The notes under the pieces: model-generated | What the model was told of the DNA's origin: nothing | Databases searched by the model: none | What the model saw: the letters and a program-made list of their open reading frames with translations, nothing else | Translations under genes and position numbers: made by a program | In this document: positions 1-64,000 of the stretch, piece after piece | How the letters are laid out: each line of letters opens with the position of its first letter | Numbering within the stretch: the first letter of the stretch is position 1 | Virus record (IMG/VR): IMGVR_UViG_3300005253_000063 | Coordinates: 1-64,000 of that record | Reading direction: 5' to 3' (one strand) | Origin: a virus | DNA: 64,000 bases

Positions 1-128
1 CAGAACGCGATCGGTTGTGTAGGGTGACCTTGGATCGGCAAGACGAACCAGTGGGGCTCGTCCGGGATCAATTCGGCACAGTATTCGCACCACTCAACGG
101 ATTCTATGCGGGTGCGCGTGCCGCTCAC
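1..128 (-). CDS. Partial small Cys-containing phage protein (runs off left edge)
   Basis: The reading frame starts at a GTG that overlaps the TGA of the upstream gene (GTGA). It continues without a stop to base 1, so the C-terminus is missing. The visible 42 residues begin VSGTRTRIESVEWCEYC and contain a CxxC pair followed by DEPHW, which would suit one half of a small zinc-binding site. The 4-bp overlap places it in the same leftward operon as the genes at higher coordinates. The product is not recognised. Confidence 0.6.
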   Translation of the reverse strand, partial: MSGTRTRIESVEWCEYCAELIPDEPHWFVLPIQGHPTQPIAF

Positions 129-391
129 GCTACAAGTCTCCTCACCGCGTCCTGCGCGAGCAGTCTGCGCCGCGCCTCTTCGTCAGTGTTGGGTCTGAGG
201 ATGCGCGCCGTCCGTGAGGTTATGCCGGTCGAGTCGATCGACACGTGCTTCGCCGCGAGGTATCCGTCCTTGTGGAGGGTCCAGAACACCTCTTCAACGT
301 CGGTGTGTCTGAGCGCTTCGCAGCCGTCCTTCCACCCTGCGATCTCTTCGAGGAAGCACGCGCCGCAGCAGGTTACGGTCCACTCGGTCAT
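125..391 (-). CDS. Hypothetical protein with CC motif and C-terminal DAR-like repeat
   Basis: This is an 88-aa product. The start MTEWTVTCCGACF is chosen because its ATG overlaps the upstream TGA as ATGA, the pattern used throughout this operon. The N-terminus has a CCxxC cluster. The C-terminus reads DEEARRRLLAQDAVRRLVA, two tandem versions of a DAR-x-RL peptide that ends many small proteins in this window. No family is recognised. Confidence 0.7.
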   Translation of the reverse strand: MTEWTVTCCGACFLEEIAGWKDGCEALRHTDVEEVFWTLHKDGYLAAKHVSIDSTGITSRTARILRPNTDEEARRRLLAQDAVRRLVA

Positions 392-621
392 ACCGGGCCC
401 CACTCGTAGTCGGGGTGTCCGCCGTCGTCGCGGCTCCAGTCGGGCGCGACGGTGATGACATTCTGCGGTTCCAGCTCACGGTGCCAGGCGCAAGAGAAGT
501 ATGGCTCCTTAAACCGGCCGCCATGATAATACGAGACGCCAGACCCGCATCGGTGGTGTCCGCACCAGAACCTCGCGCCGAGTCGCGCCGCCGCTTCGAG
601 CGCTTGCGCTGCTTCGGTCAC
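388..621 (-). CDS. Hypothetical Cys/His-rich small protein
   Basis: This is a 77-aa product with a GTG start overlapping the upstream stop as GTGA. It carries CGHHRCGSG and, about 17 residues on, CAWHRE, so Cys and His residues are grouped as in a small metal-binding fold. The C-terminus is acidic and aromatic (DYEWGPV). It is tightly packed between neighbours, so translation is probably coupled. The function is unknown. Confidence 0.65.
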   Translation of the reverse strand: MTEAAQALEAAARLGARFWCGHHRCGSGVSYYHGGRFKEPYFSCAWHRELEPQNVITVAPDWSRDDGGHPDYEWGPV

Positions 622-974
622 GACGCGATGTCCACGATCTCTCCGCGCAGCGCGCCGAGCATCTGCCGCTTCTCCTTTTCGATCTTGCCGAGGTCGATGT
701 CGAAGTATTCGGCCAACAGCTTCTCGACGCCGCGGTGGTCCGGGTAGTAGCCCTCTTCGCGCAGCTCAACGTTCGCGTCACACTCGGGACATTCTTCGCG
801 ACGTAGGCTCACGCGGCTGGGATCGATCTCCCCGCAGTCGAGACAGATGTACACCTCGGACAGGTAGTGGCAACGACTGAGGCCCTGTGCCGACAGCCAG
901 CTGAGAAACTCACCGATCGCTTGGCTGTGGGCCTTGACCGTTTCCAGCTTGTCGTGCTCGGGATAGTTGCTCAT
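618..974 (-). CDS. Small zinc-ribbon protein
   Basis: This is a 118-aa product starting MSNYPEHDKLETV. The ATG overlaps the previous TGA as ATGA, which is preferred over a longer in-frame start at 1007. A zinc ribbon is visible as CLDC and, about 16 residues on, CPEC (residues ~52-75). A helical, charged C-terminal half ends near EKEKRQMLGALRGEIVDIAS. Such ribbons commonly bind nucleic acid or protein partners, but the target is unknown. Confidence 0.7.
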   Translation of the reverse strand: MSNYPEHDKLETVKAHSQAIGEFLSWLSAQGLSRCHYLSEVYICLDCGEIDPSRVSLRREECPECDANVELREEGYYPDHRGVEKLLAEYFDIDLGKIEKEKRQMLGALRGEIVDIAS

Positions 975-1150
975 GCTCTCACACTCATCAGTCGATGGAG
1001 GGTGCACTCGTCATTGATGCAGTAGACGCGCATCGCGCCAGTCCAGATGTAGTCGACGTACAACAACCTGCCGCACCCGTGGCAGTTGGGTTCTTCTCCG
1101 AGGCGGACGCGCGTCTCTAACTCCTCGACAGGTACGCAGTGCGGCTTCAC
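971..1150 (-). CDS. Small zinc-ribbon protein, ETRVxLGE family (copy 1)
   Basis: This is a 59-aa product with a GTG start overlapping the upstream stop (GTGA). It begins VKPHCVPVEELETRVRLGEE, followed by CHGCGRLL and a later C-x4-C (CINDEC). The layout ETRVxLGE, CxxCGxLL, about 20 residues, then C-N-x-x-C recurs in the genes at 5500-5703 and 5957-6124. These are therefore paralogues within one operon. The role is unknown, and a structural or nucleic-acid-binding zinc ribbon is the simplest reading. Confidence 0.7.
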   Translation of the reverse strand: MKPHCVPVEELETRVRLGEEPNCHGCGRLLYVDYIWTGAMRVYCINDECTLHRLMSVRA

Positions 1151-1383
1151 TCGTGCTCCAGCCGGCGTCGCGCGTTCTCGCACAGGAGGAACTTACGCAC
1201 CTCCTCGATCGGACACGTCAGTTGATATTTGTACTGATGTCTCCCGTTGCCCTGTTCCAGTGAGTCGAGGATGTAGCGTCGGTAGGGTTTGTTGTCGGTG
1301 AGGTAGTCCGCGACGGTATCGAATGGCAAGCCGGTGCCCTTCCGCACGCCATTGATTAGAGAGTTCCAGGTCCAAAACTTCAT
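1147..1383 (-). CDS. Hypothetical protein ending in NARRRL
   Basis: This is a 78-aa product. The start MKFWTWNSLINGV is chosen because its ATG overlaps the upstream TGA (ATGA). It is rich in aromatic and polar residues. A central CPIEEVRKFLLC segment precedes the C-terminal ENARRRLEHE, a member of the recurrent DAR-x-RL peptide group. No known family is recognised. Confidence 0.65.
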   Translation of the reverse strand: MKFWTWNSLINGVRKGTGLPFDTVADYLTDNKPYRRYILDSLEQGNGRHQYKYQLTCPIEEVRKFLLCENARRRLEHE

Positions 1384-1835
1384 CCGACCCGTTCCCCTAG
1401 CCTGCGTCGCGCGTCGGCGGCGGTCGTGCACTGCAAGCACAGGAGCCTCTTGAACCGCCAGTGGTACTTGCCGTGGTCCGCCGCGTCGGTTTCGCAATCG
1501 GCGCACCACGGTTCCGCGCCGGACGGTGTGACTTCGAGGTCTTCGTCGATGAGCAGCTCGAACCCGGCTAGGTCCTGGGACTTGAACTGGCTCTGGTTCA
1601 GGCAGCAGATCAGTAGGTCTTTAGATGGTCGCCCTGTGAACTCGAACGATGCGACGTCGAAACGTATAGGGAACTCGCTGTCGCGCAGGCCCACGTCGGC
1701 GCGCGTGAGCTTGATCGTCTCGCGCAGGACGCAGACGAGATGTTCCCGCGTTGTAGCGTAGAAGCAGATTGGTCCGAAGTGGCCATACGCTTCGAGGATC
1801 GATTCCTGCCCCGTCCGCCCTTGCCAGCCGATCAT
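1380..1835 (-). CDS. Hypothetical protein with zinc-ribbon tail and DARRRL motif
   Basis: This is a 151-aa product, ATG start overlapping the upstream stop (ATGA). Residues 1-100 form an unrecognised domain with alternating hydrophobic stretches (FGPICFYATTREHLVCVL). The last 45 residues hold WCADC and, about 20 residues on, CLQC, a zinc ribbon. The extreme C-terminus is AADARRRLGERVG, one of the clearest copies of the recurring DAR-x-RL peptide. Confidence 0.7.
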   Translation of the reverse strand: MIGWQGRTGQESILEAYGHFGPICFYATTREHLVCVLRETIKLTRADVGLRDSEFPIRFDVASFEFTGRPSKDLLICCLNQSQFKSQDLAGFELLIDEDLEVTPSGAEPWCADCETDAADHGKYHWRFKRLLCLQCTTAADARRRLGERVG

Positions 1836-2185
1836 TCTTCGTCCTTGGCGCTGAGCCGGCTACGACCGTCGCACACGAGCGCGTCGAGCGCTGCGTGGCA
1901 CACGGACCTGCGACACTCGTTGAGCGGTCCGTCGTGGTACGCGCGGTGCACTGTCTGCCGCATCCAGTCAATCAGGTCCAGGAGGTCGAGGTCTTTCTTC
2001 TCGAAGTATGAGGCCGTCGCCGCGTCTGCTTCGAGCGCGGTCAGACAAGCGTGTAGGCGGGTACATGCGTGTGTGTTCCCGAGCAGCGCACCACTAGTCA
2101 CGCCGCGGATCTTCACCAGCTGCGAGAGCGCAAGCCGTGCGAGGTGCAGGCGCGTCGTCTCGATCGCGGGTTCGTCGTTCGCCAA
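1832..2185 (-). CDS. Hypothetical helical protein, TTG start with strong SD
   Basis: This is a 117-aa product. A TTG start is chosen because it sits 6-7 bases after AGGAGG inside a 29-bp leader almost identical to the one before the gene at 7367-7666. Longer in-frame starts would read through that leader. The protein is mostly helical (IETTRLHLARLALSQL) and ends CDGRSRLSAKDEE, a weak relative of the DAR-x-RL ending. The function is unknown. Confidence 0.65.
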   Translation of the reverse strand: MANDEPAIETTRLHLARLALSQLVKIRGVTSGALLGNTHACTRLHACLTALEADAATASYFEKKDLDLLDLIDWMRQTVHRAYHDGPLNECRRSVCHAALDALVCDGRSRLSAKDEE

Positions 2186-2214
2186 GGTCAGCCTCCTACC
2201 TATTGACTTGATCG
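2186..2214 (-). promoter_or_regulatory. Conserved 29-bp leader with SD (copy 1)
   Basis: On the minus strand the bases just before the TTG start read CGATCAAGTCAATAGG, then a variable base, then AGGAGGCTGACC. The same sequence with two changes lies at 7667-7695 before another gene. The AGGAGG is the ribosome binding site. The conserved CGATCAAGTCAATAGG upstream of it is more than an SD requires and may be an operator, a processing site or part of a promoter. Confidence 0.55.
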
Positions 2215-2472
2215 CGCATCGTCGCTTTCGATAGCTCGTGCGAGGCAGAGCATGCAGACCTCCGTTGGCGCGTGCGATCGACCGTCGTACCACGTACCGC
2301 AGAGCGACATCTTCTCTTTGTCTGGAGTGCCCCCATAGATACGTTTGAAGAGTTCGCGCTTCGCAGCAGCCGCGTCTGTGAAGTAGTGGGTCCGACCAGT
2401 GTGCGACGCGATCCAGTTTGGGTCGCCGAGCACGGCGCGCGCGAGGACCGCCTGCGCTCTAGTCGTTGGCAC
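2200..2472 (-). CDS. Hypothetical protein ending in DDARSS
   Basis: This is a 90-aa product with a GTG start (MPTTRAQAVLARAVLGDPNW). The start is not fixed by an overlap because a 20-bp gap separates it from the upstream gene, so a downstream start is possible. The region HTGRTHYFTDAAAAKREL is basic and helical. A CxxC (CMLC) lies near the end, followed by AIESDDARSSQ, a truncated form of the DAR-x-RL peptide. No family is recognised. Confidence 0.6.
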   Translation of the reverse strand: MPTTRAQAVLARAVLGDPNWIASHTGRTHYFTDAAAAKRELFKRIYGGTPDKEKMSLCGTWYDGRSHAPTEVCMLCLARAIESDDARSSQ

Positions 2473-2492
2473 GCAACCTCTTGGCCACGTCG

Positions 2493-2726
2493 TCAGTTAC
2501 CGAGTCGCGTCCTTGCATCCCACGCTTGGATGATGGGTGCGAACTCTTCGATCGGGATCTTCAGCCGCCAGAGCTTCATTGGTGTTTCAGGTAAGCGGTC
2601 GTCGACGTACGTGCGTCTGTTCTCGCGCCACACGAAGAACGCGTCGAGGTGCCCGTACACCACGCCGGTCTTTTCCTCGACGTAGTAGAGGAAGTTGTGC
2701 CACGAGTTGAAGGTGGGTTCGCTCAC
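2493..2726 (-). CDS. Hypothetical protein ending in DARTRL
   Basis: This is a 77-aa product with a GTG start overlapping the upstream TGA (GTGA). It is rich in Trp, Tyr and Phe (FNSWHNFLYYVEEKTG, HLDAFFVW), which suggests a compact fold. The C-terminus is QAWDARTRLGN, a good match to the DAR-x-RL ending of its neighbours. The function is unknown. Confidence 0.65.
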   Translation of the reverse strand: MSEPTFNSWHNFLYYVEEKTGVVYGHLDAFFVWRENRRTYVDDRLPETPMKLWRLKIPIEEFAPIIQAWDARTRLGN

Positions 2727-3001
2727 GTGTCCAATCGCCTTCGCGCGTCAGACGCCTTCAGGTGGTCGACGAGCTTGTCCCAATCGATGTTTGCGAACAT
2801 GTAGTCGTCAACGTCCTCGCGGGTTGGAGCGGGCAGCACGTGATGCTCGACCAGGATGTCGATCCACTCGTGGTCGGTCTTCGTCCACGAACGCGCGCCG
2901 AGGTCCATCTCCAAGAGTACGGTCTGGAGGCAGGGCAGACAAATCAGAGTTGGGGCGCACCCTGCGACTCGGTCGATGGTATTACGGATCTCGGGCCTCA
3001 C
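2723..3001 (-). CDS. Hypothetical protein with CxxC and DARRRL ending
   Basis: This is a 92-aa product, GTG start overlapping the previous stop (GTGA). LICLPCLQTVLL near residue 20 gives a CxxC and resembles the half-site of the small zinc ribbons elsewhere in this operon. The middle is acidic and helical (DYMFANIDWDKLVDHL). The C-terminus is KASDARRRLDT. No known family is recognised. Confidence 0.65.
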   Translation of the reverse strand: MRPEIRNTIDRVAGCAPTLICLPCLQTVLLEMDLGARSWTKTDHEWIDILVEHHVLPAPTREDVDDYMFANIDWDKLVDHLKASDARRRLDT

Positions 3002-3261
3002 GTGGGCAGCTTTCCGATCCGCGCGCACCGGCGGCAGACCTTTTCGACGTTAGCCGTTTTGCGTACGAAGCCGTACATGCCGTTTATTTGATGCACTGGG
3101 GTTCCGCAGATCGCTTTGGTGCGGTGACCGTGATCGAACCAATCCAGACTATGTGAGACGCAGAGCGCGTGAATCGTGCCGTTCCAGTTGAGCCGCCACG
3201 AGCCGCGCACTCCGCCGAGGCGGTAGATCGCTTCAAGCTCTTGCGGTGTGGGGAGGCTCAC
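2998..3261 (-). CDS. Hypothetical Cys/His protein
   Basis: This is an 87-aa product. The GTG start (VSLPTPQELEAIYRLGG) overlaps the stop of the small membrane gene upstream as GTGA, which fixes it better than a far longer in-frame start. Cys and His residues are spread through the protein (HALCVSHSLDW, KAICGTPVHQ, KVCRRCARIG), consistent with a metal-stabilised fold. The function is unknown. Confidence 0.65.
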   Translation of the reverse strand: MSLPTPQELEAIYRLGGVRGSWRLNWNGTIHALCVSHSLDWFDHGHRTKAICGTPVHQINGMYGFVRKTANVEKVCRRCARIGKLPT

Positions 3262-3407
3262 TTCTGGCTCCAGCGTCGGCCGGTCCAGTAGGAGATTGTC
3301 CACACTGCGATGGTCCAGACGAACAAACCCCAATGGCCGCGCGCTGCGAAGGCGCCGAGTACGCCCGCCCACCCGAGGTGGATGGTTGCGAGCACTGCGT
3401 CGATCAC
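3258..3407 (-). CDS. Small two-helix membrane protein
   Basis: This is a 49-aa product missed by length filters. A GTG start overlaps the upstream TGA (GTGA) and its own TGA overlaps the next GTG in the same way, so it completes the chain of 4-bp overlaps. Residues ~1-21 (VIDAVLATIHLGWAGVLGAF) and ~26-42 (HWGLFVWTIAVWTISYW) are hydrophobic and could each span a membrane. A basic GRRWSQK tail follows. The role is unknown. A holin-like or superinfection role is possible, but nothing here shows it. Confidence 0.6.
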   Translation of the reverse strand: MIDAVLATIHLGWAGVLGAFAARGHWGLFVWTIAVWTISYWTGRRWSQK

Positions 3408-3709
3408 GACTTCCGCTTCGCTTTCAACCGCTCATCCGCGTCGGCCGCGAGGATTTCGTCCTTGAACACACTCTCGATCGCATCGACGTAGTTGTTCTTG
3501 AATTCGAAGTCGTAGGAGCTGTGGTCCGTGCCCAGCTTCATCAGCATCGTAACGACGGTCTTCCGTTCTTCGAGGAGGCGATCGAGGGTCGCGATCGTGG
3601 ACTCGTCGCTGCGTCGTACGCTACCGAGCTTCCGGCTGACCGTTCGCGCGAGCTGCGCGGCTGCCGTGATCTGCTCCAGGACATCGATCGCGTCGGTCTG
3701 CTTCGCCAT
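3404..3709 (-). CDS. Hypothetical helical protein ending in DADERL
   Basis: This is a 101-aa product starting MAKQTDAIDVLEQ. The ATG shares one base with the upstream TGA (TGATG). The sequence is almost all helix-forming and charged (ATLDRLLEERKTVVTMLMKL), so a coiled coil or helical bundle is likely. The end AADADERLKAKRKS is a variant of the recurring DAR-x-RL peptide with a basic tail. Confidence 0.65.
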   Translation of the reverse strand: MAKQTDAIDVLEQITAAAQLARTVSRKLGSVRRSDESTIATLDRLLEERKTVVTMLMKLGTDHSSYDFEFKNNYVDAIESVFKDEILAADADERLKAKRKS

Positions 3710-4125
3710 CAGCTGTCCTTGTTCTGGAGCCGCTCGCGGGCATCCTGCGCACGATAGTCTTCTTCGTTCGGCACGGAGTAGGTCATTGGTTTCACAAACT
3801 CGTCTGGCTTCACGCAGCGAGAGCCGCCGTACTCGGAGTCGAAGCCGCCCGTTACGATCACGTGGCGGATTTCGAGTAGGACACTTCGTTGGCGCCAGAC
3901 CACCGCGATACGCCCGGCCTTGGTTTGGAAGCACTGTCCTGCAGGAAGCTCGCCGACCGGAACCCACTCGCACTGACAAACGAGCTTCTCTGGTTCGGGT
4001 CCAAGTCGGTTGACACAGTTCTCGATGCCGCAACCACACTTCCCGCAGCCAGGGCACGGACAACCGTAGGGTTCCCAGCGACCTGTGACGCGCCGGTTGT
4101 CAGACAACAACGTTGGTCTTTCCAT
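3709..4125 (-). CDS. Cys-rich protein ending in DARERL
   Basis: This is a 138-aa product whose ATG (MERPTLLSDNRRV) shares a base with the upstream TGA (TGATG). Residues ~20-45 hold a dense cysteine cluster (CPCPGCGKCGCG, then ENC), probably a zinc or iron-sulphur site. A beta-rich middle (RIAVVWRQRSVLLEIRHVIV) follows. The C-terminus is RAQDARERLQNKDS, a strong copy of the DAR-x-RL peptide. The function is unknown. Confidence 0.65.
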   Translation of the reverse strand: MERPTLLSDNRRVTGRWEPYGCPCPGCGKCGCGIENCVNRLGPEPEKLVCQCEWVPVGELPAGQCFQTKAGRIAVVWRQRSVLLEIRHVIVTGGFDSEYGGSRCVKPDEFVKPMTYSVPNEEDYRAQDARERLQNKDS

Positions 4126-4574
4126 CAACTGCTCCGCGTACGCCGCAGGTCGTCGAGGATCTCTTGCGTGACCTCGGCGATGTCTGGTTGACCGTCCTGC
4201 CACTCGTTGTAGGCAAGGCGCATCGCCGCGCCCTCCTTGCCAAGGGGACCCAGTTCGGGGTGGTCCTTCATCTTGTACTCTCCCTCGGCGTTCCAGTACA
4301 ACTCGACGAACTCGCGCTTGGACTCCAGCATCCGCTCCTTGGTGAGGTCGACGAACATCCGTGAGCCGATGGCGGGGATGTAGCTTGGCGCGCAGCGGTC
4401 GCCCTGCCAGTCGACGTGCGACAATTCGTGTTTACCGTCGACGCTATGAAGGATGAACGGTGTCACGCCGTCGCGACTGTTCCACAGCGTCTCGACGACG
4501 CTGCCGTCCTTCGTTGCATACTTCATCAGGGCGAACGCCTCGCCGTGCAGGTACTTACCCTTATGCAACTTCAT
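4125..4574 (-). CDS. Hypothetical phage protein
   Basis: This is a 149-aa product with ATG start MKLHKGKYLHGEAFALMKYA. It overlaps the end of the upstream gene by 14 bp. It looks like a globular alpha/beta protein (VETLWNSRDGVTPFILHSVD) with an acidic, helical C-terminus (IAEVTQEILDDLRR). It resembles hypothetical proteins found beside such genes in other large phages, but I cannot name a family. Confidence 0.65.
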   Translation of the reverse strand: MKLHKGKYLHGEAFALMKYATKDGSVVETLWNSRDGVTPFILHSVDGKHELSHVDWQGDRCAPSYIPAIGSRMFVDLTKERMLESKREFVELYWNAEGEYKMKDHPELGPLGKEGAAMRLAYNEWQDGQPDIAEVTQEILDDLRRTRSS

Positions 4575-4899
4575 CGGGGTCGTCGATCCCTTCCTTGCTG
4601 CTGTCGAACGTTGAGAAGTTGCCGGGCGCGCGGAACCGCGTTACGTGGCAACCGATGCACAGGTCGCCGATCCCTGGTACGTCTTGGTAGTACGCCGCGC
4701 CGACCTGGTTCCCGCAGTCGGCACACGGTTGCGTGGTCACTGGGATGTAAGTCCGTTCGAACAGGTCGGGCTTGCATGGGAAGCGTTCGCCTTCGGCGGT
4801 CGTGATAACCCAGTCGCCGGGGCAGACGATGCGCCCTGCCTCGCCGACGTCGAGCCAACCGTGCACGTGCATCGTCTGCTCGCACCACGCGCAGCTCAA
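4561..4899 (-). CDS. Protein with paired CxxC zinc-binding motifs
   Basis: This is a 112-aa product with a TTG start overlapping the upstream stop as TTGA. CAWC stands at the N-terminus. CADC and CIGC are separated by about 17 residues in the second half (CADCGNQVGAAYY then GDLCIGCHV), a standard zinc-ribbon layout. The N-terminal half includes VGEAGRIVCPGDWVITTAEG. It sits just downstream of the phosphoesterase gene in the operon. The partner is unknown. Confidence 0.65.
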   Translation of the reverse strand: MSCAWCEQTMHVHGWLDVGEAGRIVCPGDWVITTAEGERFPCKPDLFERTYIPVTTQPCADCGNQVGAAYYQDVPGIGDLCIGCHVTRFRAPGNFSTFDSSKEGIDDPDEVA

Positions 4900-5348
4900 G
4901 GTGGACGCGACGGCTGGGTGGCGGAAGCGTCGAACGACCCGTGGGAATGACCGTGCAGGTGCCAGCTTCCGTGATGGCTACGATTCCAGGTCTCGAAGGC
5001 GTAGTGGCACAGCACGATATGTTGCTCGTCGACCTTCAGGTCGAAGTAGTCCTTGATCCACTCGAAGCGGTCCCAGCTCGGTCCCTTCATCTGCCGGTCG
5101 TGGTTGCCTCGCACGTAGTAGATGCGACCGTGCATTTGGTTCAGCAGCGCGCGTGTTGCGTCCTTGGGTGCGAACGCCAGGTCGCCCAGGTAGTACACCA
5201 GGTCGTTCGGTGCCACAGCGGCGTTCCAGCGCGACATCATCTCCACGTCCATCTCCTCCACTGTCGCGAACGGCCGCTCCGAATAGCGCCGAATCGCGTC
5301 GTGGTTGAAGTGATGGTCACTCGAAAACCAGCGTTGAGGTTTCGGCAT
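4896..5348 (-). CDS. Calcineurin-like metallophosphoesterase
   Basis: This is a 150-aa product whose ATG (MPKPQRWFSSDHHF) shares a base with the upstream TGA. The metallophosphoesterase signature is complete and in order: D-x-H as SSDHHFNHD (residues ~9-17), GD as YLGDLAF, GNHD as VRGNHDRQ, H as VLCHYAF, and GHxH as LHGHSHG. These residues bind two metal ions in the family. At 150 aa it is a minimal single-domain version, as in many phages. The substrate cannot be told; a phosphodiester or phosphomonoester nucleotide is plausible. Confidence 0.9.
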   Translation of the reverse strand: MPKPQRWFSSDHHFNHDAIRRYSERPFATVEEMDVEMMSRWNAAVAPNDLVYYLGDLAFAPKDATRALLNQMHGRIYYVRGNHDRQMKGPSWDRFEWIKDYFDLKVDEQHIVLCHYAFETWNRSHHGSWHLHGHSHGSFDASATQPSRPP

Positions 5349-5503
5349 CAGCTTTCCTTCTTCTCGCCGCGCGGCGGCTCGCCGTCGGCGCCGACGATGA
5401 CGGGCACCGGTCGATGCACCTCGTGGTACCCGACCTGCGCGAGATCCGCCGGGTTGAACTCTTTCCCGCAGACCGCACACTTGATGCCTTCCGGCTTCTT
5501 CAC
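5348..5503 (-). CDS. 51-aa zinc-finger-like protein
   Basis: A GTG start overlaps the upstream stop (GTGA). The product begins VKKPEGIKCAVCGKEFNPAD and has CxxC followed by a His pair about 18 residues later (YHEVHRPVP), a C2H2-like spacing. The tail is charged (GEPPRGEKKES). Its small size and tight overlap fit an accessory operon member of unknown target. Confidence 0.6.
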   Translation of the reverse strand: MKKPEGIKCAVCGKEFNPADLAQVGYHEVHRPVPVIVGADGEPPRGEKKES

Positions 5504-5703
5504 GGGTAGAGTCCTTCGATGGCCCGAAGGCGGGCGTACAGCCGGTTGCGTGCGTAAGTGTAGACCGGGCAGTTGGGGGTGTTGCAGTCGAAGACCTTCA
5601 GACCGTGGTTCGCGATCCAGAGTCGTAGCAGGTGCCCGCACGCGGGACACTCGACGGACTCGCCCAGACACACCCGCGTCTCGATGGTTGGGTCGAGCCT
5701 CAC
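5500..5703 (-). CDS. Small zinc-ribbon protein, ETRVxLGE family (copy 2)
   Basis: This is a 67-aa product, GTG start overlapping the upstream stop (GTGA). It begins VRLDPTIETRVCLGESVECP. CPACGHLLRL and CNTPNC follow, the same layout as the genes at 971-1150 and 5957-6124. The C-terminus YARNRLYARLRAIEG is basic. It is a paralogue of those two genes, and the function is unknown. Confidence 0.7.
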   Translation of the reverse strand: MRLDPTIETRVCLGESVECPACGHLLRLWIANHGLKVFDCNTPNCPVYTYARNRLYARLRAIEGLYP

Positions 5704-5960
5704 GCGGCGAGCCTCCGTTCGGCGTCCGTGGCTACGAGCCGGTCGAGCCATGCGCGCTCTTCGCTCACGTATGCTCTGTACTCATAGCGTCGGAACCCAT
5801 GTTGGCCGCTGTACCTGATGCGCCTCTCGACCTCTTCGGCTTGGACGGCATCGTCGAGCGCGCGGTTCAAGCTGTTGAACGTTGCGTAGCATGGGGGGAT
5901 GTCGGCCTCGCCCAGACACACCCGCAACAGCTCTTCGCCAGTCCGCCACCAGCCGGTCAT
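5700..5960 (-). CDS. Hypothetical protein ending in DAERRL
   Basis: This is an 86-aa product whose ATG (MTGWWRTGEELLRVCLGEAD) overlaps the upstream stop (ATGA). The ELLRVCLGE stretch echoes the ETRVxLGE start of the adjoining zinc-ribbon family, so it may share an N-terminal element with them. The rest is helical and charged. The C-terminus is VATDAERRLAA, one of the DAR-x-RL endings. Confidence 0.65.
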   Translation of the reverse strand: MTGWWRTGEELLRVCLGEADIPPCYATFNSLNRALDDAVQAEEVERRIRYSGQHGFRRYEYRAYVSEERAWLDRLVATDAERRLAA

Positions 5961-6124
5961 CGACTGTGCGCCTTGACGAAGGTCACACACCGGTTCTCGC
6001 AGTCTACGATGTTAGCGAACCGCCCCGTCCACCCGACCTTCCCGACCTTGAGGACGCGACCGCAGCTGCACTTGAGCCTCTCGCCCAAGCGGATCCGCGC
6101 CTCGGTCTCGGGAGTGAGCTTCAC
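5957..6124 (-). CDS. Small zinc-ribbon protein, ETRVxLGE family (copy 3)
   Basis: This is a 55-aa product. The GTG start VKLTPETEARIRLGERLKCS is chosen by homology with the two sister genes. CSCGRVLKV and a later C-x3-C (DCENRC) give the zinc ribbon, shortened by one residue at the first pair. It is the first gene downstream of the tRNA-like element, so its mRNA may begin or be processed there. Confidence 0.65.
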   Translation of the reverse strand: MKLTPETEARIRLGERLKCSCGRVLKVGKVGWTGRFANIVDCENRCVTFVKAHSR

Positions 6125-6141
6125 GCGGAGCGCCCCGTTCG

Positions 6142-6285
6142 TGGAGTGAGCGGGACTCGAACCCGCATCAGGTACCGTCCCTCCGACCAACTACGCAAAA
6201 CCCCTTCTTTCGAGAGGGGACAACGCTTGGTATCGGCTTGGGTACCACGGTCTTTCGACCGGCTTGTCCGTTCGGCCATCACCCC
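6142..6285 (-). tRNA. tRNA-like RNA, 144 nt, no recognisable anticodon arm
   Basis: On the minus strand the ends pair as a 7-bp acceptor stem: GGGGTGA at 6285-6279 with TCACTCC at 6149-6143, with one G-U pair, followed by an unpaired A at 6142. A canonical T-arm, GCGGG-TTCGAGT-CCCGC, precedes the 3' strand. The interior is not tRNA-like in length. It holds a GAAA-capped hairpin CGGTC/GACCG, two copies of the self-complementary GGTACC (6246-6241 and 6176-6171) that could form a helix just before the T-arm as P2 does in tmRNA, and a CCCCT/AGGGG hairpin followed by TTTT. It may be a tRNA with an insertion, a mini tmRNA-like RNA, or a tRNA remnant. The 5' strand overlaps the stop codon of the upstream gene. 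Confidence 0.45.
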
Positions 6286-6497
6286 TTCTTGCCCTCGAAC
6301 TTCGCGACGTGCTCCTGTTCCCGTGCGGCTTCGACGAACGCGGTCCCGCCGGCATTGTGCCCGCGTCGATGCGCGAACGGCACCCACTTCGTCCAGAGCT
6401 GGGTACGCTTGCCTCGCACCTCGCGGCACACGGAGTAGCGAACGCCATCCGGCGTTCGACTGGTCTCGCAGATGACGATGCGTTCGGGGACACTCAT
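6279..6497 (-). CDS. Hypothetical small basic protein
   Basis: This is a 72-aa product starting MSVPERIVICETSRTPDGVR. It reads as a small beta-rich, basic protein (YSVCREVRGKRTQLWTKWV) with a helical end (AFVEAAREQEHVAKFEGKKG). Its TGA lies within the GGGGTGA that begins the tRNA-like element, so gene and RNA overlap by seven bases. No family is recognised. Confidence 0.6.
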   Translation of the reverse strand: MSVPERIVICETSRTPDGVRYSVCREVRGKRTQLWTKWVPFAHRRGHNAGGTAFVEAAREQEHVAKFEGKKG

Positions 6498-6501
6498 CAG
6501 C

Positions 6502-6696
6502 TCAGCTCAGCTCCCCTTCCGCTCCCGGGCGGCGGACTTCTTCGGCATCGGCATCTTCCTTGCCCGGCACCATCTGAAAGCCACCGTAGCAGCAGGTATC
6601 ATCGCCACAGTGATAGTGGTCGCACTTTGGGCACTCCGTGGGCCAGCCGTCGAACTCGAACCCGTGAGCGCACTGAGTGCATTCGAACCGTGTCAC
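6502..6696 (-). CDS. Rubredoxin-like / zinc-ribbon small protein
   Basis: This is a 64-aa product with a GTG start (MTRFECTQCAHGFEFDG). CTQC and CPKC are about 15 residues apart, as in a rubredoxin-type knuckle pair. CGDDTCC follows, adding further Cys. The C-terminal 20 residues are acidic. It could be a zinc ribbon or a small metal-binding protein; the function is unknown. Confidence 0.65.
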   Translation of the reverse strand: MTRFECTQCAHGFEFDGWPTECPKCDHYHCGDDTCCYGGFQMVPGKEDADAEEVRRPGAEGELS

Positions 6697-6724
6697 CTAC
6701 TTCTCCCTTTCGACGTTCACCGGG

Positions 6725-7000
6725 TCAGCTCCCTGCCTGTTCGCTCGGGGAGTCCTCGGGCTTCGATGCGGCCGTTGCCTCCGGCAGCCCGTGCAGTCGC
6801 GCCCGCAACGTCGCGACCATGTACTCGGCGCGGTTGACGGCGTTCTTCTTGATGCGGTGCAGGACGTTCTGGTCCCGCCCCGCGCTATGCGGGTACTGCT
6901 TGAACGTCTCGAACTCCACGTGAGCCCGGCGCAGCTTGCGCCCCCAGACATTCAGTCTCCAACCCAGCCACCACTCGCGTAGAGTGCGCGTGCCCGACAC
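6725..7000 (-). CDS. WxRLxxW-type helical protein (copy 1)
   Basis: This is a 91-aa product starting MSGTRTLREWWLGWRLNVWG. The segment W-R-L-x-x-W-x-R-x-L-R-x-A followed about 7 residues later by F-K is shared with the rightward gene at 11283-11522. The two are paralogues lying in opposite operons. The middle is helical and the last 15 residues are low-complexity and acidic. The function is unknown. Confidence 0.65.
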   Translation of the reverse strand: MSGTRTLREWWLGWRLNVWGRKLRRAHVEFETFKQYPHSAGRDQNVLHRIKKNAVNRAEYMVATLRARLHGLPEATAASKPEDSPSEQAGS

Positions 7001-7003
7001 CGG

Positions 7004-7363
7004 TTAGCTCCCCGCCGTCGGTTGGCGCTGGCGTTCGGAGCGCTCCGCTTCTGCGCTCGGGTCGAACCACTTGTCCTCGATGATATGCCCGATGCACTGG
7101 ATCCGTGTCCCGTCGTATCCGATGCGCACGAACCGGCCGGGCAGCTGCTCCCAGCTCTCGACTCCGCACGTATAGAGGACGCGTTTGATGAAGTGCGGGA
7201 GTGACGCGACCGGTTCGTCCGTCGCATCCCAATGGTCACCGCCGAAGCTGCCGCCGGTGCCTTCCCAGCTCAGGTGGAGCCAGCAATGCAGACCGCGGCC
7301 CTCCTGCGCGCCCAGCCCTGTGCTGACGACCTTCGCGTTGGTCTGTCGTAGTGCTCCCGGCAT
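7004..7363 (-). CDS. Conserved phage protein (TGLGAQEGRGLHC type)
   Basis: This is a 119-aa product starting MPGALRQTNAKVVSTGLGAQ. The strand-turn-strand pattern GLHCWLHLSWEGTGGSFGG, then FIKRVLYTCGVESWEQLPGR, resembles a hypothetical protein I recall from many phages, in which a gene-specific Gly-rich stretch precedes an RVL..GVxSWExLxG element. No biochemical role is known to me. Its ATG lies 3 bp after the upstream stop. Confidence 0.65.
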   Translation of the reverse strand: MPGALRQTNAKVVSTGLGAQEGRGLHCWLHLSWEGTGGSFGGDHWDATDEPVASLPHFIKRVLYTCGVESWEQLPGRFVRIGYDGTRIQCIGHIIEDKWFDPSAEAERSERQRQPTAGS

Positions 7364-7366
7364 CGG

Positions 7367-7666
7367 TCAGCCTCCCTTCTTGCTCAGCGCGTCGGATGCC
7401 TCGGCCGCCTTTGCATAGGTCGCATCGCTCGTGTACGACAGCTCTCCGAAGCCGGAGACGCTGTAGCCGATGAGCTGGGCGAACTGCTCGCGATCTTCGC
7501 CCGACACGCCGGGCAGGACCGCGAGCTGGTTCATATCGATGCCCCCGGCGTTGAGCAGGTAGCGCACCAGGGCGTTCGGACGAAACCGGTGGACGCCATT
7601 GGGGTCCACTTCGACCTCCTGCATCGGTTGCGGACGGTCGTACTTCTCGATGGTGTTATCGGACAT
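7367..7666 (-). CDS. Hypothetical protein with strong leader
   Basis: This is a 99-aa product starting MSDNTIEKYDRPQPM. The ATG sits seven bases after AGGAGG in the conserved leader at 7667-7695, which rejects the longer in-frame starts. The protein is soluble and moderately helical (FRPNALVRYLLNAGGID, EQFAQLIGYSVSGFGEL). No family is recognised. Confidence 0.7.
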   Translation of the reverse strand: MSDNTIEKYDRPQPMQEVEVDPNGVHRFRPNALVRYLLNAGGIDMNQLAVLPGVSGEDREQFAQLIGYSVSGFGELSYTSDATYAKAAEASDALSKKGG

Positions 7667-7695
7667 GTTCAGCCTCCTGCCTATTGACTTGATCG
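7667..7695 (-). promoter_or_regulatory. Conserved 29-bp leader with SD (copy 2)
   Basis: On the minus strand this reads CGATCAAGTCAATAGGC, then AGGAGGCTGAAC, directly before ATG. It differs from the copy at 2186-2214 by only two bases. A looser relative (CAAGTCGTTGAATAT then AGGAGGCTGG) precedes the gene starting at 9221. The part beyond the SD is a candidate regulatory element. Confidence 0.55.
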
Positions 7696-7707
7696 TCTTG
7701 GAGCGGC

Positions 7708-8136
7708 TTACGCGCTGGGCTCGCGATCGATCGCCTGCCGTTCGCGCCCGCCCCGGACGACCCAGGCGATGAGGTCTTCGAGGCTGCCCGTCCGATAGAC
7801 CCCGTCCGGCCAATAGAAGGCGCAAGTGTCCGGCCCAACTTCGAAGTGGCGGGGGTTCGGCGAATAGATCCCGAGGGGCTTCCCGAACGCGAGCGCCATG
7901 CCCAGCTCGGCGTGCGTCCCGCGCCCTCCGGGGAGCAGCACGATGACTGCATCGGCCCGCTCCACTCCGTTCATCTCTCTGTCCGCGACCTCTCCGATGC
8001 GCGCCGGCGACGTGCCCTTGACCGAGCCATGCGTCGTCCAATCGTAGGTCAGGGTGGCGAACGGAGCGAGCCGGTCGCGGACCCAGTTGTGCTGCTCATG
8101 GTTTTCGAGCTTCGCTGCGATGTAGAGCTTGATCAT
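7708..8136 (-). CDS. Nucleoside 2-deoxyribosyltransferase-like protein
   Basis: This is a 142-aa product whose ATG (MIKLYIAAKLENHEQHNWV) overlaps the upstream stop (ATGA). The N-terminal KLYIAAKLE strand, the VADREMNGVERADAVIVLLP segment and the GGRGTHAELGMALAFGKPLG turn-helix match the Rossmann-like fold of nucleoside deoxyribosyltransferases and related nucleotide hydrolases. In that family the Glu of the HAE motif is the nucleophile. It may act on nucleotide precursors together with the aldolase-like gene just upstream. The substrate is not evident. Confidence 0.7.
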   Translation of the reverse strand: MIKLYIAAKLENHEQHNWVRDRLAPFATLTYDWTTHGSVKGTSPARIGEVADREMNGVERADAVIVLLPGGRGTHAELGMALAFGKPLGIYSPNPRHFEVGPDTCAFYWPDGVYRTGSLEDLIAWVVRGGRERQAIDREPSA

Positions 8137-9221
8137 TGTATTCGCTGACTTGTACAACGGGGTAGGAGTTCGGGGATGGGTCGTGCGATCCAGGGGATGT
8201 CGCGCATCGAGCGCGCGTCCTTTGCGAAGTAGATCGACCCGTGCCCCAGCACGTTCACCGCGAAACCGTACCGGTGTTGCGGCTTGGCGCGCAAGATGAG
8301 TGTGGCCTCCTCGACGGCCCCGCAAGGCACGGGCATCTCGGTGCAGTTCGCACCTTCGATGTAGGTGTGCGAGTGGAGCATGTAGTTGACCTCGGGCAGC
8401 GCATCGTACAGCCGTAGCTGGATGGGGGTGTCCACCGAGGGCTTCCGGTCGCCATAGAACGCGACCGAGCCATCCGCGGCCTGCTCGACCGCGACGAACG
8501 CCTCGCGGCCGATGAACCGCTTGTCCACGTTGCGACGCGAGACGAAGATGCGGCCCTCCTGTCGGAACGACGGGAAGCCGCGGGCGCACCGGAAGGACGC
8601 ATTGCCGAGCATCCGCGTGTGGTTGACGCCATGGATGACCTCATGGAAGCGTTCCGCGTGTGTTCGGACCAGGTCGAAGAACTCTGCCTCGTCCGGGACC
8701 CGCACTGCGGGACCGACCGAGCGTGACCCGACCCGAGTGAACGACCGCAGCTGTTCGATGCGGTTGGCAAGGGTCCGAGCCACTTCGCGCACGTCCGGTT
8801 CGTCTAAGCAGTGCGCGACGCCGAGCGGATCGAGCACAGTGCCGCGGACCTTCTCCCGCTCGCCCGAGACCATGAGGACCAGGTTGGCCTTGTGGGTCAA
8901 CGCCCTGGCGACGACGTCTTCGATGGAGTAGTCGTCCCCCGCGAGGTTCCGCTTGCTGGTGACGAGCAGCAGCTTCCGATTGCGGCTCTTGAGACCCTCG
9001 ACGTACTTGGGCAGGTCGTTCTGCAGGTCTGGCATCCAGAGGACGACATCGTAGTAGTCCGCCCCCTGGCGCGCCGCGCGGGGGATGTCCTCGATGGGTC
9101 CGCCATTGACGACGACCGTTCCCGGTAGGTGCGCGTGCAGCTCTACCCCGAGCTTTCGCGCGTACCCGCTGGGCTTGCCGCCGTGCTCATCGAACCGCCC
9201 TGCTACAAGTAGAGTTCTCAT
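8133..9221 (-). CDS. Two-domain protein with class II aldolase/adducin-like C-terminus
   Basis: This is a 362-aa product starting MRTLLVAGRFDEHGGKPSGY, 7 bases after an AGGAGG. Residues ~1-165 look like a Rossmann-type nucleotide-binding domain (VVLWMPDLQNDLPKYVEG). Residues ~190-350 carry class II aldolase features: LGNASFR, a KPSVDTPIQLRLYDALPEVN segment, the HSHTYIEG metal-His pair, PCGAVEEA and a later LGHGSIYFAKD. In that family the three His bind zinc. The fusion in a phage is unusual. It is the first gene of the leftward operon, so it is probably expressed strongly. The reaction is not inferred. Confidence 0.65.
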   Translation of the reverse strand: MRTLLVAGRFDEHGGKPSGYARKLGVELHAHLPGTVVVNGGPIEDIPRAARQGADYYDVVLWMPDLQNDLPKYVEGLKSRNRKLLLVTSKRNLAGDDYSIEDVVARALTHKANLVLMVSGEREKVRGTVLDPLGVAHCLDEPDVREVARTLANRIEQLRSFTRVGSRSVGPAVRVPDEAEFFDLVRTHAERFHEVIHGVNHTRMLGNASFRCARGFPSFRQEGRIFVSRRNVDKRFIGREAFVAVEQAADGSVAFYGDRKPSVDTPIQLRLYDALPEVNYMLHSHTYIEGANCTEMPVPCGAVEEATLILRAKPQHRYGFAVNVLGHGSIYFAKDARSMRDIPWIARPIPELLPRCTSQRIQ

Positions 9222-9658
9222 TCCAGCCTCCTATATTCAACGACTTGCGCGGCCCCGGCTCTTTTTGCACCTCGGCCCTTCCGGCTTGCCCCCGCCAGTC
9301 CGATTAGAAGGGTATGAATCGACTCGACCGTTGCTCACCGTATACGACAGCTGCGGCCGGCTACTGCTGTGGTGGCAGACTCCCCTGCTCCCCCTGGGTG
9401 GTGTGAGCTTCTCGACCCGACTAACTGTTCCCCCGCGGTCGCTTGCGCCATGGTCCTCTTCAATGTTCGTTCTCTCTCCTACGACCTTGAACGCGAGCCG
9501 GGTATAGTGCCACGTGGAACAGCGCGCCGCTGGGTACGTTGCAGACATCGACCGCGCGCGTAGGTCCGCGAACGTGTCGCGGGGTGTACACGCTTCGAGC
9601 GCGTCTTGACGTGCGCGCGGTTCGGGGTTAGCATCAGGCGTACCCCTTGGTGCAGTTC
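9222..9658. promoter_or_regulatory. Divergent intergenic control region
   Basis: These 437 bases lie between the leftward operon (first start at 9221) and the rightward operon (first start at 9659). No reading frame on either strand looks coding. A clear rightward promoter is at 9606-9634 and a weaker -10-like TATAGT stands at 9500-9505. On the leftward side, GTATACG near 9341 is only a weak -10 candidate. This is the natural place for operators controlling both operons. Confidence 0.6.
9606..9634 (+). promoter_or_regulatory. Sigma70-type promoter for rightward operon
   Basis: TTGACG at 9606-9611 and TAGCAT at 9629-9634 are separated by exactly 17 bases. The match is five of six to the -35 and four of six to the -10 consensus. 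A start of transcription near 9641 would give a short leader of about 18 nt before the ATG at 9659. The position in the divergent gap fits. Confidence 0.6.
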
Positions 9659-10441
9659 ATGTCCGCCCGCCGCATCACACGCGAATTCTACGACAAGCTG
9701 GTCGAAGCGTACCGCGAAAACCCATCGAACCATTCCAACGCGGCCACCCACGCCCTCTGTGATAGGCGAACTGCCCGTAGGGGTTGGGAAAAAGGCTGGT
9801 CCGCCGGTCGGAACCCTCTGCCCTGGGCGGGTCCGATATCGCAGCTGATCGCTGAAGAACAGACGATCGCAAGGGCGCGAGTGCTCGACGAACGCAAGCG
9901 CGCGATGGAACCGATCGTCGATGCGGAGTTGCAGACGTCGTACGACCGAGAGAAGGCCGCGAGTCAAGCGATCGACGCGCGCAAGCAAGAGGCGCAGATG
10001 ATTCGGTTGGTGCGCGCCGGCGTGACCAACGAGTTGGCGTCGGTCGCACGGATGCTCCCCGGCATTCAGAAGTGGGCCCAGGTCGCAGCAGAGCAGCTTT
10101 CGGAGACGCAGCCCGACAACCCGGCTGCTGCTGTGAAACTCATGGAGGGGTTGGCGCGCATCACCGACAATCTATCGGGAGCCGCGGACCGTTGCATGGC
10201 GATGGAGCGCAGGTTGCTCGGGGAGCCCGAGTCGATCGTGGGACTGCGCCTGCCGGACATGAGCATGGACGACGCGGTCCGACATATCGAAGCGTCGCAG
10301 CGAACGCTCGCGCGAGCGCGTAGCATGGGTCTGCTGCCGGCGGCGGAGGTTGTTGTTGACGCGGAGCTGGTTGACGAGGACGACGGGTCCGACGCAACAG
10401 ACGGAGCGCTCGCCGCGGACGATGTCAACGCGGTTGCGTGA
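9659..10441 (+). CDS. Putative DNA-binding protein, possible terminase small subunit
   Basis: This is a 260-aa product starting MSARRITREFYDKLVEAYRE. The N-terminal ~60 residues resemble a helix-turn-helix (NHSNAATHALCDRRTARRGW). Residues ~65-190 are a long helical, Gln/Ala/Arg-rich region (EEQTIARARVLDERKRAME), and the last 30 are acidic. This layout and the place upstream of terL are common for small terminase subunits. Other genes intervene and no strong motif proves it. A regulatory DNA-binding protein is the alternative. Confidence 0.5.
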   Translation: MSARRITREFYDKLVEAYRENPSNHSNAATHALCDRRTARRGWEKGWSAGRNPLPWAGPISQLIAEEQTIARARVLDERKRAMEPIVDAELQTSYDREKAASQAIDARKQEAQMIRLVRAGVTNELASVARMLPGIQKWAQVAAEQLSETQPDNPAAAVKLMEGLARITDNLSGAADRCMAMERRLLGEPESIVGLRLPDMSMDDAVRHIEASQRTLARARSMGLLPAAEVVVDAELVDEDDGSDATDGALAADDVNAVA

Positions 10442-10519
10442 GGACGCGGTCGTCTCCAGGGGCGCATCGGCACGCGATCGACGGCTCCGGGCGGCGCGGG
10501 TAGGCTGCCTAAGTGCGCG

Positions 10520-10550
10520 GAATCATTACCGCGGTGACCCCTAATGATTC
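10520..10550. repeat. Perfect 9-bp inverted repeat, possible operator
   Basis: GAATCATTA at 10520-10528 and TAATGATTC at 10542-10550 are exact reverse complements around a 13-bp spacer (CCGCGGTGACCCC). The AT-rich arms in a GC-rich genome make chance unlikely. Centre-to-centre distance of the arms is 22 bp, about two helical turns, so a dimeric repressor site is a reasonable guess. There is no T-run, so it is not a terminator. Confidence 0.5.
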
Positions 10551-10646
10551 CCCCAACTTAGACACCCCTGATCCCCGTTCACCCCCCCTACCAATTTGCG
10601 GCAATTTTCGCGGAAAAAGTCGGCAGGGCAGTGAGTCGCGACCGAG

Positions 10647-10698
10647 GTGCAGCGCGGTCGGGTGATTTGCGACCGGCGCAGTTGGTCGCGAGCTGCAC
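10647..10698 (+). repeat. Nested inverted repeat / RNA hairpin
   Basis: GTGCAGC (10647-10653) pairs with GCTGCAC (10692-10698). Within it CGGTCG (10655-10660) pairs with CGACCG (10670-10675). The branched fold would form in RNA or as a cruciform. It lies in the gene-free stretch before 10831 and has no poly-T tail. Confidence 0.45.
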
Positions 10699-10830
10699 GT
10701 TGCGGCGGTGTAGGTTGTGGCACGACCGATTCCACACAAAAATCGCGCAGAAAATTCCCCGGGTCGGCGGTGTAGTACGACAGGCAGCGGTTGGCGTTGA
10801 AAGGCGCAGTCGGCGCGCAAGTCGGGGAAG

Positions 10831-11286
10831 ATGGGAATGAAAGCGCGCAAGCGGCGGCGTCCTCGAGGGCTGGGAGTCTGCCAGAGGCCCGACCGGGACG
10901 AGCCTCGCCTCAAGTGCGGGTATCCGCGACCCTGCCCGTGGCATTCATTAGAGATAGACCTCGGGCGGACTCCGGCGACTGTCGCGGTCCCGGTGACGGC
11001 TCTACCCGAGTCGGCGGCGGTCGCACGGGTCACGGAAGCCGCGCACGCTCTCGCAACCGAGAAGGAGAGTCCTTCGGACGAGTACGGTCGGGGCTACAAG
11101 GAGCAGCAGTTCAGGGACGAATTGAAGGACATGCACGAGCAGCGTCGGCAGCTAACAGCCCGGGTAGTTGTTCTAGAGGAGGCGCTGAAGCAAGGCATCG
11201 CCGGCCTCTCCGTAATTCCATTGCCGCACGCCGAGGACGTCGCCGACCGGATGCGCCGCGCTCTCGCCACTCAGGAGGAAAAATGA
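10831..11286 (+). CDS. Hypothetical protein with basic N-terminus and coiled coil
   Basis: This is a 151-aa product starting MGMKARKRRRPRGLG. A second ATG at 10837 is equally possible. Residues 1-20 are strongly basic. A short Cys segment (CGYPRPCPW) follows, and residues ~85-150 form a helical, probably coiled-coil region (LKDMHEQRRQLTARVVVLEE). The stop overlaps the next ATG (ATGA). The function is unknown. Confidence 0.6.
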   Translation: MGMKARKRRRPRGLGVCQRPDRDEPRLKCGYPRPCPWHSLEIDLGRTPATVAVPVTALPESAAVARVTEAAHALATEKESPSDEYGRGYKEQQFRDELKDMHEQRRQLTARVVVLEEALKQGIAGLSVIPLPHAEDVADRMRRALATQEEK

Positions 11287-11522
11287 TCAGATGGTGGAGG
11301 TTGTGGCGACTGAAGGCTTGGGAACGACATCTACGCGCAGCGCAGATCCGCATAGACGTGTTCAAGGAAAACAAATACGAGTGGGATCCCCGCCAGCGCG
11401 AGCATCGCCTGAACATGCTCGAACACGACTGCGCGCTCGCTGCGTTCGAGGTCGAGTCGCGCAAGGCGATCTTGTGGCCCGATCCGAAGCTACTGCCGTT
11501 GGCAAAGGTGCGCGATGAGTGA
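11283..11522 (+). CDS. WxRLxxW-type helical protein (copy 2)
   Basis: This is a 79-aa product, ATG overlapping the upstream stop as ATGA. MIRWWRLWRLKAWERHLRAA followed by FKENKYEW matches the leftward gene at 6725-7000 through the W-R-L-x-x-W-x-R-x-L-R-x-A core. The remainder is one long charged helix. Finding paralogues in two opposed operons suggests duplication within this phage lineage. The function is unknown. Confidence 0.65.
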   Translation: MIRWWRLWRLKAWERHLRAAQIRIDVFKENKYEWDPRQREHRLNMLEHDCALAAFEVESRKAILWPDPKLLPLAKVRDE

Positions 11523-11619
11523 ACGATTGCATCTGGATAGCCGAATGGTGCTTACCGCCCGCCCGCCCGATACCTCATCCGTGATAGAGCTGGACGGTGG
11601 AAGATACGCGAGACGATGA
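11515..11619 (+). CDS. Hidden 34-aa protein
   Basis: The frame ATGAGTGAACG at 11515 overlaps the end of the upstream gene by eight bases. It runs 34 codons (MSERLHLDSRMVLTARPP and on to GGRYARR) to a TGA that overlaps the next ATG as ATGA. Filling this gap with overlaps at both ends matches the style of the operon, which is the main support. The sequence is not recognised. Confidence 0.5.
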   Translation: MSERLHLDSRMVLTARPPDTSSVIELDGGRYARR

Positions 11620-11978
11620 CTGCCACCGGCTACCATCGCGGAAACTTGATGTACTTTGACAGCGCCGCGCAAGCATGGTGCTACATGGACACTGAGCAGC
11701 CGGTCGCCGACGCGCCGGACAGGCAGTGCGGGTTCTGTGGGCTCGGTAGCACGCCGGAAGGACATGACGGATGCTTGGGCGCGTTGCCGGGAGTGATGAA
11801 TGCGTGTTGCGGGCACGGACGGCAAAAAGAAGCCTACGTGCAGTTCAACCCGGACGCGCGGATCAGCGGTACCGAAGCGTTGAACTGGATCATGGCTACA
11901 ACAATCCGCCTCACCGTTCATGGGGAGGATGCGGACGAAATGCTCGACAAACCGATGTCCACCGCCGTGAAGCCGTAG
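11616..11978 (+). CDS. Conserved phage Cys-rich protein (CGFCGLxxTPEGHDGC type)
   Basis: This is a 120-aa product starting MTATGYHRGNLMYFD. Residues ~38-70 hold CGFCGL, then TPEGHDGCLGALPGVMNACC with GHG. I recall this Cys/His block from many hypothetical phage proteins, where it probably binds zinc. The C-terminal half (ISGTEALNWIMATTIRL) is less conserved. The ATG overlaps the stop of the 34-aa gene upstream. Confidence 0.75.
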   Translation: MTATGYHRGNLMYFDSAAQAWCYMDTEQPVADAPDRQCGFCGLGSTPEGHDGCLGALPGVMNACCGHGRQKEAYVQFNPDARISGTEALNWIMATTIRLTVHGEDADEMLDKPMSTAVKP

Positions 11979-11996
11979 GTTGCGAAGGTGAAGTAG

Positions 11997-12377
11997 ATGA
12001 ACGCTCACGACACGGTGTATGCCGAGCTAGACCGACTGGAGCCCAACGTCAAGCGGACGCTGCTCCAGACCGTTTGGACCAACTACTTCGAGGCGGACTC
12101 CGAGTTACGCGCTTGGGTCCTGCGGCGGAGCGCGACTCACGGCGTTGCGGACGAGCTGCGCGCGGCGGATGCGAGATGGCGGCTTCGAGAGAAAGCCAAG
12201 CTGCGCGGCAACGTCCACTTGATTGGTTGCAAGCCGAACGGTCTGGTGACGATCATGGCTCCGCCCGCCCAACTGTCAAAGGAGAACGCGCTGGAGTTCG
12301 CTGCGCGGGTCGTCGCGATGGCGATGCCCGACGATGGCGAGTTCGAGCAGGTCCTCGATGCGGTCCGCAACACGTGA
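11997..12377 (+). CDS. Hypothetical protein with internal DARWRL motif
   Basis: This is a 126-aa product, ATG preceded by an SD-like GAAGGTGAAG. The N-terminal 55 residues are helical and acidic (ELDRLEPNVKRTLLQTVW). RAADARWRLREKAKL in the middle contains the DAR-x-RL peptide found at the C-termini of several leftward genes. A beta-rich part follows (NVHLIGCKPNGLVTIMAPP). The TGA lies inside the first core of repeat array 1 (ACGTGAGCC). Confidence 0.65.
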   Translation: MNAHDTVYAELDRLEPNVKRTLLQTVWTNYFEADSELRAWVLRRSATHGVADELRAADARWRLREKAKLRGNVHLIGCKPNGLVTIMAPPAQLSKENALEFAARVVAMAMPDDGEFEQVLDAVRNT

Positions 12378-12533
12378 GCCATGGGTAGAGCGGCATCCCC
12401 ACTACACAAGCGCGAGCCGATGTACACGCGACACCCCTTCGAGAGACGCGAGCCGCAGTTTTCACGATCACCCACAGTCAGAGCGCGAGCCGATCGGGTT
12501 GCGAAAAGCCGCGGTCGATGCGCAAGTCTAAAG
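12374..12533 (+). repeat. 36-bp unit array 1 (about 4 units)
   Basis: Core 1 (GCGAGCC) starts at 12374 (GTGAGCC, which includes the stop codon of the gene before), 12412, 12448 and 12485, with a decayed copy at 12522 (GCAAGTC). Spacings are 38, 36, 37 and 37. Between the cores stand nine variable bases and then core 2 (CGACACCC, CGATCACCC). The array ends just before the SD and start of the next gene. Confidence 0.85.
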
Positions 12534-12535
12534 GC

Positions 12536-12733
12536 ATGGCCGAACCAGTACGCATCTCCGATGTGACCGTGGTCCGCGAGACGGACCTGGCACTGCTCTG
12601 CGATATCGAGGGCGAGGAATATTGGATTCCCAAGTCGCAGATCCACGATGACTCGGAGGTGTACGAAGACGGCACCGAAGGCGACCTTGTCATCAGCGCG
12701 TGGCTCGCGAAACAAAAGGATCTTGCGGGGTGA
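12536..12733 (+). CDS. Conserved small phage protein (WIPxSQI type)
   Basis: This is a 65-aa product starting MAEPVRISDVTVVRET. The start ATG follows AAAGG by two to three bases; an upstream in-frame ATG at 12518 lies inside the repeat array and is less likely. The core LLCDIEGEEYWIPKSQIHDD, then SEV and GDLVISAWLAKQKDL, matches a short protein I recall from many phages. The role is unknown. It is the only gene between arrays 1 and 2. Confidence 0.75.
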   Translation: MAEPVRISDVTVVRETDLALLCDIEGEEYWIPKSQIHDDSEVYEDGTEGDLVISAWLAKQKDLAG

Positions 12734-12735
12734 AC

Positions 12736-13590
12736 GCGAGCTGTCAACGAAGCGGTACCCTATTAGCCGACGCGAGCCGACGCCAAAGCGACAACCTAGG
12801 CAGAGACGCGAGCCACCGACTTGACGACACCCGTCCATCTGGCGCGAGCCGCAATCGTAACGTCGCCCAGAACTAAGGCGCGAGCCGCGGTTGTAGCGTC
12901 ACCCGCAGTTGCCATGCGAGCCACTTTGCGGACGACACCCTATCTTCGCGCGCGTGCCGATTGTCGTGCGACCCCCGATGGCTTCACGCGTGCCGTGCCT
13001 AATGCGTAACCCGGAGATGAGACGCGAGCCTTGGCTCAAACGGCTCCCAGTCGTCGACGCGCGAGCCATACGAGTTGCGACACCCGCTGGACCCGAGCGA
13101 GCCGTATCACACGCGCCAACCATCAAACACACGCGAGCCGGATAGGCAACGACCTCCATGCACAAAGCGCGAGCCGATCAGAGGACGTCACCCTACCAAG
13201 CGGCGCGTGCCTCTTCAACACACGACACCCGTCACAGATGCGCGAGCCCATGCTCACGCGACACCCAACGGACCTACGCGTGCCTGCAAGACTCGTTACC
13301 CGTCTTCGCAGCGCGTGCCAGATAAGAAGCGACTTCCGATGTATGAGCGCGAGCCCCAACTCCAACGACCCCCGCTGTGGTTGCGCGAGCCTTGATAGAT
13401 GCGACCTCCGTTGCTCCAACGCGAGCCGTGTCCGTATGACCCCCTATGGATCTACGCGAGTCGAAGATGTAGCGACACCCGTTCAAGCAGCACGAGCCTT
13501 CCCAAGCACGACATCCTCGCCTGCCGCGCGAGCCTTGTGAGCAGCGACACCCACGCAGCGAATGCGGGCCAACAAACAGTCAACCGGAGG
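12736..13590 (+). repeat. 36-bp unit array 2 (24 units, 0.86 kb)
   Basis: Core 1 (GCGAGCC; GCGTGCC in five units) begins at 12736, 12772, 12808 and so on to 13564. Spacing is 36 in most cases, 35 or 37 in a few. Each unit reads GCGAGCC, 9 variable bases, (A/G)CGACACCC or a variant, then 9-12 variable bases. Spacers differ between units while cores persist. In one frame the cores would read R-E-P and R-H-P, but one-base length changes and stops break that frame, so it is not coding. The last unit merges into the SD of the gene at 13596. Confidence 0.9.
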
Positions 13591-13595
13591 ATCGA

Positions 13596-13802
13596 ATGAG
13601 TCGAACCAAGAAGGGTGTAGTTGTATCGCAAGAGCGGTCATTGCAGGGACCTGCAGGAGACGCCGAGGACGGTAAGGGCGAGTCCATCAACGTGACGGTC
13701 ATGCTCGACGAAAATTTCTCAATGCGATTCGAACTGCCGGCTGAGGAAGCGTCGGAGTGGTACGTCGGGCGGAAGGTCAAGTTGAAGTTGCAGGCGGACT
13801 GA
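13596..13802 (+). CDS. Small hypothetical protein
   Basis: This is a 68-aa product starting MSRTKKGVVVSQERSLQG after a good SD (CCGGAGG). Residues 32-66 look like three beta strands (INVTVMLDENFSMRFELP, KVKLKLQAD). The stop shares a base with the next ATG (TGATG), so it is co-translated with the methyltransferase. The function is unknown. Confidence 0.7.
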   Translation: MSRTKKGVVVSQERSLQGPAGDAEDGKGESINVTVMLDENFSMRFELPAEEASEWYVGRKVKLKLQAD

Positions 13803-14572
13803 TGGTCGACGTGCTGGTCGAGCTGTGTGCTGGGTCGGCGGCGTTGACGCGGTGGTGTAGCGGAGGATGGAAACTCGTTTCGTACGCGGGTGGCAAGGAC
13901 GGCTACGCGGAGATCATCGCGGACCTCATGGACCTACGGCGCGTCGAGCGAGTCCTCCTCGCGGAGCCTGGGATTTGGCACGACGTCTGGGTTGCTTTGA
14001 CGTGGGGTCTCTCGGATCGCGTCGCTGACGTGGTCGAGCAGTGGCAGTATGAGGACGCGCGGACGCTCTGGGATGCACTTCGTGGCGGTCGTGGTCAACA
14101 CGACCACGAGTGGGTCCGTGCGGCACGTGCATTGGTTCTCGTTGCGGGGACGCACGGCGGACACGAGCGCGGCGGATTCAAGGGCCTCCACGTCAACCGT
14201 CCGAGTGTCGACGGCTTCATCCCGTCGCGCGGTTCACTCGCGTGGCGGCTCCGCGAGGTACCCGAGCTTCCGCCAATCGAAGTCTTCAAGTATGCGGCCG
14301 ACGTCGAGCCGTTCGCCGGCGCCTGCGTCTACATCGATCCGCCGTACAAGGGGCGGTCGGGTTACGATCACGCGCTGACGCGGTTCGAGGTCATCGAGCT
14401 TGCGATGGCGTGGAAGAATGCGGGCGCCCGCGTCGTGGCCGTGTCGGAGGCGGCGCCTCTTCAATTCGACGACAGTTGGACGACACACGAACTCACGGCG
14501 GCTCGGCGTGGTCAGGTGCGCCGCAATTCCAGATCGGCGCAGGAGTGGTTGACGGTGTACAAGAAGACGTGA
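13802..14572 (+). CDS. D12-like DNA adenine methyltransferase
   Basis: This is a 256-aa product starting MVDVLVELCAGSAALTRWCS. The AdoMet-binding motif I appears as ELCAGSAAL (residues ~7-15), followed by YAGGKDGYAE. The catalytic motif IV is DPPY (VYIDPPYKGRSGYD, residues ~179-182). The order motif I before DPPY and the size fit Dam/D12-type N6-adenine methylases. The target site is unknown. A second methylase domain of this type is inside the polyprotein at 26066. The TGA lies inside core 1 of array 3. Confidence 0.75.
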   Translation: MVDVLVELCAGSAALTRWCSGGWKLVSYAGGKDGYAEIIADLMDLRRVERVLLAEPGIWHDVWVALTWGLSDRVADVVEQWQYEDARTLWDALRGGRGQHDHEWVRAARALVLVAGTHGGHERGGFKGLHVNRPSVDGFIPSRGSLAWRLREVPELPPIEVFKYAADVEPFAGACVYIDPPYKGRSGYDHALTRFEVIELAMAWKNAGARVVAVSEAAPLQFDDSWTTHELTAARRGQVRRNSRSAQEWLTVYKKT

Positions 14573-14657
14573 GCCGTGCACGCAGCGACATCCGCACTTG
14601 CAACGCGAGCCGTGCACCCAGCGACAACCAAACGCGAAGCGCGATACAGTCCTAGCG
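14569..14657 (+). repeat. 36-bp unit array 3 (2-3 units)
   Basis: Units begin at 14569 (GTGAGCC, holding the stop codon of the methyltransferase), 14605 (GCGAGCC) and 14641 (GCGATAC, decayed), spaced exactly 36. The first two share nearly the same first spacer (GTGCACGCA and GTGCACCCA). The third is cut off by the ATG of the next gene at 14658. Confidence 0.8.
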
Positions 14658-15104
14658 ATGGCTGACGAGCTGCCACCTTTCGATCCTGAGAAGTTCGACG
14701 GCATCGCCGTCACCCACGAGCGCCTGCTTTGCGCGCGTCACGGCGAGCCGTATCGCGCGCAGTGGCCGAAGGGTTTCGCGATCACGGTGGTCGCGCTGAT
14801 GGACTACATCTTCAAGCGTGACGACGTGGCGGCCGAGGCGCGCGAGTTGGCTGGTTGCGGGCCGGGCGACAAGCCGGAGCCGAAGGTCGTTGAGCAGGTT
14901 CTCGATCGGATTCCCGCCTGCTGCCGTGTGCACACCAAGCAGCTCCGCGAGGTCTACGTCAAAGCGAAGATCGGAACGCGTGCGCGCTGCGAGGATTGTC
15001 GACGGAAACGGTTTGGTACAAGCTACCTCTCGCAGGAGCGCGAGTTCGCGCATCTGTGCTTCGACTGCGTGCTCGACCCGGATCGCTGGAGGTCGTACAA
15101 CTGA
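14658..15104 (+). CDS. Hypothetical protein with C-terminal zinc ribbon
   Basis: This is a 148-aa product starting MADELPPFDPEKFDGIAVTH; an upstream ATG at 14598 would read through array 3. The N-terminal half carries LLCARHGEPYRAQWPKGF. PACCRVH lies in the middle, and the C-terminal part has CEDC then CFDC about 23 residues on, a zinc ribbon. The stop shares a base with the next ATG. The function is unknown. Confidence 0.65.
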   Translation: MADELPPFDPEKFDGIAVTHERLLCARHGEPYRAQWPKGFAITVVALMDYIFKRDDVAAEARELAGCGPGDKPEPKVVEQVLDRIPACCRVHTKQLREVYVKAKIGTRARCEDCRRKRFGTSYLSQEREFAHLCFDCVLDPDRWRSYN

Positions 15105-15217
15105 TGGGCAAACGTCTGGACTTGTTCAAGCACTTCTTCATGACCGGCTCGTTGCCGCTGCTCGTCTTCTTCATCGTCCTTGCGGTGGGGGTGCTGCTCG
15201 TGGTGTGGTTGAGGTAG
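15104..15217 (+). CDS. 37-aa single-span membrane protein
   Basis: The ATG shares a base with the upstream stop (TGATG). MGKRLDLFKHFFMTGS is followed by one hydrophobic span (LPLLVFFIVLAVGVLLVVWL) reaching the C-terminus. The topology would be a short basic N-terminal tail and one helix. It lies one base ahead of the large terminase gene. A holin-like or regulatory peptide is possible, but the role is unknown. Confidence 0.6.
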   Translation: MGKRLDLFKHFFMTGSLPLLVFFIVLAVGVLLVVWLR

Positions 15218-15218
15218 C

Positions 15219-16721
15219 TTGAGCGCACAACAGCAACGACCCGACGAGACCATGGCGGAAGTGCATGATCGTGCACGTCGACAGGTCGCGCTGCGCGTTC
15301 AGGTTGCACGTGGCAACGTCAATGAATTTTGCGAGCTGGTCCTCAAAGATGAGCAGACCGGGCAGCCGATTGAGCAGGCGTCGATCCATGAGGAATGGCA
15401 CCAGCTTGCCGAAGAGAACGATCGCGTAATCTTGTGGTCATTCACCGAAGGCGGGAAGACACAGCAGCTCTCGATCGCGCGCACGCTGCACGCGCTCGGT
15501 CGTGACACGAGCACACGCGTTGCGATCATCTCGAACACGCACGAGCAGGCGTCGAAGGTCATTCGCGCGGTCGCACACTTTATCGAGAAGTCCGAAGACT
15601 TGCGCGTGGTCTTCCCCGACCTAAAGAAGTCGGAGCCCTGGACCGGGCATCACCTCTACATCGACCGTTTGTTCCGCGCAAAAGATCCGAGCGTTCAGGC
15701 ATGCGGCGTTCACGGCGCGATCGTCGGCTCTCGCATCGATCTGCTCATCCTCGACGACATACTCGACTACGAGAACTGCCAGACCGTTGCTGCTCGCCAA
15801 GACCTTTGGGACTGGTACCACTCCGCGCTCGCCAGCCGTTTGACGGATCGCGCCCGCGTGCTCATCATTGGCACCGCGTTCCACCCCGAAGATTTGCTGC
15901 ACCGGCTCGCGGGGAATCCAGCTTGGATTGCAAAGCGCTTCCCCGTCATCTCCGACGCCGGTGTCTCCGCTTGGCCGGAGAAGTGGTCGGCGTCCCGCAT
16001 CCAGCGCCGCCGCGAGGAGCTGGGTCCGCTGGAGTTCAGCCGGCAGATGCTGTGCAAGGCGCGCGACGAGTCGCAGGCGCGGTTCCAGCGTGAGTGGATC
16101 GATCGGTGTATCGCAGAGGGCTCGGGGATGCGTCTCGTTCGTTCGCTCGCCGAGTTCGAGCAGCTCGATCCCGAGCTACACAAAATGGTCCAAGATGGGG
16201 AATGTTCAACGTACACCGGTGTCGACCTTGCGGTGCAACGCCACTCTGCGGCGGGACTCACCGTACTCTTCACGATCCTTGTCGACCCTGACGACTGTCG
16301 GCAGGTTCTTGCAATCGAAGCGGGTCGCTGGTCGGGGCCCGATATCGTTCGTCGTATCGTCGGCGCACACCAACGGTTCAACTCAGTGGTCGTTGTCGAG
16401 AACAACGCGGCGCAGGACTTCGTGCTTCAGTTCGCTCGCGAGGCGAGTGCAGTTCCGATCATGCCGTTCACTACTGGGCGCAACAAGGCGCATCCCGAGT
16501 TCGGCATCGAGTCGCTCGCGGCGGAGATGGCCGGTGGCAAGTGGCTCATCCCAAACGATGGCGGCAAGCTCGACCCCGAAGTCGAGGCATGGATCAGCGA
16601 GATGTTGTACTACGACCCGCGCTCGCACACAGGTGACCGGCTTATGGGATGCTGGTTTTCGCGCGAAGGTGCACGACTCGGCGGCCATAATTGTGCGGTG
16701 AATGCGCGGATCATCGGGTAA
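15219..16721 (+). CDS. terL: Terminase large subunit
   Basis: This is a 500-aa product with a TTG start after GAGGTAG. The ATPase domain has a Walker A of the deviant terminase type, SFTEGGKT (residues ~74-81), and a Walker B, DLLILDD (~174-180), followed by a GTAFHPEDL motif (~218-226). The C-terminal RNase H-like nuclease shows the first acidic strand in YTGVDLAVQ and the second in VVVVENNAAQD. The length fits the family. It cuts and pumps phage DNA into the prohead through the portal encoded at 21219. Confidence 0.92.
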   Translation: MSAQQQRPDETMAEVHDRARRQVALRVQVARGNVNEFCELVLKDEQTGQPIEQASIHEEWHQLAEENDRVILWSFTEGGKTQQLSIARTLHALGRDTSTRVAIISNTHEQASKVIRAVAHFIEKSEDLRVVFPDLKKSEPWTGHHLYIDRLFRAKDPSVQACGVHGAIVGSRIDLLILDDILDYENCQTVAARQDLWDWYHSALASRLTDRARVLIIGTAFHPEDLLHRLAGNPAWIAKRFPVISDAGVSAWPEKWSASRIQRRREELGPLEFSRQMLCKARDESQARFQREWIDRCIAEGSGMRLVRSLAEFEQLDPELHKMVQDGECSTYTGVDLAVQRHSAAGLTVLFTILVDPDDCRQVLAIEAGRWSGPDIVRRIVGAHQRFNSVVVVENNAAQDFVLQFAREASAVPIMPFTTGRNKAHPEFGIESLAAEMAGGKWLIPNDGGKLDPEVEAWISEMLYYDPRSHTGDRLMGCWFSREGARLGGHNCAVNARIIG

Positions 16722-16749
16722 AAAGCGCGAAGTTCGTACAAGTCAAACG

Positions 16750-17046
16750 TAGAGCCGTAGCACTTGCGGCGACCGAAGTTCCGACGCGAGCCATGAGGGA
16801 TTCGACAACCAGTCATTGAAATGCGAGCCGACCAGAGGACGTCATCCACGCCACGAGTGCGAGCCTTGTCTCAAACGTTCTCCAAAGAAGATGCGCGAGC
16901 CTTCGTACCGACGTCGCCCGCTATCTCTGCGCGAGCCGATCAGCGCGGGCCAACCATGGATGGATTGCGAGCCGAACACTTTGCGTCGACCGTCGCCATA
17001 ACGCGAGCCGCATGCTTCACGACATCCAATAGACGAGCGCGAGCCG
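16750..17046 (+). repeat. 36-bp unit array 4 (9 units)
   Basis: Core 1 begins at 16750 (TAGAGCC), 16786, 16823, 16859, 16895, 16931, 16967, 17003 and 17039, spaced 36 or 37. Core 2 variants include CGACAACC, CGTCATCC, CGTTCTCC, CGTCGCCC and CGACATCC. Two first spacers nearly repeat units of array 2 (GACCAGAGG against GATCAGAGG; TTGTCTCAA against TTGGCTCAA). The last core 1 plus G is followed immediately by the ATG of the next gene. Confidence 0.88.
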
Positions 17047-17304
17047 ATGACTGCTTACTTCCCCGGCACCCTACGTTGCGATGAGTGCGGTGAGATGCGC
17101 ACTGCGAAGTTCGCGCTCACGAGCAGGGGAGTAACGGTCGTGCCGAGCATGCTGATAGACAGTTGGACGGCGGTCGAGAACCCGAGGACGCCGCTCGAAC
17201 CAACGCCGATGCTCTGTTCCGACAAGTGTCTCTTGGCCCACGACGCGCGCAAACGTCTTACGTCGGAGGTCATCGCCGGGCGCGTGGAGATCAAGAAGGC
17301 GTGA
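17047..17304 (+). CDS. Zinc-ribbon protein with DARKRL motif
   Basis: This is an 85-aa product starting MTAYFPGTLRCDECGEMRTA directly after the final repeat core. CDEC near residue 11 and CSDKC near residue 57 make a split zinc site. HDARKRLTSEV follows, another instance of the DAR-x-RL peptide, here with a 15-residue tail. Its stop overlaps the next start (GTGA). The function is unknown. Confidence 0.65.
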   Translation: MTAYFPGTLRCDECGEMRTAKFALTSRGVTVVPSMLIDSWTAVENPRTPLEPTPMLCSDKCLLAHDARKRLTSEVIAGRVEIKKA

Positions 17305-17666
17305 TCGAACTAGTCTCAACCCTCTGTGTCGACTGCGGTGCACCGGTCGGCCCCGACGAGCAGCAGTGTGCGGAATGTTCCGACGCGCGGGATGCCCGTT
17401 GGCGTCTTGACGGGATGGAGCCAGACGAGGGTGCGCAGATTGTCTGCGACCACGTCACCAACAGTATCCTTCGTCTATGCAAAGATGGCGTGCTTCGCCA
17501 CGATCTCCTTGGTCGGCTCTTCGTACACTTCAAGAAGTGGCACCCGGAGATCGAAAGTATTGAGAGCGACCATGACGTCTTGAGAGACGCGCTCATCTTG
17601 CGCGTGAAGTTGTACGGTAAGCCCGCCGTAGAAACGTTGGTCCTTAGTCGGGAGCTATTTCAATGA
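17301..17666 (+). CDS. Zinc-ribbon protein with DARWRL motif
   Basis: This is a 121-aa product. The GTG start VIELVSTLCVDCGAPVGPDE is chosen for the GTGA overlap. CVDC and CAEC are 12 residues apart, and SDARDARWRLDG follows at once, so ribbon and DAR-x-RL peptide are adjacent. The remaining ~80 residues are helical (RLCKDGVLRHDLLGRLFVHF). The stop overlaps the next ATG. Confidence 0.65.
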   Translation: MIELVSTLCVDCGAPVGPDEQQCAECSDARDARWRLDGMEPDEGAQIVCDHVTNSILRLCKDGVLRHDLLGRLFVHFKKWHPEIESIESDHDVLRDALILRVKLYGKPAVETLVLSRELFQ

Positions 17667-18076
17667 GCGAACCGCAACACGCCAACCTGTCGCTCGACTT
17701 CGACTTTGTCTCTTGCTACCGGTGCGGCTCACCGATCTGGATGGAGACGTGGATTCTGAAGAAGCGCAGGAACGACCATCAGGATTTTTACTGCTACAAC
17801 GGTCATCGCCAATCGTTCTCCGGCGAGACCGACGCTGCGCGTCTGAAGCGACAGCTTGAAACTGAACGCGGCAAGACGCGGATGGCACGCGACGAAGTCG
17901 GCAATGAGCGGCGCCGCGCTGACCACCTAGGGCGTAGTCGCGACGTATACAAAGGCAAATTGAAGGCGACGAAGCAGCGCATCAAGAACGGCGTGTGTCC
18001 GTGCTGCAAGCGTACGTTCAGGGACCTTCACGACCATATGAGGACGAAGCATCCGGCCTATGGCGGGCAAGCCTGA
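17663..18076 (+). CDS. Phage zinc-finger protein (ribbon + coiled coil + C2H2)
   Basis: This is a 137-aa product starting MSEPQHANLSLDFDFVSCYR. An N-terminal CYRCG half-site pairs with the later CYNGH. SGETDAARLKRQLETERGK starts a ~50-residue coiled coil. The C-terminus has CPCCKRTFRDLHDHMRTKHP, a classic C2H2 finger. This three-part design is common in small phage proteins that I recall, probably nucleic-acid binding. The ATG overlaps the previous stop (ATGA). Confidence 0.8.
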   Translation: MSEPQHANLSLDFDFVSCYRCGSPIWMETWILKKRRNDHQDFYCYNGHRQSFSGETDAARLKRQLETERGKTRMARDEVGNERRRADHLGRSRDVYKGKLKATKQRIKNGVCPCCKRTFRDLHDHMRTKHPAYGGQA

Positions 18077-18353
18077 CCGTGCTGCGCGTGAGGCCGAGCT
18101 ACGCCTCGGCGGTGTCGACATCCCGTCGGGCTTCGTGAGCCTCGACGAACTTGCCGACAACGTCCGCGCGATCTCCCAGGCGGTTGGCAAGGTGCTCAAC
18201 AATGGTCCGCTCACGCGGCGGGCGATCGAGGTGCTGCTCCTGGACCACCTACCCAACCGCGGGCCGCAGAAGGTTGGCCTTCGTGCGCTTCAGCAAGTGC
18301 TCGACGTGCTCAGCGAGCTTGAAGAGTTGGTGCTCCTCAAGCCTAATGACTAG
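18060..18353 (+). CDS. Small helical protein, possible winged-helix fold
   Basis: This is a 97-aa product overlapping the upstream gene by 17 bp. Residues ~35-95 give four helices (VRAISQAVGKVLNNGPLTRR, AIEVLLLDHLPNRGPQK, LRALQQVLDVLSELEELVLL), which could form a winged helix with LTRRAIEVLL as recognition segment. Its last codons (AAG CCT AAT GAC TAG) fall in register with a degenerate repeat unit at 18337. Confidence 0.6.
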   Translation: MAGKPDRAAREAELRLGGVDIPSGFVSLDELADNVRAISQAVGKVLNNGPLTRRAIEVLLLDHLPNRGPQKVGLRALQQVLDVLSELEELVLLKPND

Positions 18354-18600
18354 CGTCGCCCAGTTCTATCACGCGGGCTGAAGATCATGCGCCAACCGAA
18401 GGAAGGGCGCGGGCCATAGGAGACGGGACACCCGAACGCACACGCGGCGCTGTATACCTCACGGCACCCTAACAAGTAGCGCGAGCCGCAGTCTCGACGA
18501 CACCCGAAATACAAACGCGAGCCTAATGACTAGCGGTCACCCGAATGAGCTACGCGAGCCGACGAAGAAGGCGCCACCCAGATGTCCTAGGCGGGTCATG
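18337..18600 (+). repeat. 36-bp unit array 5 (about 8 units, more decayed)
   Basis: Core 1 positions are 18337 (TCAAGCC, inside the end of the gene before), 18373 (GCGGGCT), 18409 (GCGGGCC), 18444 (GCGGCGC), 18481 (GCGAGCC), 18517 (GCGAGCC), 18554 (GCGAGCC) and 18591 (GCGGGTC), spaced 35 to 37. Units at 18337 and 18517 share the spacer TAATGACTA, so a unit seems to have been copied across the gene end. Core 2 reads CGTCGCCC, GCCAACC, GGACACCC, CGGCACCC, CGACACCC, GGTCACCC and GCCACCC. Confidence 0.82.
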
Positions 18601-18708
18601 AAAACGCTGACGCGCGATCAAGTCGTGGGATAGCGCCGCCGGTGTAATGCCGCCCATGGATGATGCGCGCGCCGGACGAATCACGACGCCCTTTGAAAGG
18701 AGCGAACC

Positions 18709-19650
18709 ATGCCGCCGAAGCGAGTGAACCCAGCAATCGCCTCCGACCGTACTCGAGAGCAGACACGTCTTGGGTTGAAGAAGAAGGTCCGCATGTTCTA
18801 CGACCTGCAGCGGATGCGGCTGCAGTGCGGCGGACGGATTCAACCGAAGGCCGAGGGTAACGAGATCCAGCTTCACGAAGTCGACCAGGTGATCTTGGAA
18901 AACCGCGCGAAGGAGTTGCTCATCGCGGAGAAGGCCGCGCTGCGCGATGTCCAGGACCACCTCAAGACGATGCTCTTCTACACCGAGATCCTCAGCGACA
19001 AGTCGCGCTTCAAGGGACTCGGTCCGACAATGGCCGGTGTTATCCTCAGCGAGTTCGACATCGCACGCGAGGATACCGCTTCGCAAATGTGGGCGTTCGC
19101 CGGACTCGCTCCGGTACCGGCGCAGCGTTGCAAGAAGTGCAACCACCTCGTCGAGCCGGTCAAGGACGCCGACCGCTTCAAGCACGCCGTCAAGAAGGAA
19201 GCACACTGCGGGGTCGACGTGCTTCAGCGGTCGGCGATCTACGACAGCGGCAAGTCGATGCGACCGAAGCGCGGTGAGAAGCTGCCGTACAACGCGTTCC
19301 TGAAGACGAAGCTCGTCGGTGTTCTCGGGCCGTGTCTCATCAAAGCGAACTCGCCGTGGCGCAAGTTGTACGACGACTACAAGCATCGCAAGGCCAGCGC
19401 GGGCTGGGGCACGGGCGACGCGCACCGACACCATGCGGCGATCCGCTACATGGTCAAGCAGCTCCTCCTCGCGATCTGGAAGGACTGGCGCGCGTTCGAG
19501 GACTTGCCTGTCCGTCCGTCGTACCAAGAGGAGAAGCTCGGGCACACGCACGAGGCCACCGCTGTCGGCAGCAACGGCAAGTCGAGCGCCGACGTCGAGG
19601 CGTTGATGGACTCACCCGAGGTCGAGGAAGAGCTGGCGAACGCGCTGTAA
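18709..19650 (+). CDS. IS110/IS116 C-terminal-like (Transposase_20-type) HhH protein
   Basis: This is a 313-aa product with a strong SD (AAAGGAG). Residues ~100-145 carry RFKGLGPTMAGVILSEFD and MWAFAGLAP, the helix-hairpin-helix signature of the C-terminal domain of IS110-type transposases. A CKKC pair follows. The C-terminal part (HRHHAAIRYMVKQLLLAIW, then LPVRPSYQEEKLGH) also fits proteins annotated with that family. The N-terminal DEDD RuvC-like catalytic domain of true IS110 enzymes is not visible, so it may be a DNA-binding derivative. Repeat arrays lie on both sides. Confidence 0.65.
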   Translation: MPPKRVNPAIASDRTREQTRLGLKKKVRMFYDLQRMRLQCGGRIQPKAEGNEIQLHEVDQVILENRAKELLIAEKAALRDVQDHLKTMLFYTEILSDKSRFKGLGPTMAGVILSEFDIAREDTASQMWAFAGLAPVPAQRCKKCNHLVEPVKDADRFKHAVKKEAHCGVDVLQRSAIYDSGKSMRPKRGEKLPYNAFLKTKLVGVLGPCLIKANSPWRKLYDDYKHRKASAGWGTGDAHRHHAAIRYMVKQLLLAIWKDWRAFEDLPVRPSYQEEKLGHTHEATAVGSNGKSSADVEALMDSPEVEEELANAL

Positions 19651-19862
19651 TGGAGGCGGCACCCGGTCCTCACGCGCGAGCCGTTGGCACTACGACAACC
19701 GTCCCGCTGACGCGAGCCGTTCTCCTCACGCCGCCCGTGGTACTCGCGCGCGCCTCACCACTTGCGCCGCCCTCTACTGACACGCGAGCCATAGCAGATA
19801 CGACGACCACTCGATCTACGCGAGCCGTTCTGAAAGCGTCGCCCGAAGTCCTAGCGCGCTTC
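19651..19862 (+). repeat. 36-bp unit array 6 (6 units)
   Basis: Core 1 starts at 19676, 19712, 19748 (GCGCGCC), 19784, 19820 and 19856 (GCGCTTC), exactly 36 apart. A first core 2 (GCGGCACCC) lies at 19655 just after the stop of the gene before. Core 2 copies read CGACAACC, CGCCGCCC, CGCCGCCC, CGACGACC and CGTCGCCC. The array ends at the stop codon of the convergent gene at 19862. Confidence 0.87.
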
Positions 19863-20164
19863 TAACTCATCGCGCCGTCGCTGGGCACCCAACACTGACG
19901 CGTGTCCGGCTCCCACTCCATTCCGTCCAGCTCTGCGCGCAGGTACGCGGGCAGGTGGTCGAGGATGCGCTGGAGGCCCCAGTCGAGATCGCCGCGCAGC
20001 TCTTTGAAGATGCGCGTACAAATTTCGAAGCGTCGTTTGATCTCCGCCATCGTCTGCGGACCCTGGTCTACGATGAAGCTCCCAAAGATGACGCGCTCGA
20101 ATCCGCCGACCACGATCCCGAGATCGCGAGGGTTGCTCATCAGCGCGGCTAGCGTTCCAGTCAT
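19862..20164 (-). CDS. Hypothetical protein downstream of the MuF-like gene
   Basis: This is a 100-aa product starting MTGTLAALMSNPRDLGIVVG after GGAGG. The fold looks helical (MAEIKRRFEICTRIFKELRG) with a Trp-rich end (ELDGMEWEPDTRQCWVP). It ends the leftward head operon (portal, MuF, this gene) and meets array 6 tail to tail. No family is recognised. Confidence 0.65.
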   Translation of the reverse strand: MTGTLAALMSNPRDLGIVVGGFERVIFGSFIVDQGPQTMAEIKRRFEICTRIFKELRGDLDWGLQRILDHLPAYLRAELDGMEWEPDTRQCWVPSDGAMS

Positions 20165-20167
20165 GGA

Positions 20168-21235
20168 TCAAACCTCCGGGACTACCGTACTACGGCAAAA
20201 ACCATGCAGCGGAGGCTGTTGGATGCCGTTCTTCTCCAGGCCCTTGTCCGACATCGTGTTGGTGTAGGTACCGATCTTGTCGGCCTCGCCGAAGCCCGGC
20301 TCTTGTACCACACCGATGCTCTGCTGCGATCCGTCCTCACGTTCGAACGCCATGACGTCGCGGCCCTTCGAATCTTTGCGGTCGCGGACCCAGGGGAGCG
20401 CAGCCTTGACCTTGTCCGAGTCGCGTTCGCCGCGCACGCTGTCCAGTCGCTTGAGACCCGAGTCGACGGTGAACGTCTTCTCGTGCATGAATCGACAAAC
20501 CTCGGTCGTCGCCTCGTCGAGGACGGCTTCGAAGATGTAGCGATCGAGTCCGGCCTCCTTGAAGGAAAGCAGGCTCGATGTTGTACGCGCTCGGTTCACG
20601 AACGACGACGCGATGACCTGCCAATACGATTTGCTTTGTCTCAACGAGGACGCGGTGAGTTTGCTTTGGAGTTGTTCGGCGATGGCCTTGCGCCCGAGTC
20701 CTCGTTCGAGTCCGTCGGAGACGATGCGTCTTGCCTGTGCGGAGAAGTTCTGTCGCCGCAAGCCGAGCTGGTCGGTGATGAAGTTGGCTTGGCTGCGCGC
20801 GAGTTCGCGCGTCGCGCGTCGGTCGACGAGCCGGGTCGCGCTTTGGATCTTCAGTCGGAACCGTCGCTTGACCGCCTTCCGCGTCTGGCCGACCACGCGA
20901 GTTCCCGACACTTCGAAGACTTTGTCCACCTTCGGCAGGATCGCCTTCGGCAGCGGCGCAAGTGACCTTGTCGCTGCCGTGACGGCTCGTGCGCGTTGAG
21001 CCGCGCTAAGATTTGGCCAGTCAACGTCAAGCCGTTTCAGCGCGGCGCGCAGCACCTTCGCTTCGTCCCCCGCCGTCGCGCGTTTCAGGCTTCGCGAGAG
21101 ACGGTTGACGATCGTGAGGAAGTCGCCGCGGTTCGTTGGGTTGAGGGCCTTCGCGACATCGAGGTGATAGACGTCGCTGAGTATCTCCTCGATCGCAGCG
21201 GCGCCGTCCTCGTAGAGGTCAGTCAGGCTCTCCAT
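20168..21235 (-). CDS. MuF-like minor head protein
   Basis: This is a 355-aa product starting MESLTDLYEDGAAAIEEILS. The ATG lies within the last codons of the portal gene. The N-terminal ~200 residues are helical. The C-terminal MuF signature is clear: VNRARTTSSLLSFKEAG, then DEATTEVCRFMHEKTF and PPLHGFCRSTVVPEV at the extreme end. In the family this part is displayed inside or near the portal and may help DNA ejection. Order portal then MuF is typical. Confidence 0.85.
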   Translation of the reverse strand: MESLTDLYEDGAAAIEEILSDVYHLDVAKALNPTNRGDFLTIVNRLSRSLKRATAGDEAKVLRAALKRLDVDWPNLSAAQRARAVTAATRSLAPLPKAILPKVDKVFEVSGTRVVGQTRKAVKRRFRLKIQSATRLVDRRATRELARSQANFITDQLGLRRQNFSAQARRIVSDGLERGLGRKAIAEQLQSKLTASSLRQSKSYWQVIASSFVNRARTTSSLLSFKEAGLDRYIFEAVLDEATTEVCRFMHEKTFTVDSGLKRLDSVRGERDSDKVKAALPWVRDRKDSKGRDVMAFEREDGSQQSIGVVQEPGFGEADKIGTYTNTMSDKGLEKNGIQQPPLHGFCRSTVVPEV

Positions 21236-24119
21236 CGTCCGCTTCGTCCTTCGCGGCGAGGAACTCGTCCTCGGCCTGTCGTCGCTCTTCCGCGCGGATC
21301 GCGTCTCGAACCTTGATGAGGTGTGCGGCCTGCGCGACGAGACGCCGCTTCCCGATTGACGGCGGGACCTGTGGTCGCCGACGGGCTTGCTCTGGGTTGA
21401 GTAGCCCACCTTCCTCGGCGAGGTCCTGGACCGTGAGGTCGGCCTTGTCTCCACCCCTGTCCGGTTCCTCGCCAGGCCCGGCCCCAACGACTGAAAGCTG
21501 CAACGGCTGTTCGGTCCAGAACGCATCGATGCGTTTGAACTCTCGGTTGAAGACGTCCTCGGCAAGCTGCCGCGCCTCGCTTGGCACGATCGCACCGGCG
21601 CGCAGCAGCGTTGCGATCATCTCGGTCAGCTGCGCCGCGTCCTTTGTGATCGGACCGTTCGAACGGAAGCGCCAGAACCGGATCCCCATGTCGGTGAGGA
21701 TCTTGCGGTTGATGATGAAGTCGAACTCCTCGCGCTCCGGTTGGAAGACCTGCGCCTCGGCGAAGACCAACGCCGCTTGAGCTGTGTTACCCTGCACGGC
21801 GACTTTACCGTTGCGGCGAGTGACGTAGAACCCGTACTCTGGTACGGAGAAGCAGTACACTCGGCCTTGGTAGTGTACCCGCTCCGGCAGGTCACGGAAC
21901 TCGGCGTCGCGGCCCACCGAGATCAACACGCGCCAACATGCGCGCCGGTTGTCGTGCGCGGCGTAGTGCAGCGACAGCGTAGCACGGTGACCGAGTCGGA
22001 GCGCGAGCACCTGTACGTCGTCGCACAGGCCGCGAGACACCGAAGGATAGAACCCGCTGTTGCGGCCCGGTCTCGAATCCCAGTGTCCGTCGCCCGCCAT
22101 CAGAGCATTGAACAAGATTCGCGTCTGCTCGGGACACAGATCGCGGGCGATGTCCGGGATCCGCTTCGAGCCAGAGTCCGAGCCGCAGTGCTCGCGCAGC
22201 CACGACGACAGGCACCGGTTGCTCAGCTGCCACCGACGCATCTCGGCGACCTCGTCGCAGCTCTCAGAGAAGGCCCATCCGGTTCGCTTCAAGCACGCGC
22301 GGATCGCGTCGGCCGTCCCACCGTCACGCTGGCTCAAGGTCACGAGGTACGGTGCGCTCGGGTGATTCGTACTCAGGAGCGACCCCTCGCTGAGCCAGTA
22401 ACCGAGAAAGGCCACGAAGTCGTCGCCGGCTACGCTCGACACATGGTCGTGCCCTCGCTCGATCTGGCACCCGTCGTCCTTGGGCAGCGTGAAGCCGTCA
22501 AGCCGCGTGCCGTCGGCGTGCCCCACCGTGGTCTTGAGCGCGTAGCGCGGCCACGGAATCGACTGCGACGCGTGGACCTCGAACCGCTCAGCGCCGAGTG
22601 GGCGCGCGAGCATCCGGTGATCTTCGGTCACCATCACGTCGGCGACCGCAGATCGGAAGTGCAGCAGCTCCTCATCCACCTCGTACACGTGCAGCGCATC
22701 GGGTCTCGTGAACTCAACATTGTCCTGGCCCGGGTGGTACGCGGCGATCTCGTCGTCGTCGCGGAACTGATCGAGCCGCAGCCACCCCCGCCGCGTGAGC
22801 GTCTCCGTGCGCTCGTCGTAGCAGGCGCGGTTGAAGTCGCGGATGTCACCGCGGAGCATTCGCGGCAGGCGGAAGCTCATTCCGACCTTATCGATGTTGC
22901 GCTCGTCGTACTTCTGGAACAACGCGTCCTGGTAGATCGCTTGCGTCAGCGGCTTGAGTTCGATTTTCATCTTGCCGCCGCCGGCAGTCGCGTCGCTCTC
23001 GCCTTCGAGCACGAGAATTTTGTGGAAGTTGCGTCGACCCTTCGATGCGTTCTTGACGTGATCCTCTACCCTGCTGATCGTCTCTGACGACACGCGTCCG
23101 CCCGACACGAGCATGACCATCGGGGGGATCGACTTGTTCTCGAAGTAGAGGAAGTTCACCTCTTCACTCTGGCGCGAGCCCATGACCGAGAGCAGGTTGC
23201 CGATCCAACGTGGCGTGCCGTACGCTGAGCGTGGGTTGTGAATCTTGAAGTGTAGGACCTCGTGGGCGGGTCCGTCCATCGGGTCGTTCTTCTTCAGCGC
23301 CTCAACATCCTTGAACTCCTTGCCGGTCTTGCGCGAGATGACCCGTGGGTCGCCGAGTTCCTTGAACCAGACCGACTTCCCTTCGACTACCTGGACCAGC
23401 TTGCGGAACTGTCGCTGCATCTTGATCGTATCGAATTCAAGATCGGAGATTTTGATCTTGGTTTCGACGTCAACCGCTGTTGCGTCGAGCGACAGCAGGC
23501 GCATGGTGTAGCCGGGGATGTAATTGAACTGCGCGATCTCCCCGGCGCCGTTGCGAATGATTTCCCAGTAGGCGTTGCCCAGGACTTCGATGTCTTGCCG
23601 CATTCGTCTGCGTAGTGAGACGAAGCTCACGTCCGCGCAGCAGAACTCGAAGAAGTTGACGAGCTTTGATTTCTCGCGTCGCATGAGGTCGTGCAGTTCG
23701 ATGATCTTCGCGTCCACCTCTTCCTTGGTGGGATCCAGGTTCTCGAACGTGGTTTCTTCGCCGGCTTCTTGCTGCCGCAGTCGTTCGATGTAGATCGCGT
23801 TCGCGATTTGCGCGGGCGCCTCGTCGGATTCGAGGTTGATCACTGGCTCGAACTTGTGGCCGAAGCCGTCGATGTTGGTGACGTAAGCGTCGATGTTCTG
23901 GCGGAGCGCGTTCGAATGCTCCAGCAGTAGGCACAGCGTCTCGGGGTCGAATGGCGGCTCGATCGCGCCGAGCTGCGAGAACGTTCGTGCCAGCTCGTCT
24001 TCGCGTACCTGGACCGCGTTCGGCTGCTCAACGTCGTCCCGACCAACCAGGTGTGCCTTGACGAGCGGAACCACGTCCGCCAGCTCAGCTACGGCTGCGT
24101 TCACGTCCTCCTGCTTCAT
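21219..24119 (-). CDS. PBSX-type portal protein interrupted by an intein
   Basis: The precursor is 966 aa from the ATG at 24119 (MKQEDVNAAVAELADVVPLV); a TTG three codons upstream is possible. The N-extein (~430 aa) has portal features (FVSLRRRMRQDIEVLGNAYW, NPRSAYGTPRWIGNLL, LPRMLRGDIRDFNRA). The C-extein resumes with TAQAALVFAEAQVFQPERE, which continues the NRATAxxAL motif of PBSX/XkdE-like portals. Once the 346-aa intein is removed the mature portal is about 620 aa. It forms the dodecameric gate for DNA, docking the terminase. Confidence 0.88.
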   Translation of the reverse strand: MKQEDVNAAVAELADVVPLVKAHLVGRDDVEQPNAVQVREDELARTFSQLGAIEPPFDPETLCLLLEHSNALRQNIDAYVTNIDGFGHKFEPVINLESDEAPAQIANAIYIERLRQQEAGEETTFENLDPTKEEVDAKIIELHDLMRREKSKLVNFFEFCCADVSFVSLRRRMRQDIEVLGNAYWEIIRNGAGEIAQFNYIPGYTMRLLSLDATAVDVETKIKISDLEFDTIKMQRQFRKLVQVVEGKSVWFKELGDPRVISRKTGKEFKDVEALKKNDPMDGPAHEVLHFKIHNPRSAYGTPRWIGNLLSVMGSRQSEEVNFLYFENKSIPPMVMLVSGGRVSSETISRVEDHVKNASKGRRNFHKILVLEGESDATAGGGKMKIELKPLTQAIYQDALFQKYDERNIDKVGMSFRLPRMLRGDIRDFNRACYDERTETLTRRGWLRLDQFRDDDEIAAYHPGQDNVEFTRPDALHVYEVDEELLHFRSAVADVMVTEDHRMLARPLGAERFEVHASQSIPWPRYALKTTVGHADGTRLDGFTLPKDDGCQIERGHDHVSSVAGDDFVAFLGYWLSEGSLLSTNHPSAPYLVTLSQRDGGTADAIRACLKRTGWAFSESCDEVAEMRRWQLSNRCLSSWLREHCGSDSGSKRIPDIARDLCPEQTRILFNALMAGDGHWDSRPGRNSGFYPSVSRGLCDDVQVLALRLGHRATLSLHYAAHDNRRACWRVLISVGRDAEFRDLPERVHYQGRVYCFSVPEYGFYVTRRNGKVAVQGNTAQAALVFAEAQVFQPEREEFDFIINRKILTDMGIRFWRFRSNGPITKDAAQLTEMIATLLRAGAIVPSEARQLAEDVFNREFKRIDAFWTEQPLQLSVVGAGPGEEPDRGGDKADLTVQDLAEEGGLLNPEQARRRPQVPPSIGKRRLVAQAAHLIKVRDAIRAEERRQAEDEFLAAKDEADDGEPD
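21786..22823 (-). other. LAGLIDADG intein within the portal gene
   Basis: The intein begins with Cys (CYDERTETLTRRGW, block A). It has a block B of VMVTEDHRML, two dodecapeptide motifs (FVAFLGYWLSEGS and LFNALMAGDGHW) of a LAGLIDADG endonuclease with both acidic residues present, and ends VYCFSVPEYGFYVTRRNG then KVAVQGN. The +1 residue is Thr. The penultimate His of most inteins is Gly here. Length 346 aa. The insertion splits a conserved portal motif, as homing elements commonly do. Confidence 0.85.
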
Positions 24120-24176
24120 CCCGCACAAGACCCTAGCACGGTTTGGTATTTCGCCGCGATACTCGCGGAGGCCCTG

Positions 24177-24398
24177 CTACGGGGTTCGCTTGTCGGGGAA
24201 CGTCACCGCGTGGACGATGTTGTTCGGGCCGAACGAGATCGACCGTGCCTCGCGGCCCTGCTTCTCGATCTCAGCGCGTACCGCGCCCCTAACTGCGTCA
24301 TGGTTCGAACCACTTACCTCGAATGACGGCAGCGGTTTGGGCTTGCTCGTCTTCGCTGCACCGCGCTCGATCTCGTAGAGCTTCACCTGGACCTTCAT
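24177..24398 (-). CDS. Small hypothetical protein upstream of portal
   Basis: This is a 73-aa product starting MKVQVKLYEIERGAAKTSKP after AGGATAG. The two beta-like ends (KVQVKLYEIE, ARSISFGPNNIVHAVTF) around a helix (AVRGAVRAEIEKQG) suggest a ferredoxin-like small fold. It is the first gene of the leftward head operon. The function is unknown. Confidence 0.65.
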   Translation of the reverse strand: MKVQVKLYEIERGAAKTSKPKPLPSFEVSGSNHDAVRGAVRAEIEKQGREARSISFGPNNIVHAVTFPDKRTP

Positions 24399-24515
24399 CG
24401 GGTCTATCCTACGGCGACAACGTCTCGGTGCCAAGGCCCTCGCATCAAGCCGCAAGATCGTGGTATTTGTAGACCCATACTCAAGGTGGAGCGCAGCCTC
24501 CAGGAGGATCCGGGA

Positions 24516-25313
24516 ATGTCATCGACAGTTCAAGAGACCAAGGTCGAGAAGATCAAGGCGGCATTCGCGCGGCTTTTGGAGGCGCAAGGTCACACGGGTG
24601 GTGCGGGTGGTCCCGGTGCCGCGATGCTTCGCGGCGCGCTCGAACAACTGACGTCCGTCGTGAAGCGCGCGGGCGAGGGCGAGGAGCCTTCGGGGATGGC
24701 GGATCAGATCCGTTCCATCACTGCGTTGCTGTCGGCGGCAAGCGGTGTCGCGTCGCACGGGTACGAGCTGCGCGAGATGAACCAAGAGGCGTTCATCTCG
24801 TACGCCAAGGCCGAAGTCGCGAAGGCGCTCGCGGGCGGCCTGAACGCAGAGCAGCTCGACGCGCTTCGTACCTCGATCGAGATCGCGAAGGCCGGCTTCG
24901 CCGACGGCGTGGCCGAGAGCATCCAGTTCCCGGTTGCGGTGGCAGAGGTCGCGGGTGAGGGCAGCGGCGCCGGAGATGGCGGCGCAGACGACGGTGTCGC
25001 CGCCGGGGACGGTGATGCGGGCGATGACGGGGACGGGGACGCCGCCGGGGACAATGATGTTGGTGAAGGCGCGGGCGACGGAGACGGAGACGCTGCCGGG
25101 GACAATGATGCGAGTGCTGCCGGTGACGGTGACGCGGGTGATGCTGCTGCGGGTGATGCTGCTGCGGCCGGCGACGGCGACGGCGAGGTCACGGAGCGCG
25201 CGGAGTGGCCCGCGGATATGAACACCGAGTCGTTCATGAAGGGCGAGCCGATCCAGAAGGCGGACTTGCCCTTCGGCCACGATCCTTGGCACAAGCAACC
25301 CGAAGGCGACTAG
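24516..25313 (+). CDS. Scaffold-like protein with Gly/Asp/Ala-rich linker and WPADMN tail
   Basis: This is a 265-aa product with a strong SD (AGGAGG). Residues 1-145 are helical. Residues ~155-235 are a low-complexity linker of GDGDAAGDND-type repeats. The end EWPADMNTESFMKGE then FGHDPW resembles the tail of the protein at 30503-31558 (SWPADMNN then KKEHWFGE). Position before the capsid protease and the shared tail suggest a scaffold or prohead-core role. This is inference from context. Confidence 0.6.
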   Translation: MSSTVQETKVEKIKAAFARLLEAQGHTGGAGGPGAAMLRGALEQLTSVVKRAGEGEEPSGMADQIRSITALLSAASGVASHGYELREMNQEAFISYAKAEVAKALAGGLNAEQLDALRTSIEIAKAGFADGVAESIQFPVAVAEVAGEGSGAGDGGADDGVAAGDGDAGDDGDGDAAGDNDVGEGAGDGDGDAAGDNDASAAGDGDAGDAAAGDAAAAGDGDGEVTERAEWPADMNTESFMKGEPIQKADLPFGHDPWHKQPEGD

Positions 25314-25389
25314 AACGGGTTACACTCGCTGCGGCTCAGCGGCTCCGCCCCGCCTCCTTCCCGCTGTCGAGACAGAGTCGACGAGCCAC

Positions 25390-25416
25390 GGGGCCCGCTT
25401 CGGCGGGCCCCTCTTT
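25390..25416 (+). terminator. Rho-independent terminator
   Basis: GGGGCCCGC (25390-25398), loop TTCG, GCGGGCCCC (25403-25411), then TCTTTC. A nine-bp perfect GC stem with a UUCG tetraloop and a T-rich tail is a textbook terminator. It closes the transcript of the gene at 24516 before the HNH gene. Confidence 0.88.
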
Positions 25417-25484
25417 CGTTCAGATCGTGGCTAGCTCCGGCGTGCGCAGCTCTGCTATCTTGGGCGCATCCATTTAGCGTAGAC

Positions 25485-25512
25485 TTGACATCGTGCTTAC
25501 AGACTATGCAAT
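25485..25512 (+). promoter_or_regulatory. Putative sigma70 promoter before HNH gene
   Basis: A perfect TTGACA at 25485-25490 is followed by TGCAAT at 25507-25512 with a 16-bp gap. It lies right after the terminator and just ahead of the HNH start, so the homing endonuclease, and possibly the polyprotein after it, could have its own transcript. Confidence 0.5.
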
Positions 25513-25521
25513 ATCAACATC

Positions 25522-26019
25522 GTGGATGCTGGTACTGTAGAGCGCTTTACGAAATCGCCGTGGTGGCCCACTCGCACAGATTCAGCGGGCTACGTCGTCA
25601 TCGCGATAGACGGTCGAGCAGAGAAGGAGCACCGCCTGGTAGTCGCTGCAGCGCTGGGCCGACCGCTGCGGTCCGATGAAGTAGTGCATCACGTGAACGG
25701 AATCAGAGCCGACAATCGAGCAGAGAACTTGCGGTTGTTGAGCTTAGCAGAACACACGCGGTTACATCGACGGCAGCCATGGAAGCACCAGATCGCGCTG
25801 TGCGCGTGGTGTGGATCAAACGTCGATAGGCTTATGGACAACGGTCGGCCGTCCAAACGCGCATTCTGTGACATCGCATGCAGGCGCGCGTGGGGTCGAC
25901 GCGTGCGTGAGTGTGTTTGTGTTACGTGTGGTGCATTGTTCGAACGGCGCGGTTCTAGAAATAGGCGCCCAAAATTCTGCTCGTTGCAGTGCTCAGCAAA
26001 GTCTGCTTGTGGGCACTGA
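25522..26019 (+). CDS. HNH homing endonuclease with zinc-ribbon tail
   Basis: This is a 165-aa product with a GTG start ([20 protein letters not shown]). The HNH motif is [20 protein letters not shown] (residues ~54-73) with LAEHTRLH after it, preceded by [17 protein letters not shown], the usual HNH_3 layout. The C-terminal 70 residues have CAWC, CDIAC, CVTC and CSLQC, two zinc ribbons probably used for DNA recognition. It lies between two structural genes, and its end overlaps the open frame of the next gene, typical of a free-standing homing gene. Confidence 0.82.
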
Positions 26020-26065
26020 ACTCCAGAAGGTCGAGCCACCTCGCGGCAAGCTGCCCGCGTTGAAG

Positions 26066-29000
26066 ATGTCGGACCCGGCGTTCCTGGTCGGACGGCTTCG
26101 CGCGGGGAAGTCGGCCGGCTTCCTGTCGCGCCAGGCACGGCGCCGGCGAGTTGGCGCTCGACAGTTCCTCGTGAACGAGGTCGGGCTCGCGGTCAAGAAG
26201 GGTGTTTTTGTTTGGGCAGTGGTTACACAAGGCGAGCCCGAACGGTTCCGCGACCTCGCGGCAGTGCCCAAGAAGCTGCGCGAAGGCATCGACCAGTTCA
26301 CGCTCGAAGAGTTCTCGACGGTCTCGCCGCTACACTTTATGCCGTTCGAGATCGTCGTGGTGTTCGAGGAGCCTATCGAACTCAAGAAGCCGCCGCCCGG
26401 TCGCCGCTTCGCGAGCGAGATCGAGATCGCGGAGGCCCGGAAGGGCTTCCCGAACTCGGTGGTCGAGGGCGGCATCCACGTCCACACGCTCGACCGCGAC
26501 AAGAAGACGACGCGCGAGGACGGTGCGCACACTCACCTGTTTGCCCTGCCCGACGGGAAGACGATCGTCACCGAGGAGGACGGAGTACACACTCACGCCC
26601 TCGCGAATAGTGGCGCCAACAAGTCGGCCGAGGATGGCGCGCATACGCACCGGGTACGAATGCCCGACGGCTCGATCGTGGAAACCGTTGCTGGGGGTAA
26701 CCACGCCCACCAGCTCCAAGTGTTCTATTCAGCGTTCGATGGGCTGCACCAGCACGAGCTGAAGATCGGCGAGCACTCGTGGCGCAGCGCCAGCCCCGGC
26801 GAGTTTTGGGACGAGTTCCGCGATCGGCTCGACGCACCCGACGTTGATGCGCCACCCGCGTCACAGTTGGCAAAGTCGGGACCATTCTCGCGATGGGGCG
26901 GTTCCGCGAAGTACGCATCGAAGATTGCCACGATGCTCCCCGAGCATAAACGCTACGTCGAGCCCTTCTCCGGCGCGGCTTCTGTGCTGTTCGCCAAGGA
27001 GCGTGCCGACGACGAGGTCTTGAACGACTTCGATGCTGAGGTCTCGCACGCGCTCAAGATGATCCAGAAGGCGGATGAGAAGCTCATCGCTCACCTCAAG
27101 AGGTTCAACCGGAAAGTCCGCGTTGCGGGCTGGAAGGAAATGCTCGATTCGCGGCCGAAGGACCCGGTCGAGCGGCTACATCGGTTCCTCTACTTGCAGG
27201 GCGGCTCATGGGCCGGCGTCCGCCGCGCGAATCCGAACTCGGCCAAGGTCGGGAAAGACGCATACGACCCTGAGAGGCTGGTGCGATTTGCTGAACGGCT
27301 CAAGGGCGTTCGCATCTTCAATCTCGACTACCGCGCGGTTCTGAAGAAGTTTGACTCTCCCGACACACTCTTCTTTATCGATCCACCCTGGTCCGAGGAG
27401 TGGACGGACGCCGCTGATGACATCGGCAAGCGCGACGAGTTCGACCTCGATGAGCTGGTCAAGGTAGTCCGGGCGCTCAAGGGTCAGTGGATTTGCGAAC
27501 TGGGCGACCACGATGAACATCGCGCCGCGCTCAAAGCAATGGGCAGTAAGCAATTTACTATCGCGACCAGTGAAGTTCGGTCAGAGGTTGGCGGTGGCAT
27601 TAAACAAGCTCGGCGCTACTTTGCGACGAACATCGCGACCGCGTGCCGCGAAGCGGAGACCAAGGCCGACATCACTACGGAGGACCTCGTGACCGAAGGC
27701 GGCGCGTTGGTTCCTTCGCAGGACGGACCGGGCAAGCAGCTTAGTGTTGAGGATATCGATCCCGTTCGCCTGCGCCAGCTCAGCGAGGAAGAGTTCAAGA
27801 CGACAGTTGCCCGGGTCGACTCCGCGTACGTCAGCGGGTTCAAGGGGAACGACAAAACTACGCTCCGTGGTCTCTCGCGTGAAGACGTGGTTAATGCTGC
27901 GCTGTTCGTTCTCGACGAAGCGAAGCGTCGCGACCGTGACATCAAGCTCGACAACGCTCTCGTCGACGAGGTGCAGCAGCTCAGGCAGAAGGCCGCAGAG
28001 GACCCCGAGTACGCGACGATTCACGCGTCCGGCGAAGAGCAGGGCGACGTTCTCAAGCTCGATGAGGTGTTGAGCCACCTCAAGTCGTTCAAGCTGCGGA
28101 TGCCGTTGCTTTATCTTGTTGGTGGGCTCGCGAACCGTGGCGAGACGCCCAACGATATCGACCTGCTGATCAAGGGTCCGATGTCACCCGCGCTGCGCCA
28201 CGTTCTGGAGTTTCGCATCGGGCGCATGTTCCCGCCGGAGCTATCACGTCGAATCCAATTCCTCGACGACGAGTTCGGCGGACCGTTCACTCGGCACGTC
28301 GAACTCGCGGATCTCGTTGTCGAGATGCGTCCGCAATTCGACGTGAAGCAGATGGCCCTCGCGAAGCAGGACGATCCGCTGCTCGACCTTCCGAAGCAAC
28401 GCGGGCCCCGTCCGGCGATTCTCCAGTACCACTTCCGCGGCAAGAGTCTGCACGCCGATCTCCGTCTCCAGGTTAGCGACTTCCTGGTCGGCTGGACCTT
28501 GTCCAATCAACGGGCCGGCGCGATTCGACAACCGGTCGACACGGTAGCCAATGCGCGGCGGATCGCGCAGTCGTTCTCGCTCGATGGCGATCGGTTCACG
28601 AAGCCGATGCGCGCGCCGGCCAAACTCTTCGCGACACCGAAGTCGCGGCAGCCGCTCATCTGGCTCGGTATCGACAACCGCGTCTTCGAAGAGGGGGAGG
28701 TTGGCGCGACACGCAACGAAGAAGGCGTGATGGTCATTGCGAGCAAGCCCAAGGTCGAGTTCGGTTTGCAGAAGTCCTTCTCGCACGAGTATTTTTTCAC
28801 TGGGAAGGGATCGGAACTCAGGGGCACGATGTTCTTCCGCCAACTTGTTGGAAAGGCCGACGATGGCGACGGCGGCAAGACGCCTACGGGTGAAGCGTTC
28901 TGGACGTCGTGGGTGAGCAAGGAGTTGATGCCTTCAGTTCTCGGGCGACGCGCGGTCAAAACGAAGTCGATGCCGCCCGATGGACACTCCGCGATCCCGA

Positions 29001-30400
29001 TCTCACTCGAACGGGTGACGCCAAAGGAGTTCCGCTACTGGGAGAGGAAAGGCAACGAGGCGCGGACGGTTCGTGATGCGTTGGTCGATGAGCGCTTCTT
29101 CACCGACGACAACATCAAGCTGGTCGACGGTCAGTACAAGCGTGTGGTGACCGAGAAGAAGTTCTTCGTACCAGCTGATCTTCCAGACGACGCGGCGGTG
29201 GAGGAACTGCCCCGACGTAAGCAGACCGTCGAGATCCTCCAGAAGTACGTCGGTGGCCGCGACCTCGCGATCGTTGTGCCGGTGGGCTTGCCGTTCGAGG
29301 AATGGTCCGATTACTTTGCACTGTGTGCGAAGCAGAACGACGGTGCGGTACTCGTTACCACACCGCCCCATCCGCAGTCGGAGGGCAACGAGGACGCGAT
29401 CGTTGACGCCATTGTTGGTGTCACAACCGACTTCATCGTTGAGCTGCCCAACTCGGCGTACGCGCTTGCAGCGCTCGCGAAGATCGGCCGCCCCTTCAGG
29501 ATTGCAGGCAAGGGCGGGCGGCTCTATGTCGCGTCGCTTCCGCCCGCGTCGAAAGTCGACATCGAGTGGATCGATCTGGCCGATGCGACGTATGCGCTTG
29601 GTGGGCAGACGTCCTCGTGGACCAAGCTCAAACTCGCTCGCATCGTCAATGCGATCGTCCACGGTCGAGACTCCGTGAAGGACTCCCCGGGCGTCTGGAA
29701 CTACTTTGGTGCAGTCGGGCCGATTCCCAAGGCCGATACTGGGAAGTGGAAGGAAACGGTCGAGGTTGGCGGCAAGCTCTACGTGCCGATCGGCACGACG
29801 GGCAACTCCAAGGTCGATGCGAAGGTCGGCGACGTCATTATTGCAGAGGTGTCGGAGATCCTCTTCACCGAGACTGAGCCGTTCCGGCTGCGTTGGTTCG
29901 GGCCCGCCTCGGTTGTCAAGCTGTCGGACCGCAAGTCGTCATCTGGCATTCAGGAGGTCCTCGACCTGCTTGAGCCGGGTGAGCGCAAGAAGTCGATGAG
30001 CCCGGACGACGAGCTGCTCCTTGGCGAGCGTGTCGTCAAGGTCGTCCGACCGAAGGATGCCGAAGAGCGGTACGTGCTCGGAATCGTTCTTGAACCCGAG
30101 ACCATCGACGCTCAGCGAGACATCTACTCGCACGAGGAGGTCCGGCAGGTTGCACACAAGTTCATGGAGCGGTTCCAGAACATCGGTCTCATGCACCAGA
30201 CCGTCATCAACAGTCGGGTCAAGATCCTCGAATCCTTCCTGGCCCCGAGCGACTTCAAGGTCGGCAGACAGCTCGTGAAGCGGGGCACCTGGCTGCTCGC
30301 TGTGCGCATCAAGGACGACGACCTGTGGAAAAAAGTGAAGACAGAAGGCTTGACGGGCTTCTCGATCGGGGGCAGTGCTGTACGAGTACCGGATGCCTAG
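26066..30400 (+). CDS. Multidomain polyprotein with C-terminal XkdF-like prohead protease
   Basis: This is a 1444-aa product from ATG (MSDPAFLVGRLRAGKSAGFL); the frame stays open upstream and a GTG at 26009 is possible. Residues ~134-232 hold repeats with HVHT, HTHL, HTHA, HTHR and HAHQ. Residues ~270-520 are a D12-type adenine methylase (YVEPFSGAASVLF; FFIDPPW at 437-442). Residues ~680-760 resemble a nucleotidyltransferase (LYLVGGLAN, then PNDIDLLI). Residues ~782-930 resemble the LigD 3'-phosphoesterase (YHFRGKSLHADLRLQ). The last ~137 are XkdF-like (VLGIVLEPETIDAQRDIYS, then GLTGFSIGG). It probably matures the head, and may carry enzymes into the virion. Confidence 0.78.
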   Translation: MSDPAFLVGRLRAGKSAGFLSRQARRRRVGARQFLVNEVGLAVKKGVFVWAVVTQGEPERFRDLAAVPKKLREGIDQFTLEEFSTVSPLHFMPFEIVVVFEEPIELKKPPPGRRFASEIEIAEARKGFPNSVVEGGIHVHTLDRDKKTTREDGAHTHLFALPDGKTIVTEEDGVHTHALANSGANKSAEDGAHTHRVRMPDGSIVETVAGGNHAHQLQVFYSAFDGLHQHELKIGEHSWRSASPGEFWDEFRDRLDAPDVDAPPASQLAKSGPFSRWGGSAKYASKIATMLPEHKRYVEPFSGAASVLFAKERADDEVLNDFDAEVSHALKMIQKADEKLIAHLKRFNRKVRVAGWKEMLDSRPKDPVERLHRFLYLQGGSWAGVRRANPNSAKVGKDAYDPERLVRFAERLKGVRIFNLDYRAVLKKFDSPDTLFFIDPPWSEEWTDAADDIGKRDEFDLDELVKVVRALKGQWICELGDHDEHRAALKAMGSKQFTIATSEVRSEVGGGIKQARRYFATNIATACREAETKADITTEDLVTEGGALVPSQDGPGKQLSVEDIDPVRLRQLSEEEFKTTVARVDSAYVSGFKGNDKTTLRGLSREDVVNAALFVLDEAKRRDRDIKLDNALVDEVQQLRQKAAEDPEYATIHASGEEQGDVLKLDEVLSHLKSFKLRMPLLYLVGGLANRGETPNDIDLLIKGPMSPALRHVLEFRIGRMFPPELSRRIQFLDDEFGGPFTRHVELADLVVEMRPQFDVKQMALAKQDDPLLDLPKQRGPRPAILQYHFRGKSLHADLRLQVSDFLVGWTLSNQRAGAIRQPVDTVANARRIAQSFSLDGDRFTKPMRAPAKLFATPKSRQPLIWLGIDNRVFEEGEVGATRNEEGVMVIASKPKVEFGLQKSFSHEYFFTGKGSELRGTMFFRQLVGKADDGDGGKTPTGEAFWTSWVSKELMPSVLGRRAVKTKSMPPDGHSAIPISLERVTPKEFRYWERKGNEARTVRDALVDERFFTDDNIKLVDGQYKRVVTEKKFFVPADLPDDAAVEELPRRKQTVEILQKYVGGRDLAIVVPVGLPFEEWSDYFALCAKQNDGAVLVTTPPHPQSEGNEDAIVDAIVGVTTDFIVELPNSAYALAALAKIGRPFRIAGKGGRLYVASLPPASKVDIEWIDLADATYALGGQTSSWTKLKLARIVNAIVHGRDSVKDSPGVWNYFGAVGPIPKADTGKWKETVEVGGKLYVPIGTTGNSKVDAKVGDVIIAEVSEILFTETEPFRLRWFGPASVVKLSDRKSSSGIQEVLDLLEPGERKKSMSPDDELLLGERVVKVVRPKDAEERYVLGIVLEPETIDAQRDIYSHEEVRQVAHKFMERFQNIGLMHQTVINSRVKILESFLAPSDFKVGRQLVKRGTWLLAVRIKDDDLWKKVKTEGLTGFSIGGSAVRVPDA

Positions 30401-30502
30401 GGGAGTTTACGCGCGAAAACACTACCGTAACGAGCGTGAGTCGGTTAGAGTCCCGGATTGACAGCGACTTTAGATCCGGGGCAGACTGTCCAGTGAGCGT
30501 AC

Positions 30503-31558
30503 GTGTCGGAGCAGACGATCAGTGACCGCGACAAAGACGAAGACGAAGACGAGGACGGAATCTTCCGCCTCTTCGATATGCTCGTTGAAGAAGTCTCGTT
30601 GGTCGATCGCCCCGCGAACAAGCGACGTTTCTTGGTCGTGAAGAGGAGAGACGAGATGGCTCAAGCGAACGCAGGCACCGAAGTCGTCGTAGACGAGACC
30701 GGCGAGTTGACCGCGAAGCCCGATGACGGCGGCGACGGTGCAGGCGACGGTGTAGGCGACGGTGAAGGTGGTGGCGACGCAACCGCAGCCGCTATCGTAG
30801 CCGTGGAAGAAGCCATCTCGAAGGCGCTGACGATTCCGAAGCCGGTCAAGGCTGCGGTCCTTCGCCTCGCGACCGAGGCGCTCGAACGTCAACTGTCCTT
30901 GGTCGACACAATCAAGTCGGCGAAGGAGACGGACGAACAAATCGACAAACCGTTGCCCGCCCAGGTATCCCGCGAGATCGGTGCGATCGTGAAGCTCCTA
31001 CAGGGCATCGGCGAGCGCTATCCGTCGCCGGTCGCGGGTGCGGCTGCCGCGAAGTCCGATGACGAGACCGACGCGGTCGCGCTCGACGACCTGGTCTCCG
31101 CGCTGAACAGCATCACCGAGAAGGTGACGCCCATCGACAAGCGCGGACGCAAGATGGCGAAAGAGAAGCTGAAGCGCTTCCGCGCCGCGCTGAAGGCGCT
31201 CGACGAGTTGCTCAAGGAGTTGGACCCCGAGGCGGCCGGTATCGTCGCCGAGCCGGCGAAGGGTTTGCACGACGGCAAGGACAAAGGCAAGACGAAGAAG
31301 GACGACAAGCCCGCCGAGCCGATCGCGAAGTCCTCGCCCGACGTCGAGAAGCTCGTGACCAGCGTCACGGAGCTGACCGAGGTCGTGAAGCAGCAGTCGA
31401 CGGAGCTGACGGCCCTCAAGAAGGCGCACGGTCTTCCGAGCGCGTTGACGGTCGATGGCGGCGGTGGTCCGCCTCCGAAAGAGGCATCGTGGCCCGCCGA
31501 CATGAACAACCCGATCAATCGGGACACGGTCAAGAAGGAACACTGGTTCGGGGAGTAG
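30503..31558 (+). CDS. Scaffold / prohead-core-like protein
   Basis: This is a 351-aa product with a GTG start. MLVEEVSLVDRPANKRRFLV near residue 25-45 is a motif I recall at the start of proteins next to phage capsid genes and proteases. A Gly/Asp linker (GDGAGDGVGDGEGG) and long helices (KMAKEKLKRFRAALKALDEL) follow. The C-terminus SWPADMNNPINRDTVKKEHW resembles that of 24516-25313. The location just before the major capsid gene supports a scaffold role. An internal start at 30656 (MAQANAGTEVV) is possible. Confidence 0.65.
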   Translation: MSEQTISDRDKDEDEDEDGIFRLFDMLVEEVSLVDRPANKRRFLVVKRRDEMAQANAGTEVVVDETGELTAKPDDGGDGAGDGVGDGEGGGDATAAAIVAVEEAISKALTIPKPVKAAVLRLATEALERQLSLVDTIKSAKETDEQIDKPLPAQVSREIGAIVKLLQGIGERYPSPVAGAAAAKSDDETDAVALDDLVSALNSITEKVTPIDKRGRKMAKEKLKRFRAALKALDELLKELDPEAAGIVAEPAKGLHDGKDKGKTKKDDKPAEPIAKSSPDVEKLVTSVTELTEVVKQQSTELTALKKAHGLPSALTVDGGGGPPPKEASWPADMNNPINRDTVKKEHWFGE

Positions 31559-31596
31559 ACCCCGCACTTCTCTAGGCTCACTCACGGAGGAAGATC

Positions 31597-32556
31597 ATGG
31601 GACTCGCAAGCGTTATCGACAATCGGTCGATCCTGGAGAAGGCGACCGACCTGGCCCTCTCCGACCTGACCACCGATGGTGGTCTGTTGGAGGCGGAGCA
31701 GGCGCAACGCTTCATTCGCATCCTGATCGACGAGTCGGTCATCATGAAGCAGGCGACCGTCGCGCCGATGAAGAGCCACAAGAAGCTCATCGAGAAGGCG
31801 CGGTTCGAGGGTCGCGTCCTTCGCGCCGGTGCGGAGGCGACCGCTCTGCCGGTGGGTGACCGGTCGAAGCCCGACCTCTCGAAGGTCGAGCTGGACGCGC
31901 AGTTGTTCAAGGCGGAAGTGCGCCTGAACGACGAGGTGCTCGAAGACAACATCGAGCGCGCGAACCTCAAGAACACCATCATGCAGATGATGGCCGAGGC
32001 GATCTCTCGCGACATGGACGAGATCGTGATCAACGGGGACACCGGGTCCGCCGACCTGTTCCTCGCGAAGTTCGACGGGATGCTCGTTCAGGCCACGTCG
32101 AACCTCGTCGCCGCGGGCTCGATCCCGCTCGACAAGACCGTCCTCCGCAACATGCTGAAGACGATGCCCAGCGAGTTCTTGCGGAACAAGCGGGCGATGC
32201 GCTACTTCACTTCGGTGGACGCGCGCCTCGACTACGTCGACACGCTGTCGGACCGCGCCACCGACCTCGGCGACCGCACGACCACCCAGGACCCGGGTAC
32301 CGAGATCGGCTACTCGGCCGTTCCGGTGGTCGACGTGCCGCTGTTCCCGGAGAACCAGGGCGGCGGTACCGACGAGACCAGCGTGGTTCTCACGGACCCG
32401 AAGAACATCCACGTCGGCATCTGGCGCAACATCAAGGTCGAGACGGATCGTCTCGTCCGCGAGGGTGTGCTGATCATCGTCGCCACCTTGCGCTTCGACA
32501 TGAAGTTCGCGGAGGAGACGGCCGTCGTGAAGGCGACGGCGGTGAAGGTCGCGTAG
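31597..32556 (+). CDS. Major capsid protein
   Basis: This is a 319-aa product after a strong SD (GGAGGAAG). The sequence is typical of an HK97-fold capsid protein: an N-terminal helix ([20 protein letters not shown]), [20 protein letters not shown] in the spine-helix region, [10 protein letters not shown], and the strand-rich [20 protein letters not shown] near the end. Place after protease and scaffold and before a small decoration-like gene is standard. Codon use is strongly GC-biased, as expected for an abundant product. Confidence 0.9.
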
Positions 32557-32574
32557 CAACCCGTCAACCCTGAA

Positions 32575-32597
32575 GGGCGGGGCAGAGTGCCCCGCCC
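32575..32597 (+). other. Strong intergenic hairpin after the capsid gene
   Basis: GGGCGGGGCA (32575-32584), loop GAG, TGCCCCGCCC (32588-32597) form a ten-bp perfect stem without a T-run. It sits between the capsid stop and the SD of the next gene. A role in mRNA stability or partial attenuation after the capsid cistron is more likely than full termination. Confidence 0.6.
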
Positions 32598-32615
32598 GCC
32601 ACCGGAGGAAAGACT

Positions 32616-32942
32616 ATGGCACTCGGAGCAATCACAGGCGTGGCCGCGGTTGGGCACGAAGGCGGCCCGGAGTTCATCGAGCGCGTCACCATCGTGGGTG
32701 ACGGTTCCTACCCGACGGGCGGGACGGCGCTCTTCCAGGCGGCGGTACGCGCCGCGCTTGGCAAGGGCAACCTGGAGTTGCTCGCCGTCATCCACCAGGG
32801 CCCCATCGGCGCCGACTTCATCATCGCGTACGACAAGACGAACGACAAGCTCACGGCGCGCGTAGCTTCGACCGGTGTCGAAGTTGCCGGCACCGTCGAT
32901 ATGTCGGGCACCACGCTCGAAGCGCTCATCTTCGCGAAGTAG
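32616..32942 (+). CDS. Possible capsid decoration protein
   Basis: This is a 108-aa product with a strong SD (CCGGAGGAAAG). It is a small, Gly/Ala-rich beta protein (IERVTIVGDGSYPTGGTALF, DKLTARVASTGVEVAGTVD) with no Cys. A gene of this size and make-up straight after the major capsid gene usually encodes a head decoration or stabilising protein. The family is not certain. Confidence 0.55.
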   Translation: MALGAITGVAAVGHEGGPEFIERVTIVGDGSYPTGGTALFQAAVRAALGKGNLELLAVIHQGPIGADFIIAYDKTNDKLTARVASTGVEVAGTVDMSGTTLEALIFAK

Positions 32943-32951
32943 GAGGCCGGC

Positions 32952-33212
32952 ATGGCATCGACAGTCAAGACCAACTCGTTCAGTGGCGGCGCAGCCGTCC
33001 AGCCTGGCGGTTCCGCAGGGAAGGACGACCTTGCGACCATGCTTCGCGATGCAGTCGACGACGTGACGGAGTTGCGCACACAACTCATCGCGTTCTTCGC
33101 GAAGCTCGATACCGATTTCGCGGCGCAGAACGGGGTAGTCACTTCTTCGCAGCTCGACGTCGACTACGAGTCGGTGCTGACCCCGGCGGCGCAGGCACTC
33201 ACCAAGGGCTAG
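32952..33212 (+). CDS. Hypothetical head-module protein
   Basis: This is an 86-aa product after TAGGAGG. A Gly/Ser-rich N-terminus (SFSGGAAVQPGGSAGKD) leads into one long helix (LATMLRDAVDDVTELRTQLI). It lies between decoration-like and connector genes. The function is unknown. Confidence 0.65.
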   Translation: MASTVKTNSFSGGAAVQPGGSAGKDDLATMLRDAVDDVTELRTQLIAFFAKLDTDFAAQNGVVTSSQLDVDYESVLTPAAQALTKG

Positions 33213-33224
33213 GAAAGGCAACCC

Positions 33225-33599
33225 ATGGCCAAACTCGTAAGGCTCAAGCCGTACGACAAGCATCGGGGTCATGTACTCCGCCGGCTCCACGTCCACGGGA
33301 CCCTCTTCCACGAGGCGCGTGGCTGGTACAAGGTCGACGACGCGGTGGCCGAGAGGCTCGCATCGGTCCACCAGAGGGACAACGATCCGGTTTCGCCGCT
33401 CGCCTTCGACATCTGCTCCGAAGAGGAAGCAGTCCAGCTGGAGACAGACGAGAGGAAGGCTGCCGAAGCCCGCGCATCGGCAGCGGAGCCGAATGTCTCA
33501 GCTGCGACCGACCTCACCTCGAAGGACGTCAAGCCGGACGAGGACGAGAGGCCGGCGTCACGGCGCCGGTCCCGCCGGAAGCCCTCCGACGACGAGTAG
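33225..33599 (+). CDS. Hypothetical head-module protein with charged tail
   Basis: This is a 124-aa product starting MAKLVRLKPYDKHRGHVLRR after GGAAAGG. Residues 1-70 look like a small beta domain (GTLFHEARGWYKVDDAVAER), and the last 45 are disordered and rich in Asp, Glu, Arg and Lys (RRRSRRKPSDDE). It precedes the connector gene. No family is recognised. Confidence 0.65.
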   Translation: MAKLVRLKPYDKHRGHVLRRLHVHGTLFHEARGWYKVDDAVAERLASVHQRDNDPVSPLAFDICSEEEAVQLETDERKAAEARASAAEPNVSAATDLTSKDVKPDEDERPASRRRSRRKPSDDE

Positions 33600-33625
33600 G
33601 CGGACCGAAACCGCCGCTCTTGCCG

Positions 33626-33634
33626 TGCTAGCAT
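33626..33634 (+). promoter_or_regulatory. Extended -10-like element before connector gene
   Basis: TGCTAGCAT matches an extended -10 (TGn plus TAnnAT) and ends 9 bases before the ATG at 33644. No -35 is visible at 17 bp. The similar TGCTATAGT at 35932-35940 also stands 8 bases before a start. Both may be promoters for leaderless or nearly leaderless transcripts, or chance. Confidence 0.3.
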
Positions 33635-33643
33635 AGGCTCGGG

Positions 33644-34747
33644 ATGAGGTACCTCGCGCAGGGTCAGACGGTTGGCTGTTCTCTGCCGTTGCTGGAACTT
33701 CCCACCGTCTTCGGTGGGTTCCAGAAGGACGCCTTCTCGGTCGAGTTCACGATCCATGACGGGGCCGGTACGCAGACCTTCCCGGCCGCCGGGCGCGAAG
33801 TCGTTGACCTGAACGATTGTCCGACAGGGACGCGCCTTGGCGTGGGGCGCTACGCCGCCGCGTGGACGGTTTCGTTGACCGAGCCGTTGGGCCGTCACGA
33901 GATCCGTTGGTTCTACAAGGAGACTGCGGCATCCGATGAACAGATCCTCGTCCGTAAGTTCGAGGTGCTGGTGACTGTGTCCGACCCGCTCGCACCCGCG
34001 TATGCCAGTATCGCCGAGATGCGCGAGGACGGCATCACGGAGGCCGATGCGAGCGACGCTCGACTGTTGCGGCTCCTACAATTCGCCAGTCGTCGGGTCG
34101 AACAGTTCACGGGGCGCCACTTCGATCCACGTTCGCTGACCCTCATGGTCGATGGCTCGGGCGGCCGGTCGCAGCTCCTCGACCAGCCAATCATTGCCTT
34201 GGAGTCCGTAGCTCTCGATGCGAGCGCCTTCGTTGGCGCCGAGCTGCTCATCGAGAATGATCTGTTCCTCGTCTACAATCGACACCTCTCGCAGGGTTTG
34301 CTGCATCCAGACGACCGTAACAACCCGAAGATCGAGTTCGTGCACGGCCGCGATCTCTTTGGCCGGGGTCAGCTCGATATCATCCAAGGGCTTACGCTCA
34401 CCCGTTTGGCGTTCCCGATCGGACCGCAGAACGTACGTATCACTGGGGTCTTTGGCTACACCGATGCAGATGGTACGCCGCTTGGTGACACGCCCGTACT
34501 TCTGCAGCATGCGACGAAGCTACTGCTCTTGCGAGACCTACCGGGGCTCACCGATTGCGATGCACGTGAGGACGCCCAGAAGCGCTGGCGGCTCCTTGCG
34601 GAGAAGACGAGTGAGCAGAGCTACCGGCTGGCCAACCTCTCGTCAGCGGGCACTGCGCACGTTGCCACGGGTGCGCTCTCAGGTGATCCGGAGATTGACA
34701 CAATTCTTGTGCAATACCTTCGGCCACCCGCAATGGGGTCGGCATGA
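33644..34747 (+). CDS. Head-tail connector (gp6-like) with N-terminal Ig-like part
   Basis: This is a 367-aa product. Residues 1-110 are beta-rich (FSVEFTIHDGAGTQTF, RYAAAWTVSLTEPLGRHEIR). Then TEADASDARLLRLLQFASRR plus VEQFTGRHFDPRSLTL starts a domain like HK97 gp6-type connectors. The C-terminal part is helical (LLQHATKLLLLRDLPGLTD). The place after the capsid genes supports a head-completion role. Confidence 0.65.
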   Translation: MRYLAQGQTVGCSLPLLELPTVFGGFQKDAFSVEFTIHDGAGTQTFPAAGREVVDLNDCPTGTRLGVGRYAAAWTVSLTEPLGRHEIRWFYKETAASDEQILVRKFEVLVTVSDPLAPAYASIAEMREDGITEADASDARLLRLLQFASRRVEQFTGRHFDPRSLTLMVDGSGGRSQLLDQPIIALESVALDASAFVGAELLIENDLFLVYNRHLSQGLLHPDDRNNPKIEFVHGRDLFGRGQLDIIQGLTLTRLAFPIGPQNVRITGVFGYTDADGTPLGDTPVLLQHATKLLLLRDLPGLTDCDAREDAQKRWRLLAEKTSEQSYRLANLSSAGTAHVATGALSGDPEIDTILVQYLRPPAMGSA

Positions 34748-34748
34748 T

Positions 34749-35285
34749 ATGCGCGGGCGACTGATCAACCCGTTCGAGGTCGAGTTGGCGCAGCTTGACA
34801 CAAGCGCAATGGATCTTGATCCGGACGGGTCCGCGGGGCCGCTTACGTCGGGCTACGACGACGACTTCCGCGAGCCCGTTGTGCTGCTACGTGACGAAGT
34901 CGCCGACGACACGACCGGGATCGCGCTTCGCAAGGAGACGTTCATCAGGGTGCCGTGCCAGATTGAGCCGCAGTCGTGGGAGCAGCTCCGGCAGCTCCTC
35001 GGTGGTTCGTCGCCCAATGCGGCGGTGCGAATCGTCTTTCATTTCCGAGACCTGGAACGCCTCTGCTTCATCGACTCCGACACGGGCGAGGCGCTCATTC
35101 GTAACAACGATCGGCTCTGCTCGATCTTCGGCTGTGATGGCGAACTGCTTCAGGAGGTTCGGAACCCGCCTGGGTTGTTCGCGACTCAGGTCAGACCGAA
35201 CTTCGGAATCGGGCGCAGCAGGAACCTGCTGATTGCAACGTTCGAGGAGCGCGAGCAGGGCACGCTTCAAGCTGTCGCGCGATGA
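34749..35285 (+). CDS. Putative head-closure / head-tail joining protein
   Basis: This is a 178-aa product starting MRGRLINPFEVELAQLDTSA two bases after the previous stop. The beta-rich centre (FIRVPCQIEPQSWEQLRQLL, VRIVFHFRDLERLCFI) resembles head-closure proteins of siphoviruses and myoviruses. The ATG of the next gene overlaps its stop. Assignment rests mainly on gene order. Confidence 0.55.
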   Translation: MRGRLINPFEVELAQLDTSAMDLDPDGSAGPLTSGYDDDFREPVVLLRDEVADDTTGIALRKETFIRVPCQIEPQSWEQLRQLLGGSSPNAAVRIVFHFRDLERLCFIDSDTGEALIRNNDRLCSIFGCDGELLQEVRNPPGLFATQVRPNFGIGRSRNLLIATFEEREQGTLQAVAR

Positions 35286-35914
35286 GCGTCACTAAGGTCG
35301 GTGATTGGGGCAAGGCGCAAGCGATCCTTGGAGCATCAAGTGCCAAGTTTCGAAAGGCGTTCGACAAAGCCCTGCTGCAGGAGGCGCAGTTCTTCCGCAA
35401 GAAGATCATCCAGGGCTTCACGCGGCAGGCCCCTGGCGGAAAGAAGTTCCGCAAGTTGGCGAGGTCAACGTTGCGGTCGCGCCGGTTCAAGGGTTTTCGC
35501 GGACGCAAGGCGCTCATTCGTACCGCTGAGCTACGCAACTCGGTCACGCTCGTCAAAAAGCGCGAGGGCATCTTTGTCGGTGTGCTCAGGTCGGCGCGGG
35601 GTAAGGATGGGCGGAAGCTGGTTGACATCGCCCTTCTCATGGAGAAGGGCTCGCGTCCGATCGTTATTCGGATCACGCCGAAGATGCAGCGGTTCCTCGC
35701 GGCGATGTTCGGGGGTCGACGCGCACGGCGTCTCAAGAAAAAATCAGCTGGTGTGCAGGGGATCATCATAATCAAGATCCCGGCACGGCCTTTCTTAGCG
35801 CCCATCTTCAAACGGTTCGGCAGACCGTCGATGGTCAAAAACCGCTTCCTTGCGCGTGTCGCGAAACAGCTGAAGGGTGACTATGGCGTCGCCCTCGCAA
35901 AGACCTCGCTCTAA
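35282..35914 (+). CDS. HK97 gp10-like tail/neck protein
   Basis: This is a 210-aa product, ATG overlapping the upstream stop (ATGA). It is strongly basic. FRKKIIQGFTRQAPGGKKF, KALIRTAELRNSVTLVKKR, MEKGSRPIVIRITPKMQRFL and IPARPFLAPIFKRFG follow the pattern of gp10-like neck proteins (aligned R-T-G/A-L-R-N-S and P-A-R-P-F elements). A role at the head-tail interface is likely. Confidence 0.7.
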   Translation: MSVTKVGDWGKAQAILGASSAKFRKAFDKALLQEAQFFRKKIIQGFTRQAPGGKKFRKLARSTLRSRRFKGFRGRKALIRTAELRNSVTLVKKREGIFVGVLRSARGKDGRKLVDIALLMEKGSRPIVIRITPKMQRFLAAMFGGRRARRLKKKSAGVQGIIIIKIPARPFLAPIFKRFGRPSMVKNRFLARVAKQLKGDYGVALAKTSL

Positions 35915-35931
35915 GAAGGCGAAACCCCTCG

Positions 35932-35940
35932 TGCTATAGT
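35932..35940 (+). promoter_or_regulatory. Extended -10-like element before 35949
   Basis: TGCTATAGT is a good extended -10 (TGn plus TATAGT, 5 of 6). It is eight bases before the TTG start at 35949. No -35 is recognised upstream. The gene after it lacks an obvious SD, so a leaderless message is conceivable. Confidence 0.35.
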
Positions 35941-35948
35941 CGAACTCG

Positions 35949-36938
35949 TTGGCCGTTCCGCTCATCATTTCGGCAGTGCCCAACACCGGACCAGCCGGTG
36001 GGTTGACCCTCGTCACTCTCACAACCAACAATCTGCGTGAGCATCCCGAGCCGCCACTGACTGGACAGACGAGCGGCGTCCTGCAACGCAACGTCCAGGT
36101 ACTGTTCGGTGCAACGCCCGCGGACGACGTACGCGTCATCTCACAAGGCAAGGCGACCTGCCTCACCCCGATCCACGATCCCGGTCGGGTCGATGTCACC
36201 GTCAAGAACCTCGACGACAACGGAGATCCGATCGTAGGCGAAGAGGCAACGAAAGCGAGCGCCTACACGTTTCAACGACCGAACCTGACCGTTGAGTCGG
36301 ACTTCACCCGGGTTATCCGCACGCTGCTCCGCGAGATGAAGCGGCAGATTCTACCCGAGGTGAGCATCACCGTCCATACCGACTACGACGAAGATACAGG
36401 CGACTTCCTCAACACTCCGAAGGTCGCTTCGCTGCCCGCCCTGATTCTCAACGGGCCCGACGTGGCCGAGAACCGCTTCTTCTCGGTCAACCAGAACACC
36501 CAGGTCACGTTGCCCGATGGCACGGTGCAGCTTCGGCGGGGGCCCTACACGGTCGATCTGGAGTTCGACCTGATCGGAGCTGCCGATTTGACCAAGCAGC
36601 TTTTCGACTTGTCGGCCGCGACCACCCTCTTCTTCCATCGAAACAAGTTCCTGGTGATGGACAGAGACCCCGCCGACGCCTCGCTAGGCACGGTTCGCTA
36701 CGAGATGGATTTCATCCCAGAGGGTGAGCCCGACTCGACTACGAGGCGTGGCGAGTCCAACATTCGCAGCTTCTCTGGTACGGTACTGATCCGGGGCTTT
36801 GACCTTGAAGATTTGGCTGGAGTAACGGATGATGCGGTCGTTGGCCTGTCGAAGGAGATGCCGACGGTACCCGAGCTTGAAGACGCGAATCAACTCAACC
36901 CCGGTCTTCCGGTTGGTAAGTCCCCGGGCAGCTGTTAG
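35949..36938 (+). CDS. Tail-module protein with N-terminal IPT/Ig-like domain
   Basis: This is a 329-aa product with a TTG start. Residues 1-110 look like an IPT/TIG-type beta domain (VPNTGPAGGLTLVTLTTNN, ISQGKATCLTPIHDPGRVDV). Residues ~115-290 (FTRVIRTLLREMKRQILPEV then ALILNGPDVAENRFFSVNQ) resemble a tail-terminator-like fold. It stands two genes before the sheath. The function is inferred from position. Confidence 0.5.
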   Translation: MAVPLIISAVPNTGPAGGLTLVTLTTNNLREHPEPPLTGQTSGVLQRNVQVLFGATPADDVRVISQGKATCLTPIHDPGRVDVTVKNLDDNGDPIVGEEATKASAYTFQRPNLTVESDFTRVIRTLLREMKRQILPEVSITVHTDYDEDTGDFLNTPKVASLPALILNGPDVAENRFFSVNQNTQVTLPDGTVQLRRGPYTVDLEFDLIGAADLTKQLFDLSAATTLFFHRNKFLVMDRDPADASLGTVRYEMDFIPEGEPDSTTRRGESNIRSFSGTVLIRGFDLEDLAGVTDDAVVGLSKEMPTVPELEDANQLNPGLPVGKSPGSC

Positions 36939-36947
36939 GAGTCTCGT

Positions 36948-37301
36948 ATGACGGTCACCTTGATCAGCCACGTTCCTCGGATGCAGGTGTTCAACCTTGA
37001 CCACCCGACCTTTCGTACGAAGGAGTGGGGGTTCCAGCGCAAGGATATGGTCGTGATCGAGGAGAGTCGCGACGGTCGAAGCGCACCGAAGAACATTCGC
37101 AAGTCGATCTGCGGCAGCTTGACGTTACGTGCTCACGAGAAGCGTGAAGATCTGCCGCCGCAGATCGTCAACGTGCCCGAGGTAAAGAGTGCGCGCGATC
37201 TGGGCTACGTCTCGATCGAGAAGAGCGTGCCGCCGGCTAAGGTGCCGCAACCGAAGAACAAGCCGACGTCCAAGAAGCGGCGCAGCGACACGGAGGGCTA
37301 A
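36948..37301 (+). CDS. Hypothetical tail-module protein
   Basis: This is a 117-aa product after TTAGGAG. The sequence VPRMQVFNLDHPTFRTKEWG, then ICGSLTLRAHEKREDLP, suggests a small beta domain. The C-terminal 25 residues are basic and Pro-rich (AKVPQPKNKPTSKKRRSD). It lies directly before the sheath gene. No family is recognised. Confidence 0.65.
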   Translation: MTVTLISHVPRMQVFNLDHPTFRTKEWGFQRKDMVVIEESRDGRSAPKNIRKSICGSLTLRAHEKREDLPPQIVNVPEVKSARDLGYVSIEKSVPPAKVPQPKNKPTSKKRRSDTEG

Positions 37302-37304
37302 CCG

Positions 37305-39527
37305 ATGGCCGAGCTTCTCAGTAGCAAGATCGTCGTCGTCGAGGAAGAGCCGCGGATCCGCAACATCCCGGGTCTTCCCACAGCGGTGCTCGCCGCTGTG
37401 GGAATCACGGAGCGAGGTCCGATCGCAGCGGCTACTCTCGTGACGAGCTTCGAGGAGTTCATCCGGGTCTTCGGTGGGTTCACTGTCGACTCGGATCTCG
37501 CGCTCGCCATGCAGGGTTTCTTCCAGAATGGTGGGACGACTGTGTGGGTCGTTCGCACCGTTCACTTCACCGACATCACCAACCCCGCCACGAAGACGTC
37601 GCTGGCAGCGACGCTCAACTTGCAGACCGCGGCCGGGGCCCCGGCCGCAGGCACGATCCTCGGAACGGTTGTCGGTCCGTACGATCTGGAGCCAGGCGAC
37701 ACGCTGTCGATCGACGTCGACACAGGTGGTCCGGTCGTAGCGACATTCCTCGCAACGGCTGCACTGCGAACCTCGGCCGTTGAGACGTATGCGCTCGTAG
37801 ACGGTCAAACGCTCACTGTCAAGATCGACAGTGAGGCGGTCGCCCAGGTCATCACTTTCAACACTGCGGAGTTCGTCGCCATCGGCGCCGCAACTGCGCT
37901 CGAAGTGGCCGCGGTCATCAATGCCGAGATCGTCGGTGCGAGCGCCGACGGCTCAAGTGGTTCGGTCGTTCTCACGTCGGACAAGCGCGGCACCGACTCC
38001 AACGTCGACGTGACCGGCGGGACCGCGAACCCCGTTCTCGTGTTCCCGACCGGCCCTCTCGCCGGCACCGGCAACGTGGCGGACATCGATGCAGTTACGG
38101 TCGCCGAAGTCAAGACCATCGTCGAGGCCGCAGTTGCTGGTCTGACCGTCTCCGATGTCGGCGGGGCGACTCAGATCGCTTCCAACACAACCGGGCCCGC
38201 CAGTTCGATTCTCGTCGAGGCTGCTTCGACCGCGGACGACGAGCTGGGGTTCGACAACGCGACCCACTCCGGGGACTCCGGTGCGGCAGCCAACACGCTC
38301 AAGATCGACGGCAAGACGGACGGGACCTACGCGAACGGCATCCGCCCGATCATCTCGGCGCCGACGAGCGGTGCAGCTGACGAGTTCAACCTGCAAGTCG
38401 AGGATGACGGGGTCATCGTCGAGACGTTCCCGAACCTCTCGATGGTCGACGCGAACGACAACTTCGTCGAGACGGTCGTCAATGATTCCGACAACGGTTC
38501 GGACCTCATCGTCGTCACTGACCTAGACTCGACCGCCGCCGATCCGCGTCCGGCCGTGGGCAGGTTCGGTCCGCTCACCGGAGGAGACGACGGGCTCACG
38601 TTGCTCGACGACAACGACTTCCTCGGCAGCGGCGCGGGTGCGACTGGGTTGCACGCACTCGACCAAGTTCAGGGTGCTACGATGCTCGTCGTGCCGGGCA
38701 GGTCCACGTCGGCGGTACACAACGGGATGGTTTCGTACTCCGAGATCGATCGCGCGAAGAGCCTCTTCCCCGTGCTCGATCCGCCCGCCGGTTTGAGCGC
38801 TGCGGGTATCGTGACCTACCAGGTGACGACGGCCGCGTTGCTGAACCTTTCCGAGTTCGGCGCGATCTACTGGCCGCGCGTCAAGGTGCTGAACCCGTCG
38901 AAGACGGTGTTCGGCAACGTGAACGAACTCACGGTGCCGCCTTCGGGCATCATCGCCGGCGTCTTCAGCCGCACGGATGCCGAGGCACCCGGTGGTGTGT
39001 ATCGTGCGCCGGCCGGGGTCGAGAAGGGTCGGCTGCTCGGCGTGCTCGGGTTCGAGACCGATGAGGTCTTGGAAGAAGCGAAGCGCGACCTCGTCTACCC
39101 GAAGCGAATCAACCCGCTCTCGACGTTCCCGGGCGCGCCTCGCTTCATCGATGGCTCACGTACGCTCAAGGGTAACGGGAACTTCCCGTCCGTGCCCGAG
39201 CGGCGCGGTGTGATCTTCATCGAGCAGTCGCTGAAGCAGGGACTGGAGTTCCTGCGCTTCCAGCCGAACACGGAAGAGACGCGAGCGGTGGCGAACCGAA
39301 CGGTGACCGCGTTCTTACTCAACCAGATGCGGAACGGTGCGTTCGCGACGAAGGATCCGGCGACGGCTTTCTTCGTCGACACGAGCGAGGCGTTGAACAC
39401 GCCGTCCGTAGTCGCGTCGGGACGGATGATCATTCGCATCGGACTCGCGACCGCAAAGCCGGCCGAGTTCATCATCCTGCGGATTTCTCAGGACACGCGC
39501 GCTCTCGAAGAGGAGCTTGCTTCCTAG
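37305..39527 (+). CDS. Contractile tail sheath protein
   Basis: This is a 740-aa product. The N-terminus (IRNIPGLPTAVLAAVGITER, SFEEFIRVFGGFTVDSDLAL, GGTTVWVVRTVHF) and C-terminus (FRFQPN-like LEFLRFQPNTEETRAVANRT, VVASGRMIIRIGLATAKPAE) are characteristic of phage sheaths. About 350 residues of Ala/Thr/Asp-rich beta sequence are inserted between, as in large sheaths with surface domains. It proves a contractile tail. Confidence 0.9.
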   Translation: MAELLSSKIVVVEEEPRIRNIPGLPTAVLAAVGITERGPIAAATLVTSFEEFIRVFGGFTVDSDLALAMQGFFQNGGTTVWVVRTVHFTDITNPATKTSLAATLNLQTAAGAPAAGTILGTVVGPYDLEPGDTLSIDVDTGGPVVATFLATAALRTSAVETYALVDGQTLTVKIDSEAVAQVITFNTAEFVAIGAATALEVAAVINAEIVGASADGSSGSVVLTSDKRGTDSNVDVTGGTANPVLVFPTGPLAGTGNVADIDAVTVAEVKTIVEAAVAGLTVSDVGGATQIASNTTGPASSILVEAASTADDELGFDNATHSGDSGAAANTLKIDGKTDGTYANGIRPIISAPTSGAADEFNLQVEDDGVIVETFPNLSMVDANDNFVETVVNDSDNGSDLIVVTDLDSTAADPRPAVGRFGPLTGGDDGLTLLDDNDFLGSGAGATGLHALDQVQGATMLVVPGRSTSAVHNGMVSYSEIDRAKSLFPVLDPPAGLSAAGIVTYQVTTAALLNLSEFGAIYWPRVKVLNPSKTVFGNVNELTVPPSGIIAGVFSRTDAEAPGGVYRAPAGVEKGRLLGVLGFETDEVLEEAKRDLVYPKRINPLSTFPGAPRFIDGSRTLKGNGNFPSVPERRGVIFIEQSLKQGLEFLRFQPNTEETRAVANRTVTAFLLNQMRNGAFATKDPATAFFVDTSEALNTPSVVASGRMIIRIGLATAKPAEFIILRISQDTRALEEELAS

Positions 39528-39538
39528 CGAGGTGAAAG

Positions 39539-40006
39539 ATGCCGATTATCGGGGGCCCCAGATCGTTCCACGACAAGTTCAAGTTCCTCGTCGAAATTGA
39601 CGGGGTGCTCAGTGCAGCTTTCAACAAGTGTGGTGAGCTGTCGGCGGAGTTCGCGAAGATCGAGTACAGCGAGGGCGGCACGCTCATTCCCAACAAGACG
39701 CCAGGGCGTATGACGTTCGCCGACGTCACCTTGGAACGCGGCGTTGCGAGCGACCTCGACCTGTTCCTGTGGTTCTCGCAGACGGGTATCGCCTCCGCGA
39801 ACTTCGGCTTGCCGGAGCCCGCGTACAAGCGTGACCTGGACATCGTCCAGAAGGACCGTGACAACACCACACTCCGACGCTGGCACCTCAACAACGCGTG
39901 GGTGCTGAAGTTCGTCGCCGGCGAGTGGGACAACGATGCCGACGAGAAGGCCATCGAGATGGTCACGCTCACGTACGACTTCTTCGAGCTGGTCTTCTCA
40001 CTGTAA
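39539..40006 (+). CDS. Tail tube protein (gp19-like)
   Basis: This is a 155-aa product after [30 protein letters not shown], then [36 protein letters not shown] and the C-terminal [13 protein letters not shown] match the T4 gp19-like/contractile tube family in order and length. It follows the sheath as expected. Confidence 0.9.
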
Positions 40007-40033
40007 GCTAGCGCAAAAACAGCGGGGTAAAAA

Positions 40034-40807
40034 ATGAGCAGTAGTGAGATCGTTTGTCCTTCGGGACTGAAGGGTGAGATCCGGGGTCTGAAGACCAAGG
40101 ACGCGAACATGCTCGCCGCGTCCCAGAGCACCCGGATGCGTGTCGGCGTCCTGAACAAGCTGCTGGGCTCCTGCTGGCAGAACACTCTGGACCCCGGACC
40201 GTACACGCTCGACGCCGACGGGGCGCCGAACTGGAACCAGGTTCTCCAAGGCGACCGGCAGTTCCTGCTGCTTCAGGTTCGGTGCAAGTCGTACGGCCCG
40301 GACTACGAGTTCAAGATTCAGTGTGATGAGGTCTCCTGCCGTGAACGCTTCTCGTGGGGCCTCGACCTCAACGATATCCCGGTGAAGAGGTTGCCGGCCG
40401 AGTCGTTCGAGCGGTTCAAGAACGGGAATCGTTTCGACGCCGAACTGCCCAGCGACGGCCGGAAGATCGTGTTTCAGCTTCCGACTGGCGGGGATGAGGT
40501 CTCGGCTGCGAAGTTGAAGTCGCAGTTTCGAGACCGCCTCATCACGCTCGCGCTGAACATCCGCATCGTTGAGGTCGAGGATGTTGAGGAGCGCGAGTTG
40601 CGCCGCTTCTTCGACGAGATGGAGCTGTCGGATGCGAACGCCCTGCTCGACATCCTTGATGAGCCGGACTGCGGCGTCGAGACCGAGATCGAGATCGAGT
40701 GCCCGGAGTGCTACGGTGTGCAGGACGTGCGTCTCCCTTTCGATCGCGACTTCTTCTTTCCGAGGAAGAAGCAACGGAAGGGAGCAGCGAAGCTCCGCGC
40801 GATCTGA
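40034..40807 (+). CDS. Putative tail assembly chaperone / baseplate chaperone, first frame
   Basis: This is a 257-aa product starting MSSSEIVCPSGLKGEIRGLK. CDEVSCRERFSWGLDLND and IECPECYGVQDVRLPFDRD show two Cys pairs of a split zinc site. The central ITLALNIRIVEVEDVEEREL is helical. It lies between tube and tape measure, the place of tail assembly chaperones, and its 3' end overlaps a second frame (40699-41016) lacking a convincing start, as in frameshifted chaperone pairs. Confidence 0.6.
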   Translation: MSSSEIVCPSGLKGEIRGLKTKDANMLAASQSTRMRVGVLNKLLGSCWQNTLDPGPYTLDADGAPNWNQVLQGDRQFLLLQVRCKSYGPDYEFKIQCDEVSCRERFSWGLDLNDIPVKRLPAESFERFKNGNRFDAELPSDGRKIVFQLPTGGDEVSAAKLKSQFRDRLITLALNIRIVEVEDVEERELRRFFDEMELSDANALLDILDEPDCGVETEIEIECPECYGVQDVRLPFDRDFFFPRKKQRKGAAKLRAI

Positions 40808-41016
40808 GCGGTATCCTCCCGGTCATCCCCGAGGAGACGCTCTGGGAGGGTATTCGACAGCTTACCTACAAGCAGCACGGTGGCAGCGGCACCAACCTAA
40901 CACTGTCGGAAGTAGAGGACATGGACCTCCGTTGCTTCCTCCGCTGGCTTGACTGGCTTGGGGATCAGCGGGAGAAGGAAGCGAAGGCGATTCGCATGGC
41001 GGCGAAACGCAGGTAG
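40699..41016 (+). CDS. Second frame of tail assembly chaperone pair (start uncertain)
   Basis: The coding-like part is SGILPVIPEETLWEGIRQLT, then VEDMDLRCFLRWLDWLGDQR, ending at a stop at 41016. It is in the -1 frame relative to 40034-40807. The only in-frame upstream start in view is a GTG at 40699 deep in the overlap. The usual route is a -1 frameshift from the first frame, though no canonical slippery heptamer is seen near the stop at 40807. I am confident about the 3' part and not about the start. Confidence 0.55.
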   Translation: MPGVLRCAGRASPFRSRLLLSEEEATEGSSEAPRDLSGILPVIPEETLWEGIRQLTYKQHGGSGTNLTLSEVEDMDLRCFLRWLDWLGDQREKEAKAIRMAAKRR

Positions 41017-41085
41017 GATAGGTAGGCCGTGGCTCTCAGCTCAAGACAGGTCGTGAATGTCAAACCGTATTGGGAGTCAATTTAA

Positions 41086-43266
41086 TTGGCCCTCAACTCG
41101 TTAGGACTCGGTTTTTTGTTCACCGCGAAGGATCTCGCATCGGGGAAGGTGCGCGAACTCGATAGGTCGATGAAGGGCCTCGGCAACACGACCGAGAAGA
41201 CCGGGAGCAAGGTCAAGTCGGGCCTCAAGCAGATGGGCGTTGGTCTCGGCTTGCTCGCCGTGGGAGCTGGCACGCTGACTGGGACGTTCAAGCTGGCTGG
41301 TGCCGCGGGCGAGTTCGAGCAGGGCCTTGCCGCGGTTGGCGCGGTGACCCGTGCGACGGAGAAGGAGCTGAAGCTGCTGGAATCGACTGCGATCCGTGCG
41401 GGCATCGAGACACAGTTTAGCCCCGCTATCGCGGTCGAGGGGCTCAAGTCACTTGCGACTGCGGGTCAGACGGCGACGCAAGCGACCGAGACCTTGATTC
41501 CTGTGCTCGACCTGGCGGCCGGATCGTTGGGCGAGCTGGGCGTTGCAGAGGCCGCCGCGGCTGTAGTCGGTACGCTGAACGCCTACGGTCAAACCGCGGA
41601 CCAAGCGGCCGATGTCACCGACAAGCTGCTGCGGATCACGCAGCTCACGAACTTCCAGACGCGTGATTTCTCGGTCGGCCTGTCGAAAGCTGCGGCGGCT
41701 GGCGCCACGTTTGACCAGAGTCTTGACGATGTCCTCATCACGATGGGCCTGCTGCGGAACAGGAACATCGAGGCCAGCTCGTCCGCGACCGCGTTCCGCG
41801 AGGTCACCCGGCGTCTCGGCTCGGACCAGCGGGCGCAAAGTGCGGTCACACAGATTGGCGTCGACGTGTTCGATAAGCAGACGGGCGCGATGCGTTCGGT
41901 CGTCGACGTCATGTCGGAGTTCGCTGCCGCGACCGAGGGGCTCACGGAGAAGGAGCGGTTGCGTCGAGTGACGACCGCGTTCGGTGCGCGCGGTCTGCTT
42001 GCCTTCAATGCGATCCAGAAGGCGACCTTCACGGACATGTCGACCGGACAGCCGATCGTCCTGCGCGGCGCCGCCGCGATCGAGGCGATGCGGAAAGAGT
42101 TGGGAAACGCGACTGGGACCGCGGGTGAGTTTCGCGAGGCGCTGCTTGACACGTTCGAAGGTCAGAAGACCTTGTTGAAAGGAACGATCGAGACCCTTGC
42201 TGTGGTGCTTGGTAAACCGTTCGCGCGCGTCTTCAAGCCGATCGTGAAGGCTGTCACTGACGCGCTCAACTTCCTGATCGAAGCCTTCTCGAACCTATCG
42301 CCGCGCACGCAGGAGATCATCGCGGTGGTCATCGGGCTCTCGGCTTTGTTGCTGACCTTGAGCGGAATTTTTGCCATCGTGAAAGGTGGTGCCGCGCTGC
42401 TCGGGTTCTCCTTCAAGTCGTTCCTGCTCGCACCTTTGAAGCAAGTCGGTGCGACCCTGTTGTGGATCGTGAAGTCGCCGTTGCTGCTCTACCGTGGAGC
42501 GGTCAAGGTTGCGCGCGCGTTCACGAAGCTCTTCGGCTTTGCCCTGAAAGGCGTGAACAAGGTCGGCAAGATTTTCGGCATCGTGGTCGGCAAGATGGGG
42601 AAGGCTCTTGGCTTCATGGTGAAAGGGATCATCAAAGCGATCCCGTTCCTCATCAAGATGGGCGCGGCAATGTTCACTGCGCTGGGGCCGATCGGTCTCA
42701 TCATCGGTGCCGTGGCTTTGGTCGCAGGTGCGATCGTCATCTTCAAGGATGAGGTCGGTGCGGCGCTCAGTGCGATAGGGGGCGCTTTTGCGACAGTGTT
42801 CGGTGGGATTAGGGACGTCGTGGTCAGCGTTGCCGAGTTCATCGAGAAAGTATTCAACGAAATCCTCGAATTCATCAGAGGCGTTATCGACGAGATTATC
42901 GACGCGGGTAAGGCGGCGGCAGAATTCATCTTCGGCGGGGGCGGTGTCACCGGCGTCGGGTTGGACTTTCTCGTCAAGGAAGTTGAGGAGAGCACGGGCG
43001 TAAAGAGGCGGTCCGGGGAAACTCAGGGTGATTTCATTGAGAGGGCTCAAGCAACACCCTCGCCTGCGGTTGCTGAGGTCACGGCGCTCGCACCACAAGG
43101 GGCTCAAGCGGTGCCCGGAGGACAGCAGCGCGGGCAGCAACCGATCGCTGCGACCTTTAACGTCTCGCTCGAAGTCGACGGCGACAAGCTCGCAGAGAAG
43201 GTGTTCTCGCAGGAGGTCTCGGGGCGGTCCCGCGAGTTCGGCAATGTTCCACCGGAGGCCGACTGA
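41086..43266 (+). CDS. Tail tape measure protein
   Basis: This is a 726-aa product with a TTG start after GGGAG. The N-terminus [20 protein letters not shown], the Ala-rich helical core ([20 protein letters not shown]), and membrane-like stretches around residues 410-570 ([38 protein letters not shown]) are typical. By the rule of about 1.5 angstrom per residue the tail would be near 110 nm. The C-terminus holds an Ala/Gln-rich part. Confidence 0.88.
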
Positions 43267-43904
43267 TGCCGCACCTTGAGGAGGAAGCACGTAGGCGCGC
43301 TGCACTACAGATACGAGAAGGGCTCTCGAAGGAGCAGCGGTCGTTGACCCGAGCAACGCGGCGCACGCCGGAGAAGATGTACATGACGAACCTCGTCGAC
43401 GGTTCGAACATCGTCGCGCAGTTCAACCCGACCGAGTTCTCTGAGGCTATCTCTGTCAACTACGCGAGGCAGGCGATTCCCGGCCTCTCGCACCAGCCGC
43501 TTCAGTACATCCACACGAGCAACGAGACCTTCAACCTTGCGCTCTTCTTCAATGCCAATGACGAGGTCGAACCGCGACAGAACACGTTTGCGCAGATCGA
43601 GAAGAACCTGACCTCGCGCGCGTTCCTGCTGAGCGTGTGCTATCCGCGGCGCGGCAACCTTGGTGTTGTCGGAGGCGGGCCGCCTCGGCTCCTGTTCGTG
43701 TGGCCAACCTTCATCGCGCTGACCTGCGTGATCACGGGTCTACAGTTTCGCTACTCACGCTTCAACGCGAACGGGACGCCGTTGGAGTTCACCGCGACCA
43801 TCGCGCTCGAAGAGATCCGCGACGTGCGGTTGCTGTCCGAAGACGTCTTCGCGCTCGGCACGCAACGCGGGCCGGACAACGCGGGACGATCGGGGAGTGT
43901 CTGA
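43266..43904 (+). CDS. CIS-tube-like baseplate hub/LysM adaptor protein
   Basis: This is a 212-aa product whose ATG shares a base with the upstream stop. LVDGSNIVAQFNPTEFSEAI then QAIPGLSHQPLQYIHTSNET and FNLALFF match the start of contractile-injection-system tube/baseplate adaptor proteins. In that family this domain joins the tube end to the hub. A beta-rich second half (LLFVWPTFIALTCVITGLQF) follows. Confidence 0.75.
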   Translation: MPHLEEEARRRAALQIREGLSKEQRSLTRATRRTPEKMYMTNLVDGSNIVAQFNPTEFSEAISVNYARQAIPGLSHQPLQYIHTSNETFNLALFFNANDEVEPRQNTFAQIEKNLTSRAFLLSVCYPRRGNLGVVGGGPPRLLFVWPTFIALTCVITGLQFRYSRFNANGTPLEFTATIALEEIRDVRLLSEDVFALGTQRGPDNAGRSGSV

Positions 43905-44248
43905 TGCCACCGCGCCGCTTCTCTCGATACACGTTTACGTCGGCTGTTCTCGACGACGACGACAACCTCCTGCTCACGGAGCCCGAGCCCTTCCGGTTCC
44001 GCGAACTCGCAGACAACCGTATCCATATCGCGGCCGACGGCGACACGCTCTTCACGTTAGCGCACCGCTTCTTCGACGGGCTCCCACGTCCTGCCGGCCT
44101 GTGGTGGATCATCGCCGACTTCCAGCCCGACCCGATCCTGGACCCGACGTTGAAGCTGGCGCGCGGACGCGCGATGTTCCTCCCTTCAGTGCGGACCATC
44201 ACCGATGAGGTGTTCAGCGAGACCCGTCGGGGTGAAGCGACGCCGTGA
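43904..44248 (+). CDS. LysM-like small baseplate protein (tail protein X type)
   Basis: This is a 114-aa product, TGATG overlap with the previous gene. The NRIHIAADGDTLFTLAHRFF segment followed by WWIIADFQPDPILDP reads as a LysM-like unit (xxGDTLxxLAxRFY.. WxxIAxxNxIxDP), typical of the small protein between tube adaptor and hub in P2-like and CIS baseplates (tail protein X). Confidence 0.75.
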   Translation: MPPRRFSRYTFTSAVLDDDDNLLLTEPEPFRFRELADNRIHIAADGDTLFTLAHRFFDGLPRPAGLWWIIADFQPDPILDPTLKLARGRAMFLPSVRTITDEVFSETRRGEATP

Positions 44249-45867
44249 CGCGCAGCGCCGCAGTCTACCACGTCAAGGTGATCCCGCAGGGACGCCGCGG
44301 CGTGCGGCTCGACCTCTCGAACCGCGTGAAGAAGCTCACCTTCGAGGACAACGAACGGAAGGCCGACGTCCTCAAGCTGGCCGTCGACAATTGGGATCTC
44401 GCGAACTTCGACAACCCGGTCTGGGCGAAGGGTAACTTCCTCGAAGTCTCGTTCGGCTACCCGGGCAACATGTCGCCTGCGCGGCTGATGCTGATCAAGA
44501 AGGTCACTGGCGCGACGAAGCTCACGGTGGAGGCGTACGACAAGGCGTTCCTCCTTGACCGCGAGAAGCGCTGCCGGACGTTCTTCGACTCGAAGCGGTC
44601 CGACGTGGTCAAGCAGATTGCCCTGAAGAACGGTTTCGGGTCCGACGTGCAGACCATCGAGGACACTGAGGAGGTCCTGCCGACAGTCACACAAGCGGCG
44701 GAGACGGATGCTCATCTCTTACGCCGCCTCGCCAATAAAGAGGGCTTCGAGTTTTTCATCGACCACGATGGTTTTCATTGGCACAGTCGGAACATCAAGC
44801 AGCGCCCGCTGAAGACGCTGACGTGGTACGCGAGCGGGCAAGGCGAGATCAAGAGCTTCAACATCGACAACGATATTACGATCCGCACGGGGAAGTCGAG
44901 GACGCGCGGGCGTGACCCAATCAAGAAGAAGGATTACGAGATCATCGTCGACCACGTTCAGGATCTCTTACAGGTTATCGCACCAACTGCGGAGGTAGTG
45001 TCCGAAGCTGTGACAGGGTTAGGCAACGCCGCACGACTCACGATCGAGACGGCGGGCGAACTTAGTCCTATCACCGCCAAGCGGCGTGCGAAGAGCAAAG
45101 CGCGGAAGTCGCGACAGCTCACCGTCAAGATGAAGTTGAACATCATTGGCGATCCGCAGCTGCTTGCGAAGTCGGTTGTTCGTATCGAGGGGATTGGCAA
45201 GCGGTTGAGTGGCAACTACTACGTGAAGAAGTCCAAGCACGCCGTCTCCGCTGACGGTTACGCGGGCGAGCTTGAAGTGATTCGCGACGGGCACAATGAG
45301 CTGAAGACATCGGAGCGCCTCTTCGAGCAGAGGCTCGGTGGTACGGGCGGCGCAACCAACCGCGACTGCACGTCAAAGGTCGCGCTCGTGCGCAAGCTCC
45401 TCGCAAAGTTCCGCCCGGTACGTCGAGCGGAGTTCATCGAGCGCGGGCTAGCGAACATCCCGATCGCGCCGGGGATTGCAGAAGAGTTGGGTGCCTTCGA
45501 AACGTTCGCAAGAGGTGCGGTGGGTCGGTTGAAGAAGAACCCGCATGACACCGCCTTCATCGAAGAGGTGCGGATCAAGGCATCCGATGCGCGGTCCGCG
45601 GCCAGCATTGTCAACCTCACGAGGACGCGGGTCATCGCAGACAAGATCCAGTTCGCCGCGTTGCTCGCGGGCGGTGTGTGCAAGGAAGAGGTTCAGGCGA
45701 AGGTCAACAACCTGCAACCGTCGGTGAGGATAGGCCAGAGGCAGCTGGAGAAGCTGCCTGCTTGGTTCCGCGATTCCAACCCGACATTGACCGCGGTCGA
45801 GGTGCCGGACGCGGAGACGGGTGAGTTCCGAACGATCTTCGTCGACAAGCGTGGGAGGGATCAGTAG
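44245..45867 (+). CDS. Baseplate hub protein (gpD / gp27-like)
   Basis: This is a 540-aa product, GTG start overlapping the upstream stop (GTGA). Residues 1-330 have the late-control-D pattern: LSNRVKKLTFEDNERKADVL, LEVSFGYPG, EAYDKAFLLDREKRCRTFF, SDVVKQIALKNGFG and LRRLANKEGFEFFIDHDGFH. The last ~170 residues are an extra helical domain. The trimeric hub joins tube and spike. Confidence 0.82.
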   Translation: MTRSAAVYHVKVIPQGRRGVRLDLSNRVKKLTFEDNERKADVLKLAVDNWDLANFDNPVWAKGNFLEVSFGYPGNMSPARLMLIKKVTGATKLTVEAYDKAFLLDREKRCRTFFDSKRSDVVKQIALKNGFGSDVQTIEDTEEVLPTVTQAAETDAHLLRRLANKEGFEFFIDHDGFHWHSRNIKQRPLKTLTWYASGQGEIKSFNIDNDITIRTGKSRTRGRDPIKKKDYEIIVDHVQDLLQVIAPTAEVVSEAVTGLGNAARLTIETAGELSPITAKRRAKSKARKSRQLTVKMKLNIIGDPQLLAKSVVRIEGIGKRLSGNYYVKKSKHAVSADGYAGELEVIRDGHNELKTSERLFEQRLGGTGGATNRDCTSKVALVRKLLAKFRPVRRAEFIERGLANIPIAPGIAEELGAFETFARGAVGRLKKNPHDTAFIEEVRIKASDARSAASIVNLTRTRVIADKIQFAALLAGGVCKEEVQAKVNNLQPSVRIGQRQLEKLPAWFRDSNPTLTAVEVPDAETGEFRTIFVDKRGRDQ

Positions 45868-46595
45868 TGCCCAACGAGTTCGACGAGAGTTCCGACCTCC
45901 ACTACGTCGGCTTCTACAATGCGGTGGTGGTCGACAACGAAGACCCCAGGAAGCTGGGCCGGGTTCGTTTTCGTATCCCAGGACTCATCGAGCCTGCAGG
46001 CGCGTTCGCGTTCCCACTCGGAATTGGTGGTGGTGCGCCACAGCGCGGCTTCTATGACCCGCCTGACAAGGGCGCAGACATCGGCGTGCTGTTCATGCAA
46101 GGTGACCTCGAACAGCCGTACTACCTCGGGGGTCATTGGGGAGAACCAGACAGCGGCGTCGAGACGCCAGGACCTGCCGCGTCAGCGAGCGCCGCCGACG
46201 CACCGAAGGTCAAGGCGTACGAGACCTCGCGCTACTTGACGATCTGGGACAACCGGAGCGGTCAGGAAGAGTGGTTCATTCGTGACAAAGAGACGGGCGA
46301 TACGATCGTCTTGAATGCCGCGGATGGGGTCCGCCTCTCGACCCAACAAAAGGTTATCATTGACGCGGCGGGTGACGTCGAGATCGGCTCAGCGGGGAAC
46401 GTCTCGATCGGGGGTACGCAAGTCGAACTGAACGGGCCCGGTGTGGCCGTTGGACGTGTCGGAGACGCGGTGCAAGTCACGATACCGCCAGGCGTCGTTC
46501 TCGTGCTCTCACCCACGGGGCCTGTTCCCAACCCGGTTCCGATCGTTGTTCCGGGCACGATCGTGTCTGGGAGTGTTACGGTGAAGGCGGGTTAG
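45867..46595 (+). CDS. Baseplate spike (gp5/VgrG-like OB-fold protein)
   Basis: This is a 242-aa product with a GTG start. The OB-fold signature is DNEDPRKLGRVRFRIPGLIE, then PPDKGADIGVLFMQGDLEQP and YYLGGHWG. The second half is a repetitive beta part (KVIIDAAGDVEIGSAGNVSI, VTIPPGVVLVLSPTG), consistent with a triple-stranded beta-helix needle. It punctures the cell envelope on contraction. Confidence 0.88.
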   Translation: MPNEFDESSDLHYVGFYNAVVVDNEDPRKLGRVRFRIPGLIEPAGAFAFPLGIGGGAPQRGFYDPPDKGADIGVLFMQGDLEQPYYLGGHWGEPDSGVETPGPAASASAADAPKVKAYETSRYLTIWDNRSGQEEWFIRDKETGDTIVLNAADGVRLSTQQKVIIDAAGDVEIGSAGNVSIGGTQVELNGPGVAVGRVGDAVQVTIPPGVVLVLSPTGPVPNPVPIVVPGTIVSGSVTVKAG

Positions 46596-46596
46596 G

Positions 46597-47034
46597 ATGG
46601 CAGAGCCGTTCGCAGAACTTCTTCACCTCGGCCGAGGTGTGACCCGACCCTTCCGACGGGACGGGCGTGGGGACTTCGCGGTCGCTACGGGTGCCGCACT
46701 CGTCTCGGCGGCCGTGGGTCAGATCCTCGGGACGATCGCGGACAGCGCGGTGAACGTTGGCGAGCTGCCGTGGCGGCCCGACTTCGGTTCGAAGCTGCAC
46801 CTGTTACGCCACTCACCGAACAATGAGGCGCTCGTCGAGACGGCTCGCGTCTTCGTGATCGAGGCCGTACAGCGTTGGGAGCCGCGGGTGCGAATCTCCA
46901 ATGTCGAGATCAGTCGCGATGAGACTGAGGGGAGCGGGGGCAACAAGTTGACGATCAGACTCCGGTACGCCTTCGTCGAGCTGCAGACAGGCGTCGCAAT
47001 CTTCGAAGACCTTGAAACGGCCGTGGTCGTCTAG
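46597..47034 (+). CDS. Baseplate wedge protein (gp25-like)
   Basis: This is a 145-aa product. GELPWRPDFGSKLHLLRHSP, then ALVETARVFVIEAVQRWEPR and VRISNVEISRDET, match GPW/gp25 family members, which carry the conserved EPRV or EPRI element. It is a core wedge component that starts sheath assembly. Confidence 0.88.
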   Translation: MAEPFAELLHLGRGVTRPFRRDGRGDFAVATGAALVSAAVGQILGTIADSAVNVGELPWRPDFGSKLHLLRHSPNNEALVETARVFVIEAVQRWEPRVRISNVEISRDETEGSGGNKLTIRLRYAFVELQTGVAIFEDLETAVVV

Positions 47035-47042
47035 GCTATACT
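47012..47042 (+). promoter_or_regulatory. Weak promoter-like element before J-like wedge gene
   Basis: TTGAAA (47012-47017) and TATACT (47037-47042) are 19 bases apart, longer than the ideal 17. Both hexamers are good individually and the second stands 12 bases before the ATG at 47055. Confidence 0.3.
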
Positions 47043-47054
47043 GCGCGGGTCAAA

Positions 47055-48566
47055 ATGGCGATCCTACCTTCATCGCTGGACTTCACCGACCGAGACTTCG
47101 ACAGTCTCAATGCCCGGCTCGATGCCTTGCTCGCGTCGGTCTTCCCCGACTGGACCGACTTTCAGGTTGCGACCTTTGGGAACATCCTCAAGGAGATGTT
47201 TGCTTTCGTTGGTGGCGTCTTCACGAAGTACCAGGATTCGTCCGCCATCGAATCGCGGATCGTCACCGCGACCCAACGCAAGAACCTGATCAACCTCGCA
47301 AAGCTGGTCGGGTTCGTACCGCAAGGAGCCGCAGTAGCAACTGCCGAGGAAACGTTCACGCTCGCCGCTGTGCCGACACAGGATGTCGTCTTCGTTGAAG
47401 GGCAGGAAGTGCGGACGAAAGATGTCGTGGATCCCGCCACCTTCAGACTCTTGACGGACCTCACGATCCCAGCGTTCAAAGACCCCCCCATCGGTTTGGT
47501 TCAAGTGGAGAATGCGGACCCCACGGCAGAGCAGTTCCAGTCCGACGGTCTGGCGAACCAGCGGTTCGAACTCGCCGAGGTGCCGTTCCTTGACGACTCG
47601 GCGGTCATCCTCGCGGCCAATGGCGACTACGACGAGGTCGTCAACTTCCTCGACTCCGCTGCTGCCGACCGACACTTCGTGATCGTCGTCGACCAGAACG
47701 ACAGAGCCACGATCAAGTTTGGCAATGGCGTGAATGGTGCGATCCCGCAGGGCACGATCGCGGTCTCGTACAAGACGGGCGGCGGTGCGGCAGGCAACGT
47801 CGAGGTCGGGACGATCACCACAATCGAAGGTTCGTTCACCGACATCCTCGGCGGGTCCGTCTCGGTATCGGTTAACAACGCGGCGAAGGCGTCGGGCGGT
47901 ACCGACCGGCAGGGGAATGAGGAGATTCGCGAACTCGCACCGGAGTCGGTACGTGTGCTCAACCGAACCGTTGCCCGCGAGGACTACGAGATCAACGCGA
48001 AGAAGATCGCGGGCGTGTCGCGTGCGCTGATGCTCACCGCTGACCAGGACACGGAGATCGATGAGAACGCGGGCAAGCTCTTCATCATCCCCGATGGCGG
48101 TGGCGTACCCACACAGACGCTCAAGGACTCTGTCCTCAACCAGGTGACCGTCGTGTTTCCGAAGACCGTCACCTTCCGCCTTGACGTCGTGGATCCGGTT
48201 TTTCTTGTCGTCAACGTCGCAGCACGAGTGTTCAAACGGACCAACATCACACAGGCGACTGTGCGCGCGAACATCCAGGCTGCGCTCGACGCCCACTTCG
48301 CGCTCGACAACCCCGATGGTTCGGCTAACACAAACATCGACTTCGGTTTCAACTTCAAGGATGTTGACGGGAACCCGGCCGGTGAGATCGCCTGGTCCGA
48401 CATTTTCAACGTCGTGCGCGACGCTAGCGGCGTACGAAAGATTGGTGACCAGAATAACGACCTCACGCTCAACGGCCAGGACGACGATCTGCCAATCCAG
48501 GTGAAACAGTTCCCGGTGCTCGGTCAGATCGTCTTACTGGACGGTGATACCGGAGGCGCGTTCTAG
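47055..48566 (+). CDS. Baseplate J-like wedge protein
   Basis: This is a 503-aa product. The start MAILPSSLDFTDRDFDSLNA and TDFQVATFGNILKEMFAFVG, then ATQRKNLINLAKLVGFVP, are typical of the J/gp6-like wedge. SYKTGGGAAGNVEVGTITT, then RTVAREDYEINAKKIAGVSR in the middle, are highly characteristic. It links hub and fibres in contractile baseplates. Confidence 0.9.
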   Translation: MAILPSSLDFTDRDFDSLNARLDALLASVFPDWTDFQVATFGNILKEMFAFVGGVFTKYQDSSAIESRIVTATQRKNLINLAKLVGFVPQGAAVATAEETFTLAAVPTQDVVFVEGQEVRTKDVVDPATFRLLTDLTIPAFKDPPIGLVQVENADPTAEQFQSDGLANQRFELAEVPFLDDSAVILAANGDYDEVVNFLDSAAADRHFVIVVDQNDRATIKFGNGVNGAIPQGTIAVSYKTGGGAAGNVEVGTITTIEGSFTDILGGSVSVSVNNAAKASGGTDRQGNEEIRELAPESVRVLNRTVAREDYEINAKKIAGVSRALMLTADQDTEIDENAGKLFIIPDGGGVPTQTLKDSVLNQVTVVFPKTVTFRLDVVDPVFLVVNVAARVFKRTNITQATVRANIQAALDAHFALDNPDGSANTNIDFGFNFKDVDGNPAGEIAWSDIFNVVRDASGVRKIGDQNNDLTLNGQDDDLPIQVKQFPVLGQIVLLDGDTGGAF

Positions 48567-49364
48567 GTGGCACACACGTTCGCGAACCTGAGCTACGAGG
48601 ACGCCGGCTTGGAGCCTGGCGATGCCGCCAGTTGGGTGCAGTCGCAGCTCGCAACCGCGGAGGAGCTTGCGGGCTACGGCCCGTCGAGCCTGAGCGTACG
48701 TCGGCGACCCGAGGAGGACTTCGAAGATGGCTGGCTCAGCAACGAGGACTTCGTGTTTGTCCTCGGTCTCGTGGATGACGCGTTCTACGATATCGCCATC
48801 TCACCGCAGCGGGGTGAAGACTACGAAGAGGGTTGGCTCAGCAACGAGAACTTCACGTTCGTCCACAGCGGACTCGACGTGGCGGTGTACGACTCGACTC
48901 CGCAAGACTTCGAAGACTTCGAAGAGGAGTGGCTCGGCAATGAGGCGTTCGAGTTCCAACTCGGCACGATTTTATCCGCCCCGTTCGGCGGCGTTGGCGG
49001 CTCCGAAGACTTCGAGCAGACATGGGACATCGACATCCGCATCTTCGCGTTCGCCGAGTTCTCTGGTTTGCTCACGTTTACAAAAACGTCCGACGAGATC
49101 GAACGGGCCTCCGGTAGTTGGATCACAGATGGCTTCGCCGACGTGCCGCAAATCGAGATTTTCAACTCGCTCTCGAATGACGGGATTCACGATCCGGTTA
49201 CCGTCGCCGCTCTGTCGATCATCACGGACGGCACCCCGGCTATCGTTGACGAAGTGCCAGCCCTGACCGTTCGGGTTCGCTCGTTCTCGGTTGCCCTGTA
49301 CGATGGCGGTGCGCTAACCGAAGAAAACTTCCAGGGGACCTGGACTCTGATGACGACCTTCTAG
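48567..49364 (+). CDS. Baseplate-associated protein with EDFExxWLSNExF repeats
   Basis: This is a 265-aa product with a GTG start directly after the J-like stop. Residues ~50-155 contain four similar segments: EDFEDGWLSNEDFVFVL, EDYEEGWLSNENFTFVH, EDFEEEWLGNEAFEFQL and SEDFEQTWD. A partial match recurs at the end (LTEENFQGTWTL). The repeated acidic-aromatic hairpins resemble a stacked beta structure. The function is unknown; a fibre or baseplate accessory is likely from place. Confidence 0.65.
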   Translation: MAHTFANLSYEDAGLEPGDAASWVQSQLATAEELAGYGPSSLSVRRRPEEDFEDGWLSNEDFVFVLGLVDDAFYDIAISPQRGEDYEEGWLSNENFTFVHSGLDVAVYDSTPQDFEDFEEEWLGNEAFEFQLGTILSAPFGGVGGSEDFEQTWDIDIRIFAFAEFSGLLTFTKTSDEIERASGSWITDGFADVPQIEIFNSLSNDGIHDPVTVAALSIITDGTPAIVDEVPALTVRVRSFSVALYDGGALTEENFQGTWTLMTTF

Positions 49365-49373
49365 GAGAGTTGA

Positions 49374-50093
49374 ATGGCCGAAGTTGATTTTACTGAACTT
49401 GCTAACAGCCTCGCGACCGGGCAGCTCGACCGAGGCGCGACGGCAGGCATCGATCGACCCCCCGGGGGCGGGTCGTTCGTCTTCGGGTTCAACTCGCTGG
49501 CCGTCGTCGACGGCGCGGCCGGGTTGTTCACGAACCAGACGAACTTCGCTCCGATGTCGAAGGGCGGTCGCATCCAGGGCGCGATCAAGCGACACCCGTC
49601 GGCTGGCGCGACCGGATTCGCTCCATTTCTGTTCATCGGCTTGCAAGGCCCCGACGTTTCCGATCTGGGCTACCTGCTCGGGCTCGGCGATGCCGACCCG
49701 CATCACATCGTGTTGCGCAAAGGGGCCATCAACGAGGGGCTCCCCGAGTCACTCGGCGTCGAAGGTGTGCTCGCCATCGGCACCGAGCCCTTCAACAACG
49801 ACACGTGGCTACACCTCCGACTCGACATGGTGGTGAACCTCAACGGCGACGTCGTGCTCAATGTGTTCCGCAACGATCTGGACGTCAATCCGGTCGGCGC
49901 TCCGATCTTCGCTCCGGTACCCGGCATGGACGATCTGAACCCGGGCTCCGGTCGCGCCTTCCTCGACGACGCGCTCGGCATCAACTCGGGCTCGCAACCG
50001 TTCGAGAACGGGCGCGTCGGGTTTGCCTTCCGCGTCGAGGATACTGCGCGGCGCGGCGCGTTTGATTCTATCGAGATCGCGAGACAATTATAG
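49374..50093 (+). CDS. Tail/baseplate-associated beta-rich protein
   Basis: This is a 239-aa product after TAGGAGAG. The sequence (FVFGFNSLAVVDGAAGLF, FAPFLFIGLQGPDVSDLGYL, GRVGFAFRVEDTARRGAFDS) suggests a jelly-roll or lectin-like domain, such as a carbohydrate-binding fold. It sits in the fibre region between wedge and gpI genes. The ligand is unknown. Confidence 0.55.
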   Translation: MAEVDFTELANSLATGQLDRGATAGIDRPPGGGSFVFGFNSLAVVDGAAGLFTNQTNFAPMSKGGRIQGAIKRHPSAGATGFAPFLFIGLQGPDVSDLGYLLGLGDADPHHIVLRKGAINEGLPESLGVEGVLAIGTEPFNNDTWLHLRLDMVVNLNGDVVLNVFRNDLDVNPVGAPIFAPVPGMDDLNPGSGRAFLDDALGINSGSQPFENGRVGFAFRVEDTARRGAFDSIEIARQL

Positions 50094-50129
50094 TTGTCTA
50101 GCAATCTCTTTTCGTGTTAGGAAAGCGGC

Positions 50130-50780
50130 ATGAACAAAGCGCGATCGAAAGCGAGAACCAAAGAATGGGAGGATCCCGAGATCCGCAAGCGTCGTGTCGA
50201 AGGCGTTCGCAAGGCCGCATTTCGACGTTACGAAGATCAGGGCGAACGAAACAAGGCCTCGGCTCGCACGAAAGCTCTCTTCGATGATCCTGCTTACCGA
50301 GAGAAACACCGACGCGCGATGCAGAAACTTGGCAAACAGAACCGAGGCAAGCCTCGGAGCGCAAAGGGTCTTAGCAGATCGCCCGAGTACAAAATCTGGT
50401 CCGGCATGATCGAACGCTGCCACAACCCGAAGACGGTGCCCTATAAGAACTATGGTGGTCGAGGCATCCACGTCTGTGACGAGTGGCGGGGCCGTGGCGG
50501 GTTCGTGCGGTTCATCGAGCACGTCGGTCGACGGCCTTCCTCTGAACTCACGATCGGTCGTATCGATAATGATGGCCACTACGAGCCTGGCAATGTTCGT
50601 TGGGAGACGCGTGTCGAGCAGATGGCGAACCGTCGAATAACACGGCATGTAACGATCCGCGGAGAAACTATGACCTTGACTGCCTGGGCTCGTCATATCG
50701 GTATCGCGGTGCCGACATTGTCTCGCCGTTTACGCCTTGGCTGGTCAGACGATAAATTGCTTCAACCAGGAAGACACTGA
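50130..50780 (+). CDS. Homing endonuclease of HNH/AP2-like type
   Basis: This is a 216-aa product. Residues 1-75 are basic (MNKARSKARTKEWEDPEIRK) with NUMOD-like repeats. The region PEYKIWSGMIERCHNPKTVP, YKNYGGRGIHVCDEWRG, and ELTIGRIDNDGHYEPGNVRW matches HNH/AP2-type phage endonucleases. The C-terminus (LTAWARHIGIAVPTLSRRLR) is a helix-turn-helix. It is inserted between two tail genes and is probably selfish. Confidence 0.82.
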   Translation: MNKARSKARTKEWEDPEIRKRRVEGVRKAAFRRYEDQGERNKASARTKALFDDPAYREKHRRAMQKLGKQNRGKPRSAKGLSRSPEYKIWSGMIERCHNPKTVPYKNYGGRGIHVCDEWRGRGGFVRFIEHVGRRPSSELTIGRIDNDGHYEPGNVRWETRVEQMANRRITRHVTIRGETMTLTAWARHIGIAVPTLSRRLRLGWSDDKLLQPGRH

Positions 50781-50783
50781 CCG

Positions 50784-51866
50784 ATGGCAACCCCGATCAT
50801 ACAGCTCGACGGTTCAGTTTCCGGGGTAGGGACGCCGGGGGATTCGCGCGACAACTTCATCGTGCCCGAGACCATCAGGATCACCGACACGGCGAATCCC
50901 GCGCCGAGCACGTTTTCTGTCGTGCTGCGCGCTCGGCCGCCCGGCTCGTCTGCGGCTATCTCGCTCGGACCGGGCGCGAACGAGGCGGGATTCCCGATGG
51001 ACGTCCTCGGCACCTATCTCGTCGAGGTTATCGCTGACGGCGCGAGCAGCGGGGTCCTTGCTGTGCTCGGCGGACAGGACTTCTTCTTCTCGACGCAGGG
51101 CGGCGCGGCCTCGAAGCTACTGAACGGCAAGCGCCCGCCTGCAGCTGGCGAAACGATTCAGTATGGTTCAGACGGTTGGGCCGTTGCGCTGAACGAGATC
51201 GTTGCCGCCGCTCTGAGCAGTAGCCAATTCGATGCCATCAACAACGCGAGTCCCGCGCCGTCGGCGGCCAACCCATTCGTCACCGAGGGCAACGCCGAGC
51301 TGGTCCCGGTTGCGACACAGGCGCTCATTCCGACTACGGATCAGAAGACCGATCTGGGTACGCTTGACGGCGCAGCACACGGTACCGTGTTCCACTCCGA
51401 TGCTGCCGGTCGTGTTGCCGCACTCGCGCCGGGTAACGTCGGACAGGTTCTCGAAACGCAGGCGGCGGCGGACCCCGTATTCGCCGACGCCAAGCAGAAG
51501 GTTGCCGCAGAGATTATAGCGGTCGGCACAACGAACCACGCTGGCGCAACGGATACACTCGTCGCCCTGATGACGTCGACGCCTGGGGCCGGTGACTATG
51601 AGGTCGAGTTCGGCGCGAGCGCCGATCTCGATACCGTCAACATTTCGATGTTTTATTCCATCTACGTCAACGGTGTGCAGATCGCTCATAGCGAACGCGA
51701 GTTCCGGCGTGGAGGTTCGGCCGGCGATGTAGCTGGCGCGCTGCACACGAAGGCCGACGCGATTGGAGTGGGAGACGGTCAAGCAATCGAGATCCGCGCT
51801 CGTCTTTCCGCAGGCAGTGCCGACATTTTCCAGCGCTCCCTGAGCATCAAGAAAGTGGTGCCGTAA
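50784..51866 (+). CDS. Fibre-type protein with collar-like N-terminus
   Basis: This is a 360-aa product. A beta-sandwich-like N-terminus (MATPIIQLDGSVSGVGTPGD, TFSVVLRARPPGSSAAISLG) is followed by a repetitive middle (KTDLGTLDGAAHGTVFHSDA) and a trimerisation-like C-terminus (ISMFYSIYVNGVQIAHSERE). It is probably part of the adsorption apparatus. Confidence 0.55.
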   Translation: MATPIIQLDGSVSGVGTPGDSRDNFIVPETIRITDTANPAPSTFSVVLRARPPGSSAAISLGPGANEAGFPMDVLGTYLVEVIADGASSGVLAVLGGQDFFFSTQGGAASKLLNGKRPPAAGETIQYGSDGWAVALNEIVAAALSSSQFDAINNASPAPSAANPFVTEGNAELVPVATQALIPTTDQKTDLGTLDGAAHGTVFHSDAAGRVAALAPGNVGQVLETQAAADPVFADAKQKVAAEIIAVGTTNHAGATDTLVALMTSTPGAGDYEVEFGASADLDTVNISMFYSIYVNGVQIAHSEREFRRGGSAGDVAGALHTKADAIGVGDGQAIEIRARLSAGSADIFQRSLSIKKVVP

Positions 51867-52507
51867 TGGCGAAGTACACTCGTTCAAAGTCTACGGACTT
51901 TACGTCGTCTGCCGGCGCGATCACTCATAGTGCGCTGCGAGACGAGGTTGGCGCCGCGATTCCGGCCAAGACGCTCATGACGATCACCGAGTTGGAGGAC
52001 GGGGATCTCGTCGAGTTCGACTTCGGCTCTGACACGCTGACCGGTGGAGAGCAGACGACGCTCACGACGGTTTGCAACGACCACACTGCGCCGATGCACG
52101 AATTGATCTTGCGAACTGCGCCGGCCTCGGGTCTTGAGACTGCCGTCGTTACGGATGGTTCGTGGACCGTTCTCCACTACCAAGTCGTCGACCCGAAAAC
52201 ATTGCACGATGACTTGACCAAAATCTTTATGCGGTTCGTTGCCGCTGTGAAAGTAAACGACGGTGCCGCAAGCGAGCTTCCCAAATTTCGGATCGTCGAA
52301 CGCAAAGTATCCGACGATGTTGAAGTGGTCCTGATGACCGCAGTACATCAGCCAGCCGATACCGCCACAGCATTCCGGGCAATGCAATTCGACAGTGACG
52401 TGGACCCCCGCGCCGGCCTGATGGAATACCGCGTTGAGGCTGACCGGAACAGTGCAACAGAATGCGTTGTTCGGGGGGCTGGCTTCATGCTTTGTGCGAA
52501 CGTGTAG
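51866..52507 (+). CDS. Fibre-region hypothetical protein
   Basis: This is a 213-aa product, ATG sharing a base with the upstream stop (TAATG). Beta-rich and acidic (LMTITELEDGDLVEFDFGSD, TVLHYQVVDPKTLHDDLTKI). The gene order suggests a virion role. No family is recognised. Confidence 0.6.
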   Translation: MAKYTRSKSTDFTSSAGAITHSALRDEVGAAIPAKTLMTITELEDGDLVEFDFGSDTLTGGEQTTLTTVCNDHTAPMHELILRTAPASGLETAVVTDGSWTVLHYQVVDPKTLHDDLTKIFMRFVAAVKVNDGAASELPKFRIVERKVSDDVEVVLMTAVHQPADTATAFRAMQFDSDVDPRAGLMEYRVEADRNSATECVVRGAGFMLCANV

Positions 52508-52513
52508 AACTCA

Positions 52514-52960
52514 ATGTTCGGAACGGGCGGATACGGACACGCGGGATACGGCGGCGGAGGCGTCCCGGCTCCGGGTCTCAACGCGTGGACGCGTGAGCTA
52601 GGCGCAACGCAAGGTCGACTGATACCCGTCAACGCCGACGCGGTCGACGGTGACTGGGTTTTCGTCTTGGGCCGTGATCTTGCCGGACTCGAACAGGATC
52701 TGAACATCGGCGACTTCGTGCAAGTCGAGCAAACCGCGGACTTCGATACCACTGAAATCGTCTCAGTGGCGCTTCGGATGCGCAGCTCTGCTAGCCTTCC
52801 CAGCCCGCGCAAGTGGAAGGTTCAGCTACTGATCGACGGCGGTGAGCGGGTGGCGCGCACCCTTCGCGATTCGGAAGACGTAGATCAGAAACTCGCCGCG
52901 AACGTTTCACAGCTTGCACCCGGAGATCATACGCTGGCGATCCGGTTGGGGCTTATCTAA
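52514..52960 (+). CDS. Fibre-region hypothetical protein with Gly-rich start
   Basis: This is a 148-aa product starting MFGTGGYGHAGYGGGGVPAP, a glycine-tyrosine-rich stretch. A beta-sandwich part follows (VSVALRMRSSASLPSPRKWK-type sequence, KVQLLIDGGERVARTLRDSE, GDHTLAIRLGLI). The stop overlaps the next ATG (TAATG). The function is unknown. Confidence 0.6.
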   Translation: MFGTGGYGHAGYGGGGVPAPGLNAWTRELGATQGRLIPVNADAVDGDWVFVLGRDLAGLEQDLNIGDFVQVEQTADFDTTEIVSVALRMRSSASLPSPRKWKVQLLIDGGERVARTLRDSEDVDQKLAANVSQLAPGDHTLAIRLGLI

Positions 52961-53679
52961 TGACGATGGTCGAACTCCCAGCCGTCTACATCGACGACGT
53001 GCAGATGCTAGAGCCTGGTGGGCTCGCGCTGCTGAATCGCGATCCAGACGACGGACAAGTCCGAGTTCCCGAAGACCTGAACATCGTGGTCGATATCGCT
53101 GACTTGACTGGTATCGGGATCGACACGTCGGCGACACAGGTCTTCGTCGCAGGCATACTCGCGTTCGATGGTGGCGTCTTTCAGCCGGGCTTCGCGGGCT
53201 CGACGTCGAGTCCCGACTCCGACACGTTGCGCATCGACATCAACCCGGCCTCCGACTTCGCGAGTGAGCAGGCTGTTACCGTGCGCGTGGTCAGTGAGAC
53301 GACCGGTGGCGCGAACACGATCGACGAAACCTATTCGTTCACCATTATCGATCTGATCCCGCCCGCATTTGCGAGCGCGGTTCCCCAGAGCCTTCGCGTC
53401 GTGCGATTCACGTTCGACGATCCGGTCAAGCAAACCGATCCAAATGACTTGCTCGACGCACTCAATCACGATGCCTATCTCTTCACGCCGCTGACCTTTC
53501 CTGCCGTGACGCCGGTCGGTGTAAGCGTGGTCTCCGTTGACGAGCGGACGGTCGACGTCACAGTCAGCATCGATCTATCGCCGGGCCAGACCTATCAGGT
53601 TCGAGCCCCGAACTTCACCGATCCAACGGCGCAACCGCCTCCGCCGATTTTCATTCCGCCTGAAGAGGGGGGTGGCTAG
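52960..53679 (+). CDS. Ig-like fibre-region protein
   Basis: This is a 239-aa product starting MTMVELPAVYIDDVQMLEPG. Two Ig-like or cadherin-like beta parts can be seen (LNIVVDIADLTGIGIDTSAT; FASEQAVTVRVVSETTGGAN, then PGQTYQVRAPNFTDPTAQ). The tail PPPPIFIPPEEGGG is Pro-rich. The gene runs straight into the gpI-like gene. Confidence 0.6.
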   Translation: MTMVELPAVYIDDVQMLEPGGLALLNRDPDDGQVRVPEDLNIVVDIADLTGIGIDTSATQVFVAGILAFDGGVFQPGFAGSTSSPDSDTLRIDINPASDFASEQAVTVRVVSETTGGANTIDETYSFTIIDLIPPAFASAVPQSLRVVRFTFDDPVKQTDPNDLLDALNHDAYLFTPLTFPAVTPVGVSVVSVDERTVDVTVSIDLSPGQTYQVRAPNFTDPTAQPPPPIFIPPEEGGG

Positions 53680-54335
53680 TGGCTACGACGATCACTTTCG
53701 TGGCGTTCGTGCCCCCGGCGCCAGCGGACCGGCAGTTCGATCTCATCCGGCTGCTGCCGCTGCTCAACCGCGAGGAGGATGCAACCGAAGACCTCCTGAA
53801 GTTCATCACGTGCTTGCAGGAGATTGTAGACCTCCTGCTGTTCGATGCGGACCGCTGGGTAGATATCCTCGACCCCGACGTTGCTGGCGAGCCCTTCCTC
53901 GATGCGATGCTCGCGGACCTGGGCAACCCGTTCGAGTTCGACCTGAGCGAGATCGACAAGCGGCGGCTCATCTCGGTGCTCGTCGCGATGTACAAGCAGA
54001 AGGGTACTGTGCCCGGCATCATCAACACGATCCGGTTCTTCCTCGGATTCGATGTCACGGTCGTGCCATTTAACACGACGAGCTGGATCCTGGGCGAGGA
54101 CACGCTGGGTGATGACACGATTCTCGGGCCCAGCGCCCAGTTTAACCTCTACGCCTTCAACCTCGTGGCACCCATTGCGCTGACTGTTGAGCAGCGGAAG
54201 CGGATAAGATCGCTGGTAGAGCTGATGAAGGTTGCGCACGAGCACTTCGTCGACCTCATTGAACCAGACACAACCGTCTTCGATCATGTAGAGTTGGGCG
54301 AGTCGGAACTCGGGGACACCTTCTTGCTGCACTAA
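53679..54335 (+). CDS. P2 gpI-like baseplate/tail protein
   Basis: This is a 218-aa product with a GTG start overlapping the upstream stop. LLKFITCLQEIVDLLLFDAD, then LDAMLADLGNPFEFDLSEID, RRLISVLVAMYKQKGTVPGI and INTIRFFLGFDVTVV follow the tail_P2_I pattern, including the K-G-T/S-x-x-A/G-I element. gpI-type proteins link the J-like wedge to the fibre. Confidence 0.82.
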   Translation: MATTITFVAFVPPAPADRQFDLIRLLPLLNREEDATEDLLKFITCLQEIVDLLLFDADRWVDILDPDVAGEPFLDAMLADLGNPFEFDLSEIDKRRLISVLVAMYKQKGTVPGIINTIRFFLGFDVTVVPFNTTSWILGEDTLGDDTILGPSAQFNLYAFNLVAPIALTVEQRKRIRSLVELMKVAHEHFVDLIEPDTTVFDHVELGESELGDTFLLH

Positions 54336-55249
54336 TGCGACTTATTCCGCATAGCTCGTTTTGTGGCGCCGCCCGACTTACGCGCGCATGCCGTAGAGCA
54401 ATTTTTCTGATTAGAATTCTGAGGTTGAAAATCAGTACGGCACCACGCACACAGTCGCGACCCGATACTGCGCCTCAATGTAAATTTGCAGGAATTCGAG
54501 CAGCAGGGGATTGCAATTCTCCGCTTTGCCTGGGAAAGCGGCATGGAGAAGACTTTTTCACAGACCGGGCATGTAAACGTAGGTCGTCGGCTACGTTTCT
54601 TCGCCGCGGTTGCGGCATTGCCGCATGCTTGCGAACACCGCAGCGTCTTGGAATGGATCGGCGTGAAGGTTGCGCCGCACTCGATGCAGGCTCGCTCCTT
54701 CGGCGCACGAGCCGCTCTATAGCAGGTCGCGGAACAGTGTTTGCGTTCCTTGCTTTGCTGGTGTTCAAACTTTTCCCCGCAATGCGCGCAGACAGTCTTC
54801 GTTCGCTTACGTTTGTGAGCGTGCCTGTGACACGTAGCGCACAGCAGCTCAATATTGTCGATCGCGAACAGGAGAGTGATATCCTTGGTTGGCCAAGGAT
54901 CAACACGATGGTGTCCTACAAGACCGTCGGCGTGACCACATCGCTCACAGGTTTTGTCAACTTTCAAACGCCGTGCGAAGCCGATCCAACCATGCCGGTT
55001 GTACCAGGCCATACGAGTCCTAGCTGGCTCGTCACCGCGTCTGCTGATGCCAAAACATCCTTGAGAGCAAAACTTCCCGTACCCATCCGCTACCTGCCTT
55101 GCACTAGCCGTGAAGGCTTTGCCGCAGACGAGACATACCTTCTTGACTGTCTTCCGCTTCGACTCGGCGTAGCAAGACCTCGAACAGAATTTTGCTGCTC
55201 GTTGGGAGCGCTTGAATGTCGATCCGCATTGTTTGCACACCGTTTCCAT
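54332..55249 (-). CDS. HNH endonuclease with serial zinc ribbons (antisense insertion)
   Basis: This is a 305-aa product from METVCKQCGSTFKRSQRAAK; an upstream start at 55294 is possible. The HNH core is CERCGHADGLVGHHRVDP, then IDNIELLCATCHRHAHK. It is surrounded by repeated CxxC...CxxxC ribbons (CLVCGKAF, CAHCGEKF, CIECGATF, CPVCEKVF, CAWCRTDF), at least six in all. It is the only minus-strand gene in this long rightward block and lies between gpI-like and fibre genes, so it is probably a late arrival. Confidence 0.82.
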   Translation of the reverse strand: METVCKQCGSTFKRSQRAAKFCSRSCYAESKRKTVKKVCLVCGKAFTASARQVADGYGKFCSQGCFGISRRGDEPARTRMAWYNRHGWIGFARRLKVDKTCERCGHADGLVGHHRVDPWPTKDITLLFAIDNIELLCATCHRHAHKRKRTKTVCAHCGEKFEHQQSKERKHCSATCYRAARAPKERACIECGATFTPIHSKTLRCSQACGNAATAAKKRSRRPTFTCPVCEKVFSMPLSQAKRRIAIPCCSNSCKFTLRRSIGSRLCAWCRTDFQPQNSNQKNCSTACARKSGGATKRAMRNKSH

Positions 55250-55292
55250 GACGGACAACGTGTAGCACGTTTTCGTCAAAAAGGCTAGCCAC

Positions 55293-56450
55293 ATGTCCGA
55301 CCGTCTCGATTACTTTTTTAGGCAACTGCTGACCGAGCAAGAATTAGATTCTGGTTTCGATAAGACCGAGGCCGCTGAGCAGAAGCTGATGACCGATCAG
55401 CTCTTGACCGGCATTTTCATTGGCGGCGAAGTGGCCGAGCACTTCCCGACGCCTGATCTGACGGTTGACATCGCCGGCCCGTTGAACGCCTACGACCAGC
55501 TCGGCCGCCGCATCTTTTTCTCACCGCTTCAAGTCCTCGACATGTCCGTCGACGAGCTTGCGGTTTCGACCGCGGTCGACACGCCGGGCAACGAGAAGAT
55601 CCTCACCATCTTCGTGGAGTTCGATCGGCTCCTCTCCGACCCACGTCTCGACGGCAACAATCTCACTGTTTTCTTTCAGCGTGTCGAGAGTTTCAAACTG
55701 AACGTGGTGCAATCGGCCGAGGCCGCGATCGGCCTGGCCGTTCCACCTGCGCCTCGCGCCGACCAGCTCATTCTGGCTGACGTTACGATCGTCAACGCGC
55801 AGGTAGCGATCCTCGATGCCGACATCGATGCCTCGCGCCGCGCCGACGTCTTCAAGCTGACTGGAGCACCGAACTCGATTACAGCAGGACGGGTCAAGCA
55901 AGTTCTGCAGGACATGCTCGACATCCTCAACGGCGGTATCGGCGGGGTAGACGTCATCGAGGGTGGCGATACCGTCATCGACTTCTCGACGCTCCAGAGT
56001 GCCATTCAGGACCTGGCGGAACAGAAGCACGTCGGCATCAACTACGTCTTCGGACTCACTGACATCAATCCGCGGTTGACGGATTGGGTGTACAGCGACG
56101 CACTGTTCGGATGGCGCTCCACCGTCATCGGTGCGAAAGCCGACGGCTGGTGGAAGATGCAGGATAAGCACAAGATTTTGGAGGTCGATGCCTTTGTTAG
56201 TGATGGCGCCCCGGACAGCATCGTCAGTGCTCGGTTGAACGTCCTGAGCATGACGACTCCGGTGGCGCTCATATCCAAGGACTTCCAAATATCGAACGGA
56301 TCCGGTTTGCCGCAGATCATGAGCTTCACGTTCACCCCATTCACGCTCGGGGTGAACGAGATCCTCTTTATCGAGTTCGAAAACACGGATGCCGGAGTCC
56401 TCGCCCGTATCCTTCGGGGGGGCCGCGTCAAGGCTCGTCGCATCCTGTAG
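55293..56450 (+). CDS. Tail fibre-type protein with helical N-terminus
   Basis: This is a 385-aa product starting MSDRLDYFFRQLLTEQELDS. The first 120 residues look like a gp12/gp7-type attachment part (GRRIFFSPLQVLDMSVDELA). A coiled middle and a beta-rich end (GLPQIMSFTFTPFTLGVNEI) follow. The place after gpI suggests a fibre or fibre-connector. Confidence 0.55.
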   Translation: MSDRLDYFFRQLLTEQELDSGFDKTEAAEQKLMTDQLLTGIFIGGEVAEHFPTPDLTVDIAGPLNAYDQLGRRIFFSPLQVLDMSVDELAVSTAVDTPGNEKILTIFVEFDRLLSDPRLDGNNLTVFFQRVESFKLNVVQSAEAAIGLAVPPAPRADQLILADVTIVNAQVAILDADIDASRRADVFKLTGAPNSITAGRVKQVLQDMLDILNGGIGGVDVIEGGDTVIDFSTLQSAIQDLAEQKHVGINYVFGLTDINPRLTDWVYSDALFGWRSTVIGAKADGWWKMQDKHKILEVDAFVSDGAPDSIVSARLNVLSMTTPVALISKDFQISNGSGLPQIMSFTFTPFTLGVNEILFIEFENTDAGVLARILRGGRVKARRIL

Positions 56451-56453
56451 TTC

Positions 56454-57005
56454 ATGCCGACAACGAACAACGGACAGAAGCCTGACCCGCAGCCGCGCGC
56501 GGACACTGACAAGCTCGTCGGTGACGTGCTCGCGGCTGGACAGGACCTCAGCCTTGCGAACGGCAACGACCCCGAGACGGTGTTTCGCAAGACGCTCACG
56601 GCGTTCATCCAGGAGGCTCGCAACGGGGGCAACGGCAACGGCGGCCCGCCATCGAAGGGGCTTAGGCATCCGGTGACCGCTGCCCTCATCAAGTACGTGG
56701 TCACCGCGCTGTTCGCGCTCGGCGCTGCGTACGGTGGAATCAAGCTCGCGGTGAAGAGCAACTCCGACGACATCAAAGCGGTCGATACGAAGTTCGAGGT
56801 CCACGCAGATAAGTCTGCGCACCCTGGCGCGGCAACGAGGGTTGAGGTTAAGAAGGTCGAGGACAAGGTGCAGGCGCTTGACAAGAGCGTTGGCGAACTC
56901 GGCGTCCAGATTGATCAGCAGGAGTTACGGCAAAAGGAACGCCACGATGACATCAAGGGCGAACTGAAGTATCTTCGTCGACGGCGTAACCGGAGGGAGG
57001 ACTAA
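56454..57005 (+). CDS. Membrane protein with C-terminal coiled coil
   Basis: This is a 183-aa product. A Gly/Asn-rich part (NGGNGNGGPPSKG) is followed by one membrane span (ALIKYVVTALFALGAAYGG, residues ~78-96) and a charged coiled coil (VEVKKVEDKVQALDKSVGEL) ending in LRRRRNRRED. It could be a holin or lysis accessory, or a membrane-associated tail gene. Not certain. Confidence 0.55.
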   Translation: MPTTNNGQKPDPQPRADTDKLVGDVLAAGQDLSLANGNDPETVFRKTLTAFIQEARNGGNGNGGPPSKGLRHPVTAALIKYVVTALFALGAAYGGIKLAVKSNSDDIKAVDTKFEVHADKSAHPGAATRVEVKKVEDKVQALDKSVGELGVQIDQQELRQKERHDDIKGELKYLRRRRNRRED

Positions 57006-57011
57006 GAGACG

Positions 57012-57299
57012 ATGGCACGATTCGAGAAAGTCGCGTTGGCGAACGGGGCGCCTGGCACTGCGTCAAACGTCGAGAAGCTTCGCGACAAGTTCGTCCAAGC
57101 CGAGGGAGGCTTCGGCGGTTCACTTGACGTTCAGGGTTCGGTTGACGGGACGAACTTCCGGGTGGTGCTGGCCGCGGTCGCTGCGGGGAGCATCACCGCG
57201 CTACCAGAAACGTTGAAGGAAGTCCGTCTCGACACAACGAACGCGACCGGTGGGCCTGCCGAGGTCGTGCTTGGTGGGTTCAACGAGCGCGTCTCGTAG
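57012..57299 (+). CDS. Small beta-rich protein
   Basis: This is a 95-aa product starting MARFEKVALANGAPGTASNV. The sequence GSLDVQGSVDGTNFRVVLAA, then LKEVRLDTTNATGGPAEVVL, looks like a small beta-sandwich of the kind fused to fibres or found as decoration modules. The function is unknown. Confidence 0.55.
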   Translation: MARFEKVALANGAPGTASNVEKLRDKFVQAEGGFGGSLDVQGSVDGTNFRVVLAAVAAGSITALPETLKEVRLDTTNATGGPAEVVLGGFNERVS

Positions 57300-57319
57300 G
57301 CGCCGCAGGAGTGTAACGG

Positions 57320-57781
57320 ATGGCCAAGATCGCAGAGGGTTTGAAAGGCATCAACTTGTGTGGGCCCGGCTGCGTGTGGGCCGGTTCGCGTACTGATACG
57401 CAAGCGACCTGGAACGAATGCACGGACGGCAGTTGGCTGCTCGGGCTCTGTTACGCGCTCGCCGTCGATGCCGCGCTCATCGTCTCTGCCGCGCGAGCTT
57501 GTGCTGCGCTCGCGTTGCCGACGCTCGCGGAGCGGAGGGCGTCCCGCCTGCAGCTTGGCATCGACAAGATCGATTCGTGGGAAGGACAGCCGACCAGTTC
57601 TCAAGTGAAGCAGGCGATCGCCGTCGCGCTTGGGGCTGCCCGCCTCGGGCTTTTCCCGCCCAAGATAGACGCGCGCCTCCTTCAGCGATACGCGGTCGCC
57701 ATCCGCGCAACGATTCCATGGTCGGCGGTGGATGCTCGGTTTGCCGAAGATAGGCAGGGCAACCTGACCCCGGTGGCTTGA
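57320..57781 (+). CDS. Hypothetical Ala-rich protein
   Basis: This is a 153-aa product starting MAKIAEGLKGINLCGPGCVW. Residues ~45-70 are hydrophobic and Ala-rich (LCYALAVDAALIVSAARACA). The rest is helical and basic. It may be membrane-associated. It is located between fibre genes. No family is recognised. Confidence 0.55.
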   Translation: MAKIAEGLKGINLCGPGCVWAGSRTDTQATWNECTDGSWLLGLCYALAVDAALIVSAARACAALALPTLAERRASRLQLGIDKIDSWEGQPTSSQVKQAIAVALGAARLGLFPPKIDARLLQRYAVAIRATIPWSAVDARFAEDRQGNLTPVA

Positions 57782-57782
57782 C

Positions 57783-59324
57783 ATGAAGCGCTTCGCACAG
57801 AGCGAACCCACTGCGAATCGGCGGCAGATCCTGTTTAAGCTCGTAGACGCGACCGACAATCACACGCCGGAACCGGGGCTCAACCTCGTGACGCTGCTGG
57901 GCGCGATGATCGTGTTGAAGAACGGTGTTGACGCAGGGGCCGCAGGCGTTGTCGACGAGCTAGACGGCGGCTTCTACATCTACACTTTCACCGTCGGCGA
58001 ATGCGACACGCTCGGCGTCTTGCGACTATTCATCGATACCGTCGGCGCTGCGACCGCGATCAGGGTCTTAGATTTCGAAGTGCGCGAGGTGACGTTGATC
58101 TACGGCGACCTGTACCCCGAGGACGCCATCTTCGTCAACGTCGCCACTGGCAGCGCGGGTGCTCTACCTGGTGTCAACGGAACGCCCGCCAACCCGGTCA
58201 ATAACCCGACCGACGCGCGAACGCTGGCAGACCTCTTCGGCCGACGGAAGTACAAGCTCGACGGTGACGATAGCCTCGACATCACGGTCGATCACAAGGG
58301 GTGGACATTTGAATCCGTCGGCTTGATGACGCCGATCTCTTTCCTGGCGACCGCAAACATCGACGGGTCCGTCATTCGTGGCGGGCAGGTGGGGGACCTC
58401 GGAGTGGCGCCCCTGCTTGGGGTCACCCTGGAAGACTGCATCATAACGAACACCTCGTTCTCCGACATCGTGATCGCCAAGCGGTGCATCGTCGTCGGTG
58501 TACTCACGTTCCGCGCCGTGAAATTCTCCCTCTTGGTGTTGTTGGATTGCGTGTTCGGCGATGCGGGGCTTGGTGCGCCAGGTATAGACGCGAACGACAC
58601 CGGCGGAGCGGTATTGGCGAGCGGTCTCATGGGCGAGATGCTCCTGCGAAACGCATCGACCGTCACGGATTATATCTTCTTCCTGAATGGCGGGAAGGTG
58701 CTGTTCGAGGCGACGGCGAGCGGCGGCACGGCGAGGGTCAGTGGCATCGGTACCTACGACAACCAGGGCGCAATCGCGATCGACGCGGAGGGTTTGGTCG
58801 ATCAGGCGGACCCGTTCGTTCGTCATACGGTTACGAGCGGCGCGAGCGACGCAAGCAACGTTCCTGTCCCGTCGAACCTACCGGCTGGCACCTACAATGG
58901 TTACCGTTGCGTCGTCGAGAGCGTAGGCGGCGCGAAAATCGAAGAGAGGATCATCAAGGCTCACACGCGACCGACGCCTGGGGACGACGTCGCGAACCTG
59001 GAACTGGAGACGCCGCTCTCGTTCGTGCCGGCACTCGGCGATCCCGTTTCAATTCGTCTTTCGCCGGATGAGTCGCTCTTGGAAAACGCGCTGCTCGACC
59101 AACGCGTGTACGTGGACGACGGCCTCGGTTCGTTGCAAGTCTCTGCACGACTTTCGAAGTTCCCCGATGCGGCGAGTGCGGCGGCGGCGGTCAAGGACAC
59201 GTCCGCCGGGCCGGGCGTTCCCCACGCTGCCGCAATCAAGACGATCCGCGTCACGTCCGACAAGGACTCCGCGGCTCCTGGTCAACCCAACGCGCACCGG
59301 CAGGTGAAGGAGGATCCGCCGTGA
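57783..59324 (+). CDS. Large fibre/receptor-binding-type protein
   Basis: This is a 513-aa product. The N-terminus RQILFKLVDATDNHTPEPGL resembles the start of baseplate-attached receptor proteins. Residues ~150-330 show a run of short strands with repeated Gly/Asn/Asp turns (ANIDGSVIRGGQVGDLGVAP, TLEDCIITNTSFSDIVIAKR), consistent with a right-handed beta-helix. It is a good candidate for host recognition. Confidence 0.6.
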   Translation: MKRFAQSEPTANRRQILFKLVDATDNHTPEPGLNLVTLLGAMIVLKNGVDAGAAGVVDELDGGFYIYTFTVGECDTLGVLRLFIDTVGAATAIRVLDFEVREVTLIYGDLYPEDAIFVNVATGSAGALPGVNGTPANPVNNPTDARTLADLFGRRKYKLDGDDSLDITVDHKGWTFESVGLMTPISFLATANIDGSVIRGGQVGDLGVAPLLGVTLEDCIITNTSFSDIVIAKRCIVVGVLTFRAVKFSLLVLLDCVFGDAGLGAPGIDANDTGGAVLASGLMGEMLLRNASTVTDYIFFLNGGKVLFEATASGGTARVSGIGTYDNQGAIAIDAEGLVDQADPFVRHTVTSGASDASNVPVPSNLPAGTYNGYRCVVESVGGAKIEERIIKAHTRPTPGDDVANLELETPLSFVPALGDPVSIRLSPDESLLENALLDQRVYVDDGLGSLQVSARLSKFPDAASAAAAVKDTSAGPGVPHAAAIKTIRVTSDKDSAAPGQPNAHRQVKEDPP

Positions 59325-59518
59325 GCGCACCTCTTGCGACTGGCGGTATGGAGTGCCCGTCGTCGGGCGCCGGGTTGGCGACCGAGGGCCTGGAGTGCCT
59401 TGGCGCTGGCGCGCAGCGCGGCCGGGTCAATCTTCGAGGCTCCATCCAACTCATCTCGAACTTCCAAGGCACGCTCGTTGAGCGACAGCGTCTGCAAGGT
59501 AAGATCAAGATCGGCTGA
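59321..59518 (+). CDS. Small hypothetical protein
   Basis: This is a 65-aa product, GTG start overlapping the upstream TGA. A duplicated segment is visible: ATGGMECPSSGAGL and ATEGLECLGAGAQR. The end is beta-like (GRVNLRGSIQLISNFQGTLV). Its stop overlaps the next ATG. The function is unknown. Confidence 0.55.
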   Translation: MSAPLATGGMECPSSGAGLATEGLECLGAGAQRGRVNLRGSIQLISNFQGTLVERQRLQGKIKIG

Positions 59519-60288
59519 TGGAGATCCCGCGACAGCCACTCCGCATGGTCCGAGGCGACACGGTTGTCATGCGGCTCACCGTAGTCGACGAGAAGGGGGA
59601 ACTGCAGAATCTCACTGGCAGCACAATCCACTTCCGCATTAAGAAGTCGGTCGCGTCCTCGCGCATCGAGGTGCTCAAGTCCTCGGCGGACGCTAGCGAG
59701 ATCGATCTTCTACCGCAATCCGGGGACACGTTCGCGCAGGCCGACATCTTCCTGGACCCGGCCGACACGGCTGGGCTCGACCCCGGCAAGCACTTCTACG
59801 ACGTCTGGGTAGAAGACCTCCCCGGAGTCGCCGACGATAACGTGCTCATCCGACCGTCACCGATCTTCATCGAGCGCGCGGTGACCGAACTCTCGATACC
59901 GGCGCCACCGCCGCCCGGACCGCCAGGGCCCTCCCTGATCGGTATCTACACGCGCGGCCACAAGGAGACGATCGCAGTTGGCTCCGCGACGACCGAGACC
60001 AGCCTGGGTATCGTCGCGTTCCCCGGCTCCGTGCTCGCTGTCTCCGCGCTGCTTGGCGAGGCGGTGACTGCGGGATCGGTCACGGTCAACGTGAAGGTTG
60101 CGGGGATAGTCGTTTTGTCGATCGTGCTCGACTTGACCAACCCGCTGAAGCTGAGCAGCCCACAGGCATTCGGGGTTGACACCTTCGCCGTCGACGATGA
60201 GATCGCAGTTGAGGTCATTACGGCTGGCTACGACAACGCCGGTTCGATACCATCCGGTCTCACGGTCAACGTCTACCTGGGAACCTAA
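59518..60288 (+). CDS. BppU-like N-domain fibre protein
   Basis: This is a 256-aa product starting MEIPRQPLRMVRGDTVVMRL. RGDTVVMRLTVVDEKGELQN then LTGSTIHFRIKKS resembles the N-terminal immunoglobulin-like unit of BppU/baseplate upper proteins. A PPPPGPPGP linker leads to a second beta domain. It probably joins other fibre parts. Confidence 0.6.
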   Translation: MEIPRQPLRMVRGDTVVMRLTVVDEKGELQNLTGSTIHFRIKKSVASSRIEVLKSSADASEIDLLPQSGDTFAQADIFLDPADTAGLDPGKHFYDVWVEDLPGVADDNVLIRPSPIFIERAVTELSIPAPPPPGPPGPSLIGIYTRGHKETIAVGSATTETSLGIVAFPGSVLAVSALLGEAVTAGSVTVNVKVAGIVVLSIVLDLTNPLKLSSPQAFGVDTFAVDDEIAVEVITAGYDNAGSIPSGLTVNVYLGT

Positions 60289-60300
60289 CAGGAGGAAGCC

Positions 60301-60852
60301 TTGCGAAAGATACTCACACCGATCACTCTGATCCTTGGCGGGCTACTGCTCGCCGTGGTCGCATACGCACAACCCGAGGCTCCGCCCGCCGAGACGCCAG
60401 ACACTGTGACTCCCGCGTTGGCAGATGCCGCACCTGCTCAGCCCGAGGCGGAGGTACCGGACAAGCCCAAGGCCGAAGAGCCCAAGACCGAGCCCGGTTC
60501 GAACCCGGACCTGTTCGACAAAGGCAAGAAGGTCAAGGGTGCCGTCGACGATCTGCGAGGTGACAGCGACCTGGAGAGGAAGTTCTTGATCGCAGCGCTC
60601 ATCGCCGCCCTCGCGAATCTATTGCTGTCCGGCATCAAGCGAGGGATGAAGCTCACGAGCCGTGGCAAGAAATGGCTACCGCGTGTCGCTCTTGGCCTAG
60701 GTGTAGTCGTCGGAGTTGCTACCTACTTCATACCGGGACATTCGCTCGTCGAGGCGTTGATCTATGGCGGGGGTCCGCCTGGCGCGATCATCATCCAGGA
60801 GGTCTTTCCCTGGGTCATCGGTTCCAAGCCGGGGGGCAGCGGGGAAGCCTAG
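60301..60852 (+). CDS. Membrane protein with signal sequence, holin-like candidate
   Basis: This is a 183-aa product with a TTG start after AGGAGGAAG. Residues 1-24 are a signal-type segment (MRKILTPITLILGGLLLAVV then AYA), followed by a Pro/Ala/Glu-rich region and two or three further hydrophobic stretches (FLIAALIAALANLLLSGI, VALGLGVVVGVATYFI). It opens the lysis cluster. A holin role is possible but unproved. Confidence 0.55.
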   Translation: MRKILTPITLILGGLLLAVVAYAQPEAPPAETPDTVTPALADAAPAQPEAEVPDKPKAEEPKTEPGSNPDLFDKGKKVKGAVDDLRGDSDLERKFLIAALIAALANLLLSGIKRGMKLTSRGKKWLPRVALGLGVVVGVATYFIPGHSLVEALIYGGGPPGAIIIQEVFPWVIGSKPGGSGEA

Positions 60853-61272
60853 TTGCCTGAGTCGGCGCAGCCTTCCGCGCAGAACCTCCTCGAACGTATC
60901 GCGGGCGCAGTCGAGAAGCGGAAGTCGGAGAAGGGTGGGGGCGCGAAGTCGTGGTGGCATTGGCCGCTGCTGATCGTGCTCTTACTCTTTGGGCTCGCGG
61001 TAGTGGCGTGGTTCTCCAACCGACACCGCCGCGAGCTTGCGCGCCTGCGTCACGAGCAGTTCAAGCGAGAGAATGCTGAGGCGCAGGCGAAGACCGACGC
61101 CAAGGTCGCGGCATCGGATGCCGAACGCGAGAAGCGTCTGCTCGCGGTCACAGCTTCCGAAGAGCGGCTCAAGGAGATCGACGATGCAGTGGACACAGCG
61201 GAACAAGACTTCAGGAAGGACCTGGCTACGATCGATCGTATTCGCCTTAGTGACCTTCCTCGCGGCGAGTAG
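60853..61272 (+). CDS. i-spanin-like protein (one membrane span plus coiled coil)
   Basis: This is a 139-aa product with a TTG start directly after the previous stop. One membrane span (WPLLIVLLLFGLAVVAWF, residues ~37-54) is followed by a long charged coiled coil (ELARLRHEQFKRENAEAQAK on to EEIDDAV-type sequence). This is the layout of inner-membrane spanins. The next gene begins inside it in another frame. Confidence 0.6.
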   Translation: MPESAQPSAQNLLERIAGAVEKRKSEKGGGAKSWWHWPLLIVLLLFGLAVVAWFSNRHRRELARLRHEQFKRENAEAQAKTDAKVAASDAEREKRLLAVTASEERLKEIDDAVDTAEQDFRKDLATIDRIRLSDLPRGE

Positions 61273-61711
61273 CGTCGGCGCCGAACCGTACCGGCCGAAG
61301 ATCGCTCCCGAGTGCAAGGTGTACCCGCTCGCCGATGGTCGCGAGGTCTGCGGCTACATCGTCAAGCAAGCCGACGGGACCGAGACGATGGATGAGTGGC
61401 AAGCGGTTCTCCGTGTTGACGCGGAGCTGGTCGTGCGGCGCAAGAGCGCGGAGCTTCAGGCCGAGCGCGAGGTCGAACTGCAAGGACAGATCGGCGACCT
61501 GCGCGGCGCGCTGGAGGCGTGCGGTACGGGCACCGCTGCGCTGAAGGATCGCAATGCAGTGTTGACTACGCAGCTCATCGATCGCGACCGGCTCTATCAG
61601 AACGAACGCGTCAAGCCGCGGTTCAGTTTGGGCGGAGGCTGGGCTTGGGGTACGGCCGCAGTTCTGGCGGCTACGTTAGTGGGCTTCGTTGGCAAGGAGC
61701 TGATAGACTAG
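61184..61711 (+). CDS. Secreted/membrane coiled-coil protein nested in spanin-like gene
   Basis: This is a 175-aa product from MQWTQRNKTSGRTWLRSIVF, overlapping the preceding gene by 89 bases in another frame. A signal sequence (SIVFALVTFLAASSVGA, cut after VGA) is followed by a periplasmic part with Cys (CKVYPL, VCGYIV), a coiled coil, and a C-terminal span (WGTAAVLAATLVGFVG). No lipobox is seen, so it is not a standard o-spanin, though the nesting recalls Rz/Rz1. Confidence 0.6.
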   Translation: MQWTQRNKTSGRTWLRSIVFALVTFLAASSVGAEPYRPKIAPECKVYPLADGREVCGYIVKQADGTETMDEWQAVLRVDAELVVRRKSAELQAEREVELQGQIGDLRGALEACGTGTAALKDRNAVLTTQLIDRDRLYQNERVKPRFSLGGGWAWGTAAVLAATLVGFVGKELID

Positions 61712-61715
61712 GGTC

Positions 61716-62507
61716 ATGCCAGAAGCGGGGAGCCGGCTCACGAGCGTGAGCGCCGCGGCGCGCGAGGAAGGGCGTCACGAGACACCGGGCGAGTCGATCT
61801 ACGCGAGTCGCTCGGTGAACATGTACGACAAGAACGACCGAACCAAGCCGGTCTTCGGACTCGTCGTACACACGACCGGGGGCGGCGCACCAAACGCAGC
61901 GAAGAAGGAACGCATCTCCGTTCTCGAATGGTGCGTGGCGCGGTACGAGCGCACGTATGGGTGCCACTACGTCAACGGCTACGACGGTGTTGACGGAGAC
62001 CTCATCCAGGTCGGCAACGAATATGAGAAGCCGCACACGGTCGGGATGAAGGAGCAGAACGCGTCGATTCGCGCGGGCACGTGGAAGACGGACATCAGCA
62101 AGAAGACGTTGAAGCATTGGCGTGCGCATTGGCCCACGCGCGCCAACCCGCTGAAGCTCTTCCCCGGCAGCTCGGCGAACAACGTCTACGTCGGCATGGA
62201 GTGTCCGCCCTGCGTCTGGTGGGACCGGAAGCTCAAGCGGACAGTCTCCTCGCCGAAGCCGATGCGCCCTGGGTTGCGCTTCACGGAGGCCCAGCACGAC
62301 GCGGTCGTGCTCCTCTCGATCGACCTGGCAGAGCGCCACAACTGGCCCGACGGTTGGTGGCTCCTGCCGCGGCTCGTTGGTCACGAGGACCTCAGCCCGA
62401 TCGTGCGAAGCACCAAGACCGGCGGCTGGGATCCTGGATTTTTGAGAGACCGCCCCTATTTCGACTGGGACTACGTGAAGGTCGAGATCGAAACCGTCGT
62501 CGGCTAG
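61716..62507 (+). CDS. Endolysin, N-acetylmuramoyl-L-alanine amidase type
   Basis: This is a 263-aa product. FGLVVHTTGGGAPNAAKKER has the first zinc His. GCHYVNGYDGVDGDLIQVGN, then HTVGM, RLVGHEDLSPI and KTGGWDPG give the second His and the acid-Lys end motif of amidase_2-type enzymes. No signal sequence is seen, so export would depend on a holin. It closes the lysis cluster. Confidence 0.82.
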   Translation: MPEAGSRLTSVSAAAREEGRHETPGESIYASRSVNMYDKNDRTKPVFGLVVHTTGGGAPNAAKKERISVLEWCVARYERTYGCHYVNGYDGVDGDLIQVGNEYEKPHTVGMKEQNASIRAGTWKTDISKKTLKHWRAHWPTRANPLKLFPGSSANNVYVGMECPPCVWWDRKLKRTVSSPKPMRPGLRFTEAQHDAVVLLSIDLAERHNWPDGWWLLPRLVGHEDLSPIVRSTKTGGWDPGFLRDRPYFDWDYVKVEIETVVG

Positions 62508-62728
62508 TCCTCGGTCTCGTCATCGTCGTCGTCCTCCTCGACGGCTTCGGACGTGACGAGTTGCATCGCGCAGCGCGAGACGACGATTAGGAATTCATCG
62601 TCGATCGAAGCTGCGACCAGGCAGACGGGTGCGTGGAAGCACGTCTCGCAGAGGTGTTCCTCGCGGCGGATCGCTTTCACTTCGCCAGGCACGAGGTCCA
62701 CTGGCCAGCCGCCGACCTTCTCGCTCAC
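62504..62728 (-). CDS. Small protein with CxxC and acidic tail
   Basis: This is a 74-aa product, GTG start overlapping the stop of the RuvC-like gene (GTGA). CETCFHAPVC gives a CxxC plus a third Cys. The C-terminus EAVEEDDDDDETED is highly acidic. It converges with the endolysin gene, sharing four bases at the ends. The function is unknown. Confidence 0.6.
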   Translation of the reverse strand: MSEKVGGWPVDLVPGEVKAIRREEHLCETCFHAPVCLVAASIDDEFLIVVSRCAMQLVTSEAVEEDDDDDETED

Positions 62729-63279
62729 AGCAGTTTTCTCACCAGGATGATGGTCTCGGATTCGAGACACGAGACGACCGCGGCGAGCCCGTCGAACGCG
62801 TGCTCTTGCTTGCACGCAGTCACGTGTTCGATCTTCCGCGACAGCAGCGCGCCGCCGTACGTCTCTTCCAACACCTGTCGGACCTCTTCCTTCGACGCGG
62901 TTTTCCTGCCAGTGACGCTCTTCTTGATCTCCTTCGGCGTTGCCTGCAAGATCGGCACGTCGTGTTCAAGGGCTATCGCTACGACGACGCCCCACGCCAT
63001 CGCGAGCTTTGCTGCAGCGCTCGCGCCGCGCGGGAACGACATTGACTCGCAGCAGAGCACGGTGACCTTGTGGCGCACGAAGACGGCGCGGAGTGCCCTG
63101 ACGATCTCACCGGCTCGGCGGACGTTGTCGTCCGCTTCGCGGATGCGACGCTTCCTCGTTGCCGGCGAAGTCCGTACGACGTCCATCTCTATGACGCGCT
63201 CGGAGTCCTCGCCGATTTCGACAACGGCGAAACCGAGACTCGCAAACCCGGGGTCGATCCCTAACGCTAGGCAAGGCAT
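62725..63279 (-). CDS. RuvC-like Holliday-junction resolvase
   Basis: This is a 184-aa product. The fold is clear: CLALGIDPGFASLGFAVVEI (first Asp), VTVLCCESMSFPRGASAAAK (Glu), ATPKEIKKSVTGRKTASKEE (the P-x-x-V/I-K-x-x-V-T-G-x-G-x-A-x-K motif) and EHAFDGLAAV at the end (the H-x-x-D pair). These four acids coordinate metal in RuvC. In phages it resolves branched DNA before packaging. Confidence 0.87.
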   Translation of the reverse strand: MPCLALGIDPGFASLGFAVVEIGEDSERVIEMDVVRTSPATRKRRIREADDNVRRAGEIVRALRAVFVRHKVTVLCCESMSFPRGASAAAKLAMAWGVVVAIALEHDVPILQATPKEIKKSVTGRKTASKEEVRQVLEETYGGALLSRKIEHVTACKQEHAFDGLAAVVSCLESETIILVRKLL

Positions 63280-63291
63280 CGTCTCCTCCCT

Positions 63292-63405
63292 TCACGTTTT
63301 CAGTATCACTTGGAAAACTACGAAGGCCGTCGCCAACACCATCGCGAGCAACAGCCACCTGTGTTTCGATTTCTTCCGCGCCACAAACCAGACGTGTCCG
63401 TTCAA
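63292..63405 (-). CDS. Small basic membrane peptide (start uncertain)
   Basis: The frame ends KHRWLLLAMVLATAFVVFQV then ILKT. It gives one hydrophobic span after a basic stretch (ARKKSKHRW). Starts are ambiguous: TTG at 63405 (37 aa) or GTG at 63384 (30 aa). It lies between two genes of the same strand with suitable spacing. The role is unknown. Confidence 0.45.
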   Translation of the reverse strand: MNGHVWFVARKKSKHRWLLLAMVLATAFVVFQVILKT

Positions 63406-63428
63406 ACCTGCGAGCGCGACCGACGAGA

Positions 63429-63689
63429 TTAGTTTGTGTTTGCGCGCGCCTCTATCGTCAAGGCGCTTGCGCGATAGGATGTCCAGAACAGTTCGATCAC
63501 TTCTTCGAGCTTCACGCCGGTAATTTCGCAGAGACGTCCTGCTGCAAGCGCGAGCGCGACGACCGAGTCCTCGGCCGACAGTGTTTCTTGGAGGGTCTCG
63601 AAGAGGGTCGCACACGATTGGATCACTCGTTCGGATTGCAGGTCGTCGACCACCCGCTGAGTAGACCACAAGTTCAACGGCCACTGCAT
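63429..63689 (-). CDS. Hypothetical helical protein
   Basis: This is an 86-aa product starting MQWPLNLWSTQRVVDDLQSE after AGAGAGGTTGAAG. It is helical and acidic (SCATLFETLQETLSAEDSVV, TGVKLEEVIELFWTSYRASA). A Cys pair is spread. No family is recognised. It is part of the leftward run at the right edge. Confidence 0.6.
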   Translation of the reverse strand: MQWPLNLWSTQRVVDDLQSERVIQSCATLFETLQETLSAEDSVVALALAAGRLCEITGVKLEEVIELFWTSYRASALTIEARANTN

Positions 63690-63802
63690 ACTTCAACCTC
63701 TCTCGTCCTGCAGCGCGCACTTGGCTGCCTGTGCCTTGATCTCGCCCAACGCCTTCGCGTGCCGTCCGACGTAAGTCTGCCAGACGCGTTCGGCTGCGTT
63801 GA

Positions 63803-64000
63803 CTACACGACGGAGCCAACGAATCGCAGGGCTGAGGACTTCGCCTCGGCTCTGAGGTCGTTCCAGACCGCGGTCAGCGCGCTGTTCACGTTCTTGTTGT
63901 AGTCCGCAGCATCCATCATGACGTCGTCCCCCGACTTGCGCGCGAGCTGTGATTTTCGCAGCTCCGCAGCACTCATACGATCGAGACGCGCGTGGTGCTT
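63803..64000 (-). CDS. Partial hypothetical protein at right edge
   Basis: The frame is open to the window edge (ARLDRMSAAELRKSQLARKS) and ends FVGSVV with TAG at 63803. An internal ATG at 63976 would give 57 aa. ALTAVWNDLRAEAKS is helical. Between its stop and the next gene (63690-63802) another frame reads like protein (VWQTYVGRHAKALGEIKAQA) but I find no standard start for it. Confidence 0.45.
   Translation of the reverse strand, partial: KHHARLDRMSAAELRKSQLARKSGDDVMMDAADYNKNVNSALTAVWNDLRAEAKSSALRFVGSVV

What the first reader, a model, noticed from the sequence alone, without database searches (positions are those of the whole stretch)
12374..19862. Six blocks of a 36-bp, two-core, two-spacer tandem unit between genes around terL
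Seen directly: about 50 units, all in one orientation, each GCGAGCC, 9 variable bases, (A/G)CGACACCC (often CGTCACCC, CGACAACC, CGTCGCCC), about 11 variable bases. Period is 36 with rare 35, 37 or 38. The cores stay nearly fixed while spacers change from unit to unit. Every gap over about 80 bp between 12.37 and 19.86 kb is filled by them, and none is seen elsewhere in the window. The design is not CRISPR (spacers far too short, two alternating repeats), not a simple minisatellite (spacers not conserved), and denser than phage stoperators. An ordered platform for a phage DNA- or RNA-binding protein (packaging site, partition or origin-type iterons, transcription control) is my inference.
Basis: partly seen in the sequence, partly recalled or inferred. 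Interest (0 to 1): 0.92.

Follow-up and report, generated by a model that had tools for sequence, protein, structure and literature searches.

The report
Phage TIGR guide-RNA arrays with TasA
The repeats are a TIGR array, a recently described set of short paired RNA guides that, in characterised relatives, steer a partner protein (Tas) to matching DNA; here about 50 guide units are scattered between the packaging genes of a bacterial virus whose Tas protein seems to have no DNA-cutting domain.

Summary
The window holds about 50 units in six blocks, all on the + strand. Each unit is four 9-base parts: RCGCGAGCC, 9 variable bases, RCGACACCC, 9 variable bases. The virus genome (118 kb) has one further mini-array at 114.06 kb on the - strand. 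[quoted passage not shown] The gene between blocks 5 and 6 (18709-19650) encodes the matching effector, a nuclease-less Nop-domain protein (TasA). Its sequence matches solved TasR and TasH, and the only fold matches of its model at E <= 0.001 are TasH and TasR. Salicola phage CGphi29, an experimentally characterised TIGR system, carries the same GCGAGCC edge repeat. At least 100 other viral loci have such arrays, most with a Tas gene beside them. What is unusual is the layout: six blocks interleaved with terL and other genes, without terminators. No spacer pair matches the virus's own genome above chance; natural targets remain unknown. Verdict: a real, unusually dispersed new member of a known kind.

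The parts
12372..12528 (+). TIGR array block 1: four units plus a degenerate last edge repeat; the first edge repeat contains the TGA stop of the upstream gene
12734..13570 (+). TIGR array block 2: 24 edge and 23 loop repeats; the last edge repeat lies just before the ribosome-binding site and ATG of the next gene
14567..14629 (+). TIGR array block 3: two units with near-identical spacer A (GTGCACGCA / GTGCACCCA)
16766..17045 (+). TIGR array block 4: eight edge and eight loop repeats, directly after terL
18353..18579 (+). TIGR array block 5: six edge (some degenerate) and seven loop repeats, upstream of tasA
18709..19650 (+). tasA: 313-aa solo Nop-domain effector of the TIGR system
   Evidence: phmmer to 9mty 2e-8 and TasH 6e-7; Pfam Transposase_20 only; PHROG 4285 2e-28; Foldseek TasH 7.6e-8, TasR 1.5e-7
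19656..19880 (+). TIGR array block 6: about six units, the last edge and loop repeats degenerate, directly after tasA
15219..16721 (+). terL (terminase large subunit), intact; a neighbour of the array, not part of the system
   Evidence: PHROG 38 1.9e-58

Best explanation
This is a phage-encoded TIGR-TasA system. By analogy with characterised TIGR systems, the blocks are transcribed, cut into about fifty 36-nt tigRNAs, and each is held by a TasA dimer through the edge and loop repeats. Spacer A then pairs with one strand and spacer B with the other strand of an 18-bp DNA target. TasA here shows no nuclease domain, so the complex most likely binds and bends its targets and blocks their transcription or replication, probably on competing mobile elements. 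Shown by sequence and structure: array architecture, effector identity, and edge-loop covariation across relatives. Inferred from the published family: transcription, processing, DNA binding. Inferred only, and much less certain (about 0.5): targets and biological role.
For: Unit is 9+9+9+9 = 36 bp with two alternating repeats and variable spacers, the layout published for TIGR arrays. The edge repeat GCGAGCC is the same as in the characterised phage CGphi29, read here from its record. tasA lies between two blocks; it matches TasR and TasH by sequence and by fold, all 11 PDB chains with E <= 0.001 being TasH or TasR. Of 119 pattern-matched viral stretches, 108 have arrays and 79 of those also encode a Tas within the fetched stretch, against 0 of 57 terL relatives with either; 129 of 130 blocks run on the same strand as the nearest tas. 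The box D base is the same in edge and loop repeat in 128 of 132 arrays although it varies between arrays (A, T or C), as expected for a symmetric dimer.
Against: No transcription or processing data. No terminator was found after the blocks, although published arrays usually have one. Spacers of 8, 10 and 11 bases and degenerate edge repeats occur at several places, which could mean some units are dead. No target was found: spacer pairs match neither the virus's own genome nor 3.1 Mb of held sequence above permuted pairs.
Confidence: 0.94

Rival explanations
1. The blocks are DNA sites for a phage protein (stoperators, centromere, origin iterons or packaging site), read as double-stranded DNA.
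For: Strict spacing and single orientation; G001, another array carrier, has a ParB-like gene between two arrays.
Against: The array co-occurs with Tas genes across viruses of 36-71% GC. The repeats covary as RNA box C/D motifs should. Relatives with the same kind of terL lack arrays.
Confidence: 0.02
2. TIGR-TasA in this phage regulates the phage's own genes by binding its own genome (a variant of the best explanation, differing in the target).
For: TasA has no nuclease; arrays sit in a gene cluster with the packaging genes.
Against: 40 spacer pairs searched on the own genome with 0-2 base gaps: no match with two or fewer mismatches, and counts at 3-4 mismatches equal permuted pairs.
Confidence: 0.1
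3. A decaying TIGR system that no longer works.
For: Degenerate edge repeats at block ends and irregular spacers; blocks far from tasA.
Against: tasA is an intact open frame that aligns with its relatives over its whole Nop domain; edge-repeat columns remain at up to 1.9 bits.
Confidence: 0.1
4. An IS110-family element with bridge RNAs.
For: Pfam Transposase_20 hit; weak fold matches to IS621 and ISCro4.
Against: Only the Transposase_20 model matches and no N-terminal DEDD domain is seen; the model starts with the coiled coil. Many short tandem units rather than one bridge RNA.
Confidence: 0.01

Closest known systems
TIGR-TasH of Salicola phage CGphi29 (SpTIGR)
   Same: GCGAGCC edge repeat, 36-bp period, second alternating loop repeat, Tas gene beside the array, set among head genes
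   Different: CGphi29 has 8-nt spacers, an HNH-fused effector and one array followed by a terminator; here 9-nt spacers, a solo Nop effector and six or more blocks without terminators
TIGR-TasA loci (for example Flavonifractor plautii, as named in PMC12045711)
   Same: solo Nop effector, dual-repeat array, 9-nt spacers as published
   Different: published arrays mostly have 5 to 15 units next to the gene; here about 50 units over 7.5 kb interleaved with other genes. The F. plautii locus was not compared directly
IS110-family transposases and box C/D snoRNPs
   Same: shared Nop-type RNA-binding domain and box C/D-like motifs (published link; weak fold matches to IS621)
   Different: no DEDD domain, no single bridge RNA, no methyltransferase partner

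Membership tests
TIGR-Tas (dual-repeat type) | two alternating 8-12-nt repeats separated by spacers of about 9 nt, 36-nt unit | tested here: met
   (9-9-9-9), for relatives
TIGR-Tas (dual-repeat type) | Nop-domain Tas gene adjacent to the array | tested here: met
   gene lies between blocks 5 and 6
TIGR-Tas (dual-repeat type) | box D and box C motifs covary between edge and loop repeats | tested here: met
   box D base equal in 128 of 132 arrays, box C third base in 123 of 132; arrays are related, so these are not independent cases
[quoted passage not shown]
   no terminator-like site on the + strand after any block; seen in CGphi29 by eye
TIGR-Tas (dual-repeat type) | processing into 36-nt tigRNAs and paired-strand DNA targeting | not testable with these tools
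   needs RNA and binding experiments
TasA subtype | solo Nop domain, no HNH or RuvC domain | tested here: met
   only Transposase_20; model: coiled coil from residue 16, no N-terminal domain before it
CRISPR array | one repeat of about 25-36 nt and spacers of similar length | tested here: not met
IS110 element | N-terminal DEDD/RuvC domain plus bridge RNA | tested here: not met

The most novel reading that the evidence does not exclude
TIGR-TasA loci can spread between genes of phage packaging modules as RNA-guided mobile elements, taking the place of homing endonucleases: in one relative the TIGR-TasA locus sits exactly in a terL split site that a second relative fills with an HNH-type endonuclease, and in this virus array blocks fill the gaps around terL.
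Probability: 0.12. Interest if true: 0.75.

Novelty: new member of a known kind. Interest (0 to 1): 0.4.

Why it matters
It adds a large, multi-block TIGR-TasA system in a virus. With about 50 guide pairs it is a good subject for the open questions of what TasA guides target and how arrays grow. It also shows that TIGR tandem units can be dispersed through a gene cluster that includes terL, away from the effector gene.

Tried and rejected
Protein-coding reading of the arrays: one frame is open in G002 (12-residue repeat), but stops interrupt all frames of the arrays in this virus, and a column-permutation test over 132 arrays gave no depletion in that frame (a mild depletion in another frame is unexplained). 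Promoter and terminator scans gave nothing useful. Rfam: no match. Target search: null for 2,035 units against 3.1 Mb, and for 40 pairs against the own genome. The idea that TIGR loci always lie near terL: rejected, only about a third of the records with both detected have them within 5 kb.

Full report
Observation. The repeat blocks are real. A segmentation with matrices built from this genome places them at 12372-12528, 12734-13570, 16766-17045, 18353-18579 and 19656-19880, with a two-unit block at 14567-14629. All are on the + strand. The repeats carry up to 1.9 bits per column and most spacer columns are close to zero. Shuffled genomes give nothing. The record is a 118,354-bp IMG/VR virus. 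A second assembly, L009, is identical over 20 kb. One further two-unit array lies at 114062-114124 on the - strand.

Relatives. A stringent pattern finds the same arrays in two other large viral records, G001 and G002. Most hold arrays whose consensus is GAGCGAGCC[A/G], 8 variable bases, GAGAGAACC[A/G], 8 variable bases, in DNA from 36 to 71% GC. A scan of bacterial and archaeal genomes also hit its limit; many of those hits are chance, but 11 loci have both array and Tas.

Identity. The layout is that of Tandem Interspaced Guide RNA arrays (Faure et al. 2025, PMC12045711; [quoted passage not shown] The window gene at 18709-19650 is that effector. It matches 9mty and TasH 21kl by sequence, PHROG 4285 and, as a predicted structure (mean pLDDT 84), only TasH and TasR chains at E <= 0.001, followed by IS110-family recombinases. 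Pfam finds only the Transposase_20 segment and the model begins with the coiled coil, so it is the nuclease-less TasA type. Phage CGphi29, one of the systems tested in the paper, has the same GCGAGCC edge repeat, and so does Microcystis phage Mvi-JY20.

Association tests. Of 119 pattern-matched viral stretches, 108 have an array by the chain test and 79 of those also encode a Tas in the fetched DNA. None of 57 terL relatives has either. Of 130 blocks in 85 loci, 129 have the orientation of the nearest tas; the median distance is 35 bp. Across 132 arrays the box D base agrees between edge and loop repeat in 128, and the last base of box C in 123, as the paper describes for a symmetric dimer. 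The arrays are related by descent, so these are not independent counts.

Mechanism. From the published systems: transcription, Tas-dependent processing into 36-nt tigRNAs, and binding of both strands of an 18-bp target. Because TasA lacks a nuclease, I expect binding, bending and interference rather than cutting; the paper itself leaves TasA's role open. No terminator follows the blocks and all run with the genes, so I infer that the guides are cut from the messenger RNA of the gene cluster.

Targets. Using the published geometry (spacer A followed by the reverse complement of spacer B, small gaps allowed; the order was derived here from the reported 3' overhangs), 40 pairs have no match with two or fewer mismatches in the own genome outside the arrays, and weaker matches equal permuted pairs. 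The same null result holds for 2,035 units of 165 loci against 3.1 Mb; that set includes some chance loci from the genome scan. Phages or plasmids elsewhere were not searched for targets.

What is unusual. Of 85 comparison loci, 60 have one block, 21 two and 4 three (flanks are limited, so these are minimum counts). Here there are six, interleaved with about nine genes including terL, plus the mini-array 94 kb away. In G001 an array lies about 54 kb from the only Tas found. In G022 (L150) the TIGR-TasA locus sits between the two halves of a split terL, and in G026 (L353) the same split site holds an endonuclease gene. That suggests, but does not show, mobility.

Verdict. The finding is real and is explained by a known, recently described kind of system. 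The layout is worth recording; the mechanism is not new.

Noticed in passing
L150:9840-13245 (record G022): terL is split into an ATPase half and a nuclease half, and a complete TIGR-TasA locus (array, tasA, array) lies exactly between them.
   Followed up: partly
L353:766-3356 (record G026): terL is split at the corresponding site by an antisense endonuclease gene (endonuclease VII / HNH type), with a TIGR-TasA locus directly downstream.
   Followed up: partly
G000 114062-114124, - strand: Two-unit TIGR mini-array far from tasA, outside the window.
   Followed up: no
L070:1977-2837 (record G001): ParB-like gene (HTH_ParB 1.2e-10) between two TIGR arrays, downstream of tasA; a likely tmRNA gene follows (read by eye, not tested).
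   Followed up: no
G001 79841-80343: A 14-unit array about 54 kb from the only Tas found in that record.
   Followed up: no
L150:10769-10850 and 12339-12415: Runs of units with the same spacers occur in both subarrays, and another pair repeats near 11870 and 12147, which suggests growth by copying of unit segments.
   Followed up: no
L355:8125-8378 (Microcystis phage Mvi-JY20): TIGR array with a Tas homologue annotated as hypothetical protein in a named cyanophage.
   Followed up: no
132 arrays of fetched loci: One reading frame of the arrays has fewer stop codons than column-permuted arrays (650 against 717, sd 18). Unexplained, perhaps neighbour-base bias.
   Followed up: no
PHROG family phrog_4285: Annotated as transposase (integration and excision) but its profile matches these Tas proteins; the label is probably misleading.
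   Followed up: no
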